Below are positions 1 through 64,000 of a stretch of 64,000 nt of DNA, piece by piece. The notes beneath the pieces were generated by a model that ran no database searches, was not told the DNA's origin, and was given only the letters and a program-made list of their open reading frames with translations. The position numbers and the translations under genes were made by a program. The stretch's first letter is position 1, and every line of letters begins with the position of its first letter. The DNA comes from Arthrobacter sp. B3I9 (GTDB lineage Bacteria; Actinomycetota; Actinomycetes; Actinomycetales; Micrococcaceae): positions 2,852,001 through 2,916,000 of the forward strand of contig NZ_JAUSYO010000001.1 of the NCBI RefSeq assembly GCF_030816935.1, read 5' to 3'.

Positions 1-13
1 CCTGCTGGCGGCA

Positions 14-733
14 TCAGCCAATCTGTGTGATCTCCGGTCCACGTTCGGGTTGTTCGAGGCCCGGGGCGGGCGCGGGGGCCGGGGCTACGTTGTCCTTCGG
101 GAGGCGCAGCGGCAGCAGGTCGCGCGGGGGCATCGGATTCTCCCCGCGGACCACGACGATCTGGCGGAACAGCCCTTCCAGCCCCGCGGCGGCCGTGCGG
201 TCGACGGCGGCCTCTCCGCCGAGGACGCCCCTGAGGAACCAGCGCGGACCGTCCACGCCGATGAAACGCGCCACACGGTATCCCTGGCTGCCGTCCGAGC
301 TGCTGGCGGGAAGCTTGGCGAGGAGCTCGGTGCCGAAATTACCCGGCACCTCCTCGACCTGCCCGCCCTGGCTTCCTACCGACTGCCCGATCTGTTCGCG
401 GATGTCGTCCCAGAGGCCTTCGGACTTGGGCGCGGCAAAAGCCTGCAGCTGCAGGCTCGACCCCTCCAGGTCCATGGTGACGGCGACGACCCGCTGGGTT
501 GCCTCCTCCACCTCCAGCCTGAGCTGCAGGCCTTCCTGGGGCGCGATCAACAGGGCGCCGAGGTCCACGTACCCGTCCTGGCTCTCAATTTCCGACAGGT
601 CGAAGGGACCGTTAAAAGCGCGGCCGCTAGCGCCCGCGGTCTCCGTCGCGGAGCCCTCAGCCGTTGCCTCCTGGGTTTCCGCGGAATCGGTCGGCTGTTC
701 CTGCTTGGCTTTCCTGCCACGCCCAAAAACCAT
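14..733 (-). CDS. DUF3710 domain-containing protein
   Basis: A 239-residue soluble protein with a charged, Glu/Ala-rich N-terminus of about 40 residues followed by a globular region that matches the actinobacterial DUF3710 family, whose function is unknown. I see no catalytic motif, signal peptide or membrane segment. The ATG at 733 follows a good ribosome site (AAGGAG, seven bases upstream). It lies 117 bp downstream of dut on the same strand, the usual actinobacterial arrangement. Family assignment is by recognition of the sequence and its neighbour; no function is inferred. Confidence 0.85.
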   Translation of the reverse strand: MVFGRGRKAKQEQPTDSAETQEATAEGSATETAGASGRAFNGPFDLSEIESQDGYVDLGALLIAPQEGLQLRLEVEEATQRVVAVTMDLEGSSLQLQAFAAPKSEGLWDDIREQIGQSVGSQGGQVEEVPGNFGTELLAKLPASSSDGSQGYRVARFIGVDGPRWFLRGVLGGEAAVDRTAAAGLEGLFRQIVVVRGENPMPPRDLLPLRLPKDNVAPAPAPAPGLEQPERGPEITQIG

Positions 734-850
734 CGGGTGTCTCCTTAGTTGTGTGGTGCCGCACGTTGATTGGTGCCCCCAGTTGTGTGGTGGCGCCGCG
801 CCGCCCTGCCGGCTAAAAGTTCCTGCTCAGACCCTGGCTGCTGCGCCGGC

Positions 851-1381
851 TCAGGCCGTCGGAGAAGCAAAGCCGCCGGTGGACCCGAAGCCACCGCTGC
901 CACGGACCGAATCGCTGAGTTCCTCGACGGCGAGGAACCTGGCGTACTCGACGCGCTGGATAACCATTTGTGCAATTCTATCGCCGCGCTTGAGCTCGAT
1001 GGCCTCGTGCCGGTCTGTATTCAGCAGCGTCACGGCGATTTCCCCCCGGTAGCCCGCGTCGACAGTTCCGGGCGCGTTGACGACCGTCAGTCCGTGCTTG
1101 GTGGCCAGGCCGGAGCGGGGATGGATCAGGGCAACGAAGCCGTCCGGGAGGGCAATCGACACCCCGGTCGGTACCAGCCGGCGCTGCCCTGGTTCCAGGA
1201 CGACGTCCTCGCGGGCGCGCAGGTCCGCGCCCGCATCTCCCGGGTGCGCGTACGACGGCGGTTCCAACCCGCCGTCGAGCATCTTCAGCTGCACGGTGAG
1301 CGTGGGCGTTCCGTACTCCCCCGCGCCGGTTTCGGCGGGTTGATCGGGGAGGGTGGTCACGCCGCTGTTTTCTTCAGTCAC
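851..1381 (-). CDS. dut: dUTP diphosphatase (dUTPase)
   Basis: Hydrolyses dUTP to dUMP and pyrophosphate, keeping uracil out of DNA and supplying dUMP for thymidylate synthesis. The 176-residue protein carries the trimeric dUTPase motifs in order: HPGDAGADLRA, then IHPRSGLATKHGL, then NAPGTVDAGYRGE (the catalytic tyrosine region), then RGDRIAQMV, and a Gly-rich C-terminal tail ending RGSGGFGSTGG. The start is a GTG at 1381, preceded by an N-terminal extension of about 30 residues before the core. A TAGAGT box lies eight bases before the GTG with no clear Shine-Dalgarno, so translation may be nearly leaderless. Confidence 0.96.
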   Translation of the reverse strand: MTEENSGVTTLPDQPAETGAGEYGTPTLTVQLKMLDGGLEPPSYAHPGDAGADLRAREDVVLEPGQRRLVPTGVSIALPDGFVALIHPRSGLATKHGLTVVNAPGTVDAGYRGEIAVTLLNTDRHEAIELKRGDRIAQMVIQRVEYARFLAVEELSDSVRGSGGFGSTGGFASPTA

Positions 1382-1509
1382 AGTCCCACACTCTATCGCC
1401 AGCGTCCGGTTGGGCCTAGCCGGAACAGCGGAACGGGCCCCTCACCGGGAGCGCCTGGGCGCCGTACGTCGAAGATGAAATAGCCCGGGAAAAGTGGAAA
1501 GCTGGGCTC

Positions 1510-1998
1510 ATGCCGGAATCCAGTGCAGCTGTGCCTGCCTCCAACGCCCCCAGCGACGCCGCCGTCCTCTATAACGAGAAGCTCTGGCCAAACGTCTGGA
1601 TCTGGCTGGTGGCGGCCGGGCTGTCAAGCGCCGGGATCCTGGTTTTCGCGCCGATCAGCCTCGCCGCCGGGATTACTGCCGGCATCGTTCTCTTCGTCAT
1701 CATCGTTGTGCTGCTGGTCGTGTCCACTCCCACTATCACTGTGACCGCATCAACGTTGCGCGTGGGCCGGGCAACCATCGAGCGCCGTTTCCTGGGCGCC
1801 GCGGCGGCCTTCCGCGGAAAGGAAGCAACGGCCGAGCGCGGGACCCGTCTCAACGGACTTGCCTTCACGTGTTTCCGGGGCTGGGTGGATCCGGTGGTGC
1901 GAATCGAGATCACCGACCCCTCGGACCGGACGCCGTACTGGTTGACGTCCACCCGGAATCCGGACCGGCTGCTCGCGGCCCTGCGGCCGCGGAACTGA
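1510..1998 (+). CDS. DUF3093 family membrane protein
   Basis: A 162-residue protein with two closely spaced hydrophobic segments (about residues 31-50 and 54-74) and a cytoplasmic-looking C-terminal domain ending in the pattern PYWLTSTRNPDRLLAAL, typical of actinobacterial DUF3093 proteins. The gene is divergent from dut across 128 bp. Function is unknown. The ATG at 1510 has a modest purine-rich ribosome site (GGAAAG, eight bases upstream). Confidence 0.85.
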   Translation: MPESSAAVPASNAPSDAAVLYNEKLWPNVWIWLVAAGLSSAGILVFAPISLAAGITAGIVLFVIIVVLLVVSTPTITVTASTLRVGRATIERRFLGAAAAFRGKEATAERGTRLNGLAFTCFRGWVDPVVRIEITDPSDRTPYWLTSTRNPDRLLAALRPRN

Positions 1999-2032
1999 CA
2001 CTGCCGGAGCTGACGCTGCCGGATCTGACGCT
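1995..2032. repeat. 15-bp tandem repeat between convergent genes
   Basis: About 2.5 copies of a 15-bp unit (CTGACRCTGCCGGAK) lie between the stop of the DUF3093 gene and the stop of the DUF4193 gene. It is a local duplication with no obvious role. Confidence 0.6.
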
Positions 2033-2330
2033 AGCCCTCGCAGTCCTTGCAGTACTTGAGCCCGTCCTTTTCGCGGGCGATCTGTGAGCGGTGGCGGACC
2101 AGGAAGCAGGACGCGCAGGTGAATTCATCCGCCTGGGCCGGCATGACCCGCACCAGGAGCTCCTCCCCGGACAGGTCCGCCCCGGGGAGCTCGTAGCCTT
2201 CGGCCAGTTCGGTTTCATCTTCGTCCACGACTGCGGAGGGCTTGTCCGTACGCCGCGTCTTCAGTTCCTCGATGGAGTCCTCGTTGAGGTCCTCTTCGGA
2301 CTTGCGCGGCGCATCGTAGTCTGTCGCCAT
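2031..2330 (-). CDS. DUF4193 domain-containing protein
   Basis: A 99-residue acidic protein of the actinobacterial DUF4193 family. The C-terminal part has two CxxC pairs (TCASC and YCKDC) around a basic segment, which suggests a zinc ribbon. The N-terminal half is rich in Asp and Glu. A longer upstream reading frame exists, but I chose the ATG at 2330 because the family begins MATDYDAPRK at this point. It is convergent with the DUF3093 gene and divergent from sepH. Function is unknown. Confidence 0.9.
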   Translation of the reverse strand: MATDYDAPRKSEEDLNEDSIEELKTRRTDKPSAVVDEDETELAEGYELPGADLSGEELLVRVMPAQADEFTCASCFLVRHRSQIAREKDGLKYCKDCEG

Positions 2331-2682
2331 TATTTGTTGCTCACACTCCGCTAGTTCTCTTGGTTCAGTTCTCTTGGTTCGCCGTATCCCGCATGGGTCT
2401 GTTCGCTGTGGGTCTGCTCGCTGCCGGGTTGGGGCCCGCCGGTCCGGTACTCCGTTGTCAACGCCGGACACGCGGTTTTTGTGCCCGGTGTCGGGTCATT
2501 TTTGCTTAAGCGCCTGGTGAAAGCCATAGGCCGGCGATCCCAGCAGCAGCCTTCAGCCGCTCCAGGGTAAAAATGCAGTGAAAAGTGGCGGAAATTCGCG
2601 GCGCGCCCTCCGCCTTGACCCGATTATGTCGCTCCGGGTGGCAGAGTTTCGATTGTTAGTAATGCCAGGGTGGAGGATTTGT
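2331..2682. other. Divergent intergenic region, DUF4193 / sepH
   Basis: This 352-bp stretch lies between two divergently transcribed genes and should hold both promoters. The visible structure is a perfect 14-bp tandem duplication just upstream of the DUF4193 gene. No convincing promoter hexamer pair or gene was found. Confidence 0.5.
2353..2380. repeat. Perfect 14-bp tandem duplication
   Basis: Two adjacent identical copies of AGTTCTCTTGGTTC (2353-2366 and 2367-2380) start 22 bp upstream of the DUF4193 start codon, in its expected 5' region. Confidence 0.8.
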
Positions 2683-4087
2683 ATGCAGGATCTACGGCTT
2701 GTAGGCGTCCACGACGACGGGAAGCATCTCCTGTTGAGCGGCGCCGGCGGCGAGATGTTCCAGCTGCCGATCGATGAAGCACTGCGGGTGGCAGCCAGCC
2801 GGACGCCGGCCAAGGCCGTTGCCGCGGCGACAGCTGCGCCTATTGCCATGTCACCGCGCGATATCCAGGCCCGGATCCGCAACGGTTCAACGGCGGCGGA
2901 AGTCGCTGAGCTCTCGGGCATTCCGCTCGCCAAAGTCCAGCGGTACGAAGGTCCGGTACTGGCCGAACGCGAGTACATCGCCCAACAGGCCCGCAAGGTG
3001 GAGGTCGCCTCCCCCGGCCCGGGCCAGGACGTATACCGTTCGGCGTTCGGCGACAGCCCGGCCACCCTGAATGACATGGTGGCCCACCGTCTGACGGCGC
3101 ACGGCATCGATGCCTCGAGCGTCGAGTGGGACTCCTGGCGCCGCACGGACGGCAACTGGAACGTCGTGGCCCGCTTCGACCAGCAGTCCGGCCATGCCGG
3201 TATCGGTGAAGAGCCTCCTGCGATGTGGACCTTCAACCCGTCCCGGAAATCGCTGCAGAACGCGAACCGATGGGCCCAGCAGCTCAGCGAACTGGAGCCC
3301 CTCGACGGGCCGGTTCCCGCGCGCCGCCTCTCGGCCGTCTCCGACCGCCCCTTCGATTTTGAGACCGACGCCGATGCCACGGCACGGACGGCAACGGCCC
3401 AGCAGAACGTGATCCAGCAACTCCAGCCGCAGCAGAACCAGGAAGCCGACGGACTGCTCGACATGCTGCGCTCCCCGCCGCGGCCAACGGCTTGGCGTCG
3501 ACGAGGACGCAGACGACGCCCTTGCCCGGCTCTTGACCAACGGCGTCCCTGCAGCGCACCCGCGGCCGTCTGAGCTCCCGTCCGATGCACCAGCGGAGGC
3601 CGCGGCCGATGAGCCGGCCGAACCCGCCGAGGAGCTTCCCGCCGGCCCGGCAACGGACGGCACGGAAGCAGACGGTACGGAAGCAGACGCCCCGGATGCG
3701 CAGGCGGAAGCAGACGAACAGCCGGCAGCAGGCGCGTGGGGACGCCGCGGCGGCGGCCGGCCCTCGATCATGTCCCGCCTCGCTCTGGCCCCGGCGCCGG
3801 ATGGCCCTGAGGACGACTCCCTCAAACTGCACGACGGCGTGAGCACGGATACGCGGGAGATCACCATCGTGGCGTCGCAGCTCCGTCCCACCGGGCAGCA
3901 GGAACCCACACCGAGCAAAGGCCTGGACGAACTCCTCGGCGGCGGAAACCCACGCCGGCAGCAGCGCGACGCCGCAGGGTCCCGAACAGACCGTGAATCG
4001 GATCAGCCCGAGCGCCAGCCCGCCAAGCCCAAACGCTCCAGCGTCCCCAGCTGGGACGACATCGTCTTCGGTACCCGCGGAGACTAG
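2683..4087 (+). pseudogene. sepH: Septation protein SepH, broken by a one-base frameshift
   Basis: SepH (DUF3071) is an actinobacterial cell-division protein that binds FtsZ and stimulates filament assembly. The ATG at 2683 follows GGAGG and opens MQDLRLVGVHDDGKH, the family's usual N-terminus; a helix-turn-helix lies at about residues 65-90. The frame is lost at the CCCC run 3473-3476. Removing one C restores GQRLGVDEDADDALARLLTNGV and a continuous protein of 467 residues, ending in the conserved VPSWDDIVFGTR. As written, the first frame runs on to a stop at 3573 with a wrong tail. The intact downstream half, with its conserved C-terminal motif, suggests a sequencing error or a very recent mutation. 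Confidence 0.9.
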
Positions 4088-4423
4088 CGCCTGTCCTCTG
4101 ATCATTGCGGCCACAGGATGGTAGTGGCTGCAATGATCTGATCGACGGGTGAAGGCCAGCGGCCGTCGCTGCCTTTCGCGGCGGAGCGGATTTCGGGTCG
4201 GATCTTTCCGCGCTGGCGAACCGGAACATGCAGGGCTCCAGGACCTGACGGCTCGAGGGTGCCGCTAGGCCCTGTCGGCCAGGACCGGCTCCGGCCGGAC
4301 CGTGGAGCGCCCCTGCCGGACTGAGTCGGCGAAGTGTAGATGCACTGGCTATCCCGCTTGCGTCGTTTCTTCTTGTGAGTCGTTCACATACCAATAGCTG
4401 GCGGGAAAGCTCATACTAGAAAC
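4088..4423. other. Intergenic region between sepH and the orphan gene
   Basis: 336 bp without a supported gene. It holds the near-perfect hairpin at 4100-4138 just after the sepH stop. A CATACT box sits six bases before the ATG at 4424, in the leaderless format used by several other genes here. Nothing else stands out. Confidence 0.4.
4100..4138. terminator. Hairpin after sepH, possible terminator
   Basis: Two 15-base arms (4100-4114 and 4124-4138), complementary at 14 of 15 positions, surround a nine-base loop. There is no T-tract on either strand, so a simple rho-independent terminator is only one reading; a boundary or recombination-associated palindrome is another. Confidence 0.45.
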
Positions 4424-5884
4424 ATGCCGCGACCCATTCTCCGCGTCGTCGACAAGGCCCCCTCTCCCCGGGGATGGGCCGTTAGGGCTGCCGAGGGCCA
4501 CCCGCCTCTCGCCTACGCCCCGACCAAAGAAGCTGCTATTTCCTTGGCGCGCGCCCAAATTGAAGCCAGCAGAAATGGTGGAACACTAAGGATCTACTTC
4601 GCTAACGGCCAGCTGCACCGCACTAGCTCGTTTGTAGGCCGCCCTGCGGACGACCCCGCAGTCAGTCGAAGGACAATAGTTAGTCCAAACGACCTCCCCG
4701 CCCGCCCAAGCGGGGATTCCGTCAGAAAGACAATAGAAACTCTGGCCGCCGCGGGCGCACAGAGCCCCGAAACGGTTGCGGCACTTTTGCGAACAATCAT
4801 GGGGGATGACAAGCTGTCCGTTGACTCCGCGCGCACGTGGGTGCAGCTCGGGCCAACTGCTCGCGAAAGTTTGCTGAGCGAAGTCCGATCTCTCCTGGAC
4901 AGCAGCCCGATCACGGCCGTCGCCAAGTTCGGGGACCTGCTACTTTCACTTCAAGGCCTGCCGCCGGCAGCATCAACTCTGGTAGCGATCACCCAAGGAA
5001 TTGTGGGGCGAGATCAGAAGGTAATTGGAAAGCTCGACGATCTCAGAGGCGACCTGCAGAGAGTGGAGGCAAAGCTTGACGAGCATGTACTGGTTACAGC
5101 CCGCTCGGCCATTGACCACCTGCTCACAGCGGCTAGGACTTCGGGGGAAATTCTACAAAGTCAGCAGTTGCAGCTGGCGGCAGGAAAATTCACCGAACTG
5201 GCAAATTTAGACCCGGCCGCGATGACGAGAGGCTCGTCGGGCGAGGCATCGAACGCTGCCCTTATAGTACTTGGCCGTTGGGGCAAGCACATTTACTTTG
5301 AGATGCATGGGGAGCGACGAAGCGCCCTCGAGGAGGCCTATGCCTGTGCCTCGGAATACCCCCTGGAGAGCGTACAACGCTTTGATCAGAGCTACTTCAG
5401 CGAGGACTACAGGACCCGGACCGCAAAACTCCTGAAAGCGCTCGCCCCGACGGTCAGCCAAAATCGAGCAAGACAACCAATCTCGGACACGGAAACAAAG
5501 AAAGCTGATGTTCTTCGCCGAGGAGGACAGCGCCAGCCAACGAACGCCAGGACCATAACGGCTGCAGCGAAACTCATCGCAGCGTCCGGGTTCGATCCAA
5601 TCCTGACGGCCACGTTTCTGGCCAAGATGACGCCTGCAGCCAAACTGATCGCGGCGTCCGCGTTCAATCCAGCTTTGACTCCCCCGTTTGTGGCGTGGCC
5701 GGAAAGCCCGATACATACAGATCCCGCTCAGGAGCAAGCCCGGCAACTAGGTCTGCTACGCAAGCGAATAGCCGATGAAGCAGCAGCAAAATACCGGACG
5801 CTCCAAGCCCTGACGGACTCCGATCTGCAGTCACTCACCGGGGATGCCATGCAGACGTCAACGCGAGGCCTAAAACGCGGATGA
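4424..5884 (+). CDS. Orphan protein with DUF2188-like N-terminus
   Basis: I do not recognise the full 486-residue protein. Residues about 15-65 resemble DUF2188 (GWAVRAAEG, then TKEAAISLARAQI, then GGTLRIYFANGQL). Residues about 190-215 form a charged heptad-like helix, followed by a helical region. Residues about 376-425 contain two copies of a 24-residue unit built around AAKLIAAS. There is no signal peptide or obvious membrane span. The gene is less GC-rich than its surroundings and uses ATA, AGA and AGG codons that neighbours avoid, suggesting horizontal transfer into the sepH/phosphodiesterase block. A CATACT box six bases before the ATG suggests a leaderless start. A defence or effector role is possible but unproven. 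Confidence 0.75.
   Translation: MPRPILRVVDKAPSPRGWAVRAAEGHPPLAYAPTKEAAISLARAQIEASRNGGTLRIYFANGQLHRTSSFVGRPADDPAVSRRTIVSPNDLPARPSGDSVRKTIETLAAAGAQSPETVAALLRTIMGDDKLSVDSARTWVQLGPTARESLLSEVRSLLDSSPITAVAKFGDLLLSLQGLPPAASTLVAITQGIVGRDQKVIGKLDDLRGDLQRVEAKLDEHVLVTARSAIDHLLTAARTSGEILQSQQLQLAAGKFTELANLDPAAMTRGSSGEASNAALIVLGRWGKHIYFEMHGERRSALEEAYACASEYPLESVQRFDQSYFSEDYRTRTAKLLKALAPTVSQNRARQPISDTETKKADVLRRGGQRQPTNARTITAAAKLIAASGFDPILTATFLAKMTPAAKLIAASAFNPALTPPFVAWPESPIHTDPAQEQARQLGLLRKRIADEAAAKYRTLQALTDSDLQSLTGDAMQTSTRGLKRG
5564..5707 (+). repeat. Two 72-bp in-frame direct repeats in the orphan gene
   Basis: Imperfect 72-bp units (5564-5635 and 5636-5707) encode two 24-residue repeats, each starting AAKLIAAS and continuing with a FDP or FNP motif. 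They probably arose by tandem duplication followed by divergence. Confidence 0.75.
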
Positions 5885-5931
5885 CAACACATCTGTGCCC
5901 AGCCGCGGCTTCGGACCCGGCCCTGCAGGCT

Positions 5932-5965
5932 CGCCGCTGATCCGCCGGCCGGCGGATCAGCGGCG
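5932..5965. terminator. Perfect 34-bp palindrome, likely bidirectional terminator
   Basis: Two perfectly complementary 17-base arms (5932-5948 and 5949-5965) with no spacer lie between convergent genes and include the stop codon of the hydrolase gene at 5957. The position fits a shared terminator, although neither strand has a T-tract. Confidence 0.6.
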
Positions 5966-7201
5966 CGGGGCCCGCGTTCCGTCCGCCTGGAAGCATAGCA
6001 GCGGAACCTCGCGTTCGGCTTTGGTCAGGGAGCCGTGCTGGCCCACAACCTCCATGGCCGTCGGCCGCACCCGCCGCGTGTCATAGAAGGCCAGCGCGTC
6101 CCGGGCGGCGATCATCACGTCACCGATCCGCGGTCCGACGCCGGACCGCACCTCACCAAAGAGCCCGGCGGCGATGGCCTCTTCCCGTGTGAATGCCCAG
6201 ATCCGGTCCCCGAAACGGGACCGCCACGCTTCCAGCAACAGGGCGCGTCCGGCGTCGCCGGCCCCGTCCTCCAGATAGAGGTGGACCATGCGCGGCTCCC
6301 CCGCGGTATGCCGGACGCCGGCGATGAGGGCCGTGTCCGCGGAATAGTCGATCCGCTGCGATTCCGGCACATCGAGCATGCCGTGGTCTGCGGTGAGCAG
6401 GACAGTAGTGCCGGCGGGAAGGGTTGCGGCCAGCCTCCGCACCGTGGCGTCAAGTTCCTCAAGCTGGTGCTCCCACTGGGGCGACTGGCAACCGTGCCGG
6501 TGCCCGGCCTTGTCCAGCTCGTTGACGTAGAAATACATCAGGGAGCCCTGCGCGCTGGCCATGGCTTCGACGGCTGCGGCGGTTCTGGCATGCGGAGTGG
6601 TGGCCGTGATGTACCGGCCGCCCCGCAGCGCGGCCTGGGTCATTGGAGAGTTGCTGAACTGGGGCAGGCTCACCGTGGTGACGTCCACGTGCTCGGCGGC
6701 GCGCTCAAAGACGGTGCGGAACGGCTGCCATTGCCGGGGATCCACCTTGGCGTCCCAGTTGCCGAGCATGTTCACCACCCGGTCCTGGTCCGGGTCAAGC
6801 ACGTCATAGCCCACCATGCCGTGCTGCCCCGCAGCCAGCCCGGTGCCGAAGCTGGCCAGCGACGCCGCGGTGGTGGAGGGGAAGGCGGAATCCAGCGACA
6901 CCGGCACCTGCCCCTGGCCCGCCTGCATAACGGAGCGCAGGAACGGGGTGTGGGCGGACTTCTGCTTCAGGAGGTTCCGGCCGAGCCCGTCGGCCAACAC
7001 CACGCAGATCCGTTTGCCCGCGGGCAAGCCCAGCCGGTTCTCGAAGCCGGGCACGCCGATGCTCGCCGCGGCGCTGCCCAGCACCTCGGCGACGGAGCGG
7101 TGGCCGAAGGCCGGCGCGGCCGGCATCGGCGCAGGAAGGGTGTGGGGCCCGGCTGGTGCAGTCGTTACCGGGGATGGCTCGGGAGCGCGGACCGCCGCCA
7201 T
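5957..7201 (-). CDS. Alkaline phosphatase family / type I phosphodiesterase
   Basis: A 414-residue member of the alkaline-phosphatase superfamily, nucleotide pyrophosphatase/phosphodiesterase branch. Metal-binding and catalytic motifs are visible: CVVLADGLGRN (metal Asp), FPSTTAASLASFGTG (nucleophilic Thr), and LLTADHGMLDVP (metal Asp/His). No clear signal peptide is seen; a Pro/Ala-rich leader of about 30 residues precedes the domain. The substrate is unknown. The start lies one base after the DUF5998 stop, so the two are probably translated from one transcript. This gene commonly sits near sepH in related actinobacteria. Confidence 0.88.
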   Translation of the reverse strand: MAAVRAPEPSPVTTAPAGPHTLPAPMPAAPAFGHRSVAEVLGSAAASIGVPGFENRLGLPAGKRICVVLADGLGRNLLKQKSAHTPFLRSVMQAGQGQVPVSLDSAFPSTTAASLASFGTGLAAGQHGMVGYDVLDPDQDRVVNMLGNWDAKVDPRQWQPFRTVFERAAEHVDVTTVSLPQFSNSPMTQAALRGGRYITATTPHARTAAAVEAMASAQGSLMYFYVNELDKAGHRHGCQSPQWEHQLEELDATVRRLAATLPAGTTVLLTADHGMLDVPESQRIDYSADTALIAGVRHTAGEPRMVHLYLEDGAGDAGRALLLEAWRSRFGDRIWAFTREEAIAAGLFGEVRSGVGPRIGDVMIAARDALAFYDTRRVRPTAMEVVGQHGSLTKAEREVPLLCFQADGTRAPRR

Positions 7202-7202
7202 C

Positions 7203-7961
7203 TCAGCGCTGGTGGCCGCGGCTGAGGCGGTTCCCGAAGACGCCCATGCGGGCGCGCGGGGGCAGGCCCGGGCCGGTGTGCGGAGCGGGGGCCGAGGATC
7301 CGGTGTTGACCGCCCGCAGGGCGCGGGCGAACAGCTTGGCGTCCTGGACGGCCTGCAGCCCGTCGGCCTCCGCGCTGATCCGGAGCACGATGTCTTCCTG
7401 GGCGATGGTTCCGCTGTAGCCGTGGTCCGCTTCGCACTGCGGGTCCCCGCAGCTGGCCGGACCGACGTCGAGGCGCTGACCGCCCGACCAGGCGATGGAG
7501 AGGGTCAGTTCGCGGACCGGGTCCGAGGACTTGTAGTCCTGGGGCTGGGCATAGACATAGCTGAGCACAACGGAGCGGATCTGCGTCACCGGGACGGACT
7601 CCGTGGAGACCTGGGCCACGGTCTGCTCGCCGGCGTCGTCGAGTTGCTGGTCGTCCACGTGGGTGATGACAAGCATGTCCTCCGTCAGCACCAGCACGGT
7701 GATGTGGCGCCGGACCTCGGCGCGGTCGAAGTGCGTTTCGAGGTGGACCAGGTGGGCCACGCAGTCCCGGCCGTCCAGGGCGTCCGCGACCACGTCCGCC
7801 ACGAGCCGCGGGTAGAAGCCGGCCTGCTGGAGGGCCCCCTCCAGGCTTTGACCCTGCGCGCTGTGATCATGCAGGCCTTGGTGCTGCGGGCCCTGCCGTC
7901 CGGAGACGGGCGCCGGGGAATGGGGTGTTGGAGGCTGGGAGCTCATGGTCTCCATTTTCAC
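7203..7961 (-). CDS. DUF5998 family protein
   Basis: A 252-residue cytoplasmic protein of an actinobacterial family of unknown function, found between the acyl-CoA synthetase/GNAT fusion and the phosphodiesterase gene. It has a GDPQCEADHGYSG segment that could coordinate metal or be structural, and no membrane segments. The start is uncertain: GTG at 7961 gives the longest form, and ATG codons follow at codons 3 and 6. Tight spacing to the downstream hydrolase indicates an operon. Confidence 0.75.
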   Translation of the reverse strand: MKMETMSSQPPTPHSPAPVSGRQGPQHQGLHDHSAQGQSLEGALQQAGFYPRLVADVVADALDGRDCVAHLVHLETHFDRAEVRRHITVLVLTEDMLVITHVDDQQLDDAGEQTVAQVSTESVPVTQIRSVVLSYVYAQPQDYKSSDPVRELTLSIAWSGGQRLDVGPASCGDPQCEADHGYSGTIAQEDIVLRISAEADGLQAVQDAKLFARALRAVNTGSSAPAPHTGPGLPPRARMGVFGNRLSRGHQR

Positions 7962-8080
7962 AGATCGGCTGGGGACATGCTAACTGCCCTGCCCGGGCAA
8001 TGCCGGAGCCCCGCGGGGGCCGCGCCTCCGCCCTGCCCGGGCGGCCCCTTGCCGGGCAATAGAGCGCCTGCTGCAGGGCG

Positions 8081-10813
8081 TCAGCTGCGCATCGCCCGGC
8101 GCGCGCTGTCGGTGCGCTGGGCCGCATTGGCGATCCGCACGTCGGCGGAGAGGATCGCGGCGCCGTCGGGTCCCGCCAGGACAGGGTTGAATTCCACGAG
8201 GGCGATCTCGGGATGGTTGTCCTTGAGCCGGGTGAGCCGGGCGGCCAGATCCTCGAGCGCCGCTGCGTCCACCGGCGGCAACCCCTGGTAGCCGAAGAGC
8301 TTCCGCGAGGCGCGTGGCCCGCGGATGAAGTCGTGGAGATCGGAGCCCGAGAGCGGCGGGACGCGGTGGGCCCAGTCCTCGAGGAGATTCACGGCATCCC
8401 CGGCCAGGCCGAAGGAAACCACCGGGCCCAGCAACGGGTCCTCGATGGCGCGGAAGGTGCAGGCCTGTCCCACGGGCGCCATGGTCTGCACTTCCAGCGA
8501 GACAGCGCCGTAGCGTTCCAGGGATTTGCGCATCTGCACGATGTTCAACCGCAGCGAGGCGGCGTCCGCAATGTCGAGGCGGACCCCGCCGAGGTCCAGC
8601 CGGTGACGGAGCGCCGGGTTGGTGGTCTTCAAGGCCACCGGCCAGCCCAGCCTGTCCGCGGCGGCGACGGCCTCGTCCGGCGACTCGAAGCCTTCGGACG
8701 GCAACACCCGGATGCCGTAGTGGCCCAGCAGCCGCGAGGAGGCCGCTTGGTCCAGCCTGCGCAGCTGCTCCCCACCCACACCGCGGAGCAGCTCCTCGAG
8801 CTCGGCGCGGGTAGCCTCGGGATCGCAGCCTTCAGGCTCCACGAAAAGTCCCTGGTCCCGGTCCAGCCACTGGGCGTAGCGGACCACGGCGCCGAGGGCC
8901 GCGACGGCGGCCCCTGGGTTGGAGTAGCACGGCACGGCGGCTGCGGCAGGCGGCGACCCGCCGGCTGCGGCAGGCGGCGAGCCTCCGGCGTCGGGCCCGC
9001 CGACCATTCCCTCCACGTAGACGGAGGGATCAAGGATGCCGCTGAACGCCGCGACCACCGGTTTTCCCGACGCCGCCGAGCATTCGGCCAGCACACCGGC
9101 GATCTTCTCCACGGTCAGTCCGCGCGCCGGCAGCAGCGCCACCACGACGGCGTGGACGGCGTTTTCCGCCAGCGTCTCCTGCAGGCTGCGCCTTAGCGCC
9201 GGCAACGCCAGGGACATGCCGGCGTCCAGGTCGACGTCGGTGACCAGGCGTTCCACGCCGAGCCCCTGGACGCCGGCACTGTCGGCCACCACCTTTCCCA
9301 GGGCGCGGGAGTTGCTGAACACAGCCAGTCCGGACCCCTTGGGCAACGGCTGGCTCGATACGATCTGGGCGACATCCATGAGCTGTTCGATGGTTTCCAC
9401 CCGGATCACCCCGGCCTGTCGCATCATGGCGTCGACCGCCTCGGAGGGCGCCTGGGTGGTCCGCACCGCATGGCCGGGTGGCAGGTTCAGGCCCATCGCA
9501 TCGGTGTTGGCCACGATCACCGGCTTCGTCCGCGCCAGCCGGCGGGCCAGACGGGAGAACTTGCGCGGGTTGCCGATCGATTCAAGGTAGAGGCCGACGG
9601 CGGTGGTGTCGGCGTCGTCTTCCCAGAACTGCATCAGGTCATTGCCGGAGACGTCCGCCCGGTTCCCGGCGGAAAGGAAGGTGGAGATGCCGACCCGGCG
9701 GCGGCTGGCGGCGGCGTACAGCGCCACGCCGATGGCCGCCGACTGGGTGAACAGCCCCAGGCCCCCTCGGCGCGCCAGTGAGGGCGCCATCGAGGCGTTG
9801 AGCGACACGCCGGGGTTGGTGTTGACGATGCCCAGCGAGGCCGGGCCGATCACGCGCATCCCGTTGGCACGGGCCTGGCGGACCAGCTCCCGTTGCCGGG
9901 CAAGGCCCCGCTCGCCGTCGTCCGCGAAGCCGGCGGTGGCCACCACGATCCCCTTCACCCCGGCGGCGCCGCATTCCTCCACCACCTTGGGCACCTCGTC
10001 GTACGGGACGGCGACGATGGCGAGCTTGACGGGGCCGGGAACCTCGGAAAGTCTGGCGAAGGAAAACATCCCGGCGAGCTCCAGGGCCTCCGGGTTGATG
10101 GCATACACCGGGCCGGTGAAACCGCCCTCGATGATGTGTTCGAGCAGCTGGTAGCCGACGGTGCCCCACCTGCGGCTTGCCCCGATCACCGCCACGGAGG
10201 ATGGCGCGAGCAGCTCCTGGATGCTGCGGGCCTCTGCACGGTGCTCACGGGACTCCATGACGGCGCGGGACTTGTCGGTCGGGTCGATGTTGAACTCGAG
10301 GCTGACCACACCGTCGTCGAAATGGCGCTTGACGTCGTAGCCGGCGTCGGAGAACACCATGAGCATCTTGCGGTTCTCCGGCAGCACTTCGGCGGTGAAC
10401 CTGCGGATCCCGTTTTCCCGGGCGGCGGCGGCGAGGTGTTCCAGGAGGATGGACCCGATGCCCCGGCCCTGCTGCGAGTCGGCGATGTTGAAGGCGACTT
10501 CGGCCTCTGCCGGGTCGTCCAGCCGGTCATAGCGGCCGATGCCCATGATCTCGCCGCCGATCGTAATCACGAGGGCCACCCGGTCCCGGTAATCAACCTC
10601 GGTGAACCGCTTGAGTTCCTTGCTGGAGAGCCGGGCCTTGAACGCGAAGAAGCGCATGTAGATGGACTGTTGCGACTGGCCGACGTGGAAGGCCTGCACA
10701 GCGTCCGCATCCGCGGGATGGATGGGCCGCAGATGGGCGGTGCCGCCGTCGCGCAGGACAACATCGGCTTCCCAATATTCCGGATATACGCCGCCCACGG
10801 GCTGATCCACCAT
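8081..10813 (-). CDS. Acetate-CoA ligase-like / GNAT lysine acyltransferase fusion (Pat type)
   Basis: A 910-residue bifunctional protein. An N-terminal GNAT domain (about residues 20-165, with the acetyl-CoA loop QQGRGIG) is fused to an NDP-forming acyl-CoA synthetase: CoA-binding domain from about 205 (VIGASRRWGTVGYQ), ligase domain, and C-terminal ATP-grasp domain from about 665. The GNAT-first order is the actinobacterial form of Pat-like protein acetyltransferases, which acetylate acyl-CoA synthetases. Whether the synthetase half is catalytically active cannot be told by eye. A linker near residue 615 repeats GGSPPAAA twice. The start is an ATG at 10813, six bases after a TAGGCT box, suggesting a leaderless message. 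Confidence 0.9.
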   Translation of the reverse strand: MVDQPVGGVYPEYWEADVVLRDGGTAHLRPIHPADADAVQAFHVGQSQQSIYMRFFAFKARLSSKELKRFTEVDYRDRVALVITIGGEIMGIGRYDRLDDPAEAEVAFNIADSQQGRGIGSILLEHLAAAARENGIRRFTAEVLPENRKMLMVFSDAGYDVKRHFDDGVVSLEFNIDPTDKSRAVMESREHRAEARSIQELLAPSSVAVIGASRRWGTVGYQLLEHIIEGGFTGPVYAINPEALELAGMFSFARLSEVPGPVKLAIVAVPYDEVPKVVEECGAAGVKGIVVATAGFADDGERGLARQRELVRQARANGMRVIGPASLGIVNTNPGVSLNASMAPSLARRGGLGLFTQSAAIGVALYAAASRRRVGISTFLSAGNRADVSGNDLMQFWEDDADTTAVGLYLESIGNPRKFSRLARRLARTKPVIVANTDAMGLNLPPGHAVRTTQAPSEAVDAMMRQAGVIRVETIEQLMDVAQIVSSQPLPKGSGLAVFSNSRALGKVVADSAGVQGLGVERLVTDVDLDAGMSLALPALRRSLQETLAENAVHAVVVALLPARGLTVEKIAGVLAECSAASGKPVVAAFSGILDPSVYVEGMVGGPDAGGSPPAAAGGSPPAAAAVPCYSNPGAAVAALGAVVRYAQWLDRDQGLFVEPEGCDPEATRAELEELLRGVGGEQLRRLDQAASSRLLGHYGIRVLPSEGFESPDEAVAAADRLGWPVALKTTNPALRHRLDLGGVRLDIADAASLRLNIVQMRKSLERYGAVSLEVQTMAPVGQACTFRAIEDPLLGPVVSFGLAGDAVNLLEDWAHRVPPLSGSDLHDFIRGPRASRKLFGYQGLPPVDAAALEDLAARLTRLKDNHPEIALVEFNPVLAGPDGAAILSADVRIANAAQRTDSARRAMRS

Positions 10814-10819
10814 AGGCTT

Positions 10820-10825
10820 AGCCTA
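10820..10825 (-). promoter_or_regulatory. -10 box TAGGCT, leaderless start
   Basis: On the minus strand TAGGCT lies exactly six bases before the ATG of the acyl-CoA synthetase/GNAT gene, with no Shine-Dalgarno, so transcription probably begins at or next to the start codon. No clear -35 was found. Confidence 0.55.
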
Positions 10826-10880
10826 GTCATAAACTTACGCAGCACTTGCTCAGCACCCCTCAGAAGGACCCACCAGCCTC

Positions 10881-13421
10881 ATGGCACGCCGCCAATCAAC
10901 GCCCCCGGCAGGGGAAGCCAGCCCAGACTCCGCAGGGAAATTTGTCGAGACGATCGTCGATATCGACGTCACTTCCGAGATGGAAGGCTCGTTCCTGGAG
11001 TACGCCTATTCGGTCATCTATTCGAGGGCGCTGCCTGATGCCCGCGATGGCCTGAAACCGGTACAGCGGCGCATCCTCTACATGATGAGCGACATGGGCC
11101 TGCGCCCGGACCGCGGCCACGTCAAGAGCGCGCGCGTGGTGGGCGAAGTCATGGGCAAGCTGCATCCGCACGGCGACACCGCCATCTACGACGCGCTGGT
11201 CCGCATGGCGCAGGACTTCTCGCTGCGGCTGCCGCTGATCGACGGGCACGGCAACTTCGGCTCGCTCGACGACGGACCGGCGGCCCCGCGCTATACCGAG
11301 GCCCGCTTGGCGGCTGCGGCGCTGACGCTGACGGACCACCTCGATGAGGACGTGGTGGACTTCGTCCCCAACTACGACAACCAGCTGACCCAGCCGGACG
11401 TGCTGCCGGCCGCGTTCCCGAACCTGCTGGTCAACGGTGCCACCGGCATCGCCGTCGGCATGGCCACCAACATGGCCCCGCACAACCTGGTGGAAGTCAT
11501 TGCCGCCGCCCGGCACCTGATCGCCAATCCGGATGCCACGCTCGATGAGGTCATGAAGTTCGTCCCGGGCCCGGACCTGCCCACGGGCGGCAGGATCGTG
11601 GGACTGGAGGGCATCCGCGACGCCTACGCGACCGGGCGCGGCTCGTTCAAGACCCGCGCCAAGGTGGAAGTCGAGCAGCTGTCCGCCCGCCGCACCGGCC
11701 TGGTGGTCACGGAGCTGCCGTACATGGTGGGTCCGGAAAAGGTCATTGAAAAGATCAAGGACGCCGTCAACGGCAAGAAGCTCACCGGCATCAGCGACAT
11801 CGTGGACCTCACCGACCGCAAGCACGGCCTGCGGCTGGTAATCGAGCTAAAGAACGGATTCAACCCGAACGCCGTGCTCCAGCAGCTGTACCGCTTCACG
11901 CCGATGGAGGACTCCTTCGGCATCAACAACGTCACCTTGGTCGACGGCCAGCCGCAGACTCTGGGGCTGCTGCAGCTGCTCTCGGTTTACGTGGACCACC
12001 GCATCAACGTGGTGCGCCGCCGCACGGCCTTCCGGCTCGGCAAGAAGAAGGACCGCCTGCACCTCGTGGAGGGCCTCCTGATCGCGATCGTGGACATCGA
12101 CGAGGTCATCCAGATCATCCGGTCCTCGGACGAGGCGGCAGCGGCCAGGACCCGGCTGATGTCCATCTACGACCTCACCGAGATCCAGGCCAACTACATC
12201 CTCGAGCTGCGGCTCCGCCAGCTGACGAAGTACTCCCGCATCGAACTGGAAAAAGAGCAGGACGAACTGCGCCGGGAGATCGCGGAACTGGAAGCCATTT
12301 TGGGCTCCGACGAGCTGCTCCGGGCCCTGGTGTCCTCCGAACTGGCAGAGATCGCCGAAAAGTACGGCACCCCGCGCCGCACGGTGCTGCTTGAGTCCGA
12401 GGCCGTCTCCCCCACCGTCGCCTCGGCGCTGGCGGCAGCTCCCGGGTCGAAGGGCAAGGCCGCCCCGCTCGCGCTCGAGATCGCGGACGACCCGTGCTGG
12501 GCGATCCTCACCGCTTCGGGCCAGATCGCCCGGACCGCGAACCAGGACAGCCTGGCCGAGGCCGGCCCGCGCACCCGGCACGACGTCTTCACGTCGGTGG
12601 TCAAGACCTCCGCACGCGGCGAGATCGCCGCCGTCACGTCCCAGGGCCGCATGCTGCGGCTCCAGGTGATGGACATGCCCGTGCTTCCGCCGACGTCGGG
12701 CGTCCCGAACCTCGCCGGCGGCGTTCCGGCCAAGGACTTCATCACCCTGCTCAAGGGTGAAGCGCTCGTGGCGTTCGCGCCGCTGGACCAGGTGCTGGCG
12801 ATCGGCACCGCCCAGGGCGTCGTCAAGCGGGTCCAGCCCGACTATCCGCTGAACCGGGAAGACTGGGAGGTCATCGCGCTCAAGGACAAGGACACCGTGG
12901 TGGGCGTTGCGCCCGCGGGGTCCGACGACGTCGACCTCGTCTTCCTGACGCAGCAGGCACAGCTGCTGCGCTTCCCCGCCTCTGCGGTCCGTCCACAGGG
13001 TCGCACCGCAGGAGGCATGGCGGGGATCAAGCTGGCCGCCGGCGACAAGGTGCTGTTCTTCGGCGCTGCCGCGCCGGAAGACAATGCCGCCGTCGTCGTC
13101 ACCATCGCCGGAACCAACGGCGCGCTGCCCGGCACAGCACCCGGCACCGCCAAGGTCACAGCCTTGGCCGAGTACCCGGCAAAGGGCCGCGCGACGGCCG
13201 GTGTCCGGGCACACCGCTTCCTGAAGGGTGAGGACACGTTGCTGCTCGCCTGGGCGGGCCACGGCCCGGCAAAGGCGTCATCGCTGGGCGGCGTGGCACG
13301 GTCCCTGCCAGTCGAGCACGGCAGGAGGGACGGGTCCGGCATTCCGCTCTCGCAGCCTGTCGACGCGATCGGACCGAGCATGGCCTGGCCCGAGGACGAG
13401 GCCGCCCCGGCGGGCGGCTAG
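10881..13421 (+). CDS. parC: DNA topoisomerase IV subunit A
   Basis: The DNA-cleaving subunit of topoisomerase IV, which decatenates chromosomes. The 846-residue protein begins with the type IIA core ([27 protein letters not shown]), has the quinolone-determining region ([19 protein letters not shown]), the catalytic tyrosine in APRYTEARL and the [10 protein letters not shown] motif. The C-terminal beta-pinwheel lacks a canonical GyrA box (QRRGG[K/R]G), which favours ParC over GyrA. A partner ParE is encoded at 24199-26307. The ATG at 10881 has the ribosome site AAGGA. It is divergent from the acyltransferase gene across 67 bp. Confidence 0.92.
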
Positions 13422-13451
13422 GAACGCTCCGGCCAGGAACCCGCCGGGAGC

Positions 13452-13835
13452 CTAGGGCATCTGGATCAGGCTCAGGATGTTGCCCTCGGTGTCGAGGAAC
13501 CACGCCGCCCGGCTTCCGTCCGGGTCGGTGGCAATGCCGTCCTCGGTTTTAAGGCCCGGAAAATCGTAGTCCTCGAACGTGATTCCCTTGCCCCGGAGCT
13601 CGGAAACCTCGGCGGCAACGTCATCGACAGCCCAGCCCATCTGCGTATTCTTCGCCGACCCGGCATTTGGGGTCTGGTAAAGGAGGAACCCGGTTCCGGA
13701 GCCGCACTTGTACCACAGGTTGTCCCCGGCATCTGAGTTCTCGGGTTCGAGCCCGAGCTTGTCGCGGTAAAAGTCCCTCGCCCGGGCGAGGTCCGCGGCC
13801 GGCAACACCGCACTCACTTGCTGGTCCTTGAGCAT
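13452..13835 (-). CDS. VOC family (glyoxalase-fold) protein
   Basis: A 127-residue single vicinal-oxygen-chelate domain with the pattern SAVLPAADLARARDFYRDKLGLEP at the N-terminus and DPDGSRAAWFLDTEGNILSLIQ at the C-terminus. Such proteins act as metal-dependent dioxygenases, isomerases or antibiotic-binding proteins; the substrate is not readable here. A much longer upstream frame is open, but the ATG at 13835 has GGAAAGGA upstream and matches the domain start. Confidence 0.85.
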   Translation of the reverse strand: MLKDQQVSAVLPAADLARARDFYRDKLGLEPENSDAGDNLWYKCGSGTGFLLYQTPNAGSAKNTQMGWAVDDVAAEVSELRGKGITFEDYDFPGLKTEDGIATDPDGSRAAWFLDTEGNILSLIQMP

Positions 13836-13973
13836 GGCTATTCCTTTCCAGGCCCGCCCCCCGAGAAGAATCCTACTCCTCTGGGAACCGCCTGTACCGG
13901 ACCTCCGGAACTGGCTACTCCGGGGGCTCCGCCGGGCTTTGCAGCCTCCATCAACGGGTCCGGAAAAATCGCA

Positions 13974-13979
13974 TAGACT
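13974..13979 (+). promoter_or_regulatory. -10 box TAGACT, leaderless start
   Basis: TAGACT lies exactly six bases before the ATG at 13986 and no ribosome site is visible, consistent with leaderless transcription of the DinB-like gene. Confidence 0.55.
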
Positions 13980-13985
13980 GCGGAA

Positions 13986-14504
13986 ATGCCTATCATTCCC
14001 GATACCAAGGACTGGACCTGGGTGCTGCAGCGCCCTTGTCCGGAGTGCGGATTCGACGCCTCCACAGCCACCCCCGCCACGGTCCCCGCAACCGTTGCAG
14101 GCATGCTTCCGCGGTGGCGGGCCGTCCTGCAGCGTCCGGACGTCCGCGCCCGCCCGGATGAGAACACCTGGTCCGTGCTGGAGTACGCCTGCCATGTCCG
14201 CGACGTCTTCATCCTGTTCGACCGGCGGCTGTCCCTCATGTTGACCAACGACGACGCGCGGTTCGATGACTGGGACCAGGACCGGGCGGCCATCGAGAAC
14301 GACTACGCCAGCGCCGACCCGGCCGTGGTGGCCGAAGAGCTGACGGCGGCGGGCGAGCGGATCGCGGCGTCCTTCGCCGGTGTTCCCGAGGACCGCTGGA
14401 GCCGCCGGGGCACCCGCAGCAACGGGTCGGAGTTCACCGTGCTGACGTTCGCCCAGTATTTCCTTCACGACGTCGTCCATCACTTCCACGATGTGGAAAA
14501 GTAA
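13986..14504 (+). CDS. DinB family protein
   Basis: A 172-residue helical-bundle protein of the DinB/mycothiol-dependent enzyme superfamily. Candidate metal ligands are the His of ACHVRDV in helix 2 and the HDVVHHFHDV cluster at the C-terminus, the usual three-histidine arrangement. An N-terminal CPECGFDAST segment with a CxxC pair is also present, as in many actinobacterial members. The function could be a thiol-dependent transferase or isomerase; the substrate is unknown. It is divergent from the VOC gene. Confidence 0.8.
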   Translation: MPIIPDTKDWTWVLQRPCPECGFDASTATPATVPATVAGMLPRWRAVLQRPDVRARPDENTWSVLEYACHVRDVFILFDRRLSLMLTNDDARFDDWDQDRAAIENDYASADPAVVAEELTAAGERIAASFAGVPEDRWSRRGTRSNGSEFTVLTFAQYFLHDVVHHFHDVEK

Positions 14505-14535
14505 ACGCGTCGAAAAGTAAGCGCGCGGAAGGGTA

Positions 14536-14566
14536 GGCGCGCCGGTTAGCTGCCTAACCGCGCGCC
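14536..14566. terminator. Hairpin between convergent genes, possible terminator
   Basis: Arms at 14536-14549 and 14554-14566 pair over 13 bp with a one-base bulge and a four-base loop. The hairpin overlaps the stop codon of the cydDC gene and follows the DinB-like gene. There is no T-tract. Confidence 0.5.
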
Positions 14567-17500
14567 AGCACGGGCCCCGCCGCGCCCGGGGCGGTGTCCC
14601 GGTCTTCGTCCCGGTCCCAGCCAACGTTCACGTCAAAGTCCCGATCCAGGTGCAAATCCAGGTCCAGGTCCAGGCGGCTGTCCCCCGGGTCAATGTCCTC
14701 GGGGTTGTGCGTCACGAGGATCACGGTGCGGTTTTTGAGGCCGTGCCGGAGTTCGGCCAGCAGCGCCCGGCCGGACTCCGCGTCCAGATGCGCCGTGGGC
14801 TCGTCGAGCAGGATCACGTCGGCGCCGGTGAGCAGCGTCCGGGCGACCGCCAGCCGCTGCCGTTCCCCGCCGCTCAGGTAGGCGCCGCCGGGGCCGATCC
14901 GGGTGTCCAGCCCGCCACCATCGCTGCGCCCCCCGCTAACCGCGGACTTCTCCAGCCTGGCCATCAGCGGGCCGAGACCGACCGCAGCAAGGGCGTCCTG
15001 CAGCTGCTGCTCGAGCGCGGGCTGCGGAGCCTCCCGCGGGTCCTCTCCGGCCCGGGCCGGAAGCCCGAGCATCAGGTTGCCGCGGATGGTGGAGTCGAAG
15101 AGGTGCGCCTCCTGGGGGCACCAGGCGACCCGGCCGCTGACGGACAACTCCCCGCGGCGGGCCGGCAGAAACCCCATCAGCGTGGCCAGCAGGGTGGATT
15201 TTCCGGAGCCGGACGCCCCGGTGACAGCGAGCCAGCGTCCCGGTTCCGCCGTCGCGGTGAGTCCGGTGAAGACGTCCCGACCACCGGGCCATCCCGCGGA
15301 CAGCGCCCGGAGCCGGATCCCCGGTTGCCCGCCCGGCCGGTCCGGCACCGGAACCAGTCCGTCACTTCCTTCGACGGCCGGTTCCTGGCCGAGCGGGTCC
15401 AGGACGCCGGCCTCGCTGATCCGCCGCAGTACCGACCTGAGGGCGGGGTACTGGCGGACCGCCGTCGTGACCGCGCCGTAGGGTTCCACGAGGGCGAGCT
15501 GCAACAGCACCACGACGGCAACGATCGCGGGCTCCACGCCGCCGCCTAAGGCAAGCGGGGCCGCCAACGCGGCGCTGGCCAGGGCGGCGGCTCCGCAGGC
15601 GAGCACCGTGAGCCCCTGGCCGAGCCCTTCGGCCCACGCGGACCGTTGGGAGGCCGCCGTCGCGGCGCGGTCCGCACTGGTGATGGCCGCGAGGACCGGC
15701 GCGGATACCCCGTTGGCGTGGAGTTCGGCGCGGGCATCCAGCGCGGCCGCGACACTCCGGAGCACACCGGAACGCAGCCGCTGCTCGGTGCCGGCGGACA
15801 TCCGGTCCGCCGCAAGCGCCAGGGCCGGAGCGGCGACGAGGCTCAGCAGCACGGCGGCGGCCATGGCGGGCAGGACCACGGGCAGCAGCAGGCCAGCCGC
15901 AGTCAACGCAGCAGCCGCGACGGCCGCGCCCGTCAGCGGAGGCAGGACAACCCGGGGCAGCAGTTCCCGGACTGTGTCCACGTCGTCCACCACGGCGCCC
16001 AGGACGTTGCCGCCCTGCAGGAGACGGCGCAGTGACAGCGCACGGCGGCTCAGGGAGTCCCAGAGCCGGCCCCGGAGCCTGGTCAGGGCGGCAAACACGG
16101 CGTCGTGCAGCAGCAACCGCTCGGCGTAGCGCAGGGTTGCCCGGCCCACGCCGAAGAAGCGCACCCCCACGATGGCGGTGAGCAGATAGAGGATGGGAGG
16201 CTGTTCGCTGGCCCGGATGATCAGCCAGCCGGAGAGTCCGGCGAGGGCAACGGCAAAGAGTGCCGCCAGTGTGCCGACGGCTCCGGCGGCGCCGAACCTC
16301 GCCGCCACGGGAGCCAGCAGCCGGCAGAGCTGAACCGTTGCCGAAGACACCGGAGCGGAACCGGTGCGGGCCTCGAGCCGGGATTGCGGCACCGGTGCCG
16401 GCCCGGGCTCCGACGATGGCGCCGGCGGCGCTGATTGCGGCGATGGCGCCGGCGGCGCTGCCGGGAGATCCACCTGCCGCAACACCCAACCTGCGGCACT
16501 GAAGACCGCGGGGGCAGCCGGCGCAGTTCCCGTTCCGGATGTGACCGGCACCAGGTCATCCGCAAGCCCGCGGGTCTGCGGGTCGTGCGCCACGAGCAGA
16601 ACAGTCACCTTTCCGCGCAGCGCACAGAGAGCCTGGCTGACCGCGTTGGCGGACTCCCGGTCCAGGTGCGCGGTGGGTTCGTCGAGCAGGAGCACGGTGG
16701 CTCCGGCCTCGATCCGGGCCAGGCCACGGGCCAGCGCCACACGGCGCAACTCCCCCGGGCTGAGCTCAGCCGGGTGCTTGGCGGCAAGGTGCTCGGCCGC
16801 GCACGCCGCGAGGCACCGGCGGGCAGCGTCATCCGCCTCCTCGTCGCGCTGAGCGGGGGCCGGGCCGGCAGGCTGGCCCAGGTACAGCCGGACTTCGTCC
16901 AGCACGGTCGGGGCGACCATCACCGGGTGTTGCGGCACCCAGGCGAGGTCCGCCGGCGTGAATCCCTCCAGCCGCCCGGTGACCGTGGTCCCGCCGCCTG
17001 CCCCGATGGTCCCGGCGAGCACGCCGAGGACCGTGCTTTTCCCGGCGCCGCTGGCCCCGGTGAGCGCGGTGATTTTGCCGGGGGCGGCAGTGAAACTCAG
17101 CGGCCCGACGGCGGCCTGCGTCCGTCCGCTGTACCGGACGGTGAGCCCGGTGACGGAGACCGCCGGCGGCGCGGCCGTCGGCGTCAGAGCAGCAGCGGAA
17201 GCGGTACCCGCGGGCCGTAGCGGCACGGCTTCGGGCGCGCGAAGCACGGCGGTGGTTTCGGCGAGCGCGGCACGGCCCTCATCGCTGGCGTGGTGCGCGG
17301 TCCCCAGTTCCCGGAGCGGGAGGTAGCAGTCCGGGGCGAGGATCAGCGCCAGCAGCCCGGCTTCAAGACCCATGTCCCCGTTGACCAGCCGGACGCCGAT
17401 GAACACCGCCACCACGGCTACGGAAATGGTCGCTATGAGTTCCAGGGCGAGTGCCGAGAGGAACGCTGTGCGCAGCGTTCCCATGGTGCGGGAACGGTAT

Positions 17501-18162
17501 TCCTCGGAAATGTCCTCCAGGGCCTTGCGCTGGTCGCTGGCCCGGCCGAGCCCCACCAGCACGGGCAGGCCCTTGGCAAGCTCGAGCATGTGACCCGACA
17601 GCCGGGTGAGTGCCGACTGCGCCTCCCGCACCCGGTCCTCGGTGTAACGCCCGATCAGGACCATGAACAGCGGCACCAAGGGGACGGTCAGCACAATCAC
17701 CACGGCGCTGATCCAGTCGGCGAACAGGATCCGGGCCCCGAGCAGCAGAGGGACCGCGGCGCAGTTCACCAGGGCCGGCAGGAACTGGGTGTAGTAGTTG
17801 TCCAGCGCGTCCAGTCCGCGTGTGGCCAGGATGGCGAGGCCGCCGTCTGACGGTCCCGCCTGCCGGGTCCCGTTGCGCAGGGCACGCAGGAGCAGCTGCG
17901 AGCGCAGCTCCTCCTTCACCCCCAGTGCTGCCCGGCGCGAGGCGACCGCCTGGGCCCAGACTGCCAGGGAGCGCAGGACCACACCGGCAAGCCCCCAGGT
18001 CAGCTGTTCGCTCCAGGCCGGGTTGTGGTCCATCAGTCCCGCGAGCATGGACGCCGCCGCCTGTCCCATCAGCACGAGGGACAGCGCTTTGAGGGCGGCG
18101 AGCAGCCCCAGCAGGTAGAGCGCGGAGCGGGTTGCGGGCCCGGACGGGAAGTTCGGTCTCAT
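14554..18162 (-). CDS. cydDC: Fused thiol reductant ABC exporter CydD-CydC
   Basis: A cysteine/glutathione-type ABC exporter needed for cytochrome bd assembly. In this 1202-residue protein both half-transporters are fused, as is common in actinobacteria. The first half has six membrane segments, Walker A GASGAGKST, a signature LSPGELRRVALARG and Walker B VLLLDEPTAHLD. The second half repeats this with GASGSGKST, LSGGERQRLAVART and VILLDEPTAHLD. A Pro/Ser-rich linker joins them (about residues 560-600). The frame is open far upstream inside cydB, but the ATG at 18162 has AAGGA within the cydB 3' end and lies five bases after its stop. It is the last gene of the cydA-cydB-cydDC operon. Confidence 0.93.
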   Translation of the reverse strand: MRPNFPSGPATRSALYLLGLLAALKALSLVLMGQAAASMLAGLMDHNPAWSEQLTWGLAGVVLRSLAVWAQAVASRRAALGVKEELRSQLLLRALRNGTRQAGPSDGGLAILATRGLDALDNYYTQFLPALVNCAAVPLLLGARILFADWISAVVIVLTVPLVPLFMVLIGRYTEDRVREAQSALTRLSGHMLELAKGLPVLVGLGRASDQRKALEDISEEYRSRTMGTLRTAFLSALALELIATISVAVVAVFIGVRLVNGDMGLEAGLLALILAPDCYLPLRELGTAHHASDEGRAALAETTAVLRAPEAVPLRPAGTASAAALTPTAAPPAVSVTGLTVRYSGRTQAAVGPLSFTAAPGKITALTGASGAGKSTVLGVLAGTIGAGGGTTVTGRLEGFTPADLAWVPQHPVMVAPTVLDEVRLYLGQPAGPAPAQRDEEADDAARRCLAACAAEHLAAKHPAELSPGELRRVALARGLARIEAGATVLLLDEPTAHLDRESANAVSQALCALRGKVTVLLVAHDPQTRGLADDLVPVTSGTGTAPAAPAVFSAAGWVLRQVDLPAAPPAPSPQSAPPAPSSEPGPAPVPQSRLEARTGSAPVSSATVQLCRLLAPVAARFGAAGAVGTLAALFAVALAGLSGWLIIRASEQPPILYLLTAIVGVRFFGVGRATLRYAERLLLHDAVFAALTRLRGRLWDSLSRRALSLRRLLQGGNVLGAVVDDVDTVRELLPRVVLPPLTGAAVAAAALTAAGLLLPVVLPAMAAAVLLSLVAAPALALAADRMSAGTEQRLRSGVLRSVAAALDARAELHANGVSAPVLAAITSADRAATAASQRSAWAEGLGQGLTVLACGAAALASAALAAPLALGGGVEPAIVAVVVLLQLALVEPYGAVTTAVRQYPALRSVLRRISEAGVLDPLGQEPAVEGSDGLVPVPDRPGGQPGIRLRALSAGWPGGRDVFTGLTATAEPGRWLAVTGASGSGKSTLLATLMGFLPARRGELSVSGRVAWCPQEAHLFDSTIRGNLMLGLPARAGEDPREAPQPALEQQLQDALAAVGLGPLMARLEKSAVSGGRSDGGGLDTRIGPGGAYLSGGERQRLAVARTLLTGADVILLDEPTAHLDAESGRALLAELRHGLKNRTVILVTHNPEDIDPGDSRLDLDLDLHLDRDFDVNVGWDRDEDRDTAPGAAGPVLARG

Positions 18163-18167
18163 GCGGG

Positions 18168-19217
18168 TCAGTCCTTGGCTGCCAGTGCTTTGGCGGCGAT
18201 CGCGGGAAGGAAGCTGTGGGCTTCGGGAATGTGGGCGGCGCTCACCCGGCGCCGGAACACCCAGTAGGTCCAGGCCTGGTAGGCCAGCACGAGCGGGAGC
18301 CCGACGCCGGCCACAACGCTCATCAGCCCCAGCGTGTAGTCCGAGGAGGAGGCGTTGAAGACCGTCAGGTTGAACCGGGGGTTGAGCGTGGAGGGAAGCA
18401 CCACGGGGAAGGCGGCGCCGAAGATGGAAGCAGTGCCGAGCAGCAGGAAGGCGCCGAGGGAGACAAACGCCCTGCCCTCCGAACCTTGCCGGGCGAAGTG
18501 CCAGGCGAGGGCAGCGGCGGCAACCGCGGCGGCCACCGCTGTCACCGTCCACGCTTCGCCGCTGAGCAGCTGCAGGCTTACCGCCCAGCCGGCGAGCGGC
18601 AGCAGCAGCACCGGCAGCAGCCGGACAAACCAGCGGCGGGCGCGGTGACGGACGTCGCCGTCGGTCTTCAGGGACAGGAAGGCGAGGCCGTGCAGGACCG
18701 AAAACCCGACGACGGCGAACCCGCCCAGGACGGCATAGGCGTTGAACCAGGCAAACGGTCCGCCCTCCCGGTCGCCGTTGGCGTTCAGCGGAAGCCCGGT
18801 GGTGGTGAGCGCCAGCATGGCACCGACGCCGAAGGCCGCGGTGAACGAGCCGGCCGCGATGGCCCGGTCCCAACGGGCACGCCACTGCGGGGTGTCCACC
18901 TTGCCGCGGTATTCAAACGCGACGGCGCGGAAGATCAGCGCGACCAGGACCACCAGCAGCGGCAGGTACAGCGCGGAAAACAGGGAGGCGTACCAGAGCG
19001 GAAAGGCGGCAAAGGTGGCACCGGCGGCGGTCAGGAGCCAGACCTCGTTTCCATCCCAGACGGGTCCGATCGTGTTGAGCAGGACGCGGCGTTCGGTGTT
19101 GTCCCGGGCGAAGCCCTTCATCAGCATGCCGACACCGAGGTCGAAGCCCTCCAGGAAGAGATAGCCCGTCCACAGCACCGCGATGGCAATGAACCAGATG
19201 GTCGGAAGCAGTTCCAT
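18168..19217 (-). CDS. cydB: Cytochrome bd ubiquinol oxidase subunit II
   Basis: Structural subunit II of the high-affinity bd-type terminal oxidase in the cytoplasmic membrane. The 349-residue protein begins MELLPTIWFIAIAVLWTGYLFLEGFDLGVGML, which is diagnostic for CydB, includes GPVWDGNEVWL, and has about eight or nine membrane segments. It starts 36 bp after the cydA stop and is followed after five bases by cydDC, so the three are one operon. Confidence 0.95.
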   Translation of the reverse strand: MELLPTIWFIAIAVLWTGYLFLEGFDLGVGMLMKGFARDNTERRVLLNTIGPVWDGNEVWLLTAAGATFAAFPLWYASLFSALYLPLLVVLVALIFRAVAFEYRGKVDTPQWRARWDRAIAAGSFTAAFGVGAMLALTTTGLPLNANGDREGGPFAWFNAYAVLGGFAVVGFSVLHGLAFLSLKTDGDVRHRARRWFVRLLPVLLLPLAGWAVSLQLLSGEAWTVTAVAAAVAAAALAWHFARQGSEGRAFVSLGAFLLLGTASIFGAAFPVVLPSTLNPRFNLTVFNASSSDYTLGLMSVVAGVGLPLVLAYQAWTYWVFRRRVSAAHIPEAHSFLPAIAAKALAAKD

Positions 19218-19253
19218 GCTGAGTATCCTCTGCGTTTCTTGGGTGGTGGATGG

Positions 19254-20852
19254 CTAGTAGGCGAAGGCCAGGACATCGTCCGGTGAGCCGGAGCCGCCCC
19301 GGCCCTGCCCCGGCGTCTTGTCCTCGTTCTCGTCGGCCGGAAGATGGGCGAGTTCCGGCATGGCCGAGACCACGCCGCCGCGGATGTATTTGACCAGGAG
19401 CTTGACCTCCACCACGAGCAGCACCGCATACACGGCGGTCAGCACCACCAGGGAGGTCAGAAGCTCGCCGGCGGAGGTGCCGGGCGAGACTGCCGCCGCG
19501 GTGAACATGAAGACCTGGTCGATTCCGCTCGGATCGGGGTTCGGCGCGACGACGAAGGGCTGGCGTCCCATCTCGGTGAAGATCCAGCCGGCGGCGTTGG
19601 CTCCAAAGGGGGCCAGGATGCCGAACACCGCCAGCCGCATGAGGCCGCGCGACGCCGGTACGGTGCCCTTGCGCGTCACCCATAGCGCCACAAATGCGGC
19701 GAGGGCAGCGATGCCGCCGAAGCCGATCATCATCCGGAAGCCCCAGTAGGTCACCTCCATGACGGGCACGTACTGGATCTCCTGGCCGGCGCGCTCCCCG
19801 TAGATGGGGTTGTCGGGCAGGTGTGTGCCGTAGTCGGCCTTGTACTGCTCAAGCAGGCTGTTCACTCCCTTGACCTCGGTGGTGAAGTCGCCCTTGGCCA
19901 GGAAGGACAGGATGCCGGGGACCTCGATTACGGCCACGATATCGTCGCAGTTCTTGGTGCCGAGGTTGCCGACGCTGAGCACCGAAAAGCCTGTGCCGTC
20001 GTGGCAGGCCGCCTCGGCGGCGGCCATCTTCATGGGTTGCTGTTCAAACATGAGCTTGCCCTGCAGGTCGCCGGTGACGGCGGTGCCGGCAAAGGAGATC
20101 ATGGCGACGACGGCGCCGATCCGCAGCGACCGGATCCAGACGGCGTGGTCCGCCCGGTCCCGCCCCGGCACGGCGGACTCGCCGGGGATGACGCGGCCGT
20201 CCGCCCCGACCGTGTCCACCCCGTCGTGGCGTCGGCGCCACAGGTGGTACCAGGCGATCCCGAGCAGGAAGGCGCCGGCGACGGCGAGGGCACCGAAGAG
20301 CGTGTGCGGGACGGCAACGAGCGCGGTGTTGTTGGTGAAAACGGCCCAGGCGTCGGTCATGACCGGACGGCCGTTGACCATCTCGACGCCGACGGGGTGC
20401 TGCATCCAGCTGTTGGCCACGATGATGAAGTACGCCGAGAACACGGAGCCGACGACGGCGACCCAGAGGCAGGCCAGATGGACGCCGCGCTTGAGCTGCT
20501 TCCAGCCGAAGATCCACAGGCCCAGGAAGGTGGATTCCACGAAGAAGGCCAGGAGCGCCTCCATGGCCAGCGGCGCCCCGAACACGTCGCCGACGAAGCG
20601 GCTGTATTCGCTCCAGGCCATGCCGAACTGGAACTCCTGCACGATGCCCGTCGCGACGCCCATGATGAAGTTGATCAGGAACAGCTTGCCCCAGAACTTT
20701 GTCATCCGGAGGTATTCCGGACGGCCGGTGCGGTACCAGAGCGTCTGGATGACGGCAACCACCAGGCCCAGGCCGATCGTGAGCGGCACCATCATGAAGT
20801 GGTAGACGGTGGTGATGCCGAATTGCCAGCGTGCGATTTCCAGGGCGTCCAC
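19254..20852 (-). CDS. cydA: Cytochrome bd ubiquinol oxidase subunit I
   Basis: The haem-bearing subunit I of cytochrome bd, which oxidises quinol and reduces oxygen at low tension without pumping protons. The 532-residue protein shows the haem-ligand region (FGITTVYHFMMVPLTIGL), the motif GRQPFVV, and a quinol-binding loop of the shorter type. The start is a GTG at 20852 with AGGA six bases upstream. Two of the three TTCTAC-N5-GTAGAA operators lie immediately upstream (20881-20921), so expression is probably controlled by the divergently encoded BlaI-type repressor. Confidence 0.96.
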   Translation of the reverse strand: MDALEIARWQFGITTVYHFMMVPLTIGLGLVVAVIQTLWYRTGRPEYLRMTKFWGKLFLINFIMGVATGIVQEFQFGMAWSEYSRFVGDVFGAPLAMEALLAFFVESTFLGLWIFGWKQLKRGVHLACLWVAVVGSVFSAYFIIVANSWMQHPVGVEMVNGRPVMTDAWAVFTNNTALVAVPHTLFGALAVAGAFLLGIAWYHLWRRRHDGVDTVGADGRVIPGESAVPGRDRADHAVWIRSLRIGAVVAMISFAGTAVTGDLQGKLMFEQQPMKMAAAEAACHDGTGFSVLSVGNLGTKNCDDIVAVIEVPGILSFLAKGDFTTEVKGVNSLLEQYKADYGTHLPDNPIYGERAGQEIQYVPVMEVTYWGFRMMIGFGGIAALAAFVALWVTRKGTVPASRGLMRLAVFGILAPFGANAAGWIFTEMGRQPFVVAPNPDPSGIDQVFMFTAAAVSPGTSAGELLTSLVVLTAVYAVLLVVEVKLLVKYIRGGVVSAMPELAHLPADENEDKTPGQGRGGSGSPDDVLAFAY

Positions 20853-20880
20853 AGCAGTCCTACTCAGGCTAGGTCCGAAC

Positions 20881-20897
20881 TTCTACGCGTTGTAGAA
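20881..20897. promoter_or_regulatory. BlaI-type operator 1, cydA side
   Basis: Perfect inverted repeat TTCTAC-N5-GTAGAA, 29 bp from the cydA GTG. It resembles the TACA-N2-TGTA-type operators of the BlaI/CopY family and shares its exact format with two other sites in this intergenic region. Confidence 0.75.
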
Positions 20898-20904
20898 ATC
20901 TTTC

Positions 20905-20921
20905 TTCTACAGAGTGTAGAA
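20905..20921. promoter_or_regulatory. BlaI-type operator 2, cydA side
   Basis: Second perfect TTCTAC-N5-GTAGAA site; its centre is 24 bp from that of operator 1, a spacing that would allow two repressor dimers to bind side by side over the cydA promoter. Confidence 0.75.
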
Positions 20922-21058
20922 CAAACAGGGCCCCCGGCGCATCCGGATGAATCGGCGCCGCAACAGGAGCGGCCACTGCCGCTGCGGGCCGGAATGCCGG
21001 AAGCGACGCTGCCGGAATATCCGGAAGCGACCCCCGGCCCGCCACGCAGAACGGGCTG

Positions 21059-21075
21059 TTCTACCGGATGTAGAA
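21059..21075. promoter_or_regulatory. BlaI-type operator 3, repressor-gene side
   Basis: Third TTCTAC-N5-GTAGAA site, 98 bp upstream of the repressor ATG at 21173, suggesting autoregulation of the repressor/protease pair. The rest of the 320-bp intergenic region holds no gene. Confidence 0.72.
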
Positions 21076-21172
21076 AGAAAGTCGGAAACGCGGTAAATTT
21101 GAGGTTGAAGCGTAAACACGCCCCCGACAGGCAATCCAGCCACTCCGGGCGGCCGTCAAGAAGGACGTACTC

Positions 21173-21559
21173 ATGGCAAGTCTTGGGGAACTGGAACGGG
21201 CAGTGATGGATCTGCTCTGGGCAAGCCAGGAGGCTGCAACGGCCAACACATTGCGGGATCTGCTGGCGCAAAGCACCCGCACGGAGGGTGCCACCCCGGG
21301 GCATGAGGGCAAGGACCTGGCCGTCACCACGGTGCTGACTGTACTGTCCCGCCTTGAGCGCAAAGGCCTGGTGGAGAGGGAACGCGGCACCCGTCCGCAC
21401 CGCTACCAGGCCGTGTCCAGCCGGGCTGACCACACGGCCGAGCTCATGCATGAGGTTTTGGGCTCCGCGCCGGACCGGGAGGCCGTGTTGGCGCGCTTTA
21501 TTGGTTCTGTCACCGACACGGAAGCGGAAACGCTGCGCAAACTGCTGGGCCGCAGCTAG
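21173..21559 (+). CDS. BlaI/MecI/CopY family transcriptional repressor
   Basis: A 128-residue winged-helix repressor with the family N-terminus (GELERAVMDLLWASQEAATANTLRDLL) and the recognition segment TTVLTVLSRLERKGLVERERGTRPHRY. BlaI-type proteins bind short inverted repeats as dimers and are inactivated by cleavage by a partner M56 protease. The gene has a ribosome site (GAAGGA) and is followed six bases later by an M56 protease gene. Three matching operators lie in the shared intergenic region with cydA. The mycobacterial BlaI homologue has been linked to respiration genes, which fits. I infer control of cydAB-cydDC. Confidence 0.92.
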   Translation: MASLGELERAVMDLLWASQEAATANTLRDLLAQSTRTEGATPGHEGKDLAVTTVLTVLSRLERKGLVERERGTRPHRYQAVSSRADHTAELMHEVLGSAPDREAVLARFIGSVTDTEAETLRKLLGRS

Positions 21560-21565
21560 CGCCCG

Positions 21566-22555
21566 ATGTTCTGGACCTCATGGTTCCTGGCGGTCCTGGC
21601 GATAGTCCTGGCATGGCCGGTGCCTATCCTGCTCTCCCGCGCCCAGTGGCCGGCCCGGTCCCCGTTTACCGCCATGGTCCTGTGGCAGGCGATAGCTTTG
21701 GCCGGTGGCTTGTCCATGATCGGCGCAATGCTCGCCTACGGACTGGAGCCCGTCGGGGACAACCTGCTGGCGGGCCTGAGGTCCCTGGCCGGCATGGTCC
21801 TTTTCAACGCTCCCACCACCGCGCTGGGATTCTGGCACATTTTTGCGCTCTCGGCAGCTGCCCTGCTGACGGCACACCTCGTCTTCACCCTGCTGCTGAC
21901 CTATTACAAGATCCAGCGGCAGCGCCACCGGCACCGTGAACTGCTCACCCTGCTGGCCTCGCCGTCCGCCGACGGCCCGAAGACCATGGTGCTCAACCTG
22001 GATTCGCCGGTGGCATACTGCCTGCCGGGCGGCGCACGATCCGTCACGGTCCTCTCCGACGGGCTGATGGCGGCGCTGGAACCGGCAGAGCTGCGGGCCG
22101 TCCTGATCCACGAGAACGCCCATCTCAACCAGCGCCACCATCTGCTGCTCTGGGCCTTCGCCGCCTGGCGCCAGGCGTTGCCGTGGCTGCCGACAACGCG
22201 GCTCGCGCAGGAGGCCGTCAATTCGCTGATTGAGATGCTCGCTGACGACGTCGCGCTCAAAACCGAAAGCAAGGCGACACTGATCAGGGCCATCGCGATT
22301 GTGGCGAGCGGCTCCCCCGGCTCCCCGGGCACCCCGCTGGCCCTGGGCGGCCCGGACCCGGCCGACGTCGACTCCGGCCAGCCCGGCGCCGTTGGAGGCA
22401 GCGGTTCGGCCCGTACCACTGCCTCCCGGGTCAGCCGGCTGCTCTCTGTCCAGCCGCCGCTGCCGGAGCCGTTCCGGGCGGCCGTACTGGCGGCCTGCCT
22501 GCTGCTGCTGGCCGTGCCGACGGCGCTGCTGATCGTCCCGGGTCTCCTCGGCTGA
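21566..22555 (+). CDS. M56 family membrane metallopeptidase (BlaR1-like, no sensor domain)
   Basis: A 329-residue membrane zinc protease with three N-terminal membrane segments, a HExxH zinc site (HENAH at about residues 182-186) in a cytoplasmic domain, and a C-terminal membrane segment. Compared with BlaR1 and MecR1 it lacks the extracellular penicillin-binding sensor domain, so the signal must be sensed differently, perhaps within the membrane. It starts six bases after the repressor gene, probably translationally coupled. The expected role is to cleave or release the BlaI-type repressor. Confidence 0.88.
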   Translation: MFWTSWFLAVLAIVLAWPVPILLSRAQWPARSPFTAMVLWQAIALAGGLSMIGAMLAYGLEPVGDNLLAGLRSLAGMVLFNAPTTALGFWHIFALSAAALLTAHLVFTLLLTYYKIQRQRHRHRELLTLLASPSADGPKTMVLNLDSPVAYCLPGGARSVTVLSDGLMAALEPAELRAVLIHENAHLNQRHHLLLWAFAAWRQALPWLPTTRLAQEAVNSLIEMLADDVALKTESKATLIRAIAIVASGSPGSPGTPLALGGPDPADVDSGQPGAVGGSGSARTTASRVSRLLSVQPPLPEPFRAAVLAACLLLLAVPTALLIVPGLLG

Positions 22556-22568
22556 GCGGGGAGTGAGC

Positions 22569-24086
22569 CTACTTCAGCCGGCTGTGTCCCTTGAATTCGA
22601 AGTCCGTCATGCCCTTGGCCGTCGCCGCGCCGCCTAGCGGCGATGAAGACTTGGCGAACGTCAGCGTTGCATGCGCAACGGCGTCGGCCATCTGGTCGAG
22701 CACCATGGTGTTGACGTTCGCGGTGGTGTCGCAGGCCGCGTGGTAGCAGGCGTCCTGTGCGGCGCCGGCCGTACCGCCGAAGACGGCTACTTCCTCCGGA
22801 GTCTTGAGGCCCTCCGCACCGGTGAACAGGCCACCGGCCGGGATTCCGTTCCGGATGAAGCCGGAGTAGTCCGACCGGCCGTCGAACGCTGTCGGCGCGG
22901 CGGGCAGGTTCTGGGACGCGAAGTAGTCCAGGAAAACCTTCTCCACGGCGCCAGAGCCGTCCGGGCCCGCTGCGCCAAAGGACGACCCGTCGCCGTCGTA
23001 AACGTACCTGACGTAGTTCGGCGAGCCGATCATGTCGAAATTAAGGTTGACCGCGTGGTCCTTGAGCTCAGAGTCCGAAAGCTTCGAAACGTAGTAGTCC
23101 GAGCCGATTAGCCCGTCCTCCTCGCCGCCCCAGAAGGCAAACCGCACCTTGTTCCCATGTTTTTGGTGGGTCTCCCTGAGCTGGATTGCAGTCTCCAGGA
23201 TGGTGCCCACTCCTGTGCCGTTGTCGTTGATGCCGGGCCCCGCGGCGACGGAGTCCAGGTGCGCCCCGACCACAACCTTCCGGTCGGAACTTCCGCCGGT
23301 ATCGGCCAGGATGTTGAAGGACTTGATCCGGGTGACCGCCGCATCAACGGCGAGGTGCAGGTTCGCGGCGCCGAGGGCCGCAAGTTCCGCGCCGTTGTCA
23401 AAGGTCGTGGTGACCACGGGGATCTTGGCCTGGGGAGCGTTCAGTGTTCCGCCGAACAGGCCCACCCGGTCACTTCCCGGAACCGCGTCCCCCTGGTTGA
23501 AGATGATGACGCCGGCGGCCCCGGCGGCTACGGCGTTGTCCACCTTGGCCCGGAAACCGCAGGTGCCGCGCTGGATGAGGGCGATGTGGCCGGACGGGAA
23601 CCCGGCAAAATCAGTTGCCTCGCAGCCGCTCGTTGAACCGCGGCTGCCAGCAAGGTTGACGTCGACGGCGGTTACCGGGGCAGTCACGTCCTTGGCTCCC
23701 GAGTAGACCATGTCCAGGAACCCGTCGGGCGCGCCGTAACCATAGGTCCTTGGCGGCGCGGAGACGCGTTCCAGGTGCGCCCCCACGAAGGCGTACCGTT
23801 CGTACGTGAACCGCTGGCGGACCGGTTTGTAGCCCGCAGCTTTGAGTTCGTCCTCGATGTAGCGGGCCGATTTCTCGTACCCCCGGGTCCCGACGGCGCG
23901 GTTGTTGCCGTTTGCGTCCGCGGCCGCCTGCAACGCCTTGAGGTGGGACATGATGTGCTTGGCCGTCACGGCTTCGCGCAGCTTGGCGGAGTCGGTTCCA
24001 GTGTCCGCGGCGGCGGGAACCGCGAATCCGGCCCCCAGCCCCAGGGTGGCCGCGATGGCCGCGGCGCGGATTTTCCGGTGCCTCAT
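22569..24086 (-). CDS. Secreted M28 family aminopeptidase with PA domain
   Basis: A 505-residue exported zinc aminopeptidase. A Sec signal peptide is clear (basic start, hydrophobic core, cleavage near VPAAAD at about residues 24-28). A protease-associated domain occupies about residues 130-240. The M28 catalytic domain has the di-zinc ligands: GAHLDSV (His, Asp), GINDNGTG (bridging Asp), FWGGEEDG (catalytic Glu and metal Glu), FDMIG (Asp) and CYHAACD (His). ATG at 24086 with AGGAG six bases upstream. It likely trims extracellular peptides for nutrition. Confidence 0.92.
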   Translation of the reverse strand: MRHRKIRAAAIAATLGLGAGFAVPAAADTGTDSAKLREAVTAKHIMSHLKALQAAADANGNNRAVGTRGYEKSARYIEDELKAAGYKPVRQRFTYERYAFVGAHLERVSAPPRTYGYGAPDGFLDMVYSGAKDVTAPVTAVDVNLAGSRGSTSGCEATDFAGFPSGHIALIQRGTCGFRAKVDNAVAAGAAGVIIFNQGDAVPGSDRVGLFGGTLNAPQAKIPVVTTTFDNGAELAALGAANLHLAVDAAVTRIKSFNILADTGGSSDRKVVVGAHLDSVAAGPGINDNGTGVGTILETAIQLRETHQKHGNKVRFAFWGGEEDGLIGSDYYVSKLSDSELKDHAVNLNFDMIGSPNYVRYVYDGDGSSFGAAGPDGSGAVEKVFLDYFASQNLPAAPTAFDGRSDYSGFIRNGIPAGGLFTGAEGLKTPEEVAVFGGTAGAAQDACYHAACDTTANVNTMVLDQMADAVAHATLTFAKSSSPLGGAATAKGMTDFEFKGHSRLK

Positions 24087-24198
24087 GGGAACTCCTGGAT
24101 TTTGCGGAATCCGGTTCCGGCGTCCGTGTCCGGGATCGGTGACAGAACATTATACGACCGCGGATTGCACGGTAAGGGCCAGAGGCCCTAGCCGGGCG

Positions 24199-26307
24199 TC
24201 AGGCGTCGATCCGTTCGCGGTCCAGGCTGGCCGCGCCGGCGATGATGAAGTCCTTGCGCGGTGCGACGTCGGAACCCATCAGCAGGTCGAAGATTTCCTC
24301 GGCCTGTTTGGCGTTCTCGATACCGACCTTGCGGAGAGTCCGGTGCCGGGGGTCCATTGTGGTTTCTGCCAGCTGCTCCGCGTCCATCTCGCCCAGGCCC
24401 TTGTAGCGCTGGATCGGCTCCTTGTACCGCTTGCCTTCCTTGGCGAGCCGTGCCAGCAGCACATGCAACTCCGCCTCCGAGTAGGTGTAGATCATCTCGT
24501 TGGCCTTCTGGCCGGCGTTGATGACCTCCACGCGGTGCAGCGGCGGAACGGCGGCGAAGACCCTGCCCTCGTCGATCATGGGGCGCATGTAGCGGAAGAA
24601 CAGGGTCAGCAGGAGGGTCCGGATGTGGGCGCCGTCGACGTCGGCATCCGTCATGAGGATCACCTTGCCGTATCGCGCGGCGCTGATGTCGAAGCTCCGG
24701 CCGGAACCGGCTCCGACCACTTGGATCAGCGCGGCGCATTCGGCGTTGGAGAGCATGTCCCCCACCGAGGCCTTCTGGACGTTGAGGATCTTGCCCCGGA
24801 TGGGCAGCAGCGCCTGGAAATCGGAGGACCGGGCCAGCTTCGCCGTGCCCAGGGCGGAGTCGCCCTCCACGATGAACAGCTCGGAACGGCCGACGTCGTC
24901 CGTGCGGCAGTCAGCGAGCTTGGTGGGCATCGAGGACGTCTCCAGCGCGTTCTTGCGGCGCTGGGTTTCCTTGTGCACGCGGGCCGAGATGCGGGACTTC
25001 ATCTCGCTGACGACCTTTTCCAGCAGCAGCGCGGACTGGGCCTTGTCGTTGCGGTTGGCGGAGTTCAGCTTGGCGTTGATTTCCCGCTCGACGACTTTCG
25101 CCACGATCGCGCGGACGGCCGAGGTGCCCAGGATCTCCTTGGTCTGGCCCTCGAACTGCGGTTCGGCCAGGCGCACGGTCAGCACTGCGGTGAGCCCCGC
25201 AAAGATGTCGTCCTTTTCGATCTTGTCGTTACCCGCCTTGAGCTTGCGGGCGTTGCTTTCCACGGCCTTGCGGAAGGTCTTGACCAGGGCCTGCTCGAAG
25301 CCGGACTGGTGGGTGCCGCCCTTGGGCGTGGAGATGATGTTCACGAAGCTGCGCACGGTGCTGTCGTAACCGATGCCCCAGCGCAGGGCGACGTCCACTT
25401 CGCAGTCCCGTTCCACCTCGGCGAGCTGGCTGTGGCCCCGTTCGTCAAGAACGGGGACGGTTTCCTTGAACTTTCCGGCGCCGTGCAGCCGCCAGACGTC
25501 GGTCACGGCGGGGTCCGCCGCGAGGAACTCCACGAACTCGGAGATTCCGCCGTCGTGATGGAAGACTTCCTCGTGCGGGCCGCTCTCCCCCGGGGTCCCG
25601 GGAATCTTGCGTTCATCCCGCACCGTCAGTTTCAGGCCGGGCACCAGGAAGGAGGTCTGGCGGGCGCGGGCGGCGAGTTCGTCGTACGAGAACTTCGCAT
25701 CCGGGGTGAAGATCTGCCGGTCGGCCCAGTAACGGATCCTGGTGCCGGTGACACCGCGCTTGGCTTTTCCGACGACATCCAGCACGGAGCCGTCGATGAA
25801 CGGTTCGAAGACCGTCGATGGGTCCGGCTTGGTGCCGGGGTCCTTGAACCGGCCGGGCTCGCCCCTGCGGAAGGACATCTTGTAGGTCTTGCCGCCGCGG
25901 TCCACTTCCACGTCCAGGCGGGAGGACAGGGCGTTGACCACCGAGGCGCCAACGCCGTGCAGCCCGCCAGAGGCGGAATAGGACCCGCCGCCGAACTTTC
26001 CGCCGGCGTGGAGCTTGGTGAAGACCACCTCGACGCCGGTCAGGCCGGTTTTCGGCTCGACGTCCACCGGGATGCCGCGGCCGTCGTCGTGGATTTCCAC
26101 CGAGTTGTCAGCATGCAGGATGATTTTGATGTCATGGCCGAAGCCGGCCAGGGCCTCATCGACCGAGTTGTCGATGATTTCCCAGAGGCAGTGCATGAGT
26201 CCGCGGGAGTCCGTGGAGCCGATGTACATGCCCGGGCGCTTGCGGACGGCCTCAAGGCCTTCCAGCACAGAGAGATGCCGGGCGGTGTAATCAGAACTTG
26301 GTGCCAC
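24199..26307 (-). CDS. parE: DNA topoisomerase IV subunit B
   Basis: The ATPase subunit of topoisomerase IV, partner of ParC at 10881-13421. The 702-residue protein has the GHKL ATPase motifs (EIIDNSVDEALAG, DDGRGIPV, GLHGVGASVVNALS) and the TOPRIM metal motifs (EGDSALG, MTDADVDGAHIR). The KVILMTDADVDG form and overall length fit ParE rather than GyrB. The frame is open about 260 bp further upstream, but the GTG at 26307 is preceded by GAAGGAG and gives the usual N-terminus, APSSDYTARHLSVLEGLEAV. Confidence 0.92.
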   Translation of the reverse strand: MAPSSDYTARHLSVLEGLEAVRKRPGMYIGSTDSRGLMHCLWEIIDNSVDEALAGFGHDIKIILHADNSVEIHDDGRGIPVDVEPKTGLTGVEVVFTKLHAGGKFGGGSYSASGGLHGVGASVVNALSSRLDVEVDRGGKTYKMSFRRGEPGRFKDPGTKPDPSTVFEPFIDGSVLDVVGKAKRGVTGTRIRYWADRQIFTPDAKFSYDELAARARQTSFLVPGLKLTVRDERKIPGTPGESGPHEEVFHHDGGISEFVEFLAADPAVTDVWRLHGAGKFKETVPVLDERGHSQLAEVERDCEVDVALRWGIGYDSTVRSFVNIISTPKGGTHQSGFEQALVKTFRKAVESNARKLKAGNDKIEKDDIFAGLTAVLTVRLAEPQFEGQTKEILGTSAVRAIVAKVVEREINAKLNSANRNDKAQSALLLEKVVSEMKSRISARVHKETQRRKNALETSSMPTKLADCRTDDVGRSELFIVEGDSALGTAKLARSSDFQALLPIRGKILNVQKASVGDMLSNAECAALIQVVGAGSGRSFDISAARYGKVILMTDADVDGAHIRTLLLTLFFRYMRPMIDEGRVFAAVPPLHRVEVINAGQKANEMIYTYSEAELHVLLARLAKEGKRYKEPIQRYKGLGEMDAEQLAETTMDPRHRTLRKVGIENAKQAEEIFDLLMGSDVAPRKDFIIAGAASLDRERIDA

Positions 26308-26533
26308 GGGTGCGGAAACTCCTTCAGGAACGGGGGTGCTGGGCGTTTTGGCGCTCCTCCTAGCGTAGTCGGAGTGCCGCGCTGATACGGGTTGCCACTC
26401 CCTTCCCCCGCCCGGCCGGGGCACCCCCGTTATCGACACGTGATACGCGGACAGCGAAAGTGGCCCATCCTTGCAATGCTTCGGCTGCGAATGCTGGTTA
26501 TATGGGTATACCGAACTACCAAGGAGGCCGAAC

Positions 26534-26755
26534 ATGACAACAGCAGTTGCGAACCGCACGCTGAACACCCTTGACCGGTGCGATCGTTGCGGTGCACAGG
26601 CATATGTCCGGGTTGTTCTCGGTGCCTCCGGCGGTGAGCTTCTCTTCTGCGGCCACCACGCGCGCGCCGTTGAAGCGACACTCAGGCCGCTCAGCTCTGA
26701 CTGGCACGATGAGACCGGACGTCTTCACGAGAAGGCTCCGCTTCCGGTCGACTAG
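26534..26755 (+). CDS. DUF7455 zinc-ribbon-like small protein
   Basis: A 73-residue protein of the actinobacterial DUF7455 family. CDRCGAQAYVRV and ELLFCGHHA provide a Cys/His set typical of a zinc knuckle. ATG at 26534 is preceded by a perfect ribosome site (AAGGAGG), and a strong terminator lies about 75 bp downstream, so it is a monocistronic gene divergent from parE and convergent with sigA. Function is unknown. Confidence 0.85.
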   Translation: MTTAVANRTLNTLDRCDRCGAQAYVRVVLGASGGELLFCGHHARAVEATLRPLSSDWHDETGRLHEKAPLPVD

Positions 26756-26830
26756 GACCACATGCAGTCAGCTCAACGCCTGGCGGGCCAGATGCCCGGG
26801 AGCCAAGACTTGACCTGGGAAGCAGCAGAC

Positions 26831-26861
26831 AAGGGCCCCTCCATTCGGAGGGGCCCTTTTT
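26831..26861 (+). terminator. Rho-independent terminator of the DUF7455 gene
   Basis: Perfect 10-bp GC stem (26833-26842 with 26847-26856), extended by A-T pairs, a four-base loop and a run of five T: a textbook terminator on the plus strand. Confidence 0.93.
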
Positions 26862-26935
26862 GTCGTCGGCTTTTGCCGTCGGCCGCGTCGGTGGGGTGTG
26901 CCACGGCCGCGCAGCCGGACCGGGCAGGAACGGCG

Positions 26936-26971
26936 AAGGCCCCCGCCGGATGATGATCCGGCGGGGGCCTT
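26936..26971 (-). terminator. Hairpin terminator downstream of sigA
   Basis: Perfect 16-bp stem (26936-26951 with 26956-26971) around a four-base loop, 20 bp after the sigA stop. The T-rich side is weak but the position fits termination of sigA. Confidence 0.8.
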
Positions 26972-26991
26972 GCTGTGTTGGAGCCGGGAAC

Positions 26992-28323
<1,332 letters not shown>

Positions 28324-28602
28324 AGAAAACCTTTCTAGCGGCGGTCTGTGGAATCACCATACGGGCAACACCACTATGACCCTGTCAAGTCCGTGATGTT
28401 TATCAAGAGCCACCACGACCAGCAGAGCCACTAAGTAGAACTGCTGGGGCGGCCGTAATGTTCCCCGTTTCCGGGTTCACTACCAGCTCTTAATTCACGG
28501 ACCCAACCGGGTCTCGCCAACCATTGTCTCACGATTTTCTGTTGGGGGGTCCGTTCCCGGGCCGGCCTGCACCATTTGGCGGGGTGCGCCTTCCGTTTGC
28601 CG

Positions 28603-30087
28603 TCACGCCGCGCCGGGTTCGAATCTCTGCCAGGCGGACTCCCTCCGAGCCGCCCATCCGCAGACCGTGCCTCGGTTGACCAGCTCGGCTAGGAGGGCAG
28701 CCAGCCGATAGCCCGGGTGTTCCACCTGGGCGCGGTTAAACAAGGCGTCGGCGAAGGAGCCTTTGCCGCGGCACCATTCAATCCAGCCGCGTCCGGTCAG
28801 CGCGGCCGCGCCGGCCTCCCCGCCGGACTCCCCCAGCTGCACCAGTATCCGGTCCAGGCTTGCCAGCAGTGCCCAGTCAGGTGTCGACGGTGCCAGCCCA
28901 AGCAGCACCTCGCCATACCCGGGGACGGCAGGTGCTCCGGCGCCGGTTCTCCCGCCGGGCTGGCCCGGCCCCTCACTCGCGGTTCCTTCGCCGGTTGCAC
29001 CGGCGCCGGTTCTCCCGCCGGGTTGGCCCGGCCCCCCGACGTCGGCTCTTCCGTCCCCCGGGAGCAGCGACGGGAACCCGTCCAGCGGCGGTGGCGGAAC
29101 CGGAGGGGGCGGCGTCTGGGGGCGGAGCCCGGAGCCCGGCTGGACTTCGGTGAACGGGGGCATAGTCCGCAGTGTGCCTGACGCTCCCCCTTGCCGCGCC
29201 CGGCTCCCTGGCTGCGCCGGGGCTGACGCACCGGCGGGTCCGAAGCCCGGCACCGAACGGTCGAACATCCCGAACTCCGCTGCGCCTTGTTGCGCGGCGC
29301 CCGGGCCGGCGGCTGCCATCACGAGTACGGCGTCGCGCCAGGCAGGGACGCGGAGCGTGGCGCGGAGATAACCGGCGAGTTCCACGGGAAGCCGGGGTGC
29401 GGGTGGAGATCGTAAGACAACGGTCCAGACATCCAGCACCTGGGAGAACTGCAGCCGGTTCCGGGCGTGTCCGGACAGCAACCCGAACCATTGCCGCTCC
29501 GCTTCGAGCAACTCCGGGTCGACGGGCAGGACTCCCGGGCACGGCGCGTCCGCTCCGGGCGCCGGCCCGACGGTACTGCCCCGGAACACCATTTCTGTGC
29601 TGAGCCGGCTGTTTTTGATGTCGTCGATAGGCCTGCCGGGCGGTGTGCAACAGGACGGGTCGGTGCAGTAGGCGTTGCGCCAGTACTCATGGCCGATAAG
29701 CCAGGCGTCCCGCACGGGCATCCCGCTCGCGCCGAGGGCATCCTCCAGCTCTTCGAGCAGGCCGGCCCAGTCGGCGCCGGCGCCGGTCAGGTCATGGCCG
29801 GTCAGGTCACCGCCGGCGCCGGCCACGTCACTGTCGAGGAAGAACGCCAGTAGGACTCCATCGGCCTTGTCGTCCGCTTCGAGGTAACCTGCCACGGTGC
29901 GCGCGAAACGGGCGAAGCCGCCGGGACTGCGGCCGCCGGGGAGGTCGACCCGGAGGGTTGCCCCCAGCCGCTTGCCCTGCATCGTCATGGCGACAAGGCT
30001 CTCCGACGGCCAGTAGCCCAGGGAATGCGGAATGAACCCGAGGACGTCTTCGGGGCGGGTTATTTTCAGGTGTTCCGGTGCTGTCAT
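28603..30087 (-). CDS. DUF4192 domain-containing protein
   Basis: A 494-residue protein with the DUF4192 N-terminus (ITRPEDVLGFIPHSLGYWPSESLVAMTM) and the family's C-terminal segment ending WRRFEPG-like. The middle (about residues 280-390) is a Pro/Gly-rich, low-complexity region including two copies of a GPGQPGGRTGAGA unit. No signal peptide or membrane span. The family is actinobacterial and its function is unknown. The gene lies on the same strand as the MFS gene, 84 bp downstream of it in sequence order. Confidence 0.85.
   Translation of the reverse strand: MTAPEHLKITRPEDVLGFIPHSLGYWPSESLVAMTMQGKRLGATLRVDLPGGRSPGGFARFARTVAGYLEADDKADGVLLAFFLDSDVAGAGGDLTGHDLTGAGADWAGLLEELEDALGASGMPVRDAWLIGHEYWRNAYCTDPSCCTPPGRPIDDIKNSRLSTEMVFRGSTVGPAPGADAPCPGVLPVDPELLEAERQWFGLLSGHARNRLQFSQVLDVWTVVLRSPPAPRLPVELAGYLRATLRVPAWRDAVLVMAAAGPGAAQQGAAEFGMFDRSVPGFGPAGASAPAQPGSRARQGGASGTLRTMPPFTEVQPGSGLRPQTPPPPVPPPPLDGFPSLLPGDGRADVGGPGQPGGRTGAGATGEGTASEGPGQPGGRTGAGAPAVPGYGEVLLGLAPSTPDWALLASLDRILVQLGESGGEAGAAALTGRGWIEWCRGKGSFADALFNRAQVEHPGYRLAALLAELVNRGTVCGWAARRESAWQRFEPGAA
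28937..29035. repeat. 36-bp direct repeats, 63-bp period, inside the DUF4192 gene
   Basis: Near-identical 36-bp copies at 28937-28972 and 29000-29035 differ at one base and encode the Pro/Gly-rich repeat of the linker. They likely vary in number between strains. Confidence 0.75.
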
Positions 30088-30171
30088 AGCGCCAGCATGG
30101 CGGCCCGGCGCCCTGCCGGTCAGCCCGGGGATTGTCCTATGTGGAAAACACGCGCCTGGCCCCCGCCCCGG

Positions 30172-31503
30172 TCAGCGCTGCCGGCGTCGTTCCGCGCTGA
30201 TCCTGCGCTGCCGGGCAAGGGCCACCCGCAAAGGGGGTACCACGACACCCTGCGCGGCCATCTGCCGGCGCACCTTTCGCCGGGTGACCATGATCGCCCC
30301 GGCTCCTCCGGCCAGCAGGAGGAACTGGACGCTGAGGGCGATCCGGAAAGGCTCAAGTCCGTAGAGCTCCCCCCGCGAGAAGCCCGTCGTGTGCAGGACG
30401 TCCAGCACGACGCCGATCAGGAAGATGGCCACGAGCGAGGCGATGAAGCCGCCCACATTAACGATCCCCGAAGCCGTTCCAAGACGGTGGGCCGGGTTGA
30501 AGGTCCGGGCGAAATCGAAGCCGATCATGGACCCGGGTCCGCCGATGGCAAGGACGACCACCAGCCCGGCCAGCAGCCATAGCGGGGACCGGCCCGGGAG
30601 AAGCAGGACAGCTGCCCAGGCCGCGGCGGTGCCGGCCGCGATCAGCAGCACCATGGTGGAGCGGCGCAACGGGTGCCGGGCGACGAAGCGGCCCATCAGC
30701 GGCCCGGCGGCAATGGCGGACGCCACGTAGAGGGTCATCAGGGCCGAAACGGTCACGGCGTCCAGGCCCTGGGCGGAGATCAGGAACGGATAACCCCAGG
30801 TCATGGCGAATACGGTGCCGCTGAACTGCACCGTGAAGTGGCTCCACAGTCCGAGCCTGGTTCCGGGCTGACGCCAGGCGTGCGAGAGCGTTACGCCGGT
30901 GGCGCGCAGCCCCTGCGAGGGTTCCGGCGCGGCACGTCCCGGCGGGTGGTCCTGGAGCAGGACCAGCACCAGCACGACGGCGAGCACGGCCATGGCGGCC
31001 AGGGTAAGGAACGCCGGGGTCCAGCCGGCGGAGTGCAGGATCATTGCGAACGGCAGGACGCTGAAGAGCTGGCCGAGCTGGCCGGACATGCCGGTCAGCT
31101 GTGTCAGCAGCGGCACGCGGGCAGGAGCGAACCAAATCGGCAGCAGCCTGATGACGGAAATGAACGTCATGGCGTCGCCCGCCCCTACGAGGACCCGGCC
31201 CAGCACGCCGCCGGGGATGCTCTCGGCGAACGCCAGCTCGAGCTGCCCAAGCCCCATCAGCAGGGCGCCCCCGGCAATCATGGCGCGGGATCCGAACCGG
31301 TCTACAAGTACACCCACCGGAATTTGCAGGGCCGCGTAGACGAGGAGTTGCAGGACAGTAAAGAAGGAAATTTCCGCCGCGCTGGCGTGAAAGCGCTCGG
31401 TGGCTTCCAGACCGACGACGCCGAACGACGTGCGCTCGGTCACCGCAACCAGATAAGCGAAAATCCCGACGATCCAAATGAGCCAGGCGCGGGGAGAGGT
31501 CAC
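30172..31503 (-). CDS. MFS transporter
   Basis: A 443-residue membrane protein with twelve predicted membrane segments and the MFS loop signature between helices 2 and 3 (PVGVLVDRFGSRAMI). The substrate is unknown. The C-terminal tail is strongly basic. The start is a GTG at 31503. It lies between the PAC2 and DUF4192 genes on the same strand, but the neighbours do not reveal a substrate. Confidence 0.88.
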   Translation of the reverse strand: MTSPRAWLIWIVGIFAYLVAVTERTSFGVVGLEATERFHASAAEISFFTVLQLLVYAALQIPVGVLVDRFGSRAMIAGGALLMGLGQLELAFAESIPGGVLGRVLVGAGDAMTFISVIRLLPIWFAPARVPLLTQLTGMSGQLGQLFSVLPFAMILHSAGWTPAFLTLAAMAVLAVVLVLVLLQDHPPGRAAPEPSQGLRATGVTLSHAWRQPGTRLGLWSHFTVQFSGTVFAMTWGYPFLISAQGLDAVTVSALMTLYVASAIAAGPLMGRFVARHPLRRSTMVLLIAAGTAAAWAAVLLLPGRSPLWLLAGLVVVLAIGGPGSMIGFDFARTFNPAHRLGTASGIVNVGGFIASLVAIFLIGVVLDVLHTTGFSRGELYGLEPFRIALSVQFLLLAGGAGAIMVTRRKVRRQMAAQGVVVPPLRVALARQRRISAERRRQR

Positions 31504-31537
31504 TCCTCCATTATGCCCTCCACCGGAAAAATCCTAT

Positions 31538-32476
31538 TTATTCTCCGGGTTCCTTACGCGCCAAGTACGCCTCCACGGCAGCCCCGAGGTCGTCCGCGTT
31601 AGGAAGCTGGTCGTTTTCATCGGCCAGCAGGGAACGCCGGACGGTTCCCTCCGCCTTCTCGTCGTAGCGCGACTCCAGCCGCGACACCACCTGCTGCACT
31701 TCCTCCGAGGCCGCGATCTGCTCTGCGATCTGGCGGCCCACTTCCCGGCCGGCCTCACGCAGCCGGTCCGTCGGGAGCATGAGCGAGGTGGCGGCGCCGA
31801 GGTATTCCAGCCCGGCGACTGCAGCCGTGGGGTATTCGGCTTCGGCAAGGTAGTGCGGGACGTGGATGACGTAGCCGGCTACGTTGCGGCCTGCCGCGAG
31901 GAGCCGCAGCTCAAGGACGTGCCCCACCGCGGACGGCACCTCCACGGTCGGTTTCCAGGCGGAGATCCCCTCGATGAGGTCCGGGCGGTTGCCGTGCACG
32001 GTGACGCCGACGGGCCTCGTGTGCGGGACCGGCATGGGAATCGAGTGGATCCAGGTGACCAGATTGACGTCAAGGTCCTCGACGAGGCCGACCACCGCGC
32101 GGGCAAAGCGTTCCCATTGCAGGTCCGGCTCGAACCCTGCGAGCAGGAGGAAAGGGTTCCCCAGACCGTCATTCAGCCGGTACAGGGCAAGGGTCGGGGC
32201 CTGGTAGTCCTGGACGTGGTCTTCGACGAAGCTCACCTGCGGCCGCCTCGTCCGGTAGTCGATCAGCTGGTCAGCGTCGAACTCGGCGATCATGTCACCG
32301 TCCAGGGTGTCCAGCAGTTCAGCAGTGATCTGGCTGACGACGTGACCGGCGTCGGCAAACCCGGTGAAACCCATGACGAGGTTCAGTCCGCGCAGTTCCT
32401 CGCTGCCGAACAGCGCGTCATCACGCACGTAGAGGGCTTTGGGGTCCAGCAACGAGCCGGAAATCCGTTCAAGCAC
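31538..32476 (-). CDS. PAC2 family protein
   Basis: A 312-residue protein of the PAC2 (proteasome assembly chaperone-like) family, widespread in actinobacteria. It carries the family patterns LNLVMGFTGFADAGHVVSQ near residue 30, RPQVSFVEDHVQDYQAP and PHTRPVGVTVHG. The start is a GTG at 32476 with AAGGAA upstream. In actinobacteria these genes often sit near proteasome or peptidase functions; here the divergent neighbour is leucyl aminopeptidase. The biochemical role is unknown. Confidence 0.88.
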   Translation of the reverse strand: MLERISGSLLDPKALYVRDDALFGSEELRGLNLVMGFTGFADAGHVVSQITAELLDTLDGDMIAEFDADQLIDYRTRRPQVSFVEDHVQDYQAPTLALYRLNDGLGNPFLLLAGFEPDLQWERFARAVVGLVEDLDVNLVTWIHSIPMPVPHTRPVGVTVHGNRPDLIEGISAWKPTVEVPSAVGHVLELRLLAAGRNVAGYVIHVPHYLAEAEYPTAAVAGLEYLGAATSLMLPTDRLREAGREVGRQIAEQIAASEEVQQVVSRLESRYDEKAEGTVRRSLLADENDQLPNADDLGAAVEAYLARKEPGE

Positions 32477-32820
32477 GGCAGTGTTCCTTTCGCAATAGCG
32501 GCGGCGGACGGGCGGGACGAGCCCCGCGCGGTTGAGTTCACCGGACGCAGCGGGCCCTACAGGCAGTGGTCCCGATATCCCCTACAACACCCCGGGCGGC
32601 GCCGGCATTCCAGCCGGCGGTGTGCTCCAGCTCTCATCGCATTCAACACCCGCCGGACGGAGAGACTACGATCGGAACTGGCCTCCCAGGAGGACTCCTA
32701 AACCCGAAGACATCTACAAACCTAAGCCTCGTCTCACGCCGACGGCGGCTCGGGTTCCCGTGGCGGGGCGCCGAACCTGCAGTTCCTGCCGAAAACCAGA
32801 GAGAAGTGAGGACTGCCCTC
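32477..32820. other. Divergent intergenic region, PAC2 / pepA
   Basis: 344 bp holding the promoters of both genes. A seven-bp hairpin is present at 32600-32619. An open frame across the region lacks coding character and is out of frame with pepA, so no gene is called. Confidence 0.5.
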
Positions 32821-34347
32821 GTGGTCAAGACTACTGAATTGAAACTTAGTGCAATCGCCGGGGATCCCAAGAAATCTCCCAGCGACGCCCTCGTCATCGG
32901 AGTCGGACAGGGACCGGACGGCCCGGTCCTGCTCAGCAACCCCCTGCCGGCCAAGGCAGCAGAGGCACTCGCTGAATCACTGGGCCTTCTGGGCATCACC
33001 GGGGCCGTCGACCAGGCCCACCGCCTCCCCGGCCTGCCGGAAGCCGGAGCCGCGGTGCTGGTACTCGCCGGTGTCGGCAAGGTGGCCGCGGACCGGCCCC
33101 TGACCGAGGAAGCGCTGCGCCGTGCCGCCGGGTCCGCCGTCCGGCAGCTGGCCGGACTGGGCACTGTTGCCCTGGCGCTTCCGACGGCGTCCGTGGGCGA
33201 CGTTGCTGCCGTCGCCGAAGGTGCCGCGCTGGGCGCGTACTCGTTTTCCGAGTACCGCTCCTCTCTTGACGGCCTGAAGGACCCGGTAAAGAACGTCGTG
33301 ATTGTCACCGACTTCGCGACGGACCGGGCCCTCCAGCCGGCGCTGAACCGGGCGGCCCTGATCGGCAAAGCCGTGAACGCGACCCGCTCGCTGGTCAACC
33401 AGCCGCCCAGCCACCTCTACCCGGAGTCGTTCGCCAACGCCGCGAAGGAATTGGCCAAGGGCCTGCCCGTCAAGGTCACCGTCTGGGACGAGAAGCGCCT
33501 GGAAAAGGACGGCTTCGGCGGCATCCTCGGCGTCGGAAAGGGCTCCTCCCGGCAGCCGCGACTGGTGAAGGTCGAATACTCCCCGGCCAAGGCGACCGCC
33601 AAGATCGCCCTCGTCGGCAAGGGCATCACCTTCGACACCGGCGGCATCTCCATCAAGCCTGCCCTGAACATGGGCGACATGAAGAGCGATATGGCCGGCG
33701 CCGCCGTCGTCCTTAATACGGTGCTGGCCCTCGCCGGCCTCGGCCTGCCCGTCAAGGCGACCGCCTGGCTCTGCATTGCGGAGAACATGCCCTCCGGCAC
33801 GGCCCAGCGCCCGGCCGACGTCCTGACCGTGTTCGGCGGCAAGACCGTGGAGGTCCTGAACACCGACGCCGAAGGCCGCCTCGTCATGGCGGACGGGATC
33901 GTCGCGGCGAGCGAGGAATACCCGGACGCCATCATCGACGTCGCCACGCTCACCGGCGCCCAGCTGGTCGCCCTCGGCGACCGCACCGCCGGTGTCATGG
34001 GCTCGGACGACGTCACTGGTCCGCTCAAGGCCGCCGCGGACCGGGCCGGTGAGCTGGTCTGGCCGATGCCGCTTCCCGAGGAACTGCGCGCAAGCCTGGA
34101 CTCGCAGGTCGCCGACATCGCCAACATCGGCGAACGCCACGGCGGAATGATGACGGCGGCGGTGTTCCTGCGGGAATTCGTCGGCAAAGGCAAGGACGGC
34201 GAGCAGATCCCCTGGGCCCACATCGACATCGCCGGCCCGTCCTTCAACAACGGCAGCCCCTACGGCTACACGCACAAGCAGGGCACCGGCTGCACGGTCC
34301 GGACCCTGGTCGCCTACGCCGAGGACCTCCTGGCCAAGGCCGTGTGA
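32821..34347 (+). CDS. pepA: Leucyl aminopeptidase (M17)
   Basis: A cytosolic di-zinc aminopeptidase that removes N-terminal residues from peptides. The 508-residue protein has an N-terminal macro-like domain and a C-terminal catalytic domain with VGKGITFDTGG (metal Lys, Asp), MKSDMAGAA and the family signature NTDAEGRLVMADG. Two in-frame GTG codons (32806 and 32821) are possible; I chose 32821, giving MVKTTELKLS, because it has GAGGA upstream. The frame stays open about 250 bp further upstream but without coding character. Confidence 0.94.
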   Translation: MVKTTELKLSAIAGDPKKSPSDALVIGVGQGPDGPVLLSNPLPAKAAEALAESLGLLGITGAVDQAHRLPGLPEAGAAVLVLAGVGKVAADRPLTEEALRRAAGSAVRQLAGLGTVALALPTASVGDVAAVAEGAALGAYSFSEYRSSLDGLKDPVKNVVIVTDFATDRALQPALNRAALIGKAVNATRSLVNQPPSHLYPESFANAAKELAKGLPVKVTVWDEKRLEKDGFGGILGVGKGSSRQPRLVKVEYSPAKATAKIALVGKGITFDTGGISIKPALNMGDMKSDMAGAAVVLNTVLALAGLGLPVKATAWLCIAENMPSGTAQRPADVLTVFGGKTVEVLNTDAEGRLVMADGIVAASEEYPDAIIDVATLTGAQLVALGDRTAGVMGSDDVTGPLKAAADRAGELVWPMPLPEELRASLDSQVADIANIGERHGGMMTAAVFLREFVGKGKDGEQIPWAHIDIAGPSFNNGSPYGYTHKQGTGCTVRTLVAYAEDLLAKAV

Positions 34348-34356
34348 CTGCGCGCA

Positions 34357-34392
34357 GGCCCTGCGGCCGGGATTATCCCCGCATGCAGGGCC
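34357..34392 (+). terminator. Hairpin after pepA, possible terminator
   Basis: Eight-base arms (34357-34364 and 34385-34392) pair perfectly, with further partial pairing inside. There is no T-tract, so the assignment is tentative. Confidence 0.4.
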
Positions 34393-34583
34393 CGCGTGAC
34401 ACTCAACACAAGCGCTCCACAAAAGCCCCGGCAAGGTGGAGCATGTATTAGTGGTTCGCTAAGGTGAACTGCGGTAGGAACAAATGAAAGGGAACGGGCC
34501 TGCCGGCATAGTTCCGGCAGCAAAAGTTCCAAGACCAGATGATGCGAACTCCCGCGTCATCGTTCACGCGAGGGAGCGTTTTA

Positions 34584-35969
34584 GTGGCCGATCAGGCAAC
34601 TGCGCAAGAATTCGACATCCTGGTACTCGGCGGCGGCAGCGGCGGCTACGCAACTGCCCTGCGTGCCGTTCAGCTTGGCCTCACCGTCGGCCTGATCGAA
34701 AAGGCCAAGCTCGGCGGCACCTGCCTCCACAACGGCTGTATCCCCACCAAGGCGCTCCTGCATTCCGCAGAGCTGGCCGACCACGCCCGCGACTCTGCGA
34801 AGTACGGCGTCAACGTCACCCTGGACAGCATCGACATCAGCGCTGTCAACGCCTACAAAGACGGCATCATCGCCGGCAAGTACAAGGGCCTGCAGGGCCT
34901 GATCAAGGGCAAGAAGGGCATCACCGTCATCGAGGGTGAGGGCAAGCTCCAGGGCACCGACACCATCGTGGTCAACGGCACCGCGTACAAGGGCAAGAAC
35001 ATCGTCCTGGCCACCGGGTCCTACTCCCGGACGCTGCCGGGCCTGGAAATCGGCGGCAAGGTCATCACCTCCGACGAAGCCCTCACCATGGACTTCATCC
35101 CCAAGAGCGCCATCATCCTGGGCGGCGGCGTGATCGGCGTCGAGTTCGCTTCAGTCTGGAAGTCCTTCGGCGTCGATGTCACCATCGTCGAAGGCCTGCC
35201 CTCCCTGGTCCCGAACGAGGACGCGACGATCGTCAAGAACTTCGAGCGCGCATTCAAGAAGCGCGGCATCAAGTTCTCCACCGGCGTCTTCTTCCAGGGC
35301 GTTGAACAGAACGACGACGGCGTCAAGGTCACCCTGGTGGACGGCAAGACCTTCGAAGCCGACCTTCTGCTCGTGGCCGTCGGCCGCGGCCCCGTCACCG
35401 CCAACCTGGGCTACGAGGACGCCGGCATCACGATCGACCGCGGCTTCGTCATCACCAACGAGCGCCTGCACACCGGCGTCGGCAACATCTACGCCATCGG
35501 CGACATCGTCCCCGGCGTGCAGCTGGCACACCGCGGCTACCAGCAGGGCATCTTCGTCGCCGAAGAGATCGCCGGCCTCAAGCCCGTCGTCGTCGAAGAC
35601 GTCAACATCCCCAAGGTCACCTACTCCGAGCCCGAAATCGCCACCGTCGGCTACACGGAGAAGGCTGCCAAGGCCAAGTTCGGCGACGACCAGATCCTGA
35701 CCCAGGAATACAACCTCGCCGGCAACGGCAAGAGCTCCATCCTGGGCACCAGCGGCCTCGTCAAGCTGGTCCGCCAGAAGGACGGCCCCGTGGTCGGCGT
35801 GCACATGATCGGCGCCCGCATGGGTGAGCAGATCGGCGAAGCGCAGCTGATCGTGAACTGGGAAGCCTACCCGGAGGATGTGGCCCAGCTGGTCCACGCC
35901 CACCCCACCCAGAACGAATCCCTGGGCGAGGCGCACCTGGCCCTGGCGGGCAAGCCCCTCCACGGTTAG
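34584..35969 (+). CDS. lpdA: Dihydrolipoyl dehydrogenase (E3)
   Basis: The flavoprotein E3 that reoxidises dihydrolipoyl groups of 2-oxo-acid dehydrogenase complexes with NAD+. The 461-residue protein has the FAD-binding GGGSGGYATAL, the redox-active disulfide GGTCLHNGCIPTK (two Cys), the NAD-binding GGGVIGVEFA, a second FAD motif YAIGDIVPG, and the catalytic His/Glu pair in VHAHPTQNESLGEA. The GTG at 34584 follows AGGGAG with seven-base spacing. It lies 127 bp upstream of sucB on the same strand. Confidence 0.96.
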   Translation: MADQATAQEFDILVLGGGSGGYATALRAVQLGLTVGLIEKAKLGGTCLHNGCIPTKALLHSAELADHARDSAKYGVNVTLDSIDISAVNAYKDGIIAGKYKGLQGLIKGKKGITVIEGEGKLQGTDTIVVNGTAYKGKNIVLATGSYSRTLPGLEIGGKVITSDEALTMDFIPKSAIILGGGVIGVEFASVWKSFGVDVTIVEGLPSLVPNEDATIVKNFERAFKKRGIKFSTGVFFQGVEQNDDGVKVTLVDGKTFEADLLLVAVGRGPVTANLGYEDAGITIDRGFVITNERLHTGVGNIYAIGDIVPGVQLAHRGYQQGIFVAEEIAGLKPVVVEDVNIPKVTYSEPEIATVGYTEKAAKAKFGDDQILTQEYNLAGNGKSSILGTSGLVKLVRQKDGPVVGVHMIGARMGEQIGEAQLIVNWEAYPEDVAQLVHAHPTQNESLGEAHLALAGKPLHG

Positions 35970-36002
35970 GCATCTCCGCCCGCACCACCGCAAGAACTCT
36001 GT

Positions 36003-36041
36003 GCTTAGTGCACCCGGCATGGAATGTTGGGTGCACTAAGC
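36003..36041. promoter_or_regulatory. 13-bp perfect inverted repeat between lpdA and sucB
   Basis: Arms GCTTAGTGCACCC (36003-36015) and its exact complement (36029-36041) flank a 13-base spacer. No T-tract follows. The position, 55 bp before the sucB ATG, suits either an operator for a dimeric regulator or an attenuator. Confidence 0.6.
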
Positions 36042-36096
36042 TCGACCAAAGCAGCATTCATCAGCACTACAGATCAATAAGGAGAACGGGGACGAC

Positions 36097-37887
36097 ATGT
36101 CTGAATCCGTTAACTTGCCCGCCCTCGGTGAGAGCGTCACCGAAGGAACCGTCACCCGCTGGCTGAAGCAGGTAGGTGACCGGGTAGAGGTGGACGAGCC
36201 GCTGCTCGAGGTTTCCACCGACAAAGTAGACACCGAGATCCCCTCTCCGATTGCCGGCGTGATCGAGGAAATCCTCGTTGCCGAAGACGAGACCGCCGAA
36301 GTCGGAGCTCCGCTGGTCCGCATTGGCGACGGCTCATCCTCCGGCGCCGCTCCGGCCGCCGAAGCGCCGGCTGCTGAAGCTCCCGCCGCCGAAGCCCCCG
36401 CCGCCGAGGCTCCTGCTGCGGAGGCTCCCGCCGCCGAAGCGCCTGCTGCTGCCGAAGCGCCCGCTGCCGCTTCCGCCGGGGAAGGCCACAACGTCACGCT
36501 GCCCGCCCTGGGTGAGAGCGTCACCGAGGGTACCGTCACCCGCTGGCTCAAGAGCATCGGCGACACCGTCGAGGTGGACGAGCCGCTGCTGGAAGTTTCC
36601 ACCGACAAGGTCGACACCGAGATCCCGTCCCCGGTCGCCGGCACCCTGCAGGAAATCCGCGTCGCCGAGGACGAGACGGCTGAGGTCGGCTCCGTCCTCG
36701 CCGTGATCGGCTCCGGCGCTGCTGCCCCTGCCGCGGCACCCGCCCCGGAAGCCCCCAAGGCAGAGGCTCCGGCCGCCCCCGCTGCTCCCGCACCCGCAGA
36801 AGCCCCGAAGCAGGAAGCCCCCGCTCCTGCGGCTGCACCGGCACCTGCCGCTGCACCGGCACCTGCCGCTGCACCGGCACCTGCCGCTGCACCGGCACCT
36901 GCTGCAGCACCGGCCGAGGCTCCCAAGCAGGAAACTGCTGCTCCGGCCGCTTCCGCCGAGTCCGGCTACGTCACTCCCCTGGTCCGCAAGCTCGCGAACC
37001 AGCAGGGTGTCGACATCTCCTCGCTGACCGGAACCGGCGTCGGCGGCCGCATCCGCAAGCAGGATGTGCTGGCTGCCGCAGAAGCCAAGGCTGCTCCGGC
37101 GCCTGCGGCTGCTGCCCCGGCAGCGTCCGCTGCCGCCGCGCGTCCTTCCGCTGACCAGTCCTCGCTGCGCGGCACGGTGCAGAAGGCACCCCGGATCCGC
37201 CAGGTCATCGCCCGCCGCATGCGCGAGTCGCTGGACATCTCCACCCAGCTCACCCAGGTGCACGAAGTGGACATGACCAAGGTCGCCAAGCTGCGTGCCC
37301 GGGCCAAGAACTCCTTCCAGGCCCAGAACGGCTCCAAGCTGACCTTCCTGCCCTTCATCGCCAAGGCTGTCGCCGAAGCCCTGAAGCAGCACCCGAAGGT
37401 CAACGCTTCCTACGACGAGGACAAGCAGGAGATCACCTACCACAACGCCGAGCACCTGGCGATTGCGGTGGACACGGACAAGGGCCTGCTGGTTCCCGTC
37501 ATCTCCGACGCCGGCAACCTGAACCTGGCCGGCCTCGCCGGCAAGATCGCCGACGTCGCCGACCGGACCCGCAACGGCAAGATCGGCCCGGACGAGCTCT
37601 CCGGCGGAACGTTCAGCATCACCAACATCGGCTCCGTCGGCGCCCTGTTCGACACGCCGATCATCAACCAGCCGCAGGTCGCCATCCTGGGCACCGGTGC
37701 GATCGTCAAGCGCGCCGTGGTGGTTTCCGACGAGAACGGCGATGACTCGCTGGCCATCCGTTCGATGATGTACCTCTCCCTGACGTACGATCACCGCCTG
37801 GTGGACGGCGCCGACGCGGGACGCTTCCTGCAGACGCTCAAGGCCCGCCTTGAGGAAGGCGCCTTCGAAGCCGACCTCGGCCTCTAA
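36097..37887 (+). CDS. sucB: 2-oxoglutarate dehydrogenase E2 (dihydrolipoyl succinyltransferase)
   Basis: The acyltransferase core of a 2-oxo-acid dehydrogenase, annotated SucB in related genomes. The 596-residue protein has two lipoyl domains with lipoylated lysines in [10 protein letters not shown] (about K43 and K171), each followed by an Ala/Pro/Glu linker; a peripheral subunit-binding domain ([16 protein letters not shown], then [14 protein letters not shown]); and a catalytic domain ending in [17 protein letters not shown], with the catalytic His and Asp. The linkers contain near-exact short repeats. Ribosome site AAGGAG. The lipoyl cofactor is supplied by LipB and LipA, encoded 8-10 kb downstream. 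A pyruvate-specific role cannot be excluded. Confidence 0.93.
36832..36903 (+). repeat. Four 18-bp tandem repeats in the sucB linker
   Basis: Four consecutive 18-bp units (36832, 36850, 36868 and 36886), identical apart from one base in the last, encode APAPAA-type linker sequence. Copy number may vary between strains and change linker length. Confidence 0.9.
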
Positions 37888-37903
37888 GGGTCCAGCAAGA
37901 CCG

Positions 37904-37968
37904 ACGGCGACGGCGGTACGGGCACGGGTGGGAAGCCACCGGAGTGCCCGTGCCGCCGTCGCCGTTTT
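37904..37968 (+). terminator. Strong terminator after sucB
   Basis: A 22-bp stem (37904-37925 with 37944-37965, one mismatch) with an 18-base loop, ending in a TTTT run, 17 bp after the sucB stop. Confidence 0.92.
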
Positions 37969-38016
37969 GGCTGTACCGTCCAGCGGGTCCTACTACGTTG
38001 CGTAGAAGTCTCTGGC

Positions 38017-38022
38017 TAGACT
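38017..38022 (+). promoter_or_regulatory. -10 box TAGACT, leaderless start
   Basis: TAGACT lies exactly six bases before the ATG at 38029, with no ribosome site. A short palindrome (CTACG-TTG-CGTAG) lies just upstream. Confidence 0.55.
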
Positions 38023-38028
38023 GATGCC

Positions 38029-38379
38029 ATGAACATCGTCTATAACGTCATGGTCTTCCTGCACATCATCGGCGCCGCCATGATCGTCGGCATCTGGATC
38101 GGCCAGATGAAAAAGCCCACGGTCCACCCGCGCCAGTTCGACGGCGCAGCCCTGCAGATCATCACCGGCATCATCATGATGGGCCTCATCCCCGCCCTGG
38201 ACAGGGATGCCAACTATGCCAAGCTCGGCGTCAAGCTCGTGATCGCGCTGGTCGTGGTCGCACTGGCGTTCATCGGCCGGCGCAAGTACAAGAAGGGCGA
38301 ACCGGTCAGCAAGGGCCTCGCCCACAGCGTTGGCGGTCTGGCACTGCTCAACGTGGCCATCGCGACGCTCTGGCAGTAG
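38029..38379 (+). CDS. Small four-helix membrane protein
   Basis: A 116-residue integral membrane protein with about four hydrophobic segments (residues 4-24, 39-58, 65-84 and 97-114) and a basic central loop (RRKYKKGEPVSKG). A histidine lies in the first helix (FLHIIGAA), as in DUF2269-like and some haem- or copper-related membrane proteins, but I cannot assign a family with confidence. It is flanked by two strong terminators, so it is a monocistronic gene with its own leaderless-type promoter. Confidence 0.78.
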   Translation: MNIVYNVMVFLHIIGAAMIVGIWIGQMKKPTVHPRQFDGAALQIITGIIMMGLIPALDRDANYAKLGVKLVIALVVVALAFIGRRKYKKGEPVSKGLAHSVGGLALLNVAIATLWQ

Positions 38380-38394
38380 ACCGCAACGGTATCC

Positions 38395-38433
38395 ACGACG
38401 GCGACGTACCCGCACAGGGTGCGTCGCCGTCGT
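38395..38433 (+). terminator. Terminator after the small membrane protein
   Basis: A 17-bp stem (38395-38411 with 38417-38433, one G-T type mismatch) and a five-base loop begin 16 bp after the stop codon. The T-tract is poor. Confidence 0.75.
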
Positions 38434-38595
38434 CGTTAACCCCCGCTTTTGAAAAAGGGACACACGTACGCCGGCGCCGGTCACAATCCTCTGACAGCGG
38501 ACACCGGTGCGCCGGGTTCGGGGAATCCCTAGGATGGGACTCGACACGAACCGGCGCCTCGCCGGGTCGCGGATTCACAATGATGAGGAGTGGAC

Positions 38596-39024
38596 ATGGC
38601 AGCAACACGCACCGCACACACTGTATGGAACGGCGACCTGATGACGGGCGCGGGCAACACCACCTTGGACAGCTCCGGACTGGGCAACTTCGACGTCACC
38701 TGGAAGGCGCGCGCCGAGTCGTCCGAGGGCAAGACCAGCCCCGAAGAACTCATCGCGGCGGCGCACTCGGCCTGTTTCTCGATGGCCTTCAGCCTCGCCG
38801 TCGCCCAGGCCGGCCACACGCCGGAGGAAATCAACACCAAGGCGGACGTCACCTTCGTTCCGGGCACGGGCATCACGGACAGCCACCTGACCGTCAGCGC
38901 GCGGATCCCCGGCATCACGGATGACGAGTTCCAGCGCCTCGCCGAGGAGGCCAAGACCGGCTGCCCCGTCTCCGCCGCTCTGACCGGCATCAAGATCACC
39001 CTGGACGCGTCCCTGGCCTCATAA
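38596..39024 (+). CDS. OsmC family peroxidase
   Basis: A thiol-dependent organic hydroperoxide reductase of the OsmC branch. The 142-residue protein has both redox cysteines in typical contexts: AAHSACFSMAF (peroxidatic) and KTGCPVSAAL (resolving), plus the N-terminal VWNGDLMTGAG motif. ATG at 38596 is chosen over an in-frame GTG two codons earlier because AGGAG lies five bases before it. It is a monocistronic gene with a strong terminator. Confidence 0.93.
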   Translation: MAATRTAHTVWNGDLMTGAGNTTLDSSGLGNFDVTWKARAESSEGKTSPEELIAAAHSACFSMAFSLAVAQAGHTPEEINTKADVTFVPGTGITDSHLTVSARIPGITDDEFQRLAEEAKTGCPVSAALTGIKITLDASLAS

Positions 39025-39044
39025 ACGCCTCGTACTCCAACGAA

Positions 39045-39082
39045 GAAGGCCTCCGTTCCCTGTTGAGGGACCGGAGGCCTTC
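39045..39082 (+). terminator. Terminator between osmC-like gene and tricorn gene
   Basis: A 17-bp stem (39045-39061 with 39066-39082, one mismatch) and a four-base loop lie between convergent genes and may serve both. Confidence 0.85.
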
Positions 39083-39116
39083 GCGTGGAGCGGGCTGCGC
39101 CGTCGGGCGCCGCGGC

Positions 39117-42100
39117 CTACTTGCCCGGCTGGCGCGCAGGCAGCGGAGCCGGGCGCACCCGGCGGTAGCCTTCCCGCAGCGGGGGCCGGTCCGTAGGCAG
39201 TTCCTGGATCATTTCCTTCAGGGCGCCGATGCCATATTCAAGCTGCGGATCGGTACCCGCAGCGTAGGCGTGCGGCGGGAAGTTCACTTCGATGTCGGGA
39301 GCGACGCCGAAGTTCTCAACGCCCCAGCCCACACCGCCGGAGAACCAGGTGGCGTAGCGCGGCTGCGTGACGCCGGTACCGTCGGCGAGGGCAAACCGGT
39401 TGTCAATGCCGACGACGCCGCCCCAGGTCCGCGTGCCGATCACGGGACCGATCCCCCGCAGCTTGGAGACCTGGGTGATGATGTCGCCGTCGGAGCCGGC
39501 GAACTCGTCGGCGAGAATGATGACGGGGCCGCGCGGTGCGTGGTGCGGGTACGTCCGCGGCTTCTCCCCGCGGGGCATGCTCCACCCGGTGACCTTGCGG
39601 CCGATGAGTTCCGCCACCAGCTGGGACGTGTGGCCGCCGCGGTTGCGGCGGACGTCCACGATCAGCCCGTCCAGCGCCGTCTCGGTGTCGAGGTCACGGT
39701 GCAGCTGCGCCCAGCCGTTGGCCATCATGTCCGGGATGTGCAGGTAGCCGAAGGTGCCCTGGGAGGCTTCCCGGACGGTGCGACGGTTGGCGGCAACCCA
39801 TTCCTGGTAGCGCAGCCGTTCCTCGTCCTTGACCGGCACCACGGCCACACGGCGGTGCTTTCCGGCCTTGTCCCCATGCCCGGAGCCGTTGCGCAGGGTG
39901 AGTTCCACGGCACGGCCCGCGGCGCCGACCAGCTGCATTGCGGGCGTCCGGCTCTCGGAAAGTTCGACGCCGTCGATGGCAAGCAGCACGTCGCCCGCTT
40001 TGACGTCCGCGCCCGGCCGGGTAAGCGGCGAGGTGGCCAGCGGGTCTGACGATTCCCCGGCCAGGATCCGCGTGATCTCCCACCCCTCACCGGCGAAGGC
40101 AAGGTCCGCTCCCAGACGGCCCTGGCCGTTGCTGCCGTTCTCGGTGACGGCGAAGGGCCGGACGTAGGCGTGGGAGGTGCCCAGTTCGCCGTGGAGCTCC
40201 CAGAGCAGGTCCACGAGATCGTCATGGGACCCAAGACGGTCCACCACCGGCCGGTAGCGGGCGTGCACGGAGTCCCAGTCCTGGCCGGCCATGTCCTCGG
40301 TCCAAAAGAAGTCACGCTGCAGGCGCCAGGCCTCGTCGAAGGCCTGACCCCAGACGCTCAGCGGCTCCAGCAGCACCCTGATGCGGGTGAGGTCCACCGT
40401 GACGAGCTGGCCGGACTCCTCATCAGCCTTGGCGCCGGCCGGGGCGACGCGGACCTGCTTGTCCTGCACGAAAACCACCTTTTCGCCGTCGCCAGAGAGC
40501 CGGTAGCTGTTCAGCGCCTCGACAATGGTGGTGGTGCTGCGCTTGGCCACGTCGAAGCGGACCAGGGACGGTGCGGCATCTTTATCCTGCAGACTTGCCC
40601 GGCCTTCACCCGTCACGCCGGAAAGTTCGCTGTCGAGCCAGAGCAGGGCGCCGGACGTGGCAGTGAGCGCCGAGTAGTTGCCCTGCGGTACGGGAACCGA
40701 GATGACCCGGTGGGCCAGGCCCTCCGCGTCGACCCGGACGGCCGGGATTCCGTCCTTCGAACCCTCTTCGTCACCGCCGGGACCGCCGTCGGCGTCGTTT
40801 TGGTCGGCGTCGTTTTCGTCGGCGCCGTCCTGGTCGGCCCCGTTCTGGAGGTCCACCGTGGGGCCGAAGGGCGACGGCGTGTCAGCCGCCAGGGCGACAA
40901 GGTACGGCTTGATCGGGCTGGGGAAGGACAGGTCGAAGGAGTGTCCGTCGTAGACCGGGTCGAAGCTGCGGTTGGAGAGGAAGGCGAGGTATTTGCCGTC
41001 CGGCGTGAATGAGGGCGACTCGTCGCGGAAACGTCCGTCGGTGACGTCCACGATCGTGCGCTTCCCCGCATCTGCCAGCGGGCCGGCGTCGACCTTGGTG
41101 ATCCGGAGCCGGCTGCGGGAGCCGAAGGAGGTGACCGGTTCGGACCAGCCCAGCCAGGCGGAATCCGGGGACCAGCTGAAACCGTCGATGCTGCCTTCGC
41201 CGATGCTGCACAGGAGCTCGAGGGTGCCGGTGCGGGTGTCCGCCAGGTAGATGTCGCCAAAGGCGGTGCCCACGGCAAGCCAGTTGCCATCCGGGCTGGC
41301 CTCGATGGCGCTGGCGCGGGTCGGCTTCGGGAAGTCGATCCTTGTGAGCTGTCCGGACGCCTGCTGCGCCCGCGACGCCGAGACGCCGGCTGCTGCTGCC
41401 GGGGTGCCGGCACCAGCCGTGTCGGCGGCGTCCTGTGCGGCGGCGTCCGTAGCGGGGGCCGGGACCGCGACCACGGAGTCCGGGCGGGTCAGCGCGGCGG
41501 CGGAGACCGGCCGCGGCAGCGGAGTGCCTGCACCGGACGCCTCCGGATCCTTCCGCTGCGGAGCGGGCCGGGAGGCGGGCACACCCGGGCCGCCGGCGAA
41601 GTCCCCGCCGGTCGCGTTCCCGCCGGCGGGCACGGCGGCGATGGCTTTGAGGTACAGCGCCTCCACGCCTTCGCGGTCGGCAACATAGGCGATCCGGCCG
41701 TTGCCGAAGGGCCGCGGCAGCCGCGCCCGGACGCCGGGGGTGGCCTCCAGGACGCGGGAAGGTCCGTCCTTGTGCCGCAGCCAGTGCAACGTCCCATGGG
41801 CCTCGACGGCGCTGGATCCCCCCGCGTGGTCCGGAACGACGTCCCCGAGGTGCCTGGCGGGCTTGAGCGGAGTGGCGCGGCGGGCCTGCGAGGCGGAGCC
41901 GAGGGAAATCTCGAGTTTCACGGCATCCGAACCGAGGTCCGCCAGGAGCCACAGTTCGCCGGCGGATTCGAAGACCACACGCTCGCCGTCGGTGGCGGCA
42001 TGGCGGACGTAGAAGTCCTCGTGGTCGGTGTGCCGGCGAAGATCCGTACCGTTCGGCAGCACGGAGTACAGGTTGCCGTAGCCTTCGTGGTCGGACAGGA

Positions 42101-42719
42101 ACGCGATCCGTCCGGACACCCACATCGGGTCGGTGAGGTTGCCGTCCAGTTCAGGAGCGAGCCGCGCGAACTCGCCGTTGCCGTCCGCGTCAATCCACAG
42201 TTTGCCCGCTGTGCCGCCGCGGTACCGCTTCCACCAGGCGGGCTCCCGGGAGAGCAGGCTGGCCAGGACAACCGGGCGCTCGTCGCCCACCACCGGACCG
42301 AATGCGACAGACTCGACAGGGCCGAACGGGAGTTCCTCCGCCCAGCCGCCGGTCACGGGCAGGCTGTAGGCATGCGTGAGGCGGCTGTCGGCCTGCCGGA
42401 AGGCGCTGGTGACGACGACATCCCCGGCAGGGGTGAAGCCCTTGACCCGGGTGGAGCTGTGGCCGAAGTAGCTCAGCTGGCGGTAGCCGCCGCCGTCGAC
42501 CTCCGCGCTGACGACTTCCGGCGACGTCCCCTGCACCACAGTCCACACGAGCCGCTTCCCGTCCGGGGTGAAGCGGGGGTTGCGGGCGGGCAGTTGCAGG
42601 GAGGAAATCCGCCAGGCGCGACCGCCTGCGAGGGGCGCAATCCAGACGTCGTCCTCGGCCACGAAGGTGACCAGATCGCCGTGTAGATGCGGGAAACGTA
42701 GGTAGCTCGAAGAGGTCAT
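39117..42719 (-). CDS. Tricorn-type S41 family protease
   Basis: A 1200-residue cytosolic protease of the tricorn type, which degrades oligopeptides. The N-terminal half is a beta-propeller with repeated PDGK and SPDS blades (FTPDGKRLVWT, SWSPDSAWLGWS, FTPDGKYLAFLSN). An Ala/Pro-rich insert lies at about residues 355-450 and an acidic Asp/Gln run near residue 640. A PDZ domain (about 940-1020) precedes the S41 catalytic domain with the nucleophile in DEFAGSDGD. Start ATG at 42719, with a TATGAT box exactly six bases upstream and no ribosome site. Confidence 0.93.
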   Translation of the reverse strand: MTSSSYLRFPHLHGDLVTFVAEDDVWIAPLAGGRAWRISSLQLPARNPRFTPDGKRLVWTVVQGTSPEVVSAEVDGGGYRQLSYFGHSSTRVKGFTPAGDVVVTSAFRQADSRLTHAYSLPVTGGWAEELPFGPVESVAFGPVVGDERPVVLASLLSREPAWWKRYRGGTAGKLWIDADGNGEFARLAPELDGNLTDPMWVSGRIAFLSDHEGYGNLYSVLPNGTDLRRHTDHEDFYVRHAATDGERVVFESAGELWLLADLGSDAVKLEISLGSASQARRATPLKPARHLGDVVPDHAGGSSAVEAHGTLHWLRHKDGPSRVLEATPGVRARLPRPFGNGRIAYVADREGVEALYLKAIAAVPAGGNATGGDFAGGPGVPASRPAPQRKDPEASGAGTPLPRPVSAAALTRPDSVVAVPAPATDAAAQDAADTAGAGTPAAAAGVSASRAQQASGQLTRIDFPKPTRASAIEASPDGNWLAVGTAFGDIYLADTRTGTLELLCSIGEGSIDGFSWSPDSAWLGWSEPVTSFGSRSRLRITKVDAGPLADAGKRTIVDVTDGRFRDESPSFTPDGKYLAFLSNRSFDPVYDGHSFDLSFPSPIKPYLVALAADTPSPFGPTVDLQNGADQDGADENDADQNDADGGPGGDEEGSKDGIPAVRVDAEGLAHRVISVPVPQGNYSALTATSGALLWLDSELSGVTGEGRASLQDKDAAPSLVRFDVAKRSTTTIVEALNSYRLSGDGEKVVFVQDKQVRVAPAGAKADEESGQLVTVDLTRIRVLLEPLSVWGQAFDEAWRLQRDFFWTEDMAGQDWDSVHARYRPVVDRLGSHDDLVDLLWELHGELGTSHAYVRPFAVTENGSNGQGRLGADLAFAGEGWEITRILAGESSDPLATSPLTRPGADVKAGDVLLAIDGVELSESRTPAMQLVGAAGRAVELTLRNGSGHGDKAGKHRRVAVVPVKDEERLRYQEWVAANRRTVREASQGTFGYLHIPDMMANGWAQLHRDLDTETALDGLIVDVRRNRGGHTSQLVAELIGRKVTGWSMPRGEKPRTYPHHAPRGPVIILADEFAGSDGDIITQVSKLRGIGPVIGTRTWGGVVGIDNRFALADGTGVTQPRYATWFSGGVGWGVENFGVAPDIEVNFPPHAYAAGTDPQLEYGIGALKEMIQELPTDRPPLREGYRRVRPAPLPARQPGK

Positions 42720-42725
42720 CGTTCG

Positions 42726-42731
42726 ATCATA
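42726..42731 (-). promoter_or_regulatory. -10 box TATGAT, leaderless start of the tricorn gene
   Basis: On the minus strand a near-consensus TATGAT lies six bases before the ATG at 42719. The -35 region is not recognisable. Confidence 0.65.
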
Positions 42732-42793
42732 GTCACGACGTCCCCTGCTCCCCGGGAGGTTTCCCGGCCGTGCCCGGCATGGTGAGATGGATC

Positions 42794-43696
42794 ATGCGAA
42801 TCATTATTGCCGGCGCCTCCGGGCTGATCGGAACCGCCGTTTCCCGGACCCTGCGCAACGCCGGGCACGACGTTGGTGTCCTGGTCCGGCGGCCCCCGGC
42901 CTCCGCGGCCGAGTTCCACTGGAACCCGGCCGAGGGCCGCATCGACGAGACCGCGCTCCGGGGAGCGGACGCGGTGGTCAACCTTTCCGGCGCCGGCATC
43001 GGCGACCGGCCCTGGACCCGGGCCCGCATCAACGAACTCCGCAGTTCCCGGCTGGGTCCCACCCGGACCCTGACGGCCGCCATGGCCCGGCAGGAGACCC
43101 CGCCGGCCGTGTTCCTGAGCCAGTCCGGCTCCAGCTATTACCGGGACGCGGGTGCAGTGCTGTTGCGCGAGAACGCTCCTGCCGGCGAGGGCATCCTGGC
43201 CAGGCTCTGTGCGGACTGGGAGGCGGCGGCACACGAGGCGCCGGCCGGGGTGCGGGTGGTCACGCCGCGCACAGGCGTGGTCCTGAGCCGCACGGGTGGG
43301 GCCATGGGCCGGCTGATGCCGCTCCTGCGCCTTGGCGTCGGCGGGCCCCTCGGCAACGGCCGGCAGTACTGGCCCTGGGTCACACTTCCCGATGTGGCCG
43401 GGGCATTCGCGTTCCTGCTCTCGAGCCGGCTGTCCGGGCCGGTGAACGTGTGCGCCCCCGAAAGCGCCGACCTGAATTCCCTGATTGCGCAGCTGGCGGA
43501 GGCGCTGCACCGGCCGGCCGTGCTGCGGGTTCCGGCACCTGTGCTGCGCCTGGTGATGGGCAAGCTCGCGGACGAACTGTTGCTGGCGAGCCAGCGGCTG
43601 GAACCGGCCATGCTCGACGAAGCCGGCTACCAGTGGCGGCACCCGTCCCTCGCACAAGCGGCCGCCTGGGTAGCGGGCGAGGGCCCGGACGCCTGA
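42794..43696 (+). CDS. TIGR01777 family NAD(P)-dependent epimerase-like protein
   Basis: A 300-residue short-chain dehydrogenase-like protein with the N-terminal nucleotide motif IIIAGASGLIGTAV, then VVNLSGAGIGDRPW and SQSGSSYY, the last replacing the usual YxxxK site as in the TIGR01777 (YfcH/SulA) family. C-terminal DUF1731-like segment: ALHRPAVLRVPAPVLRLVMG. The substrate is unknown. I chose ATG 42794 (MRIIIAGASG); in-frame upstream codons are possible. Divergent from the tricorn gene. Confidence 0.9.
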   Translation: MRIIIAGASGLIGTAVSRTLRNAGHDVGVLVRRPPASAAEFHWNPAEGRIDETALRGADAVVNLSGAGIGDRPWTRARINELRSSRLGPTRTLTAAMARQETPPAVFLSQSGSSYYRDAGAVLLRENAPAGEGILARLCADWEAAAHEAPAGVRVVTPRTGVVLSRTGGAMGRLMPLLRLGVGGPLGNGRQYWPWVTLPDVAGAFAFLLSSRLSGPVNVCAPESADLNSLIAQLAEALHRPAVLRVPAPVLRLVMGKLADELLLASQRLEPAMLDEAGYQWRHPSLAQAAAWVAGEGPDA

Positions 43697-43748
43697 GTAC
43701 GCTGACGGGGCTGACCAGTGACCTGCCGGGTGCCGCCGTCGCGGGTTC

Positions 43749-45659
43749 CTAGCCCGGAGCAGTACTTGGGGGAAGGATTTCCTGGATCCTCCACCGGCCA
43801 TCGACCTGCACGAGCACCAGCCGGAGCCGCTGCTCCCCGGAGGGGCCGGCCTCGGCCACCATGGCGCCCGATGCGTCCCGCTCCTGGTAGGCGGACGACG
43901 CCACGCTGACGGCCAGGACGGTGCGCCAGGGCCCGCTGACCGGCGCTCGTTCCACCGTGGTCAACACGTTGGCAAAACCTGTCAGCACGTGGCCGGATTC
44001 CCGCAGCCGGGCGCCGGTCCTGGCGTCCGCGGCCGCTGCAGGGGATCCCGGGGCGTTGACTTCGTCCAGCAGTTCCAGGTCCCCGGAATTGAAGGCCAGC
44101 GCACGGAGCCGGGATAGTCCGCGGACAGCCTCTGCGGGGTCCTCGGACCGGAGCAGGGCCTGGATGTCCTGCGGGATCGTCGTAGGCGGGGCCGGCTCCA
44201 GGGCTCCTCTATACGGTGGGGATTGGGAAGGACTTTGGGCAGCGCCCGCTTCCGCACCGGCGCCGGACAACGCGGGAAAGGGCGCCGGCAGCCGGACGCC
44301 AGCCAGCAGCCAGGCACCTGTGACAACGGTCAGCAACGCCAGCACCGTCAAAGCTGCCACCCGGAGACCGGGGGGTCCGCCACCAAGTGACCTTGCAGCA
44401 TTTTTGCCGGCAATAGCACCGTGGGCAGCATGCCTTGCCGGTGGGCGCGGCGGTACAAGCCTTGCCCGCGGATGATGCGGTAGTAGCGGTAGAAGCCGTG
44501 CGGCCGAGCGGGGCGGTACCAGCCCTGCTGCCGCGCGCGGCGGCGCGTGCCTTGCCGGCGAGTGGGACAGTGCGGCCGCGGCCGCCTGTCCCGAGACTGC
44601 GGCCGGGGTCCGCCGGATCATTCGGGAGACATCGCCGGACCAGCGGCGGAGCCGTTCAACCCCGCGCTCCCGCCCTCTGCGGGGCAGGACACGCCGGGTG
44701 AGCAGCTCCGGGATCACGGTCGGGTGGACTGATCCGGACAGGTCCACCGGCTCCGCCCTGGCACTCCGATAGATCGCTGTGGCGAGCTCCGCAGCCGTTG
44801 GCCGGAGGCGCCGGTCCTCCCGCAGGCCTGCCTCCAGCGCAGCGGCGAGGGCAGCCGGAACCCCGGGCACCAGCAGCGGCAGCGGCGGCCGCTGCTGCTC
44901 CGGCTCAGGGGCGCGCCCGGACAGACAGAACCAGCCGAGGGCTGCAAGGGAATAGACGTCGCGTTCGGGCTGCAGCCCGGCCCGCACTGCATCCACGGGT
45001 GCCGGGTCACGGAAACCGTCCGTGCCGTGTTGGGCGTCCGCGGTGGTGTCCGCCACCATCCGCGCGACACCGAGATCGGCCAGGAGGGGCTTGCCCTGCG
45101 CCGTAAACAACACATTGCCGGGGGCGACGTCGCCGTGGGTGAAGCCGTGCGCGTGCAGATATGCCAGTACCTGCGCGACGGGGGTCAGTACGGTCACCGT
45201 CTCGCCGGCGCTCAGCCGCGCCCGGCCCGCGACGAGGGCTGCGAGCGAGCCGCCGGGCGCATAGTCCAGCACGAGGCCCAGCCCTCGGCCCCCGTCGCTA
45301 CCGGTTTCAGGAAGAAAGTGCAGGCGCACCACCGCGTGCACCCTGACGAGGTGGTCGTGGTCCAGCACGGACAGGACGCGGACTTCGCGCCGCATCTCCG
45401 CCTCGGAACCGGGCTCCTCCCCCGTGCCGCCGCCGGACGGAAAACATTTCAGCGCAACCTTCCGGCCTGTCGACGTCTCGGTGGCAAGCCAGACTGTGGC
45501 GCTGCCCCCGCGGCCGAGCCAGCGGCCGACGTCGTAACCGGGAACTATCGGTGGGGCGACGCCAGCCCCTGCGAAATCTTCCGTCACGGTATTTGTCGCC
45601 CCGGAATCTTCCGCGCCGGTATCTACCGCGGCGGCATCTTCCGCACTGAGATCTTCCAT
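43749..45659 (-). CDS. Membrane-anchored Ser/Thr protein kinase, atypical motifs
   Basis: A 636-residue Hanks-type kinase. Motifs: glycine loop GRGGSATVW (about 49-57), ATP lysine K71 in VALK, catalytic loop HGDVAPGN (175-182), in which Arg of HRD is replaced by Gly, and DLG (195-197) in place of DFG. Catalytic Asp177, Asn182 and Asp195 are present, so activity is likely, as a non-RD kinase. A Pro/Arg/Ala-rich region (about 325-430) precedes one membrane helix (434-456) and an external domain of about 180 residues ending VQVDGRWRIQEIL, NTF2-like in pattern, with no PASTA repeats. It could sense an external ligand. Divergent from lipB. Confidence 0.88.
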   Translation of the reverse strand: MEDLSAEDAAAVDTGAEDSGATNTVTEDFAGAGVAPPIVPGYDVGRWLGRGGSATVWLATETSTGRKVALKCFPSGGGTGEEPGSEAEMRREVRVLSVLDHDHLVRVHAVVRLHFLPETGSDGGRGLGLVLDYAPGGSLAALVAGRARLSAGETVTVLTPVAQVLAYLHAHGFTHGDVAPGNVLFTAQGKPLLADLGVARMVADTTADAQHGTDGFRDPAPVDAVRAGLQPERDVYSLAALGWFCLSGRAPEPEQQRPPLPLLVPGVPAALAAALEAGLREDRRLRPTAAELATAIYRSARAEPVDLSGSVHPTVIPELLTRRVLPRRGRERGVERLRRWSGDVSRMIRRTPAAVSGQAAAAALSHSPARHAPPRAAAGLVPPRSAARLLPLLPHHPRARLVPPRPPARHAAHGAIAGKNAARSLGGGPPGLRVAALTVLALLTVVTGAWLLAGVRLPAPFPALSGAGAEAGAAQSPSQSPPYRGALEPAPPTTIPQDIQALLRSEDPAEAVRGLSRLRALAFNSGDLELLDEVNAPGSPAAAADARTGARLRESGHVLTGFANVLTTVERAPVSGPWRTVLAVSVASSAYQERDASGAMVAEAGPSGEQRLRLVLVQVDGRWRIQEILPPSTAPG

Positions 45660-45754
45660 ACCGAAAGGAATAGCCGATTCCGACGATCCCCGCAGAAGTT
45701 ATCCACAGGCATGAGAGCTTGACCACACAAGCGGGTACGCGCACGGGCGAGGAC

Positions 45755-45760
45755 TAAGCT
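45755..45760 (+). promoter_or_regulatory. -10 box TAAGCT upstream of lipB
   Basis: TAAGCT lies seven bases before the lipB ATG, with no ribosome site, consistent with a leaderless message. Confidence 0.5.
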
Positions 45761-45767
45761 GGATGCC

Positions 45768-46436
45768 ATGACTCTTCAGTTCCTCCAGCTGGGTCTCGAC
45801 CCTGACTTCGTTGACTACTCGCACGGCTGGGACGTCCAGCGTGAACTGCACGAAAAAGTCGTCGCCGGGACCGCGCCCAGCACCGTACTGTTGCTCGAGC
45901 ATGCGGCTGTTTACACGGCCGGCAAACGCACCGAGGACCACGAACGCCCCTTTGACGGGACTCCGGTGGTGCCCGTGGACCGCGGCGGAAAGCTCACTTG
46001 GCACGGCCCCGGACAGCTCGTGGGCTACCCCATCATCAAGCTCAGGAACAAGGCCGGAATCCGCGATTATGTGGAGCGCCTCGAGGCTGTCATCATCGCC
46101 GTGCTGGCCGACTACGGCATCGATGCCGTGCGCATAAAGGGCCGTGCGGGCGTGTGGATCGAACAGGACGAGAAGGGCCCAGCCCGGAAGATCGCGGCCA
46201 TCGGCATCCGGGTCAGCGACGGCGTGACGATGCATGGTTTTGCCATCAACTGCAACAACGACCTCGCGCCTTACGGCCAGATCATTGCCTGCGGGATCAC
46301 CGACGCCGGTGTCACCACGATCGCCCAGGAGACAGGCCGGGACGTCACCCCGGCCGACCTCGTGTCGCGGATCATCGAAGAACTGCGCGACAATGAACAA
46401 GCCCTAGTTGCAACCCACGAAGGAGCTCTACTGTGA
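45768..46436 (+). CDS. lipB: Lipoyl(octanoyl) transferase
   Basis: Transfers octanoyl from acyl carrier protein to the lipoyl domains of SucB-type E2 subunits and GcvH. The 222-residue protein has the family motifs: [10 protein letters not shown], the signature [18 protein letters not shown], and the thioester-forming Cys in YGQIIACGI with its paired Lys in [10 protein letters not shown]. It overlaps lipA by four bases (GTGA), so the two are translationally coupled. Confidence 0.96.
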
Positions 46437-47440
46437 CACTGGCACCAGAAGGCCGGAAGATGCTGCGCATCGAGCAGCGGAACGCGGCCACACCGGTGGA
46501 ACGCAAGCCGGAATGGATCAAGGCCAAGGTCCAGATGGGCCCGGAGTTCGTGCAGCTCAAGAACCTGGTCAAGAAGGAAGGCCTGCACACCGTCTGTGAG
46601 GAGGCCGGCTGCCCCAACATCTTCGAATGCTGGGAAGACAAGGAAGCGACGTTCCTGATCGGCGGCTCCGAATGTACCCGGCGCTGCGACTTCTGCCAGA
46701 TCGACACGGGCAAGCCGTCGCCGGTGGACATGTTCGAGCCGACCAAGGTGGCCCGCTCCGTGCAGTCCATGCAGCTGCGGTACGCCACCGTCACCGGTGT
46801 GGCCCGCGATGACCTCGCCGACGAGGGCGTCTGGCTGTACGCCGAAACAGTCCGCAAGATCCACGAGCTCAACCCGGGCACCGGCGTCGAACTCCTCATT
46901 CCGGACTTCTCCGGAAAACCCGAACACATCGCGGCGATCTGCGACTCGAAGCCCGAGGTGTTCGCCCACAACGTCGAGACCGTGCCCCGGATCTTCAAGC
47001 GGATCCGCCCGGCCTTCCGCTACGACCGGTCGCTGGATGTGATCACGCAGGGCCGCAAGCTCGGCATGGTGACCAAGTCGAACCTGATCCTGGGCATGGG
47101 CGAGACCCGCGAGGAGATCTCCGAGGCCCTGCGGGACCTGCACGAGGCCGGCTGTGACCTGATCACCATCACCCAGTACCTGCGCCCGTCCGAGCGGCAC
47201 CTGCCGGTGGACCGCTGGGTCAAGCCGCAGGAGTTCGTTGACCTGCAGCAGGAAGCGGACGAGATCGGCTTCCTCGGCGTCATGTCCGGGCCGCTGGTGC
47301 GTTCCTCCTACCGGGCCGGCCGGCTCTGGGCCACCGCGATGCGCAAGAAGGGCTGGGAAATCCCGGCCGAGCTCGCCCACATCGAAAGCTCCGGAAGCAC
47401 CCGCCAGGAAGCCAGCTCACTGCTGGCCGCGCGCTCCTAA
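46433..47440 (+). CDS. lipA: Lipoyl synthase
   Basis: A radical SAM enzyme that inserts two sulfurs into octanoyl groups. The 335-residue protein has the auxiliary cluster cysteines at C55, C60 and C66 ([12 protein letters not shown]), the radical SAM CxxxCxxC at C81, C85 and C88 (CTRRCDFC), and the C-terminal serine ligand in VRSSYRAG. The start is a GTG at 46433 overlapping the lipB stop, with AAGGAG seven bases before. Confidence 0.97.
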
Positions 47441-47516
47441 TCCAGCGAGACCACAACATTGTCGCCAGGGCCGGCACCGGAGCAATCCGGCGGACGGCCC
47501 TGAGCCGTCAATCGCG

Positions 47517-47522
47517 TAGAAT
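47517..47522 (+). promoter_or_regulatory. -10 box TAGAAT upstream of the DUF4191 gene
   Basis: A near-consensus TAGAAT lies nine bases before the ATG at 47532, giving a leader of at most a few bases. Confidence 0.5.
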
Positions 47523-47531
47523 TAAGGCACT

Positions 47532-48308
47532 ATGGCGAATTCCCCTGACCCCCGCACGTCCAGTTCTTCGGCCTCCGGCTCTTCAGCCGTCACTCCGAAG
47601 CGTGGCCTCTTCTCCCGTAAGGCCAAGGTAGCGACGGCTAAGAAGCCGAGCCGCCTGAAGCAGATCGGCGAGGTCTTCCAGATGACCCGGCGCAACGATC
47701 CGATGGTGCCCTGGCTCATGCTGCTGGCCTTCCTTGGCGTTGTGGCTGTCAGCCTTCTGGTTGGCTTCCTTATGGAAAACTGGATCACCGGCCTGATCAT
47801 CGGCATCGCGCTGGGGGTGCTTGCCGCGACCTTCATCCTGTCCCGCAGGGCCGAGCGGGCCGCCTTCGCACAGATCGAAAACCAGCCCGGGGCCGCAGGT
47901 GCAGCGCTGGGCACGCTCAAGCGCGGCTGGATCGTCGAAGAACAGCCGGTCGCCGTGAACCCGCGCACCCAGGACGTGGTCTTCCGCGCCATCGGCCGGC
48001 CCGGCGTCGTGCTGGTCAGTGAAGGTCCCACCAGCCGGGTGAAGCCGCTGGTCGACGCCGAACGCAAACGCCTTGCGCGCATCCTGCCGAATGTCACCAT
48101 CCACGTGATCGAAAGCGGCCGCGGTGAGGGCCAGGTGCCGATCAGCCAGGTCGCCAAGAAGATGAACAAGCTGAACAAGGAACTGACCAAGATCGAGGTC
48201 AGTGCCGTGTCCAAGCGGATCTCCTCGCTGGGAAGCCGCCTGCCGATCCCGAAGGGCATTGATCCGTACAAGGCCCGCCCGGACCGCAAGGCTGCCCGCG
48301 GACGCTAG
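47532..48308 (+). CDS. DUF4191 membrane protein
   Basis: A 258-residue protein of the actinobacterial DUF4191 family, regularly found just after lipA. A Ser/Lys-rich N-terminus is followed by two membrane helices (about residues 57-76 and 79-98) and a soluble C-terminal domain with RAIGRPGVVLVSEGPTSRVKPLV and a basic tail. Function is unknown; the link to lipoate genes is positional only. Confidence 0.9.
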   Translation: MANSPDPRTSSSSASGSSAVTPKRGLFSRKAKVATAKKPSRLKQIGEVFQMTRRNDPMVPWLMLLAFLGVVAVSLLVGFLMENWITGLIIGIALGVLAATFILSRRAERAAFAQIENQPGAAGAALGTLKRGWIVEEQPVAVNPRTQDVVFRAIGRPGVVLVSEGPTSRVKPLVDAERKRLARILPNVTIHVIESGRGEGQVPISQVAKKMNKLNKELTKIEVSAVSKRISSLGSRLPIPKGIDPYKARPDRKAARGR

Positions 48309-48340
48309 CCGCCCGCAGCAACATTTGCAGCTCCAACGAG

Positions 48341-48379
48341 TCGCCCCGATTACCGCCTTAAGGCCGTATACAGGGGCGA
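48341..48379 (+). terminator. Imperfect hairpin after the DUF4191 gene
   Basis: Outer arms TCGCCCC (48341-48347) and GGGGCGA (48373-48379) enclose a second small palindrome (GCCTTAAGGC). It could terminate the DUF4191 transcript; there is only a short T-containing tail. Confidence 0.4.
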
Positions 48380-48433
48380 TATTCGTTTAAGCGGCAGCCG
48401 CGGCCCTCAGACCCTCGTTGGCGCCACGCTCGT

Positions 48434-48778
48434 TTGACGAAATTGGCCGCTATGCGAAGGGGCATAGCGGCCATAATTGGCGAGTCGTGGACCTCCGGGG
48501 GTGCTTAGCCGGCGGAGGCGTCGGCGTACTCATAAGGCGAGACCGAGGTTTTCCTCCGCCGCTGAAGCCGCGTCCTGGGAATGTGTGGCAGCCGACCCGC
48601 CCTGCTGTCACGCCCGATTGACGAAAGTGGCCGCTCCGCGAATGGGCGTAGCGGCCATAATTGGCGAATCGCGGCGCTTCCCTGGGATGCCAGCTGGGCA
48701 CAGCGGCCATTCTTGGCGAATCGCGGGGCTTCCCCGCGACTCCAGCTGGGCACAGCGGCCATTCTTGGCGAATCGCGG
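48434..48778. repeat. Clustered hairpin repeat element, four copies
   Basis: This gene-free stretch (48309-48860) between convergent genes holds four copies of a 25-bp core (AGCGGCCAT, two variable bases, then TTGGCGA and a TCGCGG-like end) at 48466, 48650, 48702 and 48754. The last three recur every 52 bp. The first two are preceded by a complementary arm (TGGCCGCT...) that folds back on the core, giving hairpins at about 48444-48473 and 48628-48657, in a 184-bp spaced duplication starting at TTGACGAAA. The final two share a longer 52-bp unit containing CAGCTGGGCACAGC. No T-tracts. It could be a REP-like palindromic element; I do not recognise a named family. Confidence 0.75.
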
Positions 48779-48860
48779 GATCTCCGGGCCTGCGGGAACT
48801 GGCGGGACCTCCCAGGACTTCCCAAGGGCCTCCGCAGCGACGATCCAGCCGCGCCCGCCG

Positions 48861-49298
48861 TTACATCCGGATCAGCACGGTGTTCAGAGCTTTGTCATGC
48901 AGCCCGCGCTGGTCAGGGTCGAAAATGACGGCGGGGATGACCAGGCACACCAGCAGGGCCCTGACCACTGCCGGGAGTGGACCTGCGGGGGCACCGCCCA
49001 GCCGTACCACGTGGATTCCCATGATGCGGTGCCCGATGCTGTAGCCCAGCGTGCCGATCAGCAGCGCCTGCTCCGCCGCGAACACGGCAAGGGTGGCCCA
49101 CGGATTGCCGGCGAAGGCGTAGTTGCTGATGAGCAGGGCGATCCCCCAGTCGATGCAGATGGCGAGGATCCGGCGGCCGGCGCGGGCGATGGAGCCGGGG
49201 CCGGACTCGGGCAGGCCCAGCCGCTCCCCCGGGTACTTGGAGATGCCGGACGTATCCGGCCCGCTGAGCCATGAGCCTAAGTCTTTACGATCAACCAC
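48861..49298 (-). CDS. RDD family membrane protein
   Basis: A 145-residue RDD protein. The Arg/Asp pair occurs in RAGRRILAICIDW and the family's C-terminal DPDQRGLHDKALNTVLI is present. About three membrane helices (residues 43-60, 66-86 and 112-128). Transport roles are proposed for some RDD proteins but none can be assigned. The GTG at 49298 is the only good start, although a GGAGG motif abuts it with no spacing, so initiation is uncertain. Upstream lies the glnA regulatory region. Confidence 0.85.
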   Translation of the reverse strand: MVDRKDLGSWLSGPDTSGISKYPGERLGLPESGPGSIARAGRRILAICIDWGIALLISNYAFAGNPWATLAVFAAEQALLIGTLGYSIGHRIMGIHVVRLGGAPAGPLPAVVRALLVCLVIPAVIFDPDQRGLHDKALNTVLIRM

Positions 49299-49423
49299 CC
49301 TCCAAGACTATCGGGATTCGACGGGGCGATCGCAGTCCAGGGAGCGGACCCGGCCGCCCACACTGCGGAACCGGATTGGCCACAGAGTGGACACCGACTA
49401 CCGTTTACATGTCAGGGCATTCT

Positions 49424-49461
49424 GTAACGTGCCTGAAACAAAGCGGACACCGTGGTGAAAT
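49424..49461 (+). promoter_or_regulatory. GlnR-type box upstream of glnA
   Basis: Four half-sites with exact six-base spacers: GTAAC (49424), GAAAC (49435), GACAC (49446) and GAAAT (49457). This fits the actinobacterial GlnR consensus gTnAC-n6-GaAAC-n6-gTnAC-n6-GaAAc with two mismatches, one in each of the last two half-sites. It lies 133 bp before the glnA ATG, in the 295-bp intergenic region, and predicts nitrogen-responsive control. Confidence 0.78.
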
Positions 49462-49593
49462 CCCGTGTCCTTAGGGTGGTAACAGTTGCCGGCGGCATAG
49501 GAGCGGGGCGGACTTTTTCGTTCTCCCCGCTGTCGGACTGCGCTGGACCACATGGCCTGACGGCCAGATCTTTCATATGCGTAAGGAGCATAG

Positions 49594-51018
49594 ATGTTCA
49601 AGACTGCGGACGAAGTCCTCAAGTTCATCAAAGACGAAGACATCAGATTCGTCGATATCCGCTTCACCGACCTCCCCGGCGTTCAGCAGCACTTCAACGT
49701 GCCCGCCAAGAGTGTTGACGCGGACTTCTTCGTCAACGGCCAGCTTTTCGACGGATCCTCCATCCGCGGCTTCCAGGGCATCGCCGAGTCGGACATGCAG
49801 CTCATCCCGGACGTCACGACGGCGTTCGTAGACACGTTCCGCCTGGAGAAGACCCTCGCGCTGAACTTCTCGATCGTGAACCCCCGCACCGGTGACCCGT
49901 ACCACCGCGATCCCCGCGGCGTGGCCGAGAAGGCCGAGGCCTACCTCGCCTCCACCGGCATCGCTGACACGGCGTTCTTTGCGCCGGAGGCCGAGTTCTT
50001 CGTCTTCGACAACGTGCAGTACCAGTCCTCCCCGCAGGGCAGCTTCTACAAGATCGACTCCGAGGAAGCCCACTGGAACTCGGGCCGCGAAGAAGAAGGC
50101 GGAAACCTCGGTTACAAGACCCCCGTCAAGGGCGGTTACTTCCCGGTCTCCCCGACCGACAAGCAGGCCGACCTGCGCGATGCCATGTGTATCGCACTGG
50201 ATGAGGCCGGCCTTGAGGTCGAGCGCAGCCACCACGAAGTCGGTTCCGCCGGCCAGGCTGAGATCAACTACAAGTTCACCACCCTGACCCACGCGGCTGA
50301 TGACCTGCAGAAGTTCAAGTACGTCATCAAGAACACCGCCGACGCCTGGGGCAAGTCCGTCACCTTCATGCCGAAGCCGGTCTTCGGTGACAACGGCTCG
50401 GGCATGCACTGCCACCAGTCGCTGTGGAATGGCGGCGACCCGCTGTTCTACGACGAGAAGGGTTACGCCGGCCTCTCCGACACGGCCCGCTGGTACATCG
50501 GCGGCCTGCTGAAGCACTCCTCGGCCGTTCTGGCCTTCACCAACCCGACGGTGAACTCCTACCGCCGCCTGGTCAAGGGCTTCGAGGCCCCGGTCAACAT
50601 GGTCTACTCGCAGGGCAACCGCTCCGCCGGTATCCGTATCCCGATCACGGGTTCCAACCCGAAGGCCAAGCGCATCGAATTCCGCGCTCCGGACCCCTCC
50701 TCGAACCCGTACCTGGCCTTCGCCGCCCAGCTGATGGCCGGCATCGACGGCATCCGCAACCGCATCGAACCGCCCGCTCCGATCGACAAGGACCTCTACG
50801 AGCTCCCCGCCGAGGAAGCCAAGGACATCCCGAAGGCTCCGGGCACGCTCGAAGAAGCCCTGGATGCACTGGCTGAGGACAACGAGTTCCTGCAGGCCGG
50901 CGGCGTCTTCACCCAGGACCTGATCGACACCTGGATCGAGTACAAGTACGAGAACGAGATCCGTCCGCTCTCGCTGCGCCCGAACCCGTACGAGTTCGAG
51001 CTGTACTACGGCGTCTAG
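49594..51018 (+). CDS. glnA: Type I glutamine synthetase, adenylylatable
   Basis: The main ammonium-assimilating enzyme, making glutamine from glutamate, ammonia and ATP as a dodecamer. The 474-residue protein has the N-terminal [10 protein letters not shown], metal-binding glutamates ([20 protein letters not shown]), the ATP motif [16 protein letters not shown], and [15 protein letters not shown]. The adenylylation tyrosine is present in DLYELPAEE (about Y402), matching the glnE gene nearby. ATG at 49594 with AAGGAG. Predicted GlnR control upstream and a strong terminator downstream. Confidence 0.97.
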
Positions 51019-51048
51019 TCAGACCAAGGCTCAATAGCCTGCACGACG

Positions 51049-51085
51049 GCGGCCCCCACCTTCCGGTGGGGGCCGCTCGTCTTTT
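51049..51085 (+). terminator. Terminator of glnA
   Basis: A perfect 12-bp GC stem (51049-51060 with 51065-51076), a four-base loop and a TCGTCTTTT tail. Confidence 0.93.
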
Positions 51086-51579
51086 AAGCGGCTCTTCGAG
51101 ACGGCGCCGTTACACGAGCACCACCGCATGCGCCCGGCATGATCTTGCCCGAATCCGCCGAACTCCGCCCTGAACGCCCTTCCCGCCCAGCCAAAAGGCG
51201 GTTAGCGTTTAAGAGGGCGCAGCTCCGCGGCTGAGGATCCGGCGGACTGGCGCTCCGACACCGCACCAGGTTCATGCCCATCGCTCCTGTTCCTGGGCAG
51301 GCATCGGGTGGGCGCGGAAGTGTCCGCACGGTGATAACCGTCCCTAGCCGCAACACAGTTCAGGGAAGTCCGGGCAGGGGCGTGGTTCCCGCACTGAGAT
51401 GTGGGCCATCAACCGCAGTTTGATAACCGGACAGCAAAGTCCCCGGAGACGCGACGACGCCGATCAGTCGTCGCGCCGGCACTAAGGAGCGGTACCAGCC
51501 GCGCCGGTGCGAAACGTGGAGTTCCCTGTCTCGTCTTCCTGCGGAATACATCAAGAAAGAACAGAAGTAGGCGAGTCAC
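51086..51579. other. Long 5' region of the secreted His/Asp-rich protein
   Basis: 494 bp without a supported gene. A perfect nine-bp hairpin (arms 51450-51458 and 51467-51475) lies about 105 bp before the next ATG. The length and GC-structured sequence suggest a long untranslated leader, but I do not recognise a known riboswitch consensus. Confidence 0.4.
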
Positions 51580-51921
51580 ATGAAGAAACTGATTCGGTTG
51601 CTGGGAACGGCCCTCCTGGTCGCCGGAATGGGCATCGGCGGGACGGCCTTGACGGCGGGAGCTGCCTCGGCGGATACCGGAACGCAGGCCGCAAACCTGC
51701 AGGTTTCCGGCGGCTCCTGGCCGGACCATGACAACTGCTGGAACCATGACGGCGGTTGGATCAATGGCGGGCATGACTCGAACGGTGACAAGTGCCGGGA
51801 CCATCACGGCCGCGACGGCGATCGTGACCACAACGACCACCACGGCGATCATCGTGACCACAACGACCACCACGGCGATCATGGTGACCACAAGGGCGAC
51901 GGGCGTCACAACGACTGCTAG
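51580..51921 (+). CDS. Secreted His/Asp-rich small protein
   Basis: A 113-residue exported protein with a Sec signal peptide (MKKLIRLL, hydrophobic core, cleavage after AGAASA near residue 31). The mature part of about 80 residues begins with a linker (TQAANLQVSGGSWPD), contains three cysteines (NCW, KCRD and the C-terminal NDC), and then a run of His, Asp, Gly and Asn, including two exact copies of a ten-residue unit DHNDHHGDHR-like. This composition suggests extracellular metal binding, but no family is recognised. It has its own terminator. Confidence 0.78.
   Translation: MKKLIRLLGTALLVAGMGIGGTALTAGAASADTGTQAANLQVSGGSWPDHDNCWNHDGGWINGGHDSNGDKCRDHHGRDGDRDHNDHHGDHRDHNDHHGDHGDHKGDGRHNDC
51821..51880 (+). 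repeat. Perfect 30-bp tandem duplication
   Basis: 51821-51850 and 51851-51880 are identical, and a partial third copy follows. The units are in frame and encode the His/Asp repeat of the secreted protein. Confidence 0.95.
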
Positions 51922-51947
51922 CCCCGTTCCGGGTGACTAGTCACAGG

Positions 51948-51977
51948 CTCCGCCAGCGCAACGGCTGGCGGAGTTTT
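51948..51977 (+). terminator. Terminator of the His/Asp-rich gene
   Basis: A perfect ten-bp stem CTCCGCCAGC with its complement (51948-51957 and 51964-51973), a six-base loop and TTTT. Confidence 0.9.
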
Positions 51978-52059
51978 CCCGTCCTGGCCGGAGATGCCCG
52001 CACGACGACGGTTCCCGCCTTCACCGTGGGCCGTAGGACTGCGCTTACCGGAGAAGCTG

Positions 52060-52260
52060 TCAACGCTTCCCGTACTTCTTATGCACGGCCTGTTTGCTCA
52101 CGCCAAGGCAGGTCGCGATGGCCTCCCATGACAGGCCGGCCTGGCGTGCGCGCAACACCACTTCCGTCTCGGTGCGGGCAACTTCCTTCCGGAGCTCCGC
52201 GACCGCATACAGGGCTTCCGCCGGGCCCTTGCCGTCCATCGAACCGATCAATGTCTTCAC
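52060..52260 (-). CDS. Small helix-turn-helix protein
   Basis: A 66-residue protein that is almost only a DNA-binding domain: a helix rich in Glu and Arg (AELRKEVARTETEVVLRARQ) followed by the helix-turn-helix LSWEAIATCLGVSKQAVHKKYG. I chose the GTG at 52260, which follows AGGAGG by six bases, over a longer form beginning seven codons upstream. A good promoter overlapped by repeated GTTGAC motifs lies just upstream (52281-52320), suggesting autoregulation. Similar short regulators are common in actinobacteria; the targets are unknown. Confidence 0.85.
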   Translation of the reverse strand: MKTLIGSMDGKGPAEALYAVAELRKEVARTETEVVLRARQAGLSWEAIATCLGVSKQAVHKKYGKR

Positions 52261-52280
52261 GGGACACCTCCTGGACGTCA

Positions 52281-52320
52281 ACTTTAGATGACGCCCGGAG
52301 CGGTGTCAACGAAAGTTGAC
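52281..52320 (-). promoter_or_regulatory. Sigma-70 promoter with overlapping GTTGAC operators
   Basis: On the minus strand TTGACA (52304-52309), 17-bp spacer, TAAAGT (52281-52286). GTTGAC or its complement occurs three times: 52277-52282, 52305-52310 and 52315-52320. The last two form an inverted repeat with a four-base spacer over the -35 box; the first overlaps the -10 box. Confidence 0.75.
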
Positions 52321-52332
52321 CCCCGCAGTTCC

Positions 52333-52980
52333 TCAGGGAGCCTCCGGCGCATCTTGGAGGAGCCGGTGCAAGGCCGTTACGGGGTCGGGGATCTCCGGCC
52401 CATGCGCAAAGAGCATCCGCTCGGGCTCCAGCCGGGCCAGCTTCCGGAGTGATTCCTCCGCCTGCACCGGATCTGCCGTAAACGCCTCCGGCGCCCGCCC
52501 GAGTGCGCCCGCATCGCTGAACAGAGCATCTCCCACAAACAGAATCCTGTCCTCAAACGACAGGCAGATGTGTCCCGCAGTGTGCCCGGGGGCCTCCACG
52601 ACCTGCAGACTGCGGACCCTGTCACCCTCTGCCAGCGGTCGGGGCGGCTCGGGGGACGGGATGTCGGGACAGTCACGGGCACCGGCCCAGACCACGGCCT
52701 GCGGGCTCCGGGCCACGACGTCGGCGAGGCCGCCAAAATGGTCCGGATGCGCATGCGTCAGGATGACGTCGGTCACGTCATCCCACCCTGCGCCGGCGCG
52801 GTTCAGTGCTTCTCCGATGGGATCGGCGCTGCCCGGACCGGTGTCGATCAACAGCAGCCCGTCCGGGTGGGAGACGATGAAGCATCGGACGTCCATCGTC
52901 ACCTCAACCGGCCCAACAATCCCGGCCGGAAGGCGGAGCTCCTGGACGACCGGTTCTACCAACATCTCGGGATGGACCAT
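52333..52980 (-). CDS. MBL-fold metallo-hydrolase
   Basis: A 215-residue metallo-beta-lactamase-fold hydrolase with the metal motif THAHPDH at about residues 75-81, further ligands in EAPGHTAGHICLSF (His) and FVGDALFSD (Asp), and a C-terminal His in LLFAHGPE. The substrate is unknown; glyoxalase II-like thioesters or lactones are possible. ATG at 52980 with AAAGG. It is transcribed toward the small regulator gene, which has its own promoter. Confidence 0.88.
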   Translation of the reverse strand: MVHPEMLVEPVVQELRLPAGIVGPVEVTMDVRCFIVSHPDGLLLIDTGPGSADPIGEALNRAGAGWDDVTDVILTHAHPDHFGGLADVVARSPQAVVWAGARDCPDIPSPEPPRPLAEGDRVRSLQVVEAPGHTAGHICLSFEDRILFVGDALFSDAGALGRAPEAFTADPVQAEESLRKLARLEPERMLFAHGPEIPDPVTALHRLLQDAPEAP

Positions 52981-53052
52981 CGCACACCTTTCGGGAGCCG
53001 GAACAGAACCAATATCGACGCCCCCGGCGCTCCAGTCAAGGTGTTCCGCGGC

Positions 53053-53565
53053 TCAGAAGGCCCGGTACATGGTCCTTTGCGGGCCGGAATCGCCGCCCAG
53101 GTACTGTCCCCGGTCCTCGAAGCCGGCTTTGAGGTAGGCGGCCCGGCCGGCCTGATTGGCTTCGTTGACGGACAGCACGACGCCGGTCTGGTTCCCGCCG
53201 AGGGCTGCCGTCAGTTTCGCGGCGGCCCGGAAAGCGGCCTCGGCGGCGAGAGTGCCGAGGCCCTTGCCCTGGTGCCGGCGGTCGATCAGGAATCCGCGGA
53301 GCAGCCAGACGGAATCATTGTCGGGCCACCCGGCGAGGCTCGCCGCACCGCTCTGCAGCGTCAGCACGCCTACTGCCGTCCCGTTGGTGTCCACCGCGTA
53401 AGGGTGGCGGGATTCCTCCTCCAGCGCCACCAGCATCATCCGCAGCGGATCCCCTACAAAGGTGCGCTGGTCCTCGCGCACATCAAGTTCGGCGATCTCC
53501 CCTAGCTTGATGGCGCGGGCGTCGCCGTCGAGAGTCTTCAGCGGCAGCAGCCACACATGGTCCAT
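53053..53565 (-). CDS. GNAT family N-acetyltransferase
   Basis: A 170-residue single GNAT domain with the acetyl-CoA loop in RRHQGKGLGTLAA and a C-terminal VNEANQAGRAAYLKAGFEDRG, typical of small-molecule acetyltransferases of the SpeG/RimI-like kind. The substrate is unknown. The ATG at 53565 (MDHVWLLPLK) is preferred because a TACGCT box lies six bases upstream; a longer frame is open but not conserved in character. Confidence 0.85.
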   Translation of the reverse strand: MDHVWLLPLKTLDGDARAIKLGEIAELDVREDQRTFVGDPLRMMLVALEEESRHPYAVDTNGTAVGVLTLQSGAASLAGWPDNDSVWLLRGFLIDRRHQGKGLGTLAAEAAFRAAAKLTAALGGNQTGVVLSVNEANQAGRAAYLKAGFEDRGQYLGGDSGPQRTMYRAF

Positions 53566-53571
53566 GACGGA

Positions 53572-53577
53572 AGCGTA
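53572..53577 (-). promoter_or_regulatory. -10 box TACGCT, leaderless start
   Basis: On the minus strand TACGCT lies exactly six bases before the ATG at 53565, with no ribosome site. Confidence 0.5.
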
Positions 53578-53639
53578 CCCGGTCTCCCGCCGTCGAACCG
53601 GCCGCACGAGCCATCACGGAACGCCATCACTGAACACCG

Positions 53640-56600
53640 TCACTGCCCGTAAAAAACCCGATCAAACACGCCCCGGGCCCGCCGGCTGAGCCGGAGATAG
53701 TCCTCCTCCAGCGCCGCCGCGTTGCCCTGGCCGTAACCGCACCAGCGCGCCACGGCCTCCAGGTCACGGCGCGAAGAGGGCAGCAGGTCCGACGCCCGGC
53801 CGGTCCAGATCACGTTCGCCGAGCGGATCCGGCTCGCCAGGCGCCAGGACTTCAGCAGGTGTGCCGCGTCGGTCTCCTCCAGCAGGCCCAGGCGTACCGC
53901 CGCCTCCAGCGCTTCCACAGTGGAGGTGGTCCGCAGCTCAGGGTGCCGGCCCGCGTGCTGGAGCTGGATCAGCTGGGCCAGCCATTCGACGTCGCTCAGT
54001 CCGCCGCGGCCGAGCTTCAGGTGGCGGGCGGGATCCGCGCCGCGGGGCAGCCGTTCGGCCTCCACCCGGGCCTTGACGCGCCGGACCTCCCGCACATCGC
54101 TTCCGGCGAGCTCGTCCGGATAGCGGATCGGGTCGATGAGGGCCACGAAATCCCGGGCAAGCTGGTCGTCGCCGGCCATCGGGCGGGCACGCAGCAGCGC
54201 CTGGGCCTCCCAGATCAGCGACCACCGCCGGTAGTACTCCGCATAGGACTCCAATGAGCGCACCATGGGCCCGCTCTTGCCCTCGGGCCGCAGGTCGGCG
54301 TCGACACTCAGCACGCGTTCGGCCAGGATGGCAGGTTTCAGGGGCTGGGTAAGGAGGGTCGAGAGCCGGCCGACAATCTGCGCAGCCTGCTGCTGGGCCT
54401 CCTCTTCGGGCACTCCCGGCAGGCCGCGGTGGACGTACATGACGTCGGCGTCCGAGCCGTAGCCGATCTCCCGCCCGCCCTGCCGGCCCATGGCGACCAC
54501 CAGCACGTGGGTCTTGAGGGGCTCGCCGGCGGTGACCGTGTTTTCCGCCACCCGGAGCGCCCCCAGCACCGCGGCGCGGTCGGTGTCGGCGAGGGCCGCG
54601 CCCACCTGGTCCTGGTCCAGCAGGCCGGCGCTGTCGGCGATGGCGATCCGGAGGATTTCCCTGCGGCGGATCAGCCGGATCAGGCGCATCGCATTTTCCG
54701 GCTCCGCGTGCCGGGACATCTTCGCGGTGATCTCCTGCCACTGCGCTTCAAAGCTCACGGGCACGAGGTCCTTGTCCGAGCCGAGCCAGGCCACGGATTC
54801 CGGCGAAACTTCAAGGAGGTCCGCGATGAGCCGGGAGTTGGCAAGGACATGGCAGAGCCGTTCCGCGGCCGCCGTCGAGTCCCGGAGCAGTCCCAGGTAC
54901 CAGTGCGTGGTGCCGAGGGCCTCACTGACACGGCGGAAGGCGAGCAGGCCGCCGTCGGGGTCGACGCCGTCGGCCAGCCAACCCAGCAGGATCGGCAGCA
55001 GCTGCCGCTGCAGCGCGGCACGGCGGCTGACGCCGGCCGTCAGGGCCTCGATGTGCCGCATCGCCCCCTGCGGGTCAAGGTAACCCAGAGCGGCGAGCCG
55101 TCCCTGCGCGGCTTCCGGGGTGAGCCGGGCCTCCTCGCTGCTGAGGGTCGCGGCGGTGTTCAGCAGGGGGCGGTAAAAGATGCGGTCATGCAGTTCCCGG
55201 ACCGAGCGTTTCGTCTTGCGCCAGGCGGCCATCAGGGCATCGGGCTGGGGCCGTTCATTGGAGAAGGGCCCCAGCACGGCCTTCGCCAGGGCGCGCAGGG
55301 CGGACTCCTGGACCGGCATCAGGTGGGTCCGGCGCAGCTGGAACAGCTGGATGCGGTGCTCGAGCAGCCGCAGATAGCGGTAGTCGCGGTCGAATTCCGC
55401 GGCGTCCGAGCGGCCGATGTAGCCGCCGGCAGACAGGGCGGCGATGGCGGAGGTGGTGTCACGGTGGCGCAGCGTTTCGTCGGACTTTCCGTGCACCAGC
55501 TGCAGCAGCTGGACGGTGAACTCCACGTCCCGCAGTCCGCCGCGGCCCAGCTTGATCTGCCGCTGCTCCTCCTCAGCCGGAATGTGCTCGGTAACCCTGC
55601 GGCGCATGGAGCGGACCGACTCCACGAATCCCTCACGTCCCGCCGAGGACCAGATGAGCGGCGCGACGGCGGCCTCATAGCGTGCCCCGAGCGCGGCGTC
55701 CCCGGCGATGGTCCGCGCTTTCAGCAGGGCCTGGAACTCCCAGCTCTCGGCCCAGCGGGCGTAGTAGCTTTCGTGCGAGGCCAGTGTCCGGACCAGCGGG
55801 CCGGACTTCCCCTCCGGCCGCAGGTTCGCGTCGACCTCCCAGAGGCCCGGTTCCCGGCCCGGGGACATGATGGCGCGGGAAATACCGGACGCGAGGGTGG
55901 TCCCGATGGTGTTGGCACGCGAGTCCTCCAGCGCACCGGGTTCAATCACGTAGATGACGTCGACGTCGGAAATGTAGTTCAGCTCCCGGGCGCCGCATTT
56001 GCCCATGCCGATCACGGCAAGCCCGACGTCGGCCACCTCCGTGGCGCTGAATTGCTCGGCCGCCTCTGCCCGGGATACGGCGAGGGCGGCCTCGATGGCA
56101 GCCCCGGCGAGGTCGGCCAGTTCGGCTCCCGCGGCGGGCAGGAAATCCAGCGGATCAGCGGCGCAGAGGTCCTTCACCGCGAGCTCGACGAGACCGCGCC
56201 GGTAGGCGGCACGCAACGCCTCATAGCCCTCCGGTCCGGACAGGCCCGCAACCGGCCGCAGGGATTTCGGATCGGCACGTACGGACTGCAGCAGCCGGGC
56301 GCGGAGGACCGCGGCGTCCGCTGGCTGCGGCTCCGGGCTGGCCGCGACTTCCAGGGCGTCAAGGTGTTCCGGGTGCCGGATCAGGAACTCGCCCAGGGCC
56401 TCGGAGGCGCCCAGCACGCGGTACAGCGGTTCGCTGGTCTCCAGCTCCGCCACCGCGAGCTTCCGGAGGGCCGGGTGCTTCTCGATCAGCCGGACCAGCG
56501 ACTGCAGGGCCGTGTCCGGGTTCGCGGCCAGCTGCAGCCCGGCGAACAGGACGTCCTGGTCGAGCCCCTCCAGCTCCGGGGCGGCCAGGAACCGTTCGCC

Positions 56601-56651
56601 CTTCTCCAGATCACTGAAGCCGGCGGCAATGAGGCGTCGTGCCAGGCTCAC
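53640..56651 (-). CDS. glnE: Glutamine synthetase adenylyltransferase/deadenylase
   Basis: The bifunctional enzyme that adds AMP to, and removes it from, the tyrosine of GlnA, tuning glutamine synthesis to nitrogen supply. The 1003-residue protein has two nucleotidyltransferase domains: the N-terminal deadenylase with the metal motif ISDVDVIYV, and the C-terminal adenylyltransferase with GYGSDADVMYV. Between them are GlnD-like regulatory helices (RRMRRRVTEHI, GRGGLRDVEF). The start is a GTG at 56651, nine bp after the glnA2 stop, indicating a glnA2-glnE operon. Confidence 0.95.
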   Translation of the reverse strand: MSLARRLIAAGFSDLEKGERFLAAPELEGLDQDVLFAGLQLAANPDTALQSLVRLIEKHPALRKLAVAELETSEPLYRVLGASEALGEFLIRHPEHLDALEVAASPEPQPADAAVLRARLLQSVRADPKSLRPVAGLSGPEGYEALRAAYRRGLVELAVKDLCAADPLDFLPAAGAELADLAGAAIEAALAVSRAEAAEQFSATEVADVGLAVIGMGKCGARELNYISDVDVIYVIEPGALEDSRANTIGTTLASGISRAIMSPGREPGLWEVDANLRPEGKSGPLVRTLASHESYYARWAESWEFQALLKARTIAGDAALGARYEAAVAPLIWSSAGREGFVESVRSMRRRVTEHIPAEEEQRQIKLGRGGLRDVEFTVQLLQLVHGKSDETLRHRDTTSAIAALSAGGYIGRSDAAEFDRDYRYLRLLEHRIQLFQLRRTHLMPVQESALRALAKAVLGPFSNERPQPDALMAAWRKTKRSVRELHDRIFYRPLLNTAATLSSEEARLTPEAAQGRLAALGYLDPQGAMRHIEALTAGVSRRAALQRQLLPILLGWLADGVDPDGGLLAFRRVSEALGTTHWYLGLLRDSTAAAERLCHVLANSRLIADLLEVSPESVAWLGSDKDLVPVSFEAQWQEITAKMSRHAEPENAMRLIRLIRRREILRIAIADSAGLLDQDQVGAALADTDRAAVLGALRVAENTVTAGEPLKTHVLVVAMGRQGGREIGYGSDADVMYVHRGLPGVPEEEAQQQAAQIVGRLSTLLTQPLKPAILAERVLSVDADLRPEGKSGPMVRSLESYAEYYRRWSLIWEAQALLRARPMAGDDQLARDFVALIDPIRYPDELAGSDVREVRRVKARVEAERLPRGADPARHLKLGRGGLSDVEWLAQLIQLQHAGRHPELRTTSTVEALEAAVRLGLLEETDAAHLLKSWRLASRIRSANVIWTGRASDLLPSSRRDLEAVARWCGYGQGNAAALEEDYLRLSRRARGVFDRVFYGQ

Positions 56652-56660
56652 CGTCGGCGC

Positions 56661-58001
56661 CTAGAGGATGCCGAGGTTGCGCTGCAGTTCGTAGGGCGTC
56701 ACCTGGAGGCGGTAGTCCTGCCATTCGGCCCGCTTGTTGCGCAGGAAGTGCTCGAAAACCTGCTCGCCGAGGATCTGCGGCATCAGTTCGGAGTCCTCCA
56801 TGGAACGGATCGCGTCGTGCAGGCTGGCCGGCAGCGGGTCGTGTCCCATGGCACGGCGCTCGGCCGAGCTGAGCGACCAAATGTCGTCCTCGGCCGCGGC
56901 GGGCAGCTGGTAGCCCTCCTCGATGCCCTTCAGCCCGGCGCCGAGCAGCACCGCGTACGCGAGGTAGGGGTTGGCGGCGGAGTCGATGCCGCGGTACTCG
57001 ATCCGTGCCGACTGGCCCTTGCCCGGCTTGTACAGCGGCACGCGGACCAGGGCGGAGCGGTTGTTGTGTCCCCAGCTCAAGTAGCTCGGGGCTTCTCCCC
57101 CGCCCCAGAGGCGCTTATAGGAGTTCACGAACTGGTTCGTGACCGCGGTGAACTCCGGGGCGTGCTTCAGGACTCCGGCGATGAACTGCCGGGCCGTCTC
57201 GGAGAGCTGGAACTCCGCCCCGGCCTCGTAGAAGGCGTTGGTGTCGCCCTCGAAAAGCGAAAAGTGGGTGTGCATTCCGGAGCCCGGGTGGGCGGTGAAG
57301 GGCTTCGGCATGAACGTGGCGTAGGTGCCCTGCTGCAGCGCCACTTCCTTGATCACGGTGCGGAACGTCATGATGTTGTCCGCGGTCTGCAGGGCATCCG
57401 CGTAGCGCAGGTCGATCTCGTTCTGCCCGGGTCCGGCCTCATGGTGGCTGAACTCCACCGAGATGCCCACCGATTCGAGCATGGTCACGGCCGTGCGGCG
57501 GAAGTCCTGGGCCACGCCGCCGGGGACGTGGTCGAAGTAGCCGCCCTCATCGACCGGTACCGGGGCACCGTCCGGGCCCGGCTCCTGGGATTTCAGCAGG
57601 TAGAACTCGATCTCGGGATGGGTGTAGCAGGTGAACCCCATGTCGGCGGCCTTGGCCAGGGTGCGCTTGAGGACGTTGCGCGGATCAGCCGTGGAGGGCT
57701 CGCCGTCGGGCGTCAGGATGTCGCAGAACATCCGGGACGTCGCTTCGGACTCCCCCCGCCAGGGCAGGATCTGGAAGGTGGCGGGGTCCGGCTGGGCCAG
57801 CATGTCGGATTCGAAAACGCGGGCAAGTCCCTCGATGGAGGAGCCGTCGAAGCCGAGGCCTTCCTCGAAGGCGCCTTCCACCTCGGCGGGGGCCAGCGCC
57901 ACCGACTTCAGAGATCCCACGACGTCGGTGAACCACAGACGCACAAACCGCACGTCGCGCTCCTCGATCGTCCGCAGGACAAACTCTTGCTGGCGGTCCA
58001 T
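56661..58001 (-). CDS. glnA2: Glutamine synthetase GlnA2-type
   Basis: A second type I glutamine synthetase-like protein, 446 residues, with the core motifs LGFDGSSIEG, HPEIEFYLL, GPGQNEIDLRY, MPKPFTAHPGSGMHTHFS and EYRGIDSAANPYLAY. The adenylylation tyrosine is absent: the segment equivalent to DLYELP reads DIWSLS. It is therefore unlikely to be a substrate of the adjacent GlnE. The arrangement glnA1-glnE-glnA2 matches mycobacteria. The enzyme may make glutamine or act on another amine. Confidence 0.92.
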   Translation of the reverse strand: MDRQQEFVLRTIEERDVRFVRLWFTDVVGSLKSVALAPAEVEGAFEEGLGFDGSSIEGLARVFESDMLAQPDPATFQILPWRGESEATSRMFCDILTPDGEPSTADPRNVLKRTLAKAADMGFTCYTHPEIEFYLLKSQEPGPDGAPVPVDEGGYFDHVPGGVAQDFRRTAVTMLESVGISVEFSHHEAGPGQNEIDLRYADALQTADNIMTFRTVIKEVALQQGTYATFMPKPFTAHPGSGMHTHFSLFEGDTNAFYEAGAEFQLSETARQFIAGVLKHAPEFTAVTNQFVNSYKRLWGGGEAPSYLSWGHNNRSALVRVPLYKPGKGQSARIEYRGIDSAANPYLAYAVLLGAGLKGIEEGYQLPAAAEDDIWSLSSAERRAMGHDPLPASLHDAIRSMEDSELMPQILGEQVFEHFLRNKRAEWQDYRLQVTPYELQRNLGIL

Positions 58002-58250
58002 TCTGGCCTCTTTCCGGTTCTTCCGTCCGTGCCCCAGGCCCCCGGTGCACGGGTCCCGCAGCTGCTCTTTGGTTCACTTTACTGATCATCGGCACCGTTT
58101 GCTGGCTCCGCTGCCGCGCGTAACACACCGTTAACATAAGCGGCCCGGAGCGGGTGCATGAACTGCTGCTCCGAGGGGATACCGCCAGCACCCTCCGAGG
58201 CGGTTCACCCGGCGGGCGCGGGATGCTTACCAGTGCAGGGGGAATCGCAC

Positions 58251-58256
58251 TACGCT
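58251..58256 (+). promoter_or_regulatory. Promoter of panB, leaderless start
   Basis: TACGCT lies six bases before the ATG at 58263. A TTACCA -35 candidate is 18 bp upstream of it. Confidence 0.6.
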
Positions 58257-58262
58257 CATGCC

Positions 58263-59186
58263 ATGGCCACAAGCATCAATCCCGATCCCAGCACGCCCGG
58301 CGAAGTTCCGGCCCCCTACGGCACCGGACCGGCGGCAGGTGCTCCCGCGACGGCCTCCGGCAGCGGAACGTCCGGCTCAGAAGGGAAGCCGGTGGTGAGG
58401 ATGCGCACCCACCACCTCCGCCAGGCCAAGGTCAACGGTGAACGGTTCGCCATGCTGACCGCCTACGACCAGTACACTGCTGAGATTTTCGACCAGGCCG
58501 GCATTGAGGTCCTCCTGGTCGGCGACTCGGCCTCCAACAACGTCTTCGGCAACGAGACAAGCCTTCCGGTTACCGTGGACGAGCTGATCCCGCTGGTCAG
58601 GGCCGTGACCCGCTCGGCCCGCCGGGCCCTGGTGGTTGCCGACCTTCCGTTCGGCAGCTACGAGGTCTCCGCGCAGCAGGCGGTGGAGACCGGAGTGCGC
58701 TTCCTCAAGGAAGGTCTGGCCCACGCGGTGAAGATTGAAGGTGGCAAGTTCTACGCCGGGACTGTCGAGGCCATGGTGCAGGCCGGAATCCCGGTCATGG
58801 CGCACATCGGCTTCACGCCGCAGAGCGAGCATTCCCTCGGCGGCTACCGCGTCCAGGGCCGCGGCGACGATGCCCGACGGTTGATTGACGACGCCGTCTC
58901 GCTCGCCGAGGCGGGCGCTTTTTGCGTGCTGATGGAGATGGTTCCGGCCGAGACAGCGGCGGCGGTTGACGCCGCGGTGGACGTGCCCACCATCGGGATC
59001 GGCGCAGGCAACGCGACCACGGGCCAGGTGCTGGTGTGGCAGGACATGGCAGGACTGCGCGGTGGGAAGATGGCCAAGTTCGTCAAGCAGTACGCAGACC
59101 TTCGGACCTCGTTGAGCGACGCCGCCAGGGCCTACGGCGAGGACGTGCGCTCCGGGCAGTTCCCCGGTCCCGAGCACTCGTTCTAG
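58263..59186 (+). CDS. panB: 3-methyl-2-oxobutanoate hydroxymethyltransferase
   Basis: First enzyme of pantothenate biosynthesis, adding a hydroxymethyl group from methylene-tetrahydrofolate to 2-oxoisovalerate. The 307-residue protein has a disordered Pro/Gly/Ser-rich N-terminus of about 40 residues, then the TIM-barrel with [26 protein letters not shown] (metal Asp), [28 protein letters not shown] and the catalytic Glu in [13 protein letters not shown] context, ending [16 protein letters not shown]. Start ATG 58263 fits the leaderless promoter. Confidence 0.95.
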
Positions 59187-59212
59187 GCGGCTGGTGGGCC
59201 GCATGCCGGGAG

Positions 59213-59377
59213 CTAGTCGTCGTCGCCCTTTTCCCACGACTCGTTGCGCGCCCTGACCTTTTCCAAGGCGTGCTCAGCTTCTTCCCGGGTCTTATAGGGG
59301 CCGATCAGCTGGCTCCAGTCGGACATGGCGTCCACTTCGACCTCGTGCGTGTTGATGTTGTACCAGTACTCTGGCAT
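59213..59377 (-). CDS. Small SPOR-like hypothetical protein
   Basis: A 54-residue protein ([15 protein letters not shown], then [36 protein letters not shown]). The [17 protein letters not shown] segment resembles the second half of a SPOR motif, but the protein is too short for a full domain. ATG at 59377 is preceded by GAGGAG. Convergent with panB. Function unknown; similar small proteins are common beside map in related genomes. Confidence 0.75.
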
Positions 59378-59512
59378 CGATGCTCCTCGGCTCTCATGGT
59401 TCCTCTGCCGGCGGCCCGGCGGGGAAGGGCGGCGCCGGATCCGGTGCGGCTCCCCGCTGCGTTTCCGCACCGACTTTCCGCGCTCCGTATATTTGTGTCC
59501 CGTCCGGCCTTA

Positions 59513-59518
59513 TATGAT
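59513..59518 (+). promoter_or_regulatory. -10 box TATGAT, leaderless start of map
   Basis: A near-consensus TATGAT lies six bases before the in-frame ATG at 59525. Another ATG at 59521 is out of frame, which supports a leaderless start at 59525. Confidence 0.65.
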
Positions 59519-59524
59519 CAATGT

Positions 59525-60403
59525 ATGCCTTCTCTCGCCTCGACCGCACCCATCGGCACCCTGGTCCCGGGAACCATCAGCCCGCAGCTTTCCGTTCCGG
59601 CCTCCATTCCCCGCCCCGAGTACGTGGGCAAGCCGGCGCCGTCCAAGTTCACGGGGTCAGAGGTCAAGTCGGCAGAAACCATCGAGAAGATCCGGATCGC
59701 TTCCCGCATCGCCGCCCAGGCGACCGTCGAGGTGGGAAAGCACATCCAGCCCGGCGTCACTACCGACCAGCTGGACCGGGTGGGACACGAGTTCCTGCTC
59801 GACCACAATGCTTACCCGTCCACCCTGGGCTACCGCGGCTTCCCGAAGTCCCTGTGCTCCTCGATCAACGAGGTCATCTGCCACGGGATCCCGGACAGCA
59901 CCGTGGTTGAGGACGGGGACATCATCAATATCGATATCACCGCGTTCATCGGCGGCGTGCACGGCGACACGAACTACACGTTCCTGGCAGGCAACGTCGA
60001 CGAGGAGTCGCGCCTGCTCGTCGAGCGCACCCAGGAGTCCCTGAACCGTGCCATCCGGGCCGTCGCCCCTGGCCGGGAAATCAACGTGATCGGCCGGACC
60101 ATCGAGTCGTACGCGAAGCGCTTCGGCTACGGCGTGGTCCGCGACTTCACCGGGCACGGCGTCGGAGAGGCCTTCCATACCGGCCTGATCATTCCGCACT
60201 ACGACGCAGCCCCTGCCTACAACACCGTCATGGAGACCGGCATGGTCTTCACGATCGAGCCCATGCTGACTTTGGGAACCGTCGACTGGGACATGTGGGC
60301 CGACGACTGGACCGTGGTGACCCGGGACCGCAGGCGCACCGCGCAGTTCGAACACACGCTGCTGGTGACCGAATCCGGTGCCGAGGTCCTCACCCTCCCC
60401 TGA
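59525..60403 (+). CDS. map: Methionine aminopeptidase, type I
   Basis: Removes the N-terminal methionine from new proteins. The 292-residue protein has an N-terminal extension of about 40 residues (Pro-rich, [18 protein letters not shown]) typical of actinobacterial MetAP1c, then the pita-bread fold with catalytic His in [11 protein letters not shown], metal ligands Asp in [16 protein letters not shown], His in [11 protein letters not shown], and Glu in FTIEPML and FEHTLLVTE. Start chosen at ATG 59525 on the leaderless promoter; the frame is open far upstream over panB. Confidence 0.96.
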
Positions 60404-60506
60404 ACCATGCGCCCTGAACCCGCTCCGCGGAAAGATCCGCTTTTCACCAGCCGGTTCCGGGCCGCCCCTTTTTCCTAGCCCGCCCCCTGCCACGAACGGA
60501 CGCACA

Positions 60507-61310
60507 TTGGTCAACAAGGACGAAAAGCCGAAGAAGAACGCCCCCTTGATCGGCATTGACATCGGCGGCACCGGGATCAAAGGCGGGATCGTCGACCTGA
60601 AGAAGGGCAAGCTGGTGGGTGACCGGCTCCGCGTCCCCACCCCTCAGCCGTCTACGCCGGAAGCCGTAGCCGAAACCGTCGCACACGTGGTGGCGGAGCT
60701 GTCAAAGCGCTCGGATGCGCCGTCCGCCCTGTCCCCCGTGGGCGTGACCTTCCCGGGGATCATCCAGCACGGCGTGGTCCACTCGACCGCGAACGTCGAC
60801 AACGCCTGGCTGGGCCTCGACATTGACGGCCTGCTCACCGCCCGCCTCGGCCGCCCCGTGGAGGTCATCAACGACGCCGACGCTGCGGGCCTGGCCGAGG
60901 CCCGCTATGGCGCCGGCGAAGGCGTCAAGGGCACCGTGCTGGTGATTACGCTGGGCACCGGCATCGGTTCTGCATTCATCTTCGACGGCAAGCTTGTTCC
61001 CAACGCGGAACTGGGACACCTGGAGATCGACGGGTTCGACGCCGAGAGCAAGGCCTCGGCCGTCGCCCGCGAGCGGGACGGGCTGAGCTGGGAAGAATAC
61101 AGTGTCCTGTTGCAGCGCTACTTCTCCCACGTCGAGTTCCTGTTCTCCCCCGAGCTGTTCATCGTCGGCGGCGGCATCTCCAAGCGCGCGGACGAGTACC
61201 TGCCGCGGCTGAAGCTCCGCACGCCGATCGTCCCGGCAGAACTGAAGAACGACGCCGGCATCGTGGGTGCCGCCATCGAGATTGCCCTCAAGCACAAACT
61301 GGCCAAGTAG
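60507..61310 (+). CDS. ppgK: Polyphosphate glucokinase (ROK family)
   Basis: Phosphorylates glucose using polyphosphate or ATP; a related Arthrobacter enzyme also uses mannose. The 267-residue protein has the phosphate-binding IGIDIGGTGIKGGIV, the sugar-site AELGHLEIDG, the adenosine motif VLVITLGTGIGSAFI, and VGGGISKRADEYLPR. It lacks the CxCGxxGC zinc site of typical ROK proteins, as expected for PpgK. The start is a TTG at 60507 with a weak ribosome site (ACGGA); longer forms are possible but lack family sequence. Confidence 0.93.
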   Translation: MVNKDEKPKKNAPLIGIDIGGTGIKGGIVDLKKGKLVGDRLRVPTPQPSTPEAVAETVAHVVAELSKRSDAPSALSPVGVTFPGIIQHGVVHSTANVDNAWLGLDIDGLLTARLGRPVEVINDADAAGLAEARYGAGEGVKGTVLVITLGTGIGSAFIFDGKLVPNAELGHLEIDGFDAESKASAVARERDGLSWEEYSVLLQRYFSHVEFLFSPELFIVGGGISKRADEYLPRLKLRTPIVPAELKNDAGIVGAAIEIALKHKLAK

Positions 61311-61317
61311 TTTGGTG

Positions 61318-61357
61318 CCGGTGGTGGCCGCGGCTTCCCCTCCGCTGCCACCACCGG
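61318..61357. terminator. Bidirectional terminator, ppgK / nrdR
   Basis: A perfect 11-bp stem (61318-61328 with 61347-61357), with an inner four-bp stem, lies between convergent genes. Confidence 0.7.
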
Positions 61358-61388
61358 AGTCTTATGGTCCGGCTCCTGTGAACGGAGC

Positions 61389-61910
61389 CTAGAGCGGGCT
61401 CTTCTGGGAACCCTTGTTCTCCAGGGCCTTGTTCTCCAGGGCCTTGGTGGGGTCGGCTTTGGCGCCGGCCTCATGCCGGAGCAGCGAGATGGCCGACTCA
61501 AAGTCCTCAAGGGATTCGAAGGCCTGGTACACGCTGGCGAAACGCAGGTACGCCACCTGGTCCAGCTTCTGCAGCGGGTTGAGGATGGCCAGGCCGACTT
61601 CGTGGGCCTCGATTTCCGCTGCGCCGGACGCGCGGATGGCCTCTTCGACCTCCTGCGCCAGCAAGGCGAGGTCGTCCTCGGTCACGGGGCGGCCCTGGCA
61701 CGCTTTCCGGACGCCGTTGATGACCTTGCTCCGGCTGAACGGCTCGCCGACTCCGGAACGCTTGATCACGGTCAGGCTGGTGGTCTCCACTGTCGTGAAG
61801 CGGCGGCCGCATTCGGGACACTGGCGGCGGCGGCGGATGGCTGAGCCGTCGTCGGCAATCCGGCTGTCCACCACGCGGGAATCAGGGTTGCGGCAGAAAG
61901 GGCAGTACAT
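61389..61910 (-). CDS. nrdR: Ribonucleotide reductase repressor NrdR
   Basis: A zinc-finger and ATP-cone repressor that senses dATP/ATP and represses ribonucleotide reductase genes. The 173-residue protein has the four-Cys zinc ribbon ([18 protein letters not shown]) and an ATP-cone from about residue 46 ([25 protein letters not shown]). The C-terminal tail contains a duplicated KALEN unit beyond the usual family end. ATG at 61910 with GAAGGAAGG. NrdR boxes lie in its own promoter region, so it is probably autoregulated. Confidence 0.96.
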
Positions 61911-62004
61911 GTGCCTTCCTTCCTGTCGCAATTCCGGTCTTACCGCTGGACGCCCACGTGCAAGCCGATGGGCCAGCGCAGGCCGCTGTCACCATCAGTT
62001 TACG

Positions 62005-62048
62005 ACTAGATGTAGCTGAATAACAAGCCTGTAATTACTACATGTAGT
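62005..62048 (-). promoter_or_regulatory. Pair of NrdR boxes upstream of nrdR
   Basis: ACTAGATGTAGC (62005-62016) and ACTACATGTAGT (62037-62048, a perfect palindrome) have centres 32 bp apart, three helical turns, the usual spacing of paired NrdR boxes. They lie 95-138 bp upstream of the nrdR ATG. Confidence 0.78.
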
Positions 62049-62061
62049 GTTCTCGAACCCG

Positions 62062-63465
62062 TCAGGAACCGTTGCCGAACCGGGCCGTGACGGCCTCCCC
62101 GTGCGCCGGCAGGTCTTCCGCGCCGGCCAGGCTCACGATGTGGGAGCTCACCTGTTCCAGCGCCGTGCGGCTGTAATTGATCACCTGGATGGCACGCAGG
62201 AATGTCGTGACGTTCAACCCGGACGAGAACGCGGCAGTGCCGCTGGTGGGCAGGACGTGGTTGGACCCTGCGCAGTAGTCCCCCAGGCTCACGGGGCTGT
62301 AATCGCCGACGAAAATCGCCCCGGCGTTCCGGATCCGCGCCGCCACTCCGGCCGCATCCGCCGTCATGATTTCCAGGTGCTCCGCCGCGTAGGCGTCGCA
62401 GGCGGCAATCCCCTGTTCCAGGTCGTCCACCAGGACGACGCCGGACTGGGGGCCGGAGAGGGCCTCGCGGACCCGCGCACTATGTTTGGTGCGGGCGGCA
62501 CGGCGCTCCAGCTCCTCCTGGACTGCCGCGGCGAGCTCCTCGGAATCCGTGATGAGCACGGAGGCTGCTTTCGGGTCGTGCTCGGCCTGGCTGATCAGGT
62601 CGGCCGCGACGAGGTCCGGCTGCGCGGTGGCATCGGCCAGGATCGCGATTTCGGTGGTCCCCGCCTCGGAGTCGATCCCCACGACCCCCTTCACGAGCCG
62701 CTTGGCGGTGGCGACGAAGATGTTGCCGGGGCCCGTCACCACATCCACCGGGTCGATTCCGGCGCGGTTTTCATCCGCTCCGGCGGCCGGGATTCCGTAG
62801 GCAAATGCCGCGATGGCCTGGGCGCCCCCGATCGCGTAGACCTCCTCGATGCCGAGCAGGCATGCGGCTGCGAGGATGGTGGGGTGCGGCAGCCCGCCAA
62901 AATCCTTTTGCGGCGGTGACGCCAGTGCAATGGACTCGACGCCGGCCGCGAGGGCCGGAACAACATTCATGATCACCGAGGACGGATACACCGCAAGGCC
63001 GCCCGGGACGTAGAGGCCCACCCGGCCCACCGGGACCCAGTTCTGGCTGACGACGGCGCCGTCGCCGAGTTCGACATCGGTGTCCGCCGGGCGCTGGGCG
63101 TCCGCGAACCGGCGCGCGCGCCGGATGGATTCTTCCAGCGCTGCCCGCACGGCGGGATCGAGCCCGGCCAGCGCCGCCTGCAGTGCTTCGGCGGGAACCC
63201 GCGGATGCTCCTGCTCCACGCCGTCGAACTGGAGTGCCAGTTCCCGGAGGGCTTCGAATCCACGGCCGCGGACCCCGGCAATGATGTCCAGGACCTTCTC
63301 TTCCGCGTCTGCCCGGGTGCCGGTCTGCGCGCGGGGCACGGCGGCGCGGAGCCCCGCCAGGGACAACCGCTGACCACGCAGGTCGACGGTGCGGAAAGCG
63401 GGGCCGGCGGCGGTCGAGGGCACAGTGCTTTCGGTGGACTGAGGGCTCTCAGGTGTAAGGGTCAC
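62062..63465 (-). CDS. hisD: Histidinol dehydrogenase
   Basis: Catalyses the last two steps of histidine synthesis, histidinol to histidine with NAD+. The 467-residue zinc enzyme has a divergent N-terminus of about 25 residues, then [39 protein letters not shown], the metal and catalytic segment [12 protein letters not shown] and [21 protein letters not shown]. The start is a GTG at 63465 with a leaderless-type TAAAAT box. Other his genes are not in the window. Confidence 0.95.
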
Positions 63466-63471
63466 CCGCCC

Positions 63472-63477
63472 ATTTTA
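63472..63477 (-). promoter_or_regulatory. -10 box TAAAAT, leaderless start of hisD
   Basis: On the minus strand TAAAAT lies exactly six bases before the GTG start codon at 63465. Confidence 0.6.
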
Positions 63478-63506
63478 CGTGCCGGGGCGCGGCCGCATGG
63501 ACGCTG

Positions 63507-64000
63507 TTACGCGGGTTCCCCGGATGCCGGGTTCCCGGGTGCCGGCTTCCTGGCTGCTGGCGTCTTGGGGGCGGCCAGGAACCGGCCAACGAACAGGGTG
63601 AGGGCGACGGCGGCCGGCCAGATGGCGAGCACCGCGTAGGAGCGCAGTGAAAACGCGATGCTGGCGTTGGCCGAAGCATCTTCCGGCGCGCCCCACCATT
63701 GCCCGCACAGCACGCCGGTCCGCCAGGCAAGCAACGCTCCCAACGCCCCGGCTGCAACCACCAGGACGACGTCCGTGACCGCTCGCTCCTCCTCCCGCAC
63801 GCCGGAGGCCAGCGCCCCGGCGATGCAGCCGGCAAGCAGGAACAGCCCGGCGAGCACCAGGTCGCGCGGCAGCCACGTGTCCAGGTTGCTGCCGCTGCGC
63901 AGCGCCGGGTTTCCGGACAGGACGTTCAGTCCCGACGGCGCCAGCACCCACCACAGCACCCCCACCGGCACGCCGGCAGCGGCGATGGCCGCGGGCCAGC
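63507..64000 (-). CDS. Membrane protein, 5' end beyond the window
   Basis: At least 164 codons are visible, with about four hydrophobic segments (including GVLWWVLAPSGLNV, DLVLAGLFLLAGCIAGALA and VLVVAAGALGALLAWRTG) and a Lys/Pro/Ala-rich tail. A GTG at 63971 could start it, but the upstream codons (WPAAIAAAGVP) continue a hydrophobic helix, so the gene probably extends past base 64000. The layout resembles the actinobacterial DUF2567 family; this is a tentative call. Confidence 0.65.
   Translation of the reverse strand, partial: WPAAIAAAGVPVGVLWWVLAPSGLNVLSGNPALRSGSNLDTWLPRDLVLAGLFLLAGCIAGALASGVREEERAVTDVVLVVAAGALGALLAWRTGVLCGQWWGAPEDASANASIAFSLRSYAVLAIWPAAVALTLFVGRFLAAPKTPAARKPAPGNPASGEPA

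Follow-up and report, generated by a model that had tools for sequence, protein, structure and literature searches.

The window, a stretch of 64,000 nucleotides from Arthrobacter sp. B3I9, contains a BlaI-type repressor gene and a gene for a BlaR1-like membrane protease, which together stand divergent from cydA. This arrangement raises the question of what a repressor-protease pair of this kind controls when its neighbour is a respiratory operon. An earlier note on the locus had proposed that the protease senses a respiratory or membrane state and removes the repressor, thereby inducing cytochrome bd. We reach a broader reading: the BlaI-type repressor and its sensorless protease partner probably act together as a circuit that governs the supply of haem and terminal oxidases, and cytochrome bd is one of its several predicted targets.

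Table 1. Genes and predicted regulatory elements of the window (positions counted from its first nucleotide)
Feature	Position	Strand	Basis or remark
cydDC, fused ABC exporter gene, open frame	14554..18885	-	TIGR02857 and TIGR02868 in a single 1443-aa frame
cydB	18168..19217	-	PF02322, TIGR00203
cydA, start codon GTG	19254..20852	-	PF01654, E 2.5e-150
Candidate cydA -10 element TAGCCT	20866..20871	-	By eye; 9 bp downstream of the proximal operator
Predicted BlaI operator, cydA-proximal, TTCTACGCGTTGTAGAA	20881..20897		Exact TTCTAC-N5-GTAGAA, kept in relatives
Predicted BlaI operator, cydA-distal, TTCTACAGAGTGTAGAA	20905..20921		Exact repeat, 24 bp from the proximal one
Predicted BlaI operator before blaI, TTCTACCGGATGTAGAA	21059..21075		Exact repeat, end 98 bp before blaI
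blaI-type repressor, 128 aa	21173..21559	+	PF03965, E 2e-20
BlaR1-like membrane metalloprotease without sensor domain, 329 aa	21566..22555	+	HExxH, E223, D227; fold
Fourth predicted operator, TACTACGTTGCGTAGAA	37991..38007		One of the genome's 8 exact sites
116-aa hydrophobic protein, candidate regulon member	38029..38379	+	Membrane protein by eye

The gene calls for BlaI, CydA, CydB and CydDC are borne out by profile matches (Table 1), with the true start of cydDC probably near 18129, where the CydD match begins. The protease frame begins 6 bp after blaI, both being on the plus strand. From the start of cydA (20852) to that of blaI (21173) there is an intergenic gap of 320 bp, for which a first-order model of the window predicts 5.9e-7 exact repeats; three are observed. 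The earlier note had placed three TTCTAC-N5-GTAGAA repeats here, and all are exact and where it put them: two on the cydA side, 24 bp apart start to start, and a third in front of the repressor gene, through which blaI would presumably be autoregulated. The repeat has a TAC...GTA core, which we take to be that of BlaI/CopY operators.

The repressor matches PF03965 (Penicillinase_R) with 73.7 bits against a curated cut-off of 22.6, and the matches to this family in the whole genome consist of one full-length BlaI and one weak partial hit. Its closest named relatives are from Arthrobacter and Pseudarthrobacter, and among solved structures the sole relative at E<=0.001 is 2g9w (E 7e-15), which we take to be mycobacterial Rv1846c. 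Residue F109, invariant in 17 BlaI sequences, presumably lies close to where staphylococcal BlaI is known to be cut. As is characteristic of the family, palindromic predicted operators occur both at the repressor's own promoter and at those of its putative targets. In the protease, H182, E183 and H186 (HExxH), E223 and D227 are invariant in 26 sequences, which also have in common C152, located in an AYCLPG strand. The structural model (pLDDT 87.7, with a disordered stretch at 252-280) has long helices flanking the core that, as the topology is read from the model, would span the membrane. Fold comparison returns BlaR1 structures first (8exq, E 8e-4) and, among other proteins, ZMPSTE24 next; the TM-score to 8exq is low (0.37), perhaps partly because the solved BlaR1 is, as reported, domain-swapped (PMC9834060). 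The assignment to M56 in the earlier note is thus favoured by the fold, with BlaR1 as the top match, but not by Pfam, where the protein misses the M56 cut-off (23.5 vs 31 bits) and passes that of M48 (37.5 vs 20.3 bits). Its chain stops six residues past the last helix (301-323), so the C-terminal penicillin-binding sensor domain is absent, as the earlier note had held, and the modelled protease looks like BlaR1 minus its sensor.

Linkage of the repressor to cydA was followed in 120 genomes of the family, a BlaI orthologue being defined as a match of 80 bits or more. Such an orthologue occurs in 104 of them, 96 of which also have CydA, and in 93 of these 96 the two genes are divergent with gaps of 132-451 bp. 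Left out of this count were CydA matches that are distant or incomplete, those of G042 and G066 (40-58 per cent, in pieces), and a 28-residue CydA fragment of G033; the two CydA pieces of G077 were joined. A genome was scored for the pair by its BlaI, the protease being seen at the loci fetched. Among the best 30 BlaI loci, the window's included, cydA is divergent in 27 and at least one exact site is found in all 30; across these loci the arms of the repeat are constant and the centre varies, the behaviour expected of a binding site. By a distance rule, 73 of 80 named loci are divergent, and 52 of those 73 have three exact sites. Outside the 73, one locus is divergent by coordinates (L324), one has cydA 3.8 kb off (L265), one has a broken match (L325), and four show no CydA at the locus (L313, L315, L318 and L319). 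The paired cydA sites, with one mismatch allowed, are spaced 23-26 bp start to start in 64 of 72 loci.

The sites also follow the repressor where the two genes have parted. In all three genomes with an unlinked BlaI (G004, G035 and G109), cydA keeps two exact sites, joined in G109 by a third with one mismatch. In the four genomes fetched from genus g11, the pair has drifted (BlaI 37-38 per cent identical) and occupies another place, and the three cydA loci fetched (G011, G041 and G088) each carry the single exact site of their genome. When this drifted BlaI is counted in, BlaI is present in 108 genomes and absent from 12, and an exact site occurs in 107 of the 108 versus 1 of the 12 (Fisher p 1e-13, relatedness ignored; because the genomes are related, such p-values are not independent tests). 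The exceptions are G059, with two sites and no BlaI, and G090, whose BlaI is accompanied by just a one-mismatch site. BlaI and the sites have been lost together even inside single genera (g6 and g14). In a second family, f4, all 9 genomes with BlaI have sites and none of the 4 lacking it does. The real pattern averages 6.5 sites per genome with an orthologue and 0.4 without; a reversed-pattern control gives 2.0 and 1.4 (0-8 matches per genome), by which the chance level may exceed the model's estimate. Comparison of cydA upstream regions with and without BlaI, as proposed in the earlier note, revealed no site within two mismatches at any of the seven cydA loci examined from BlaI-less genomes. 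That note had regarded missing sites in relatives of the same gene order as fatal to the idea; when relatives were examined for this, the wiring survived. Linkage in 93 of 96 genomes, retention of sites when the genes are unlinked and their loss along with the repressor all argue for the predicted wiring of BlaI to cydA. The circuit does not exist for cytochrome bd alone, as sites persist where a close CydA is gone: eight genomes with BlaI and no close CydA still have 7-17 sites each. A divergent cyd copy is present in two of these eight, G042 and G066; the one fetched, from G066, has two sites.

The earlier note had also suggested scanning the whole genome for TTCTAC-N5-GTAGAA, and such a scan (4.12 Mb, one contig, pattern TWCTAC-N5-GTAGWA, in exact and mismatch classes) brings up a predicted regulon beyond cydA. 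There are 8 exact sites, where 0.014-0.10 are expected, and all are intergenic when the frames are read by eye. Two of them are at cydA, and blaI and hemQ (Chlor_dismutase family) have one apiece. An ABC-ABC-ctaA operon, divergent from sufR-sufB, and a cytochrome c maturation operon (histidine phosphatase-ResA-ResB-CcsA) are each preceded by one; the remaining two precede small unknown proteins. Expected counts this low, in the gap and genome-wide, led us to dismiss a chance origin of the repeats. Terminators or mobile-element ends were dismissed as well, since the repeats are mostly single, occur at unrelated promoters and vary at the centre. The site at 37991..38007 had not been listed in the earlier note, and the 116-aa protein that it precedes matched no Pfam family. 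Ten further sites have one mismatch, three of which, before the ATP-synthase operon (identified by Pfam ATP-synt_A, _C and _ab), ctaC-ctaD (COX2, COX1) and sucC, look real. Four intragenic ones (L006, L010, L012 and L013) were taken as chance, and three more (L005, L009 and L011) have no clear target. The reversed-pattern control outnumbers the real pattern at one mismatch (64 vs 18) and at two (681 vs 153), although it differs from the real pattern in composition; for this reason weight is put on co-loss and gene context rather than on counts. No match to PF00144 or PF13354, the two beta-lactamase families searched, lies within about 46 kb of the 8 exact sites.

The same targets recur in a table of 131 of the 136 exact sites from 15 genomes; the other five (two in G117 and three in G019) fall between blaI and cydA by coordinates. 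In this table 31 sites face cydA or blaI, and 63 face genes for haem, haem a, cytochrome c maturation, oxidase subunits or assembly, copper delivery, succinate dehydrogenase, ATP synthase or flavohaemoglobin, so that cydA/blaI together with haem, respiratory and NO-detoxification targets account for 94 of the 131. Small, mostly membrane-like proteins without known function are faced by 23 sites. Neither a labelled respiratory gene nor a labelled small-membrane-protein gene follows the last 14; they comprise four at PPOX-type flavoproteins, one each at PPK2, LDH/DUF885, a DnaJ-C28 domain protein and a possible truncated globin, L170, toward which SURF1 points from the far side, and five unlabelled ones. 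Labels of non-core targets come partly from the sites' own neighbours, with Pfam names where available, and these other sites are therefore reported as they fell. By genome, a site is found at hemQ in 15 of 15, the ABC-ctaA operon in 14, the cytochrome c maturation operon in 12 (via its first gene or resA), a 144-aa protein in 11, flavohaemoglobin in 8, the 116-aa protein in 6 and CopC in 2. No beta-lactamase appears among the labelled neighbours of the 131 sites. The claim that cytochrome bd is the target accordingly stands as regards the sites at cydA, but it was too narrow, cytochrome bd being one member of a predicted haem and oxidase regulon.

Outside the family, exact sites occur in 11 of the 18 same-order and same-class genomes examined, and a site precedes cydA or a cydA-like gene in at least one genome of each of families f4, f10, f23, f24, f33 and f41. 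In f23 the gene that follows one site (L219) encodes a protein homologous to the 116-aa one (38 per cent identity, E 2e-13), and in f24 sites precede hemE and a copC-family gene. No respiratory neighbour was seen at L202, L204, L205, L210 and L218 or at five of the seven sites of G156. Mycobacterium-like blaI loci have just a one-mismatch site (G376 and G121) or none (G247). In family f25, where BlaI homologues are present, exact sites are found in 3 of 27 genomes, so the circuit is not universal. At two f10 loci (L236 and L237) the blaI-protease pair stands before gnd, not cydA, which is presumably the gene order of M. tuberculosis.

The circuit type most likely, judging from sequence, is repression relieved through removal of BlaI by the protease. 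A BlaI dimer would bind each repeat and repress the target promoter; faltering respiration would activate the protease, which would remove BlaI, and the cell would then make more haem, more cytochromes, more copper- and haem-loaded oxidase and more of the copper-free bd oxidase, with autoregulation resetting the BlaI level. The signal is among the least certain steps, the best guesses being copper or haem/oxidase status; copper has a precedent in PetR/PetP, and an oxidase starved of copper or haem would be a natural cue. Promoter geometry is consistent with repression at several targets. Of 14 operators at the ctaA operon, 12 extend into the sequence TAGAAT a short way upstream of the predicted start codon and so would overlap the -10 element. 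In the window, cydA and the gene for the 116-aa protein have their operator just upstream of a possible -10; a repressor bound at these three targets would block RNA polymerase. For cydA, the -10 elements of other species gave no convincing alignment. At hemQ the operator is apparently upstream of the promoter, and a CRP/GlxR-like site abuts it in 8 of 14 rows; here BlaI would block an activator, or would itself activate. That some promoters are activated rather than repressed, which the hemQ position also fits, is likewise among the least certain parts of the scheme; cyanobacterial PetR is reported to act as both repressor and activator (PMC7896320).

Several other explanations were weighed against this circuit. 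A regulator of another type, such as CRP, Rex or a WhiB-type protein, might bind the repeats and the BlaI pair be a mere neighbour; the CRP/GlxR-like sites abutting hemQ operators indicate that others may act there too. Since the sites vanish with BlaI, within g6 and g14 included, and persist with an unlinked BlaI, and since they have the core presumed for BlaI operators, we give this reading very little credence. It is just as improbable that the pair is a local, autoregulated repressor of cydABDC with the remaining sites due to chance or weak. The three g11 genomes fetched, G061 and G103 have a single exact site, either at cydA or between blaI and cydA, as a purely local role would have it; against this stand 8 exact sites where 0.1 or fewer are expected, the recurrence of the same targets in many genomes, and the eight BlaI genomes whose sites outlast a close CydA. 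With cydA just one of several predicted targets, control of cydA alone was dismissed.

Cell-wall or beta-lactam stress is also a very unlikely signal, with respiration changing merely as part of the response, although the BlaI/BlaR1 ancestry of the pair and the description of mycobacterial BlaI as a blaC repressor (PMC8265638, PMC5473688) speak for it. The protease has no sensor domain, the PF00144 and PF13354 matches are about 46 kb or more from the exact sites, and the labelled neighbours of the 131 sites include no beta-lactamase; a beta-lactamase regulon was dismissed on the distance of these matches. A copper switch of the PetR/PetP type has more in its favour and yet is, in our estimation, rather unlikely. 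In such a switch copper would act on the protease directly to activate it, and copper-dependent respiration would be swapped for copper-free respiration, with promoters possibly both repressed and activated. PetR/PetP is a reported pair of a BlaI protein and a BlaR1-type protease that drives a copper-dependent plastocyanin/cytochrome c6 swap (PMC7896320, PMC13421787), and CopC, CopD/CtaG, SURF1, ctaA, ctaC and the copper-free bd are among the predicted targets in some genomes. The steadiest targets, however, are haem steps (hemQ in every one of the 15 genomes), not copper genes such as CopC, and a protease activated by copper, as in PetP, would drive cyd up when copper is plentiful, the reverse of what copper sparing requires, unless BlaI activates cyd.

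The oxidase and haem circuit preferred here has its nearest precedent in mycobacterial BlaI (Rv1846c) and BlaR (Rv1845c). The earlier note had linked the mycobacterial BlaI homologue to respiration genes, and this is in print: at the promoters for cytochrome bd and for ATP synthase, binding of this BlaI has been reported, its BlaR partner also being without a sensor (PMC5473688, citing Sala 2009 for the binding), and it reportedly represses the Rv1303-atp homologue in M. smegmatis (PMC12565901). The two systems are alike in BlaI type (2g9w), sensorless partner and operators at bd (two exact here) and ATP synthase (one mismatch here). They differ in that mycobacterial BlaI also controls blaC, whereas here no operator is near PF00144 or PF13354 genes, the pair is divergent from cydA, and the predicted regulon is centred on hemQ, ctaA and cytochrome c maturation. 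PetR, which is reportedly removed by the protease PetP (PMC7896320, PMC13421787), is likewise a BlaI-family factor that acts with a BlaR1-family protease on electron-transport genes, the counterparts here being predicted targets; unlike the larger predicted haem and oxidase regulon of the present circuit, its four-protein regulon serves the plastocyanin/cytochrome c6 swap in response to copper. Staphylococcal BlaI/BlaR1 and MecI/MecR1 share with our pair the repressor family, the membrane zinc protease and its fold (8exq first), but here there is no penicillin-binding sensor, the operator is TAC-N5-GTA and the predicted targets are respiratory. Respiration-linked control of cydAB by SenX3-RegX3 and CRP/GlxR has been described in other actinomycetes (PMC7719681), as has control of cyd by Rex in Streptomyces (PMC5355995); these have control of cyd in common with the proposed circuit, but the regulator families are unrelated. 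The literature matches listed, drawn largely from outside the subscription journals, included no work that treats BlaI together with cydA in Micrococcaceae.

To judge from operators and gene context, the BlaI pair of these bacteria likely controls respiration rather than antibiotic resistance. What is new, given the precedents of mycobacterial BlaI and PetR/PetP, is a pair dedicated by position to cydA and a predicted haem and oxidase regulon read across the family. A more far-reaching proposal, which we regard as tentative and on balance doubtful, is that the sensorless pair was, ancestrally, the master homeostat by which actinomycetes in general adjust oxidase and haem supply. Its protease would read whether oxidases loaded with haem and copper are functioning, perhaps via the invariant C152 beside the zinc site, and would free a single set of genes that serve haem completion, haem a, cytochrome c, oxidase assembly, ATP synthase, NO defence and bd, with beta-lactamase control a late side branch. 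Cytochrome bd lets some actinomycetes survive respiratory inhibitors, and how actinomycetes choose between it and the copper-containing bcc-aa3 oxidase, and match haem to that choice, is poorly understood. The operator, the regulator-protease pair and the listed regulon make the circuit open to direct test in a soil genus that is harmless, and two small unknown proteins are named by it as likely respiratory factors. For the sensorless BlaR proteins of actinomycetes, these results make respiratory rather than antibiotic cues the candidates worth examining.

The predicted operator, the inverted repeat TWCTAC-N5-GTAGWA, faces the flavohaemoglobin Hmp gene in 8 of the 15 genomes whose exact sites were sorted by facing gene, and in several loci this gene adjoins one for an Rrf2/NsrR-type regulator. 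None of the exact sites in the window's own genome lies at an Hmp gene. At hemQ, the operator is directly adjoined by a CRP/GlxR-like site, GTGA-N6-(G/T/C)CAC, in 8 of the 14 loci listed, an abutment which suggests joint regulation.

Among the cyd genes, a single open frame encodes CydD and CydC as a fusion, and the second cydA-like gene of the same genome has no exact site close by. Members of genus g11, from the same family, carry one exact site per genome, located at cydA in all three cydA loci fetched. Here (L340-L343), a Dyp-type peroxidase gene, identified by a Pfam match in L340, adjoins a drifted BlaI-protease pair.

Coordinates and loci of the features discussed (L, fetched locus; G000, the window's own genome)
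Feature	Position	Remark
144-aa protein gene	L032:4049-4483	homologues elsewhere
Second, distant cydA-like gene	G000:C1:910005-911291	30 per cent identity
CydD-CydC fusion	window 14554-18885	
116-aa hydrophobic protein gene	window 38029-38379	predicted operator of its own
CRP/GlxR-like site abutting hemQ operator	L034, L104, L110, L114, L121, L129, L138, L146	
Hmp gene with operator	L103, L117, L149, L159, L167, L198 and others	

Pfam searches with the 144-aa and 116-aa proteins returned no family for either. The gene of the former has a predicted operator in 11 of the 15 genomes. A homologue of the latter, again with an operator, occurs at L219, in another family of the same class; the 116-aa protein is likely a respiratory factor not previously known.
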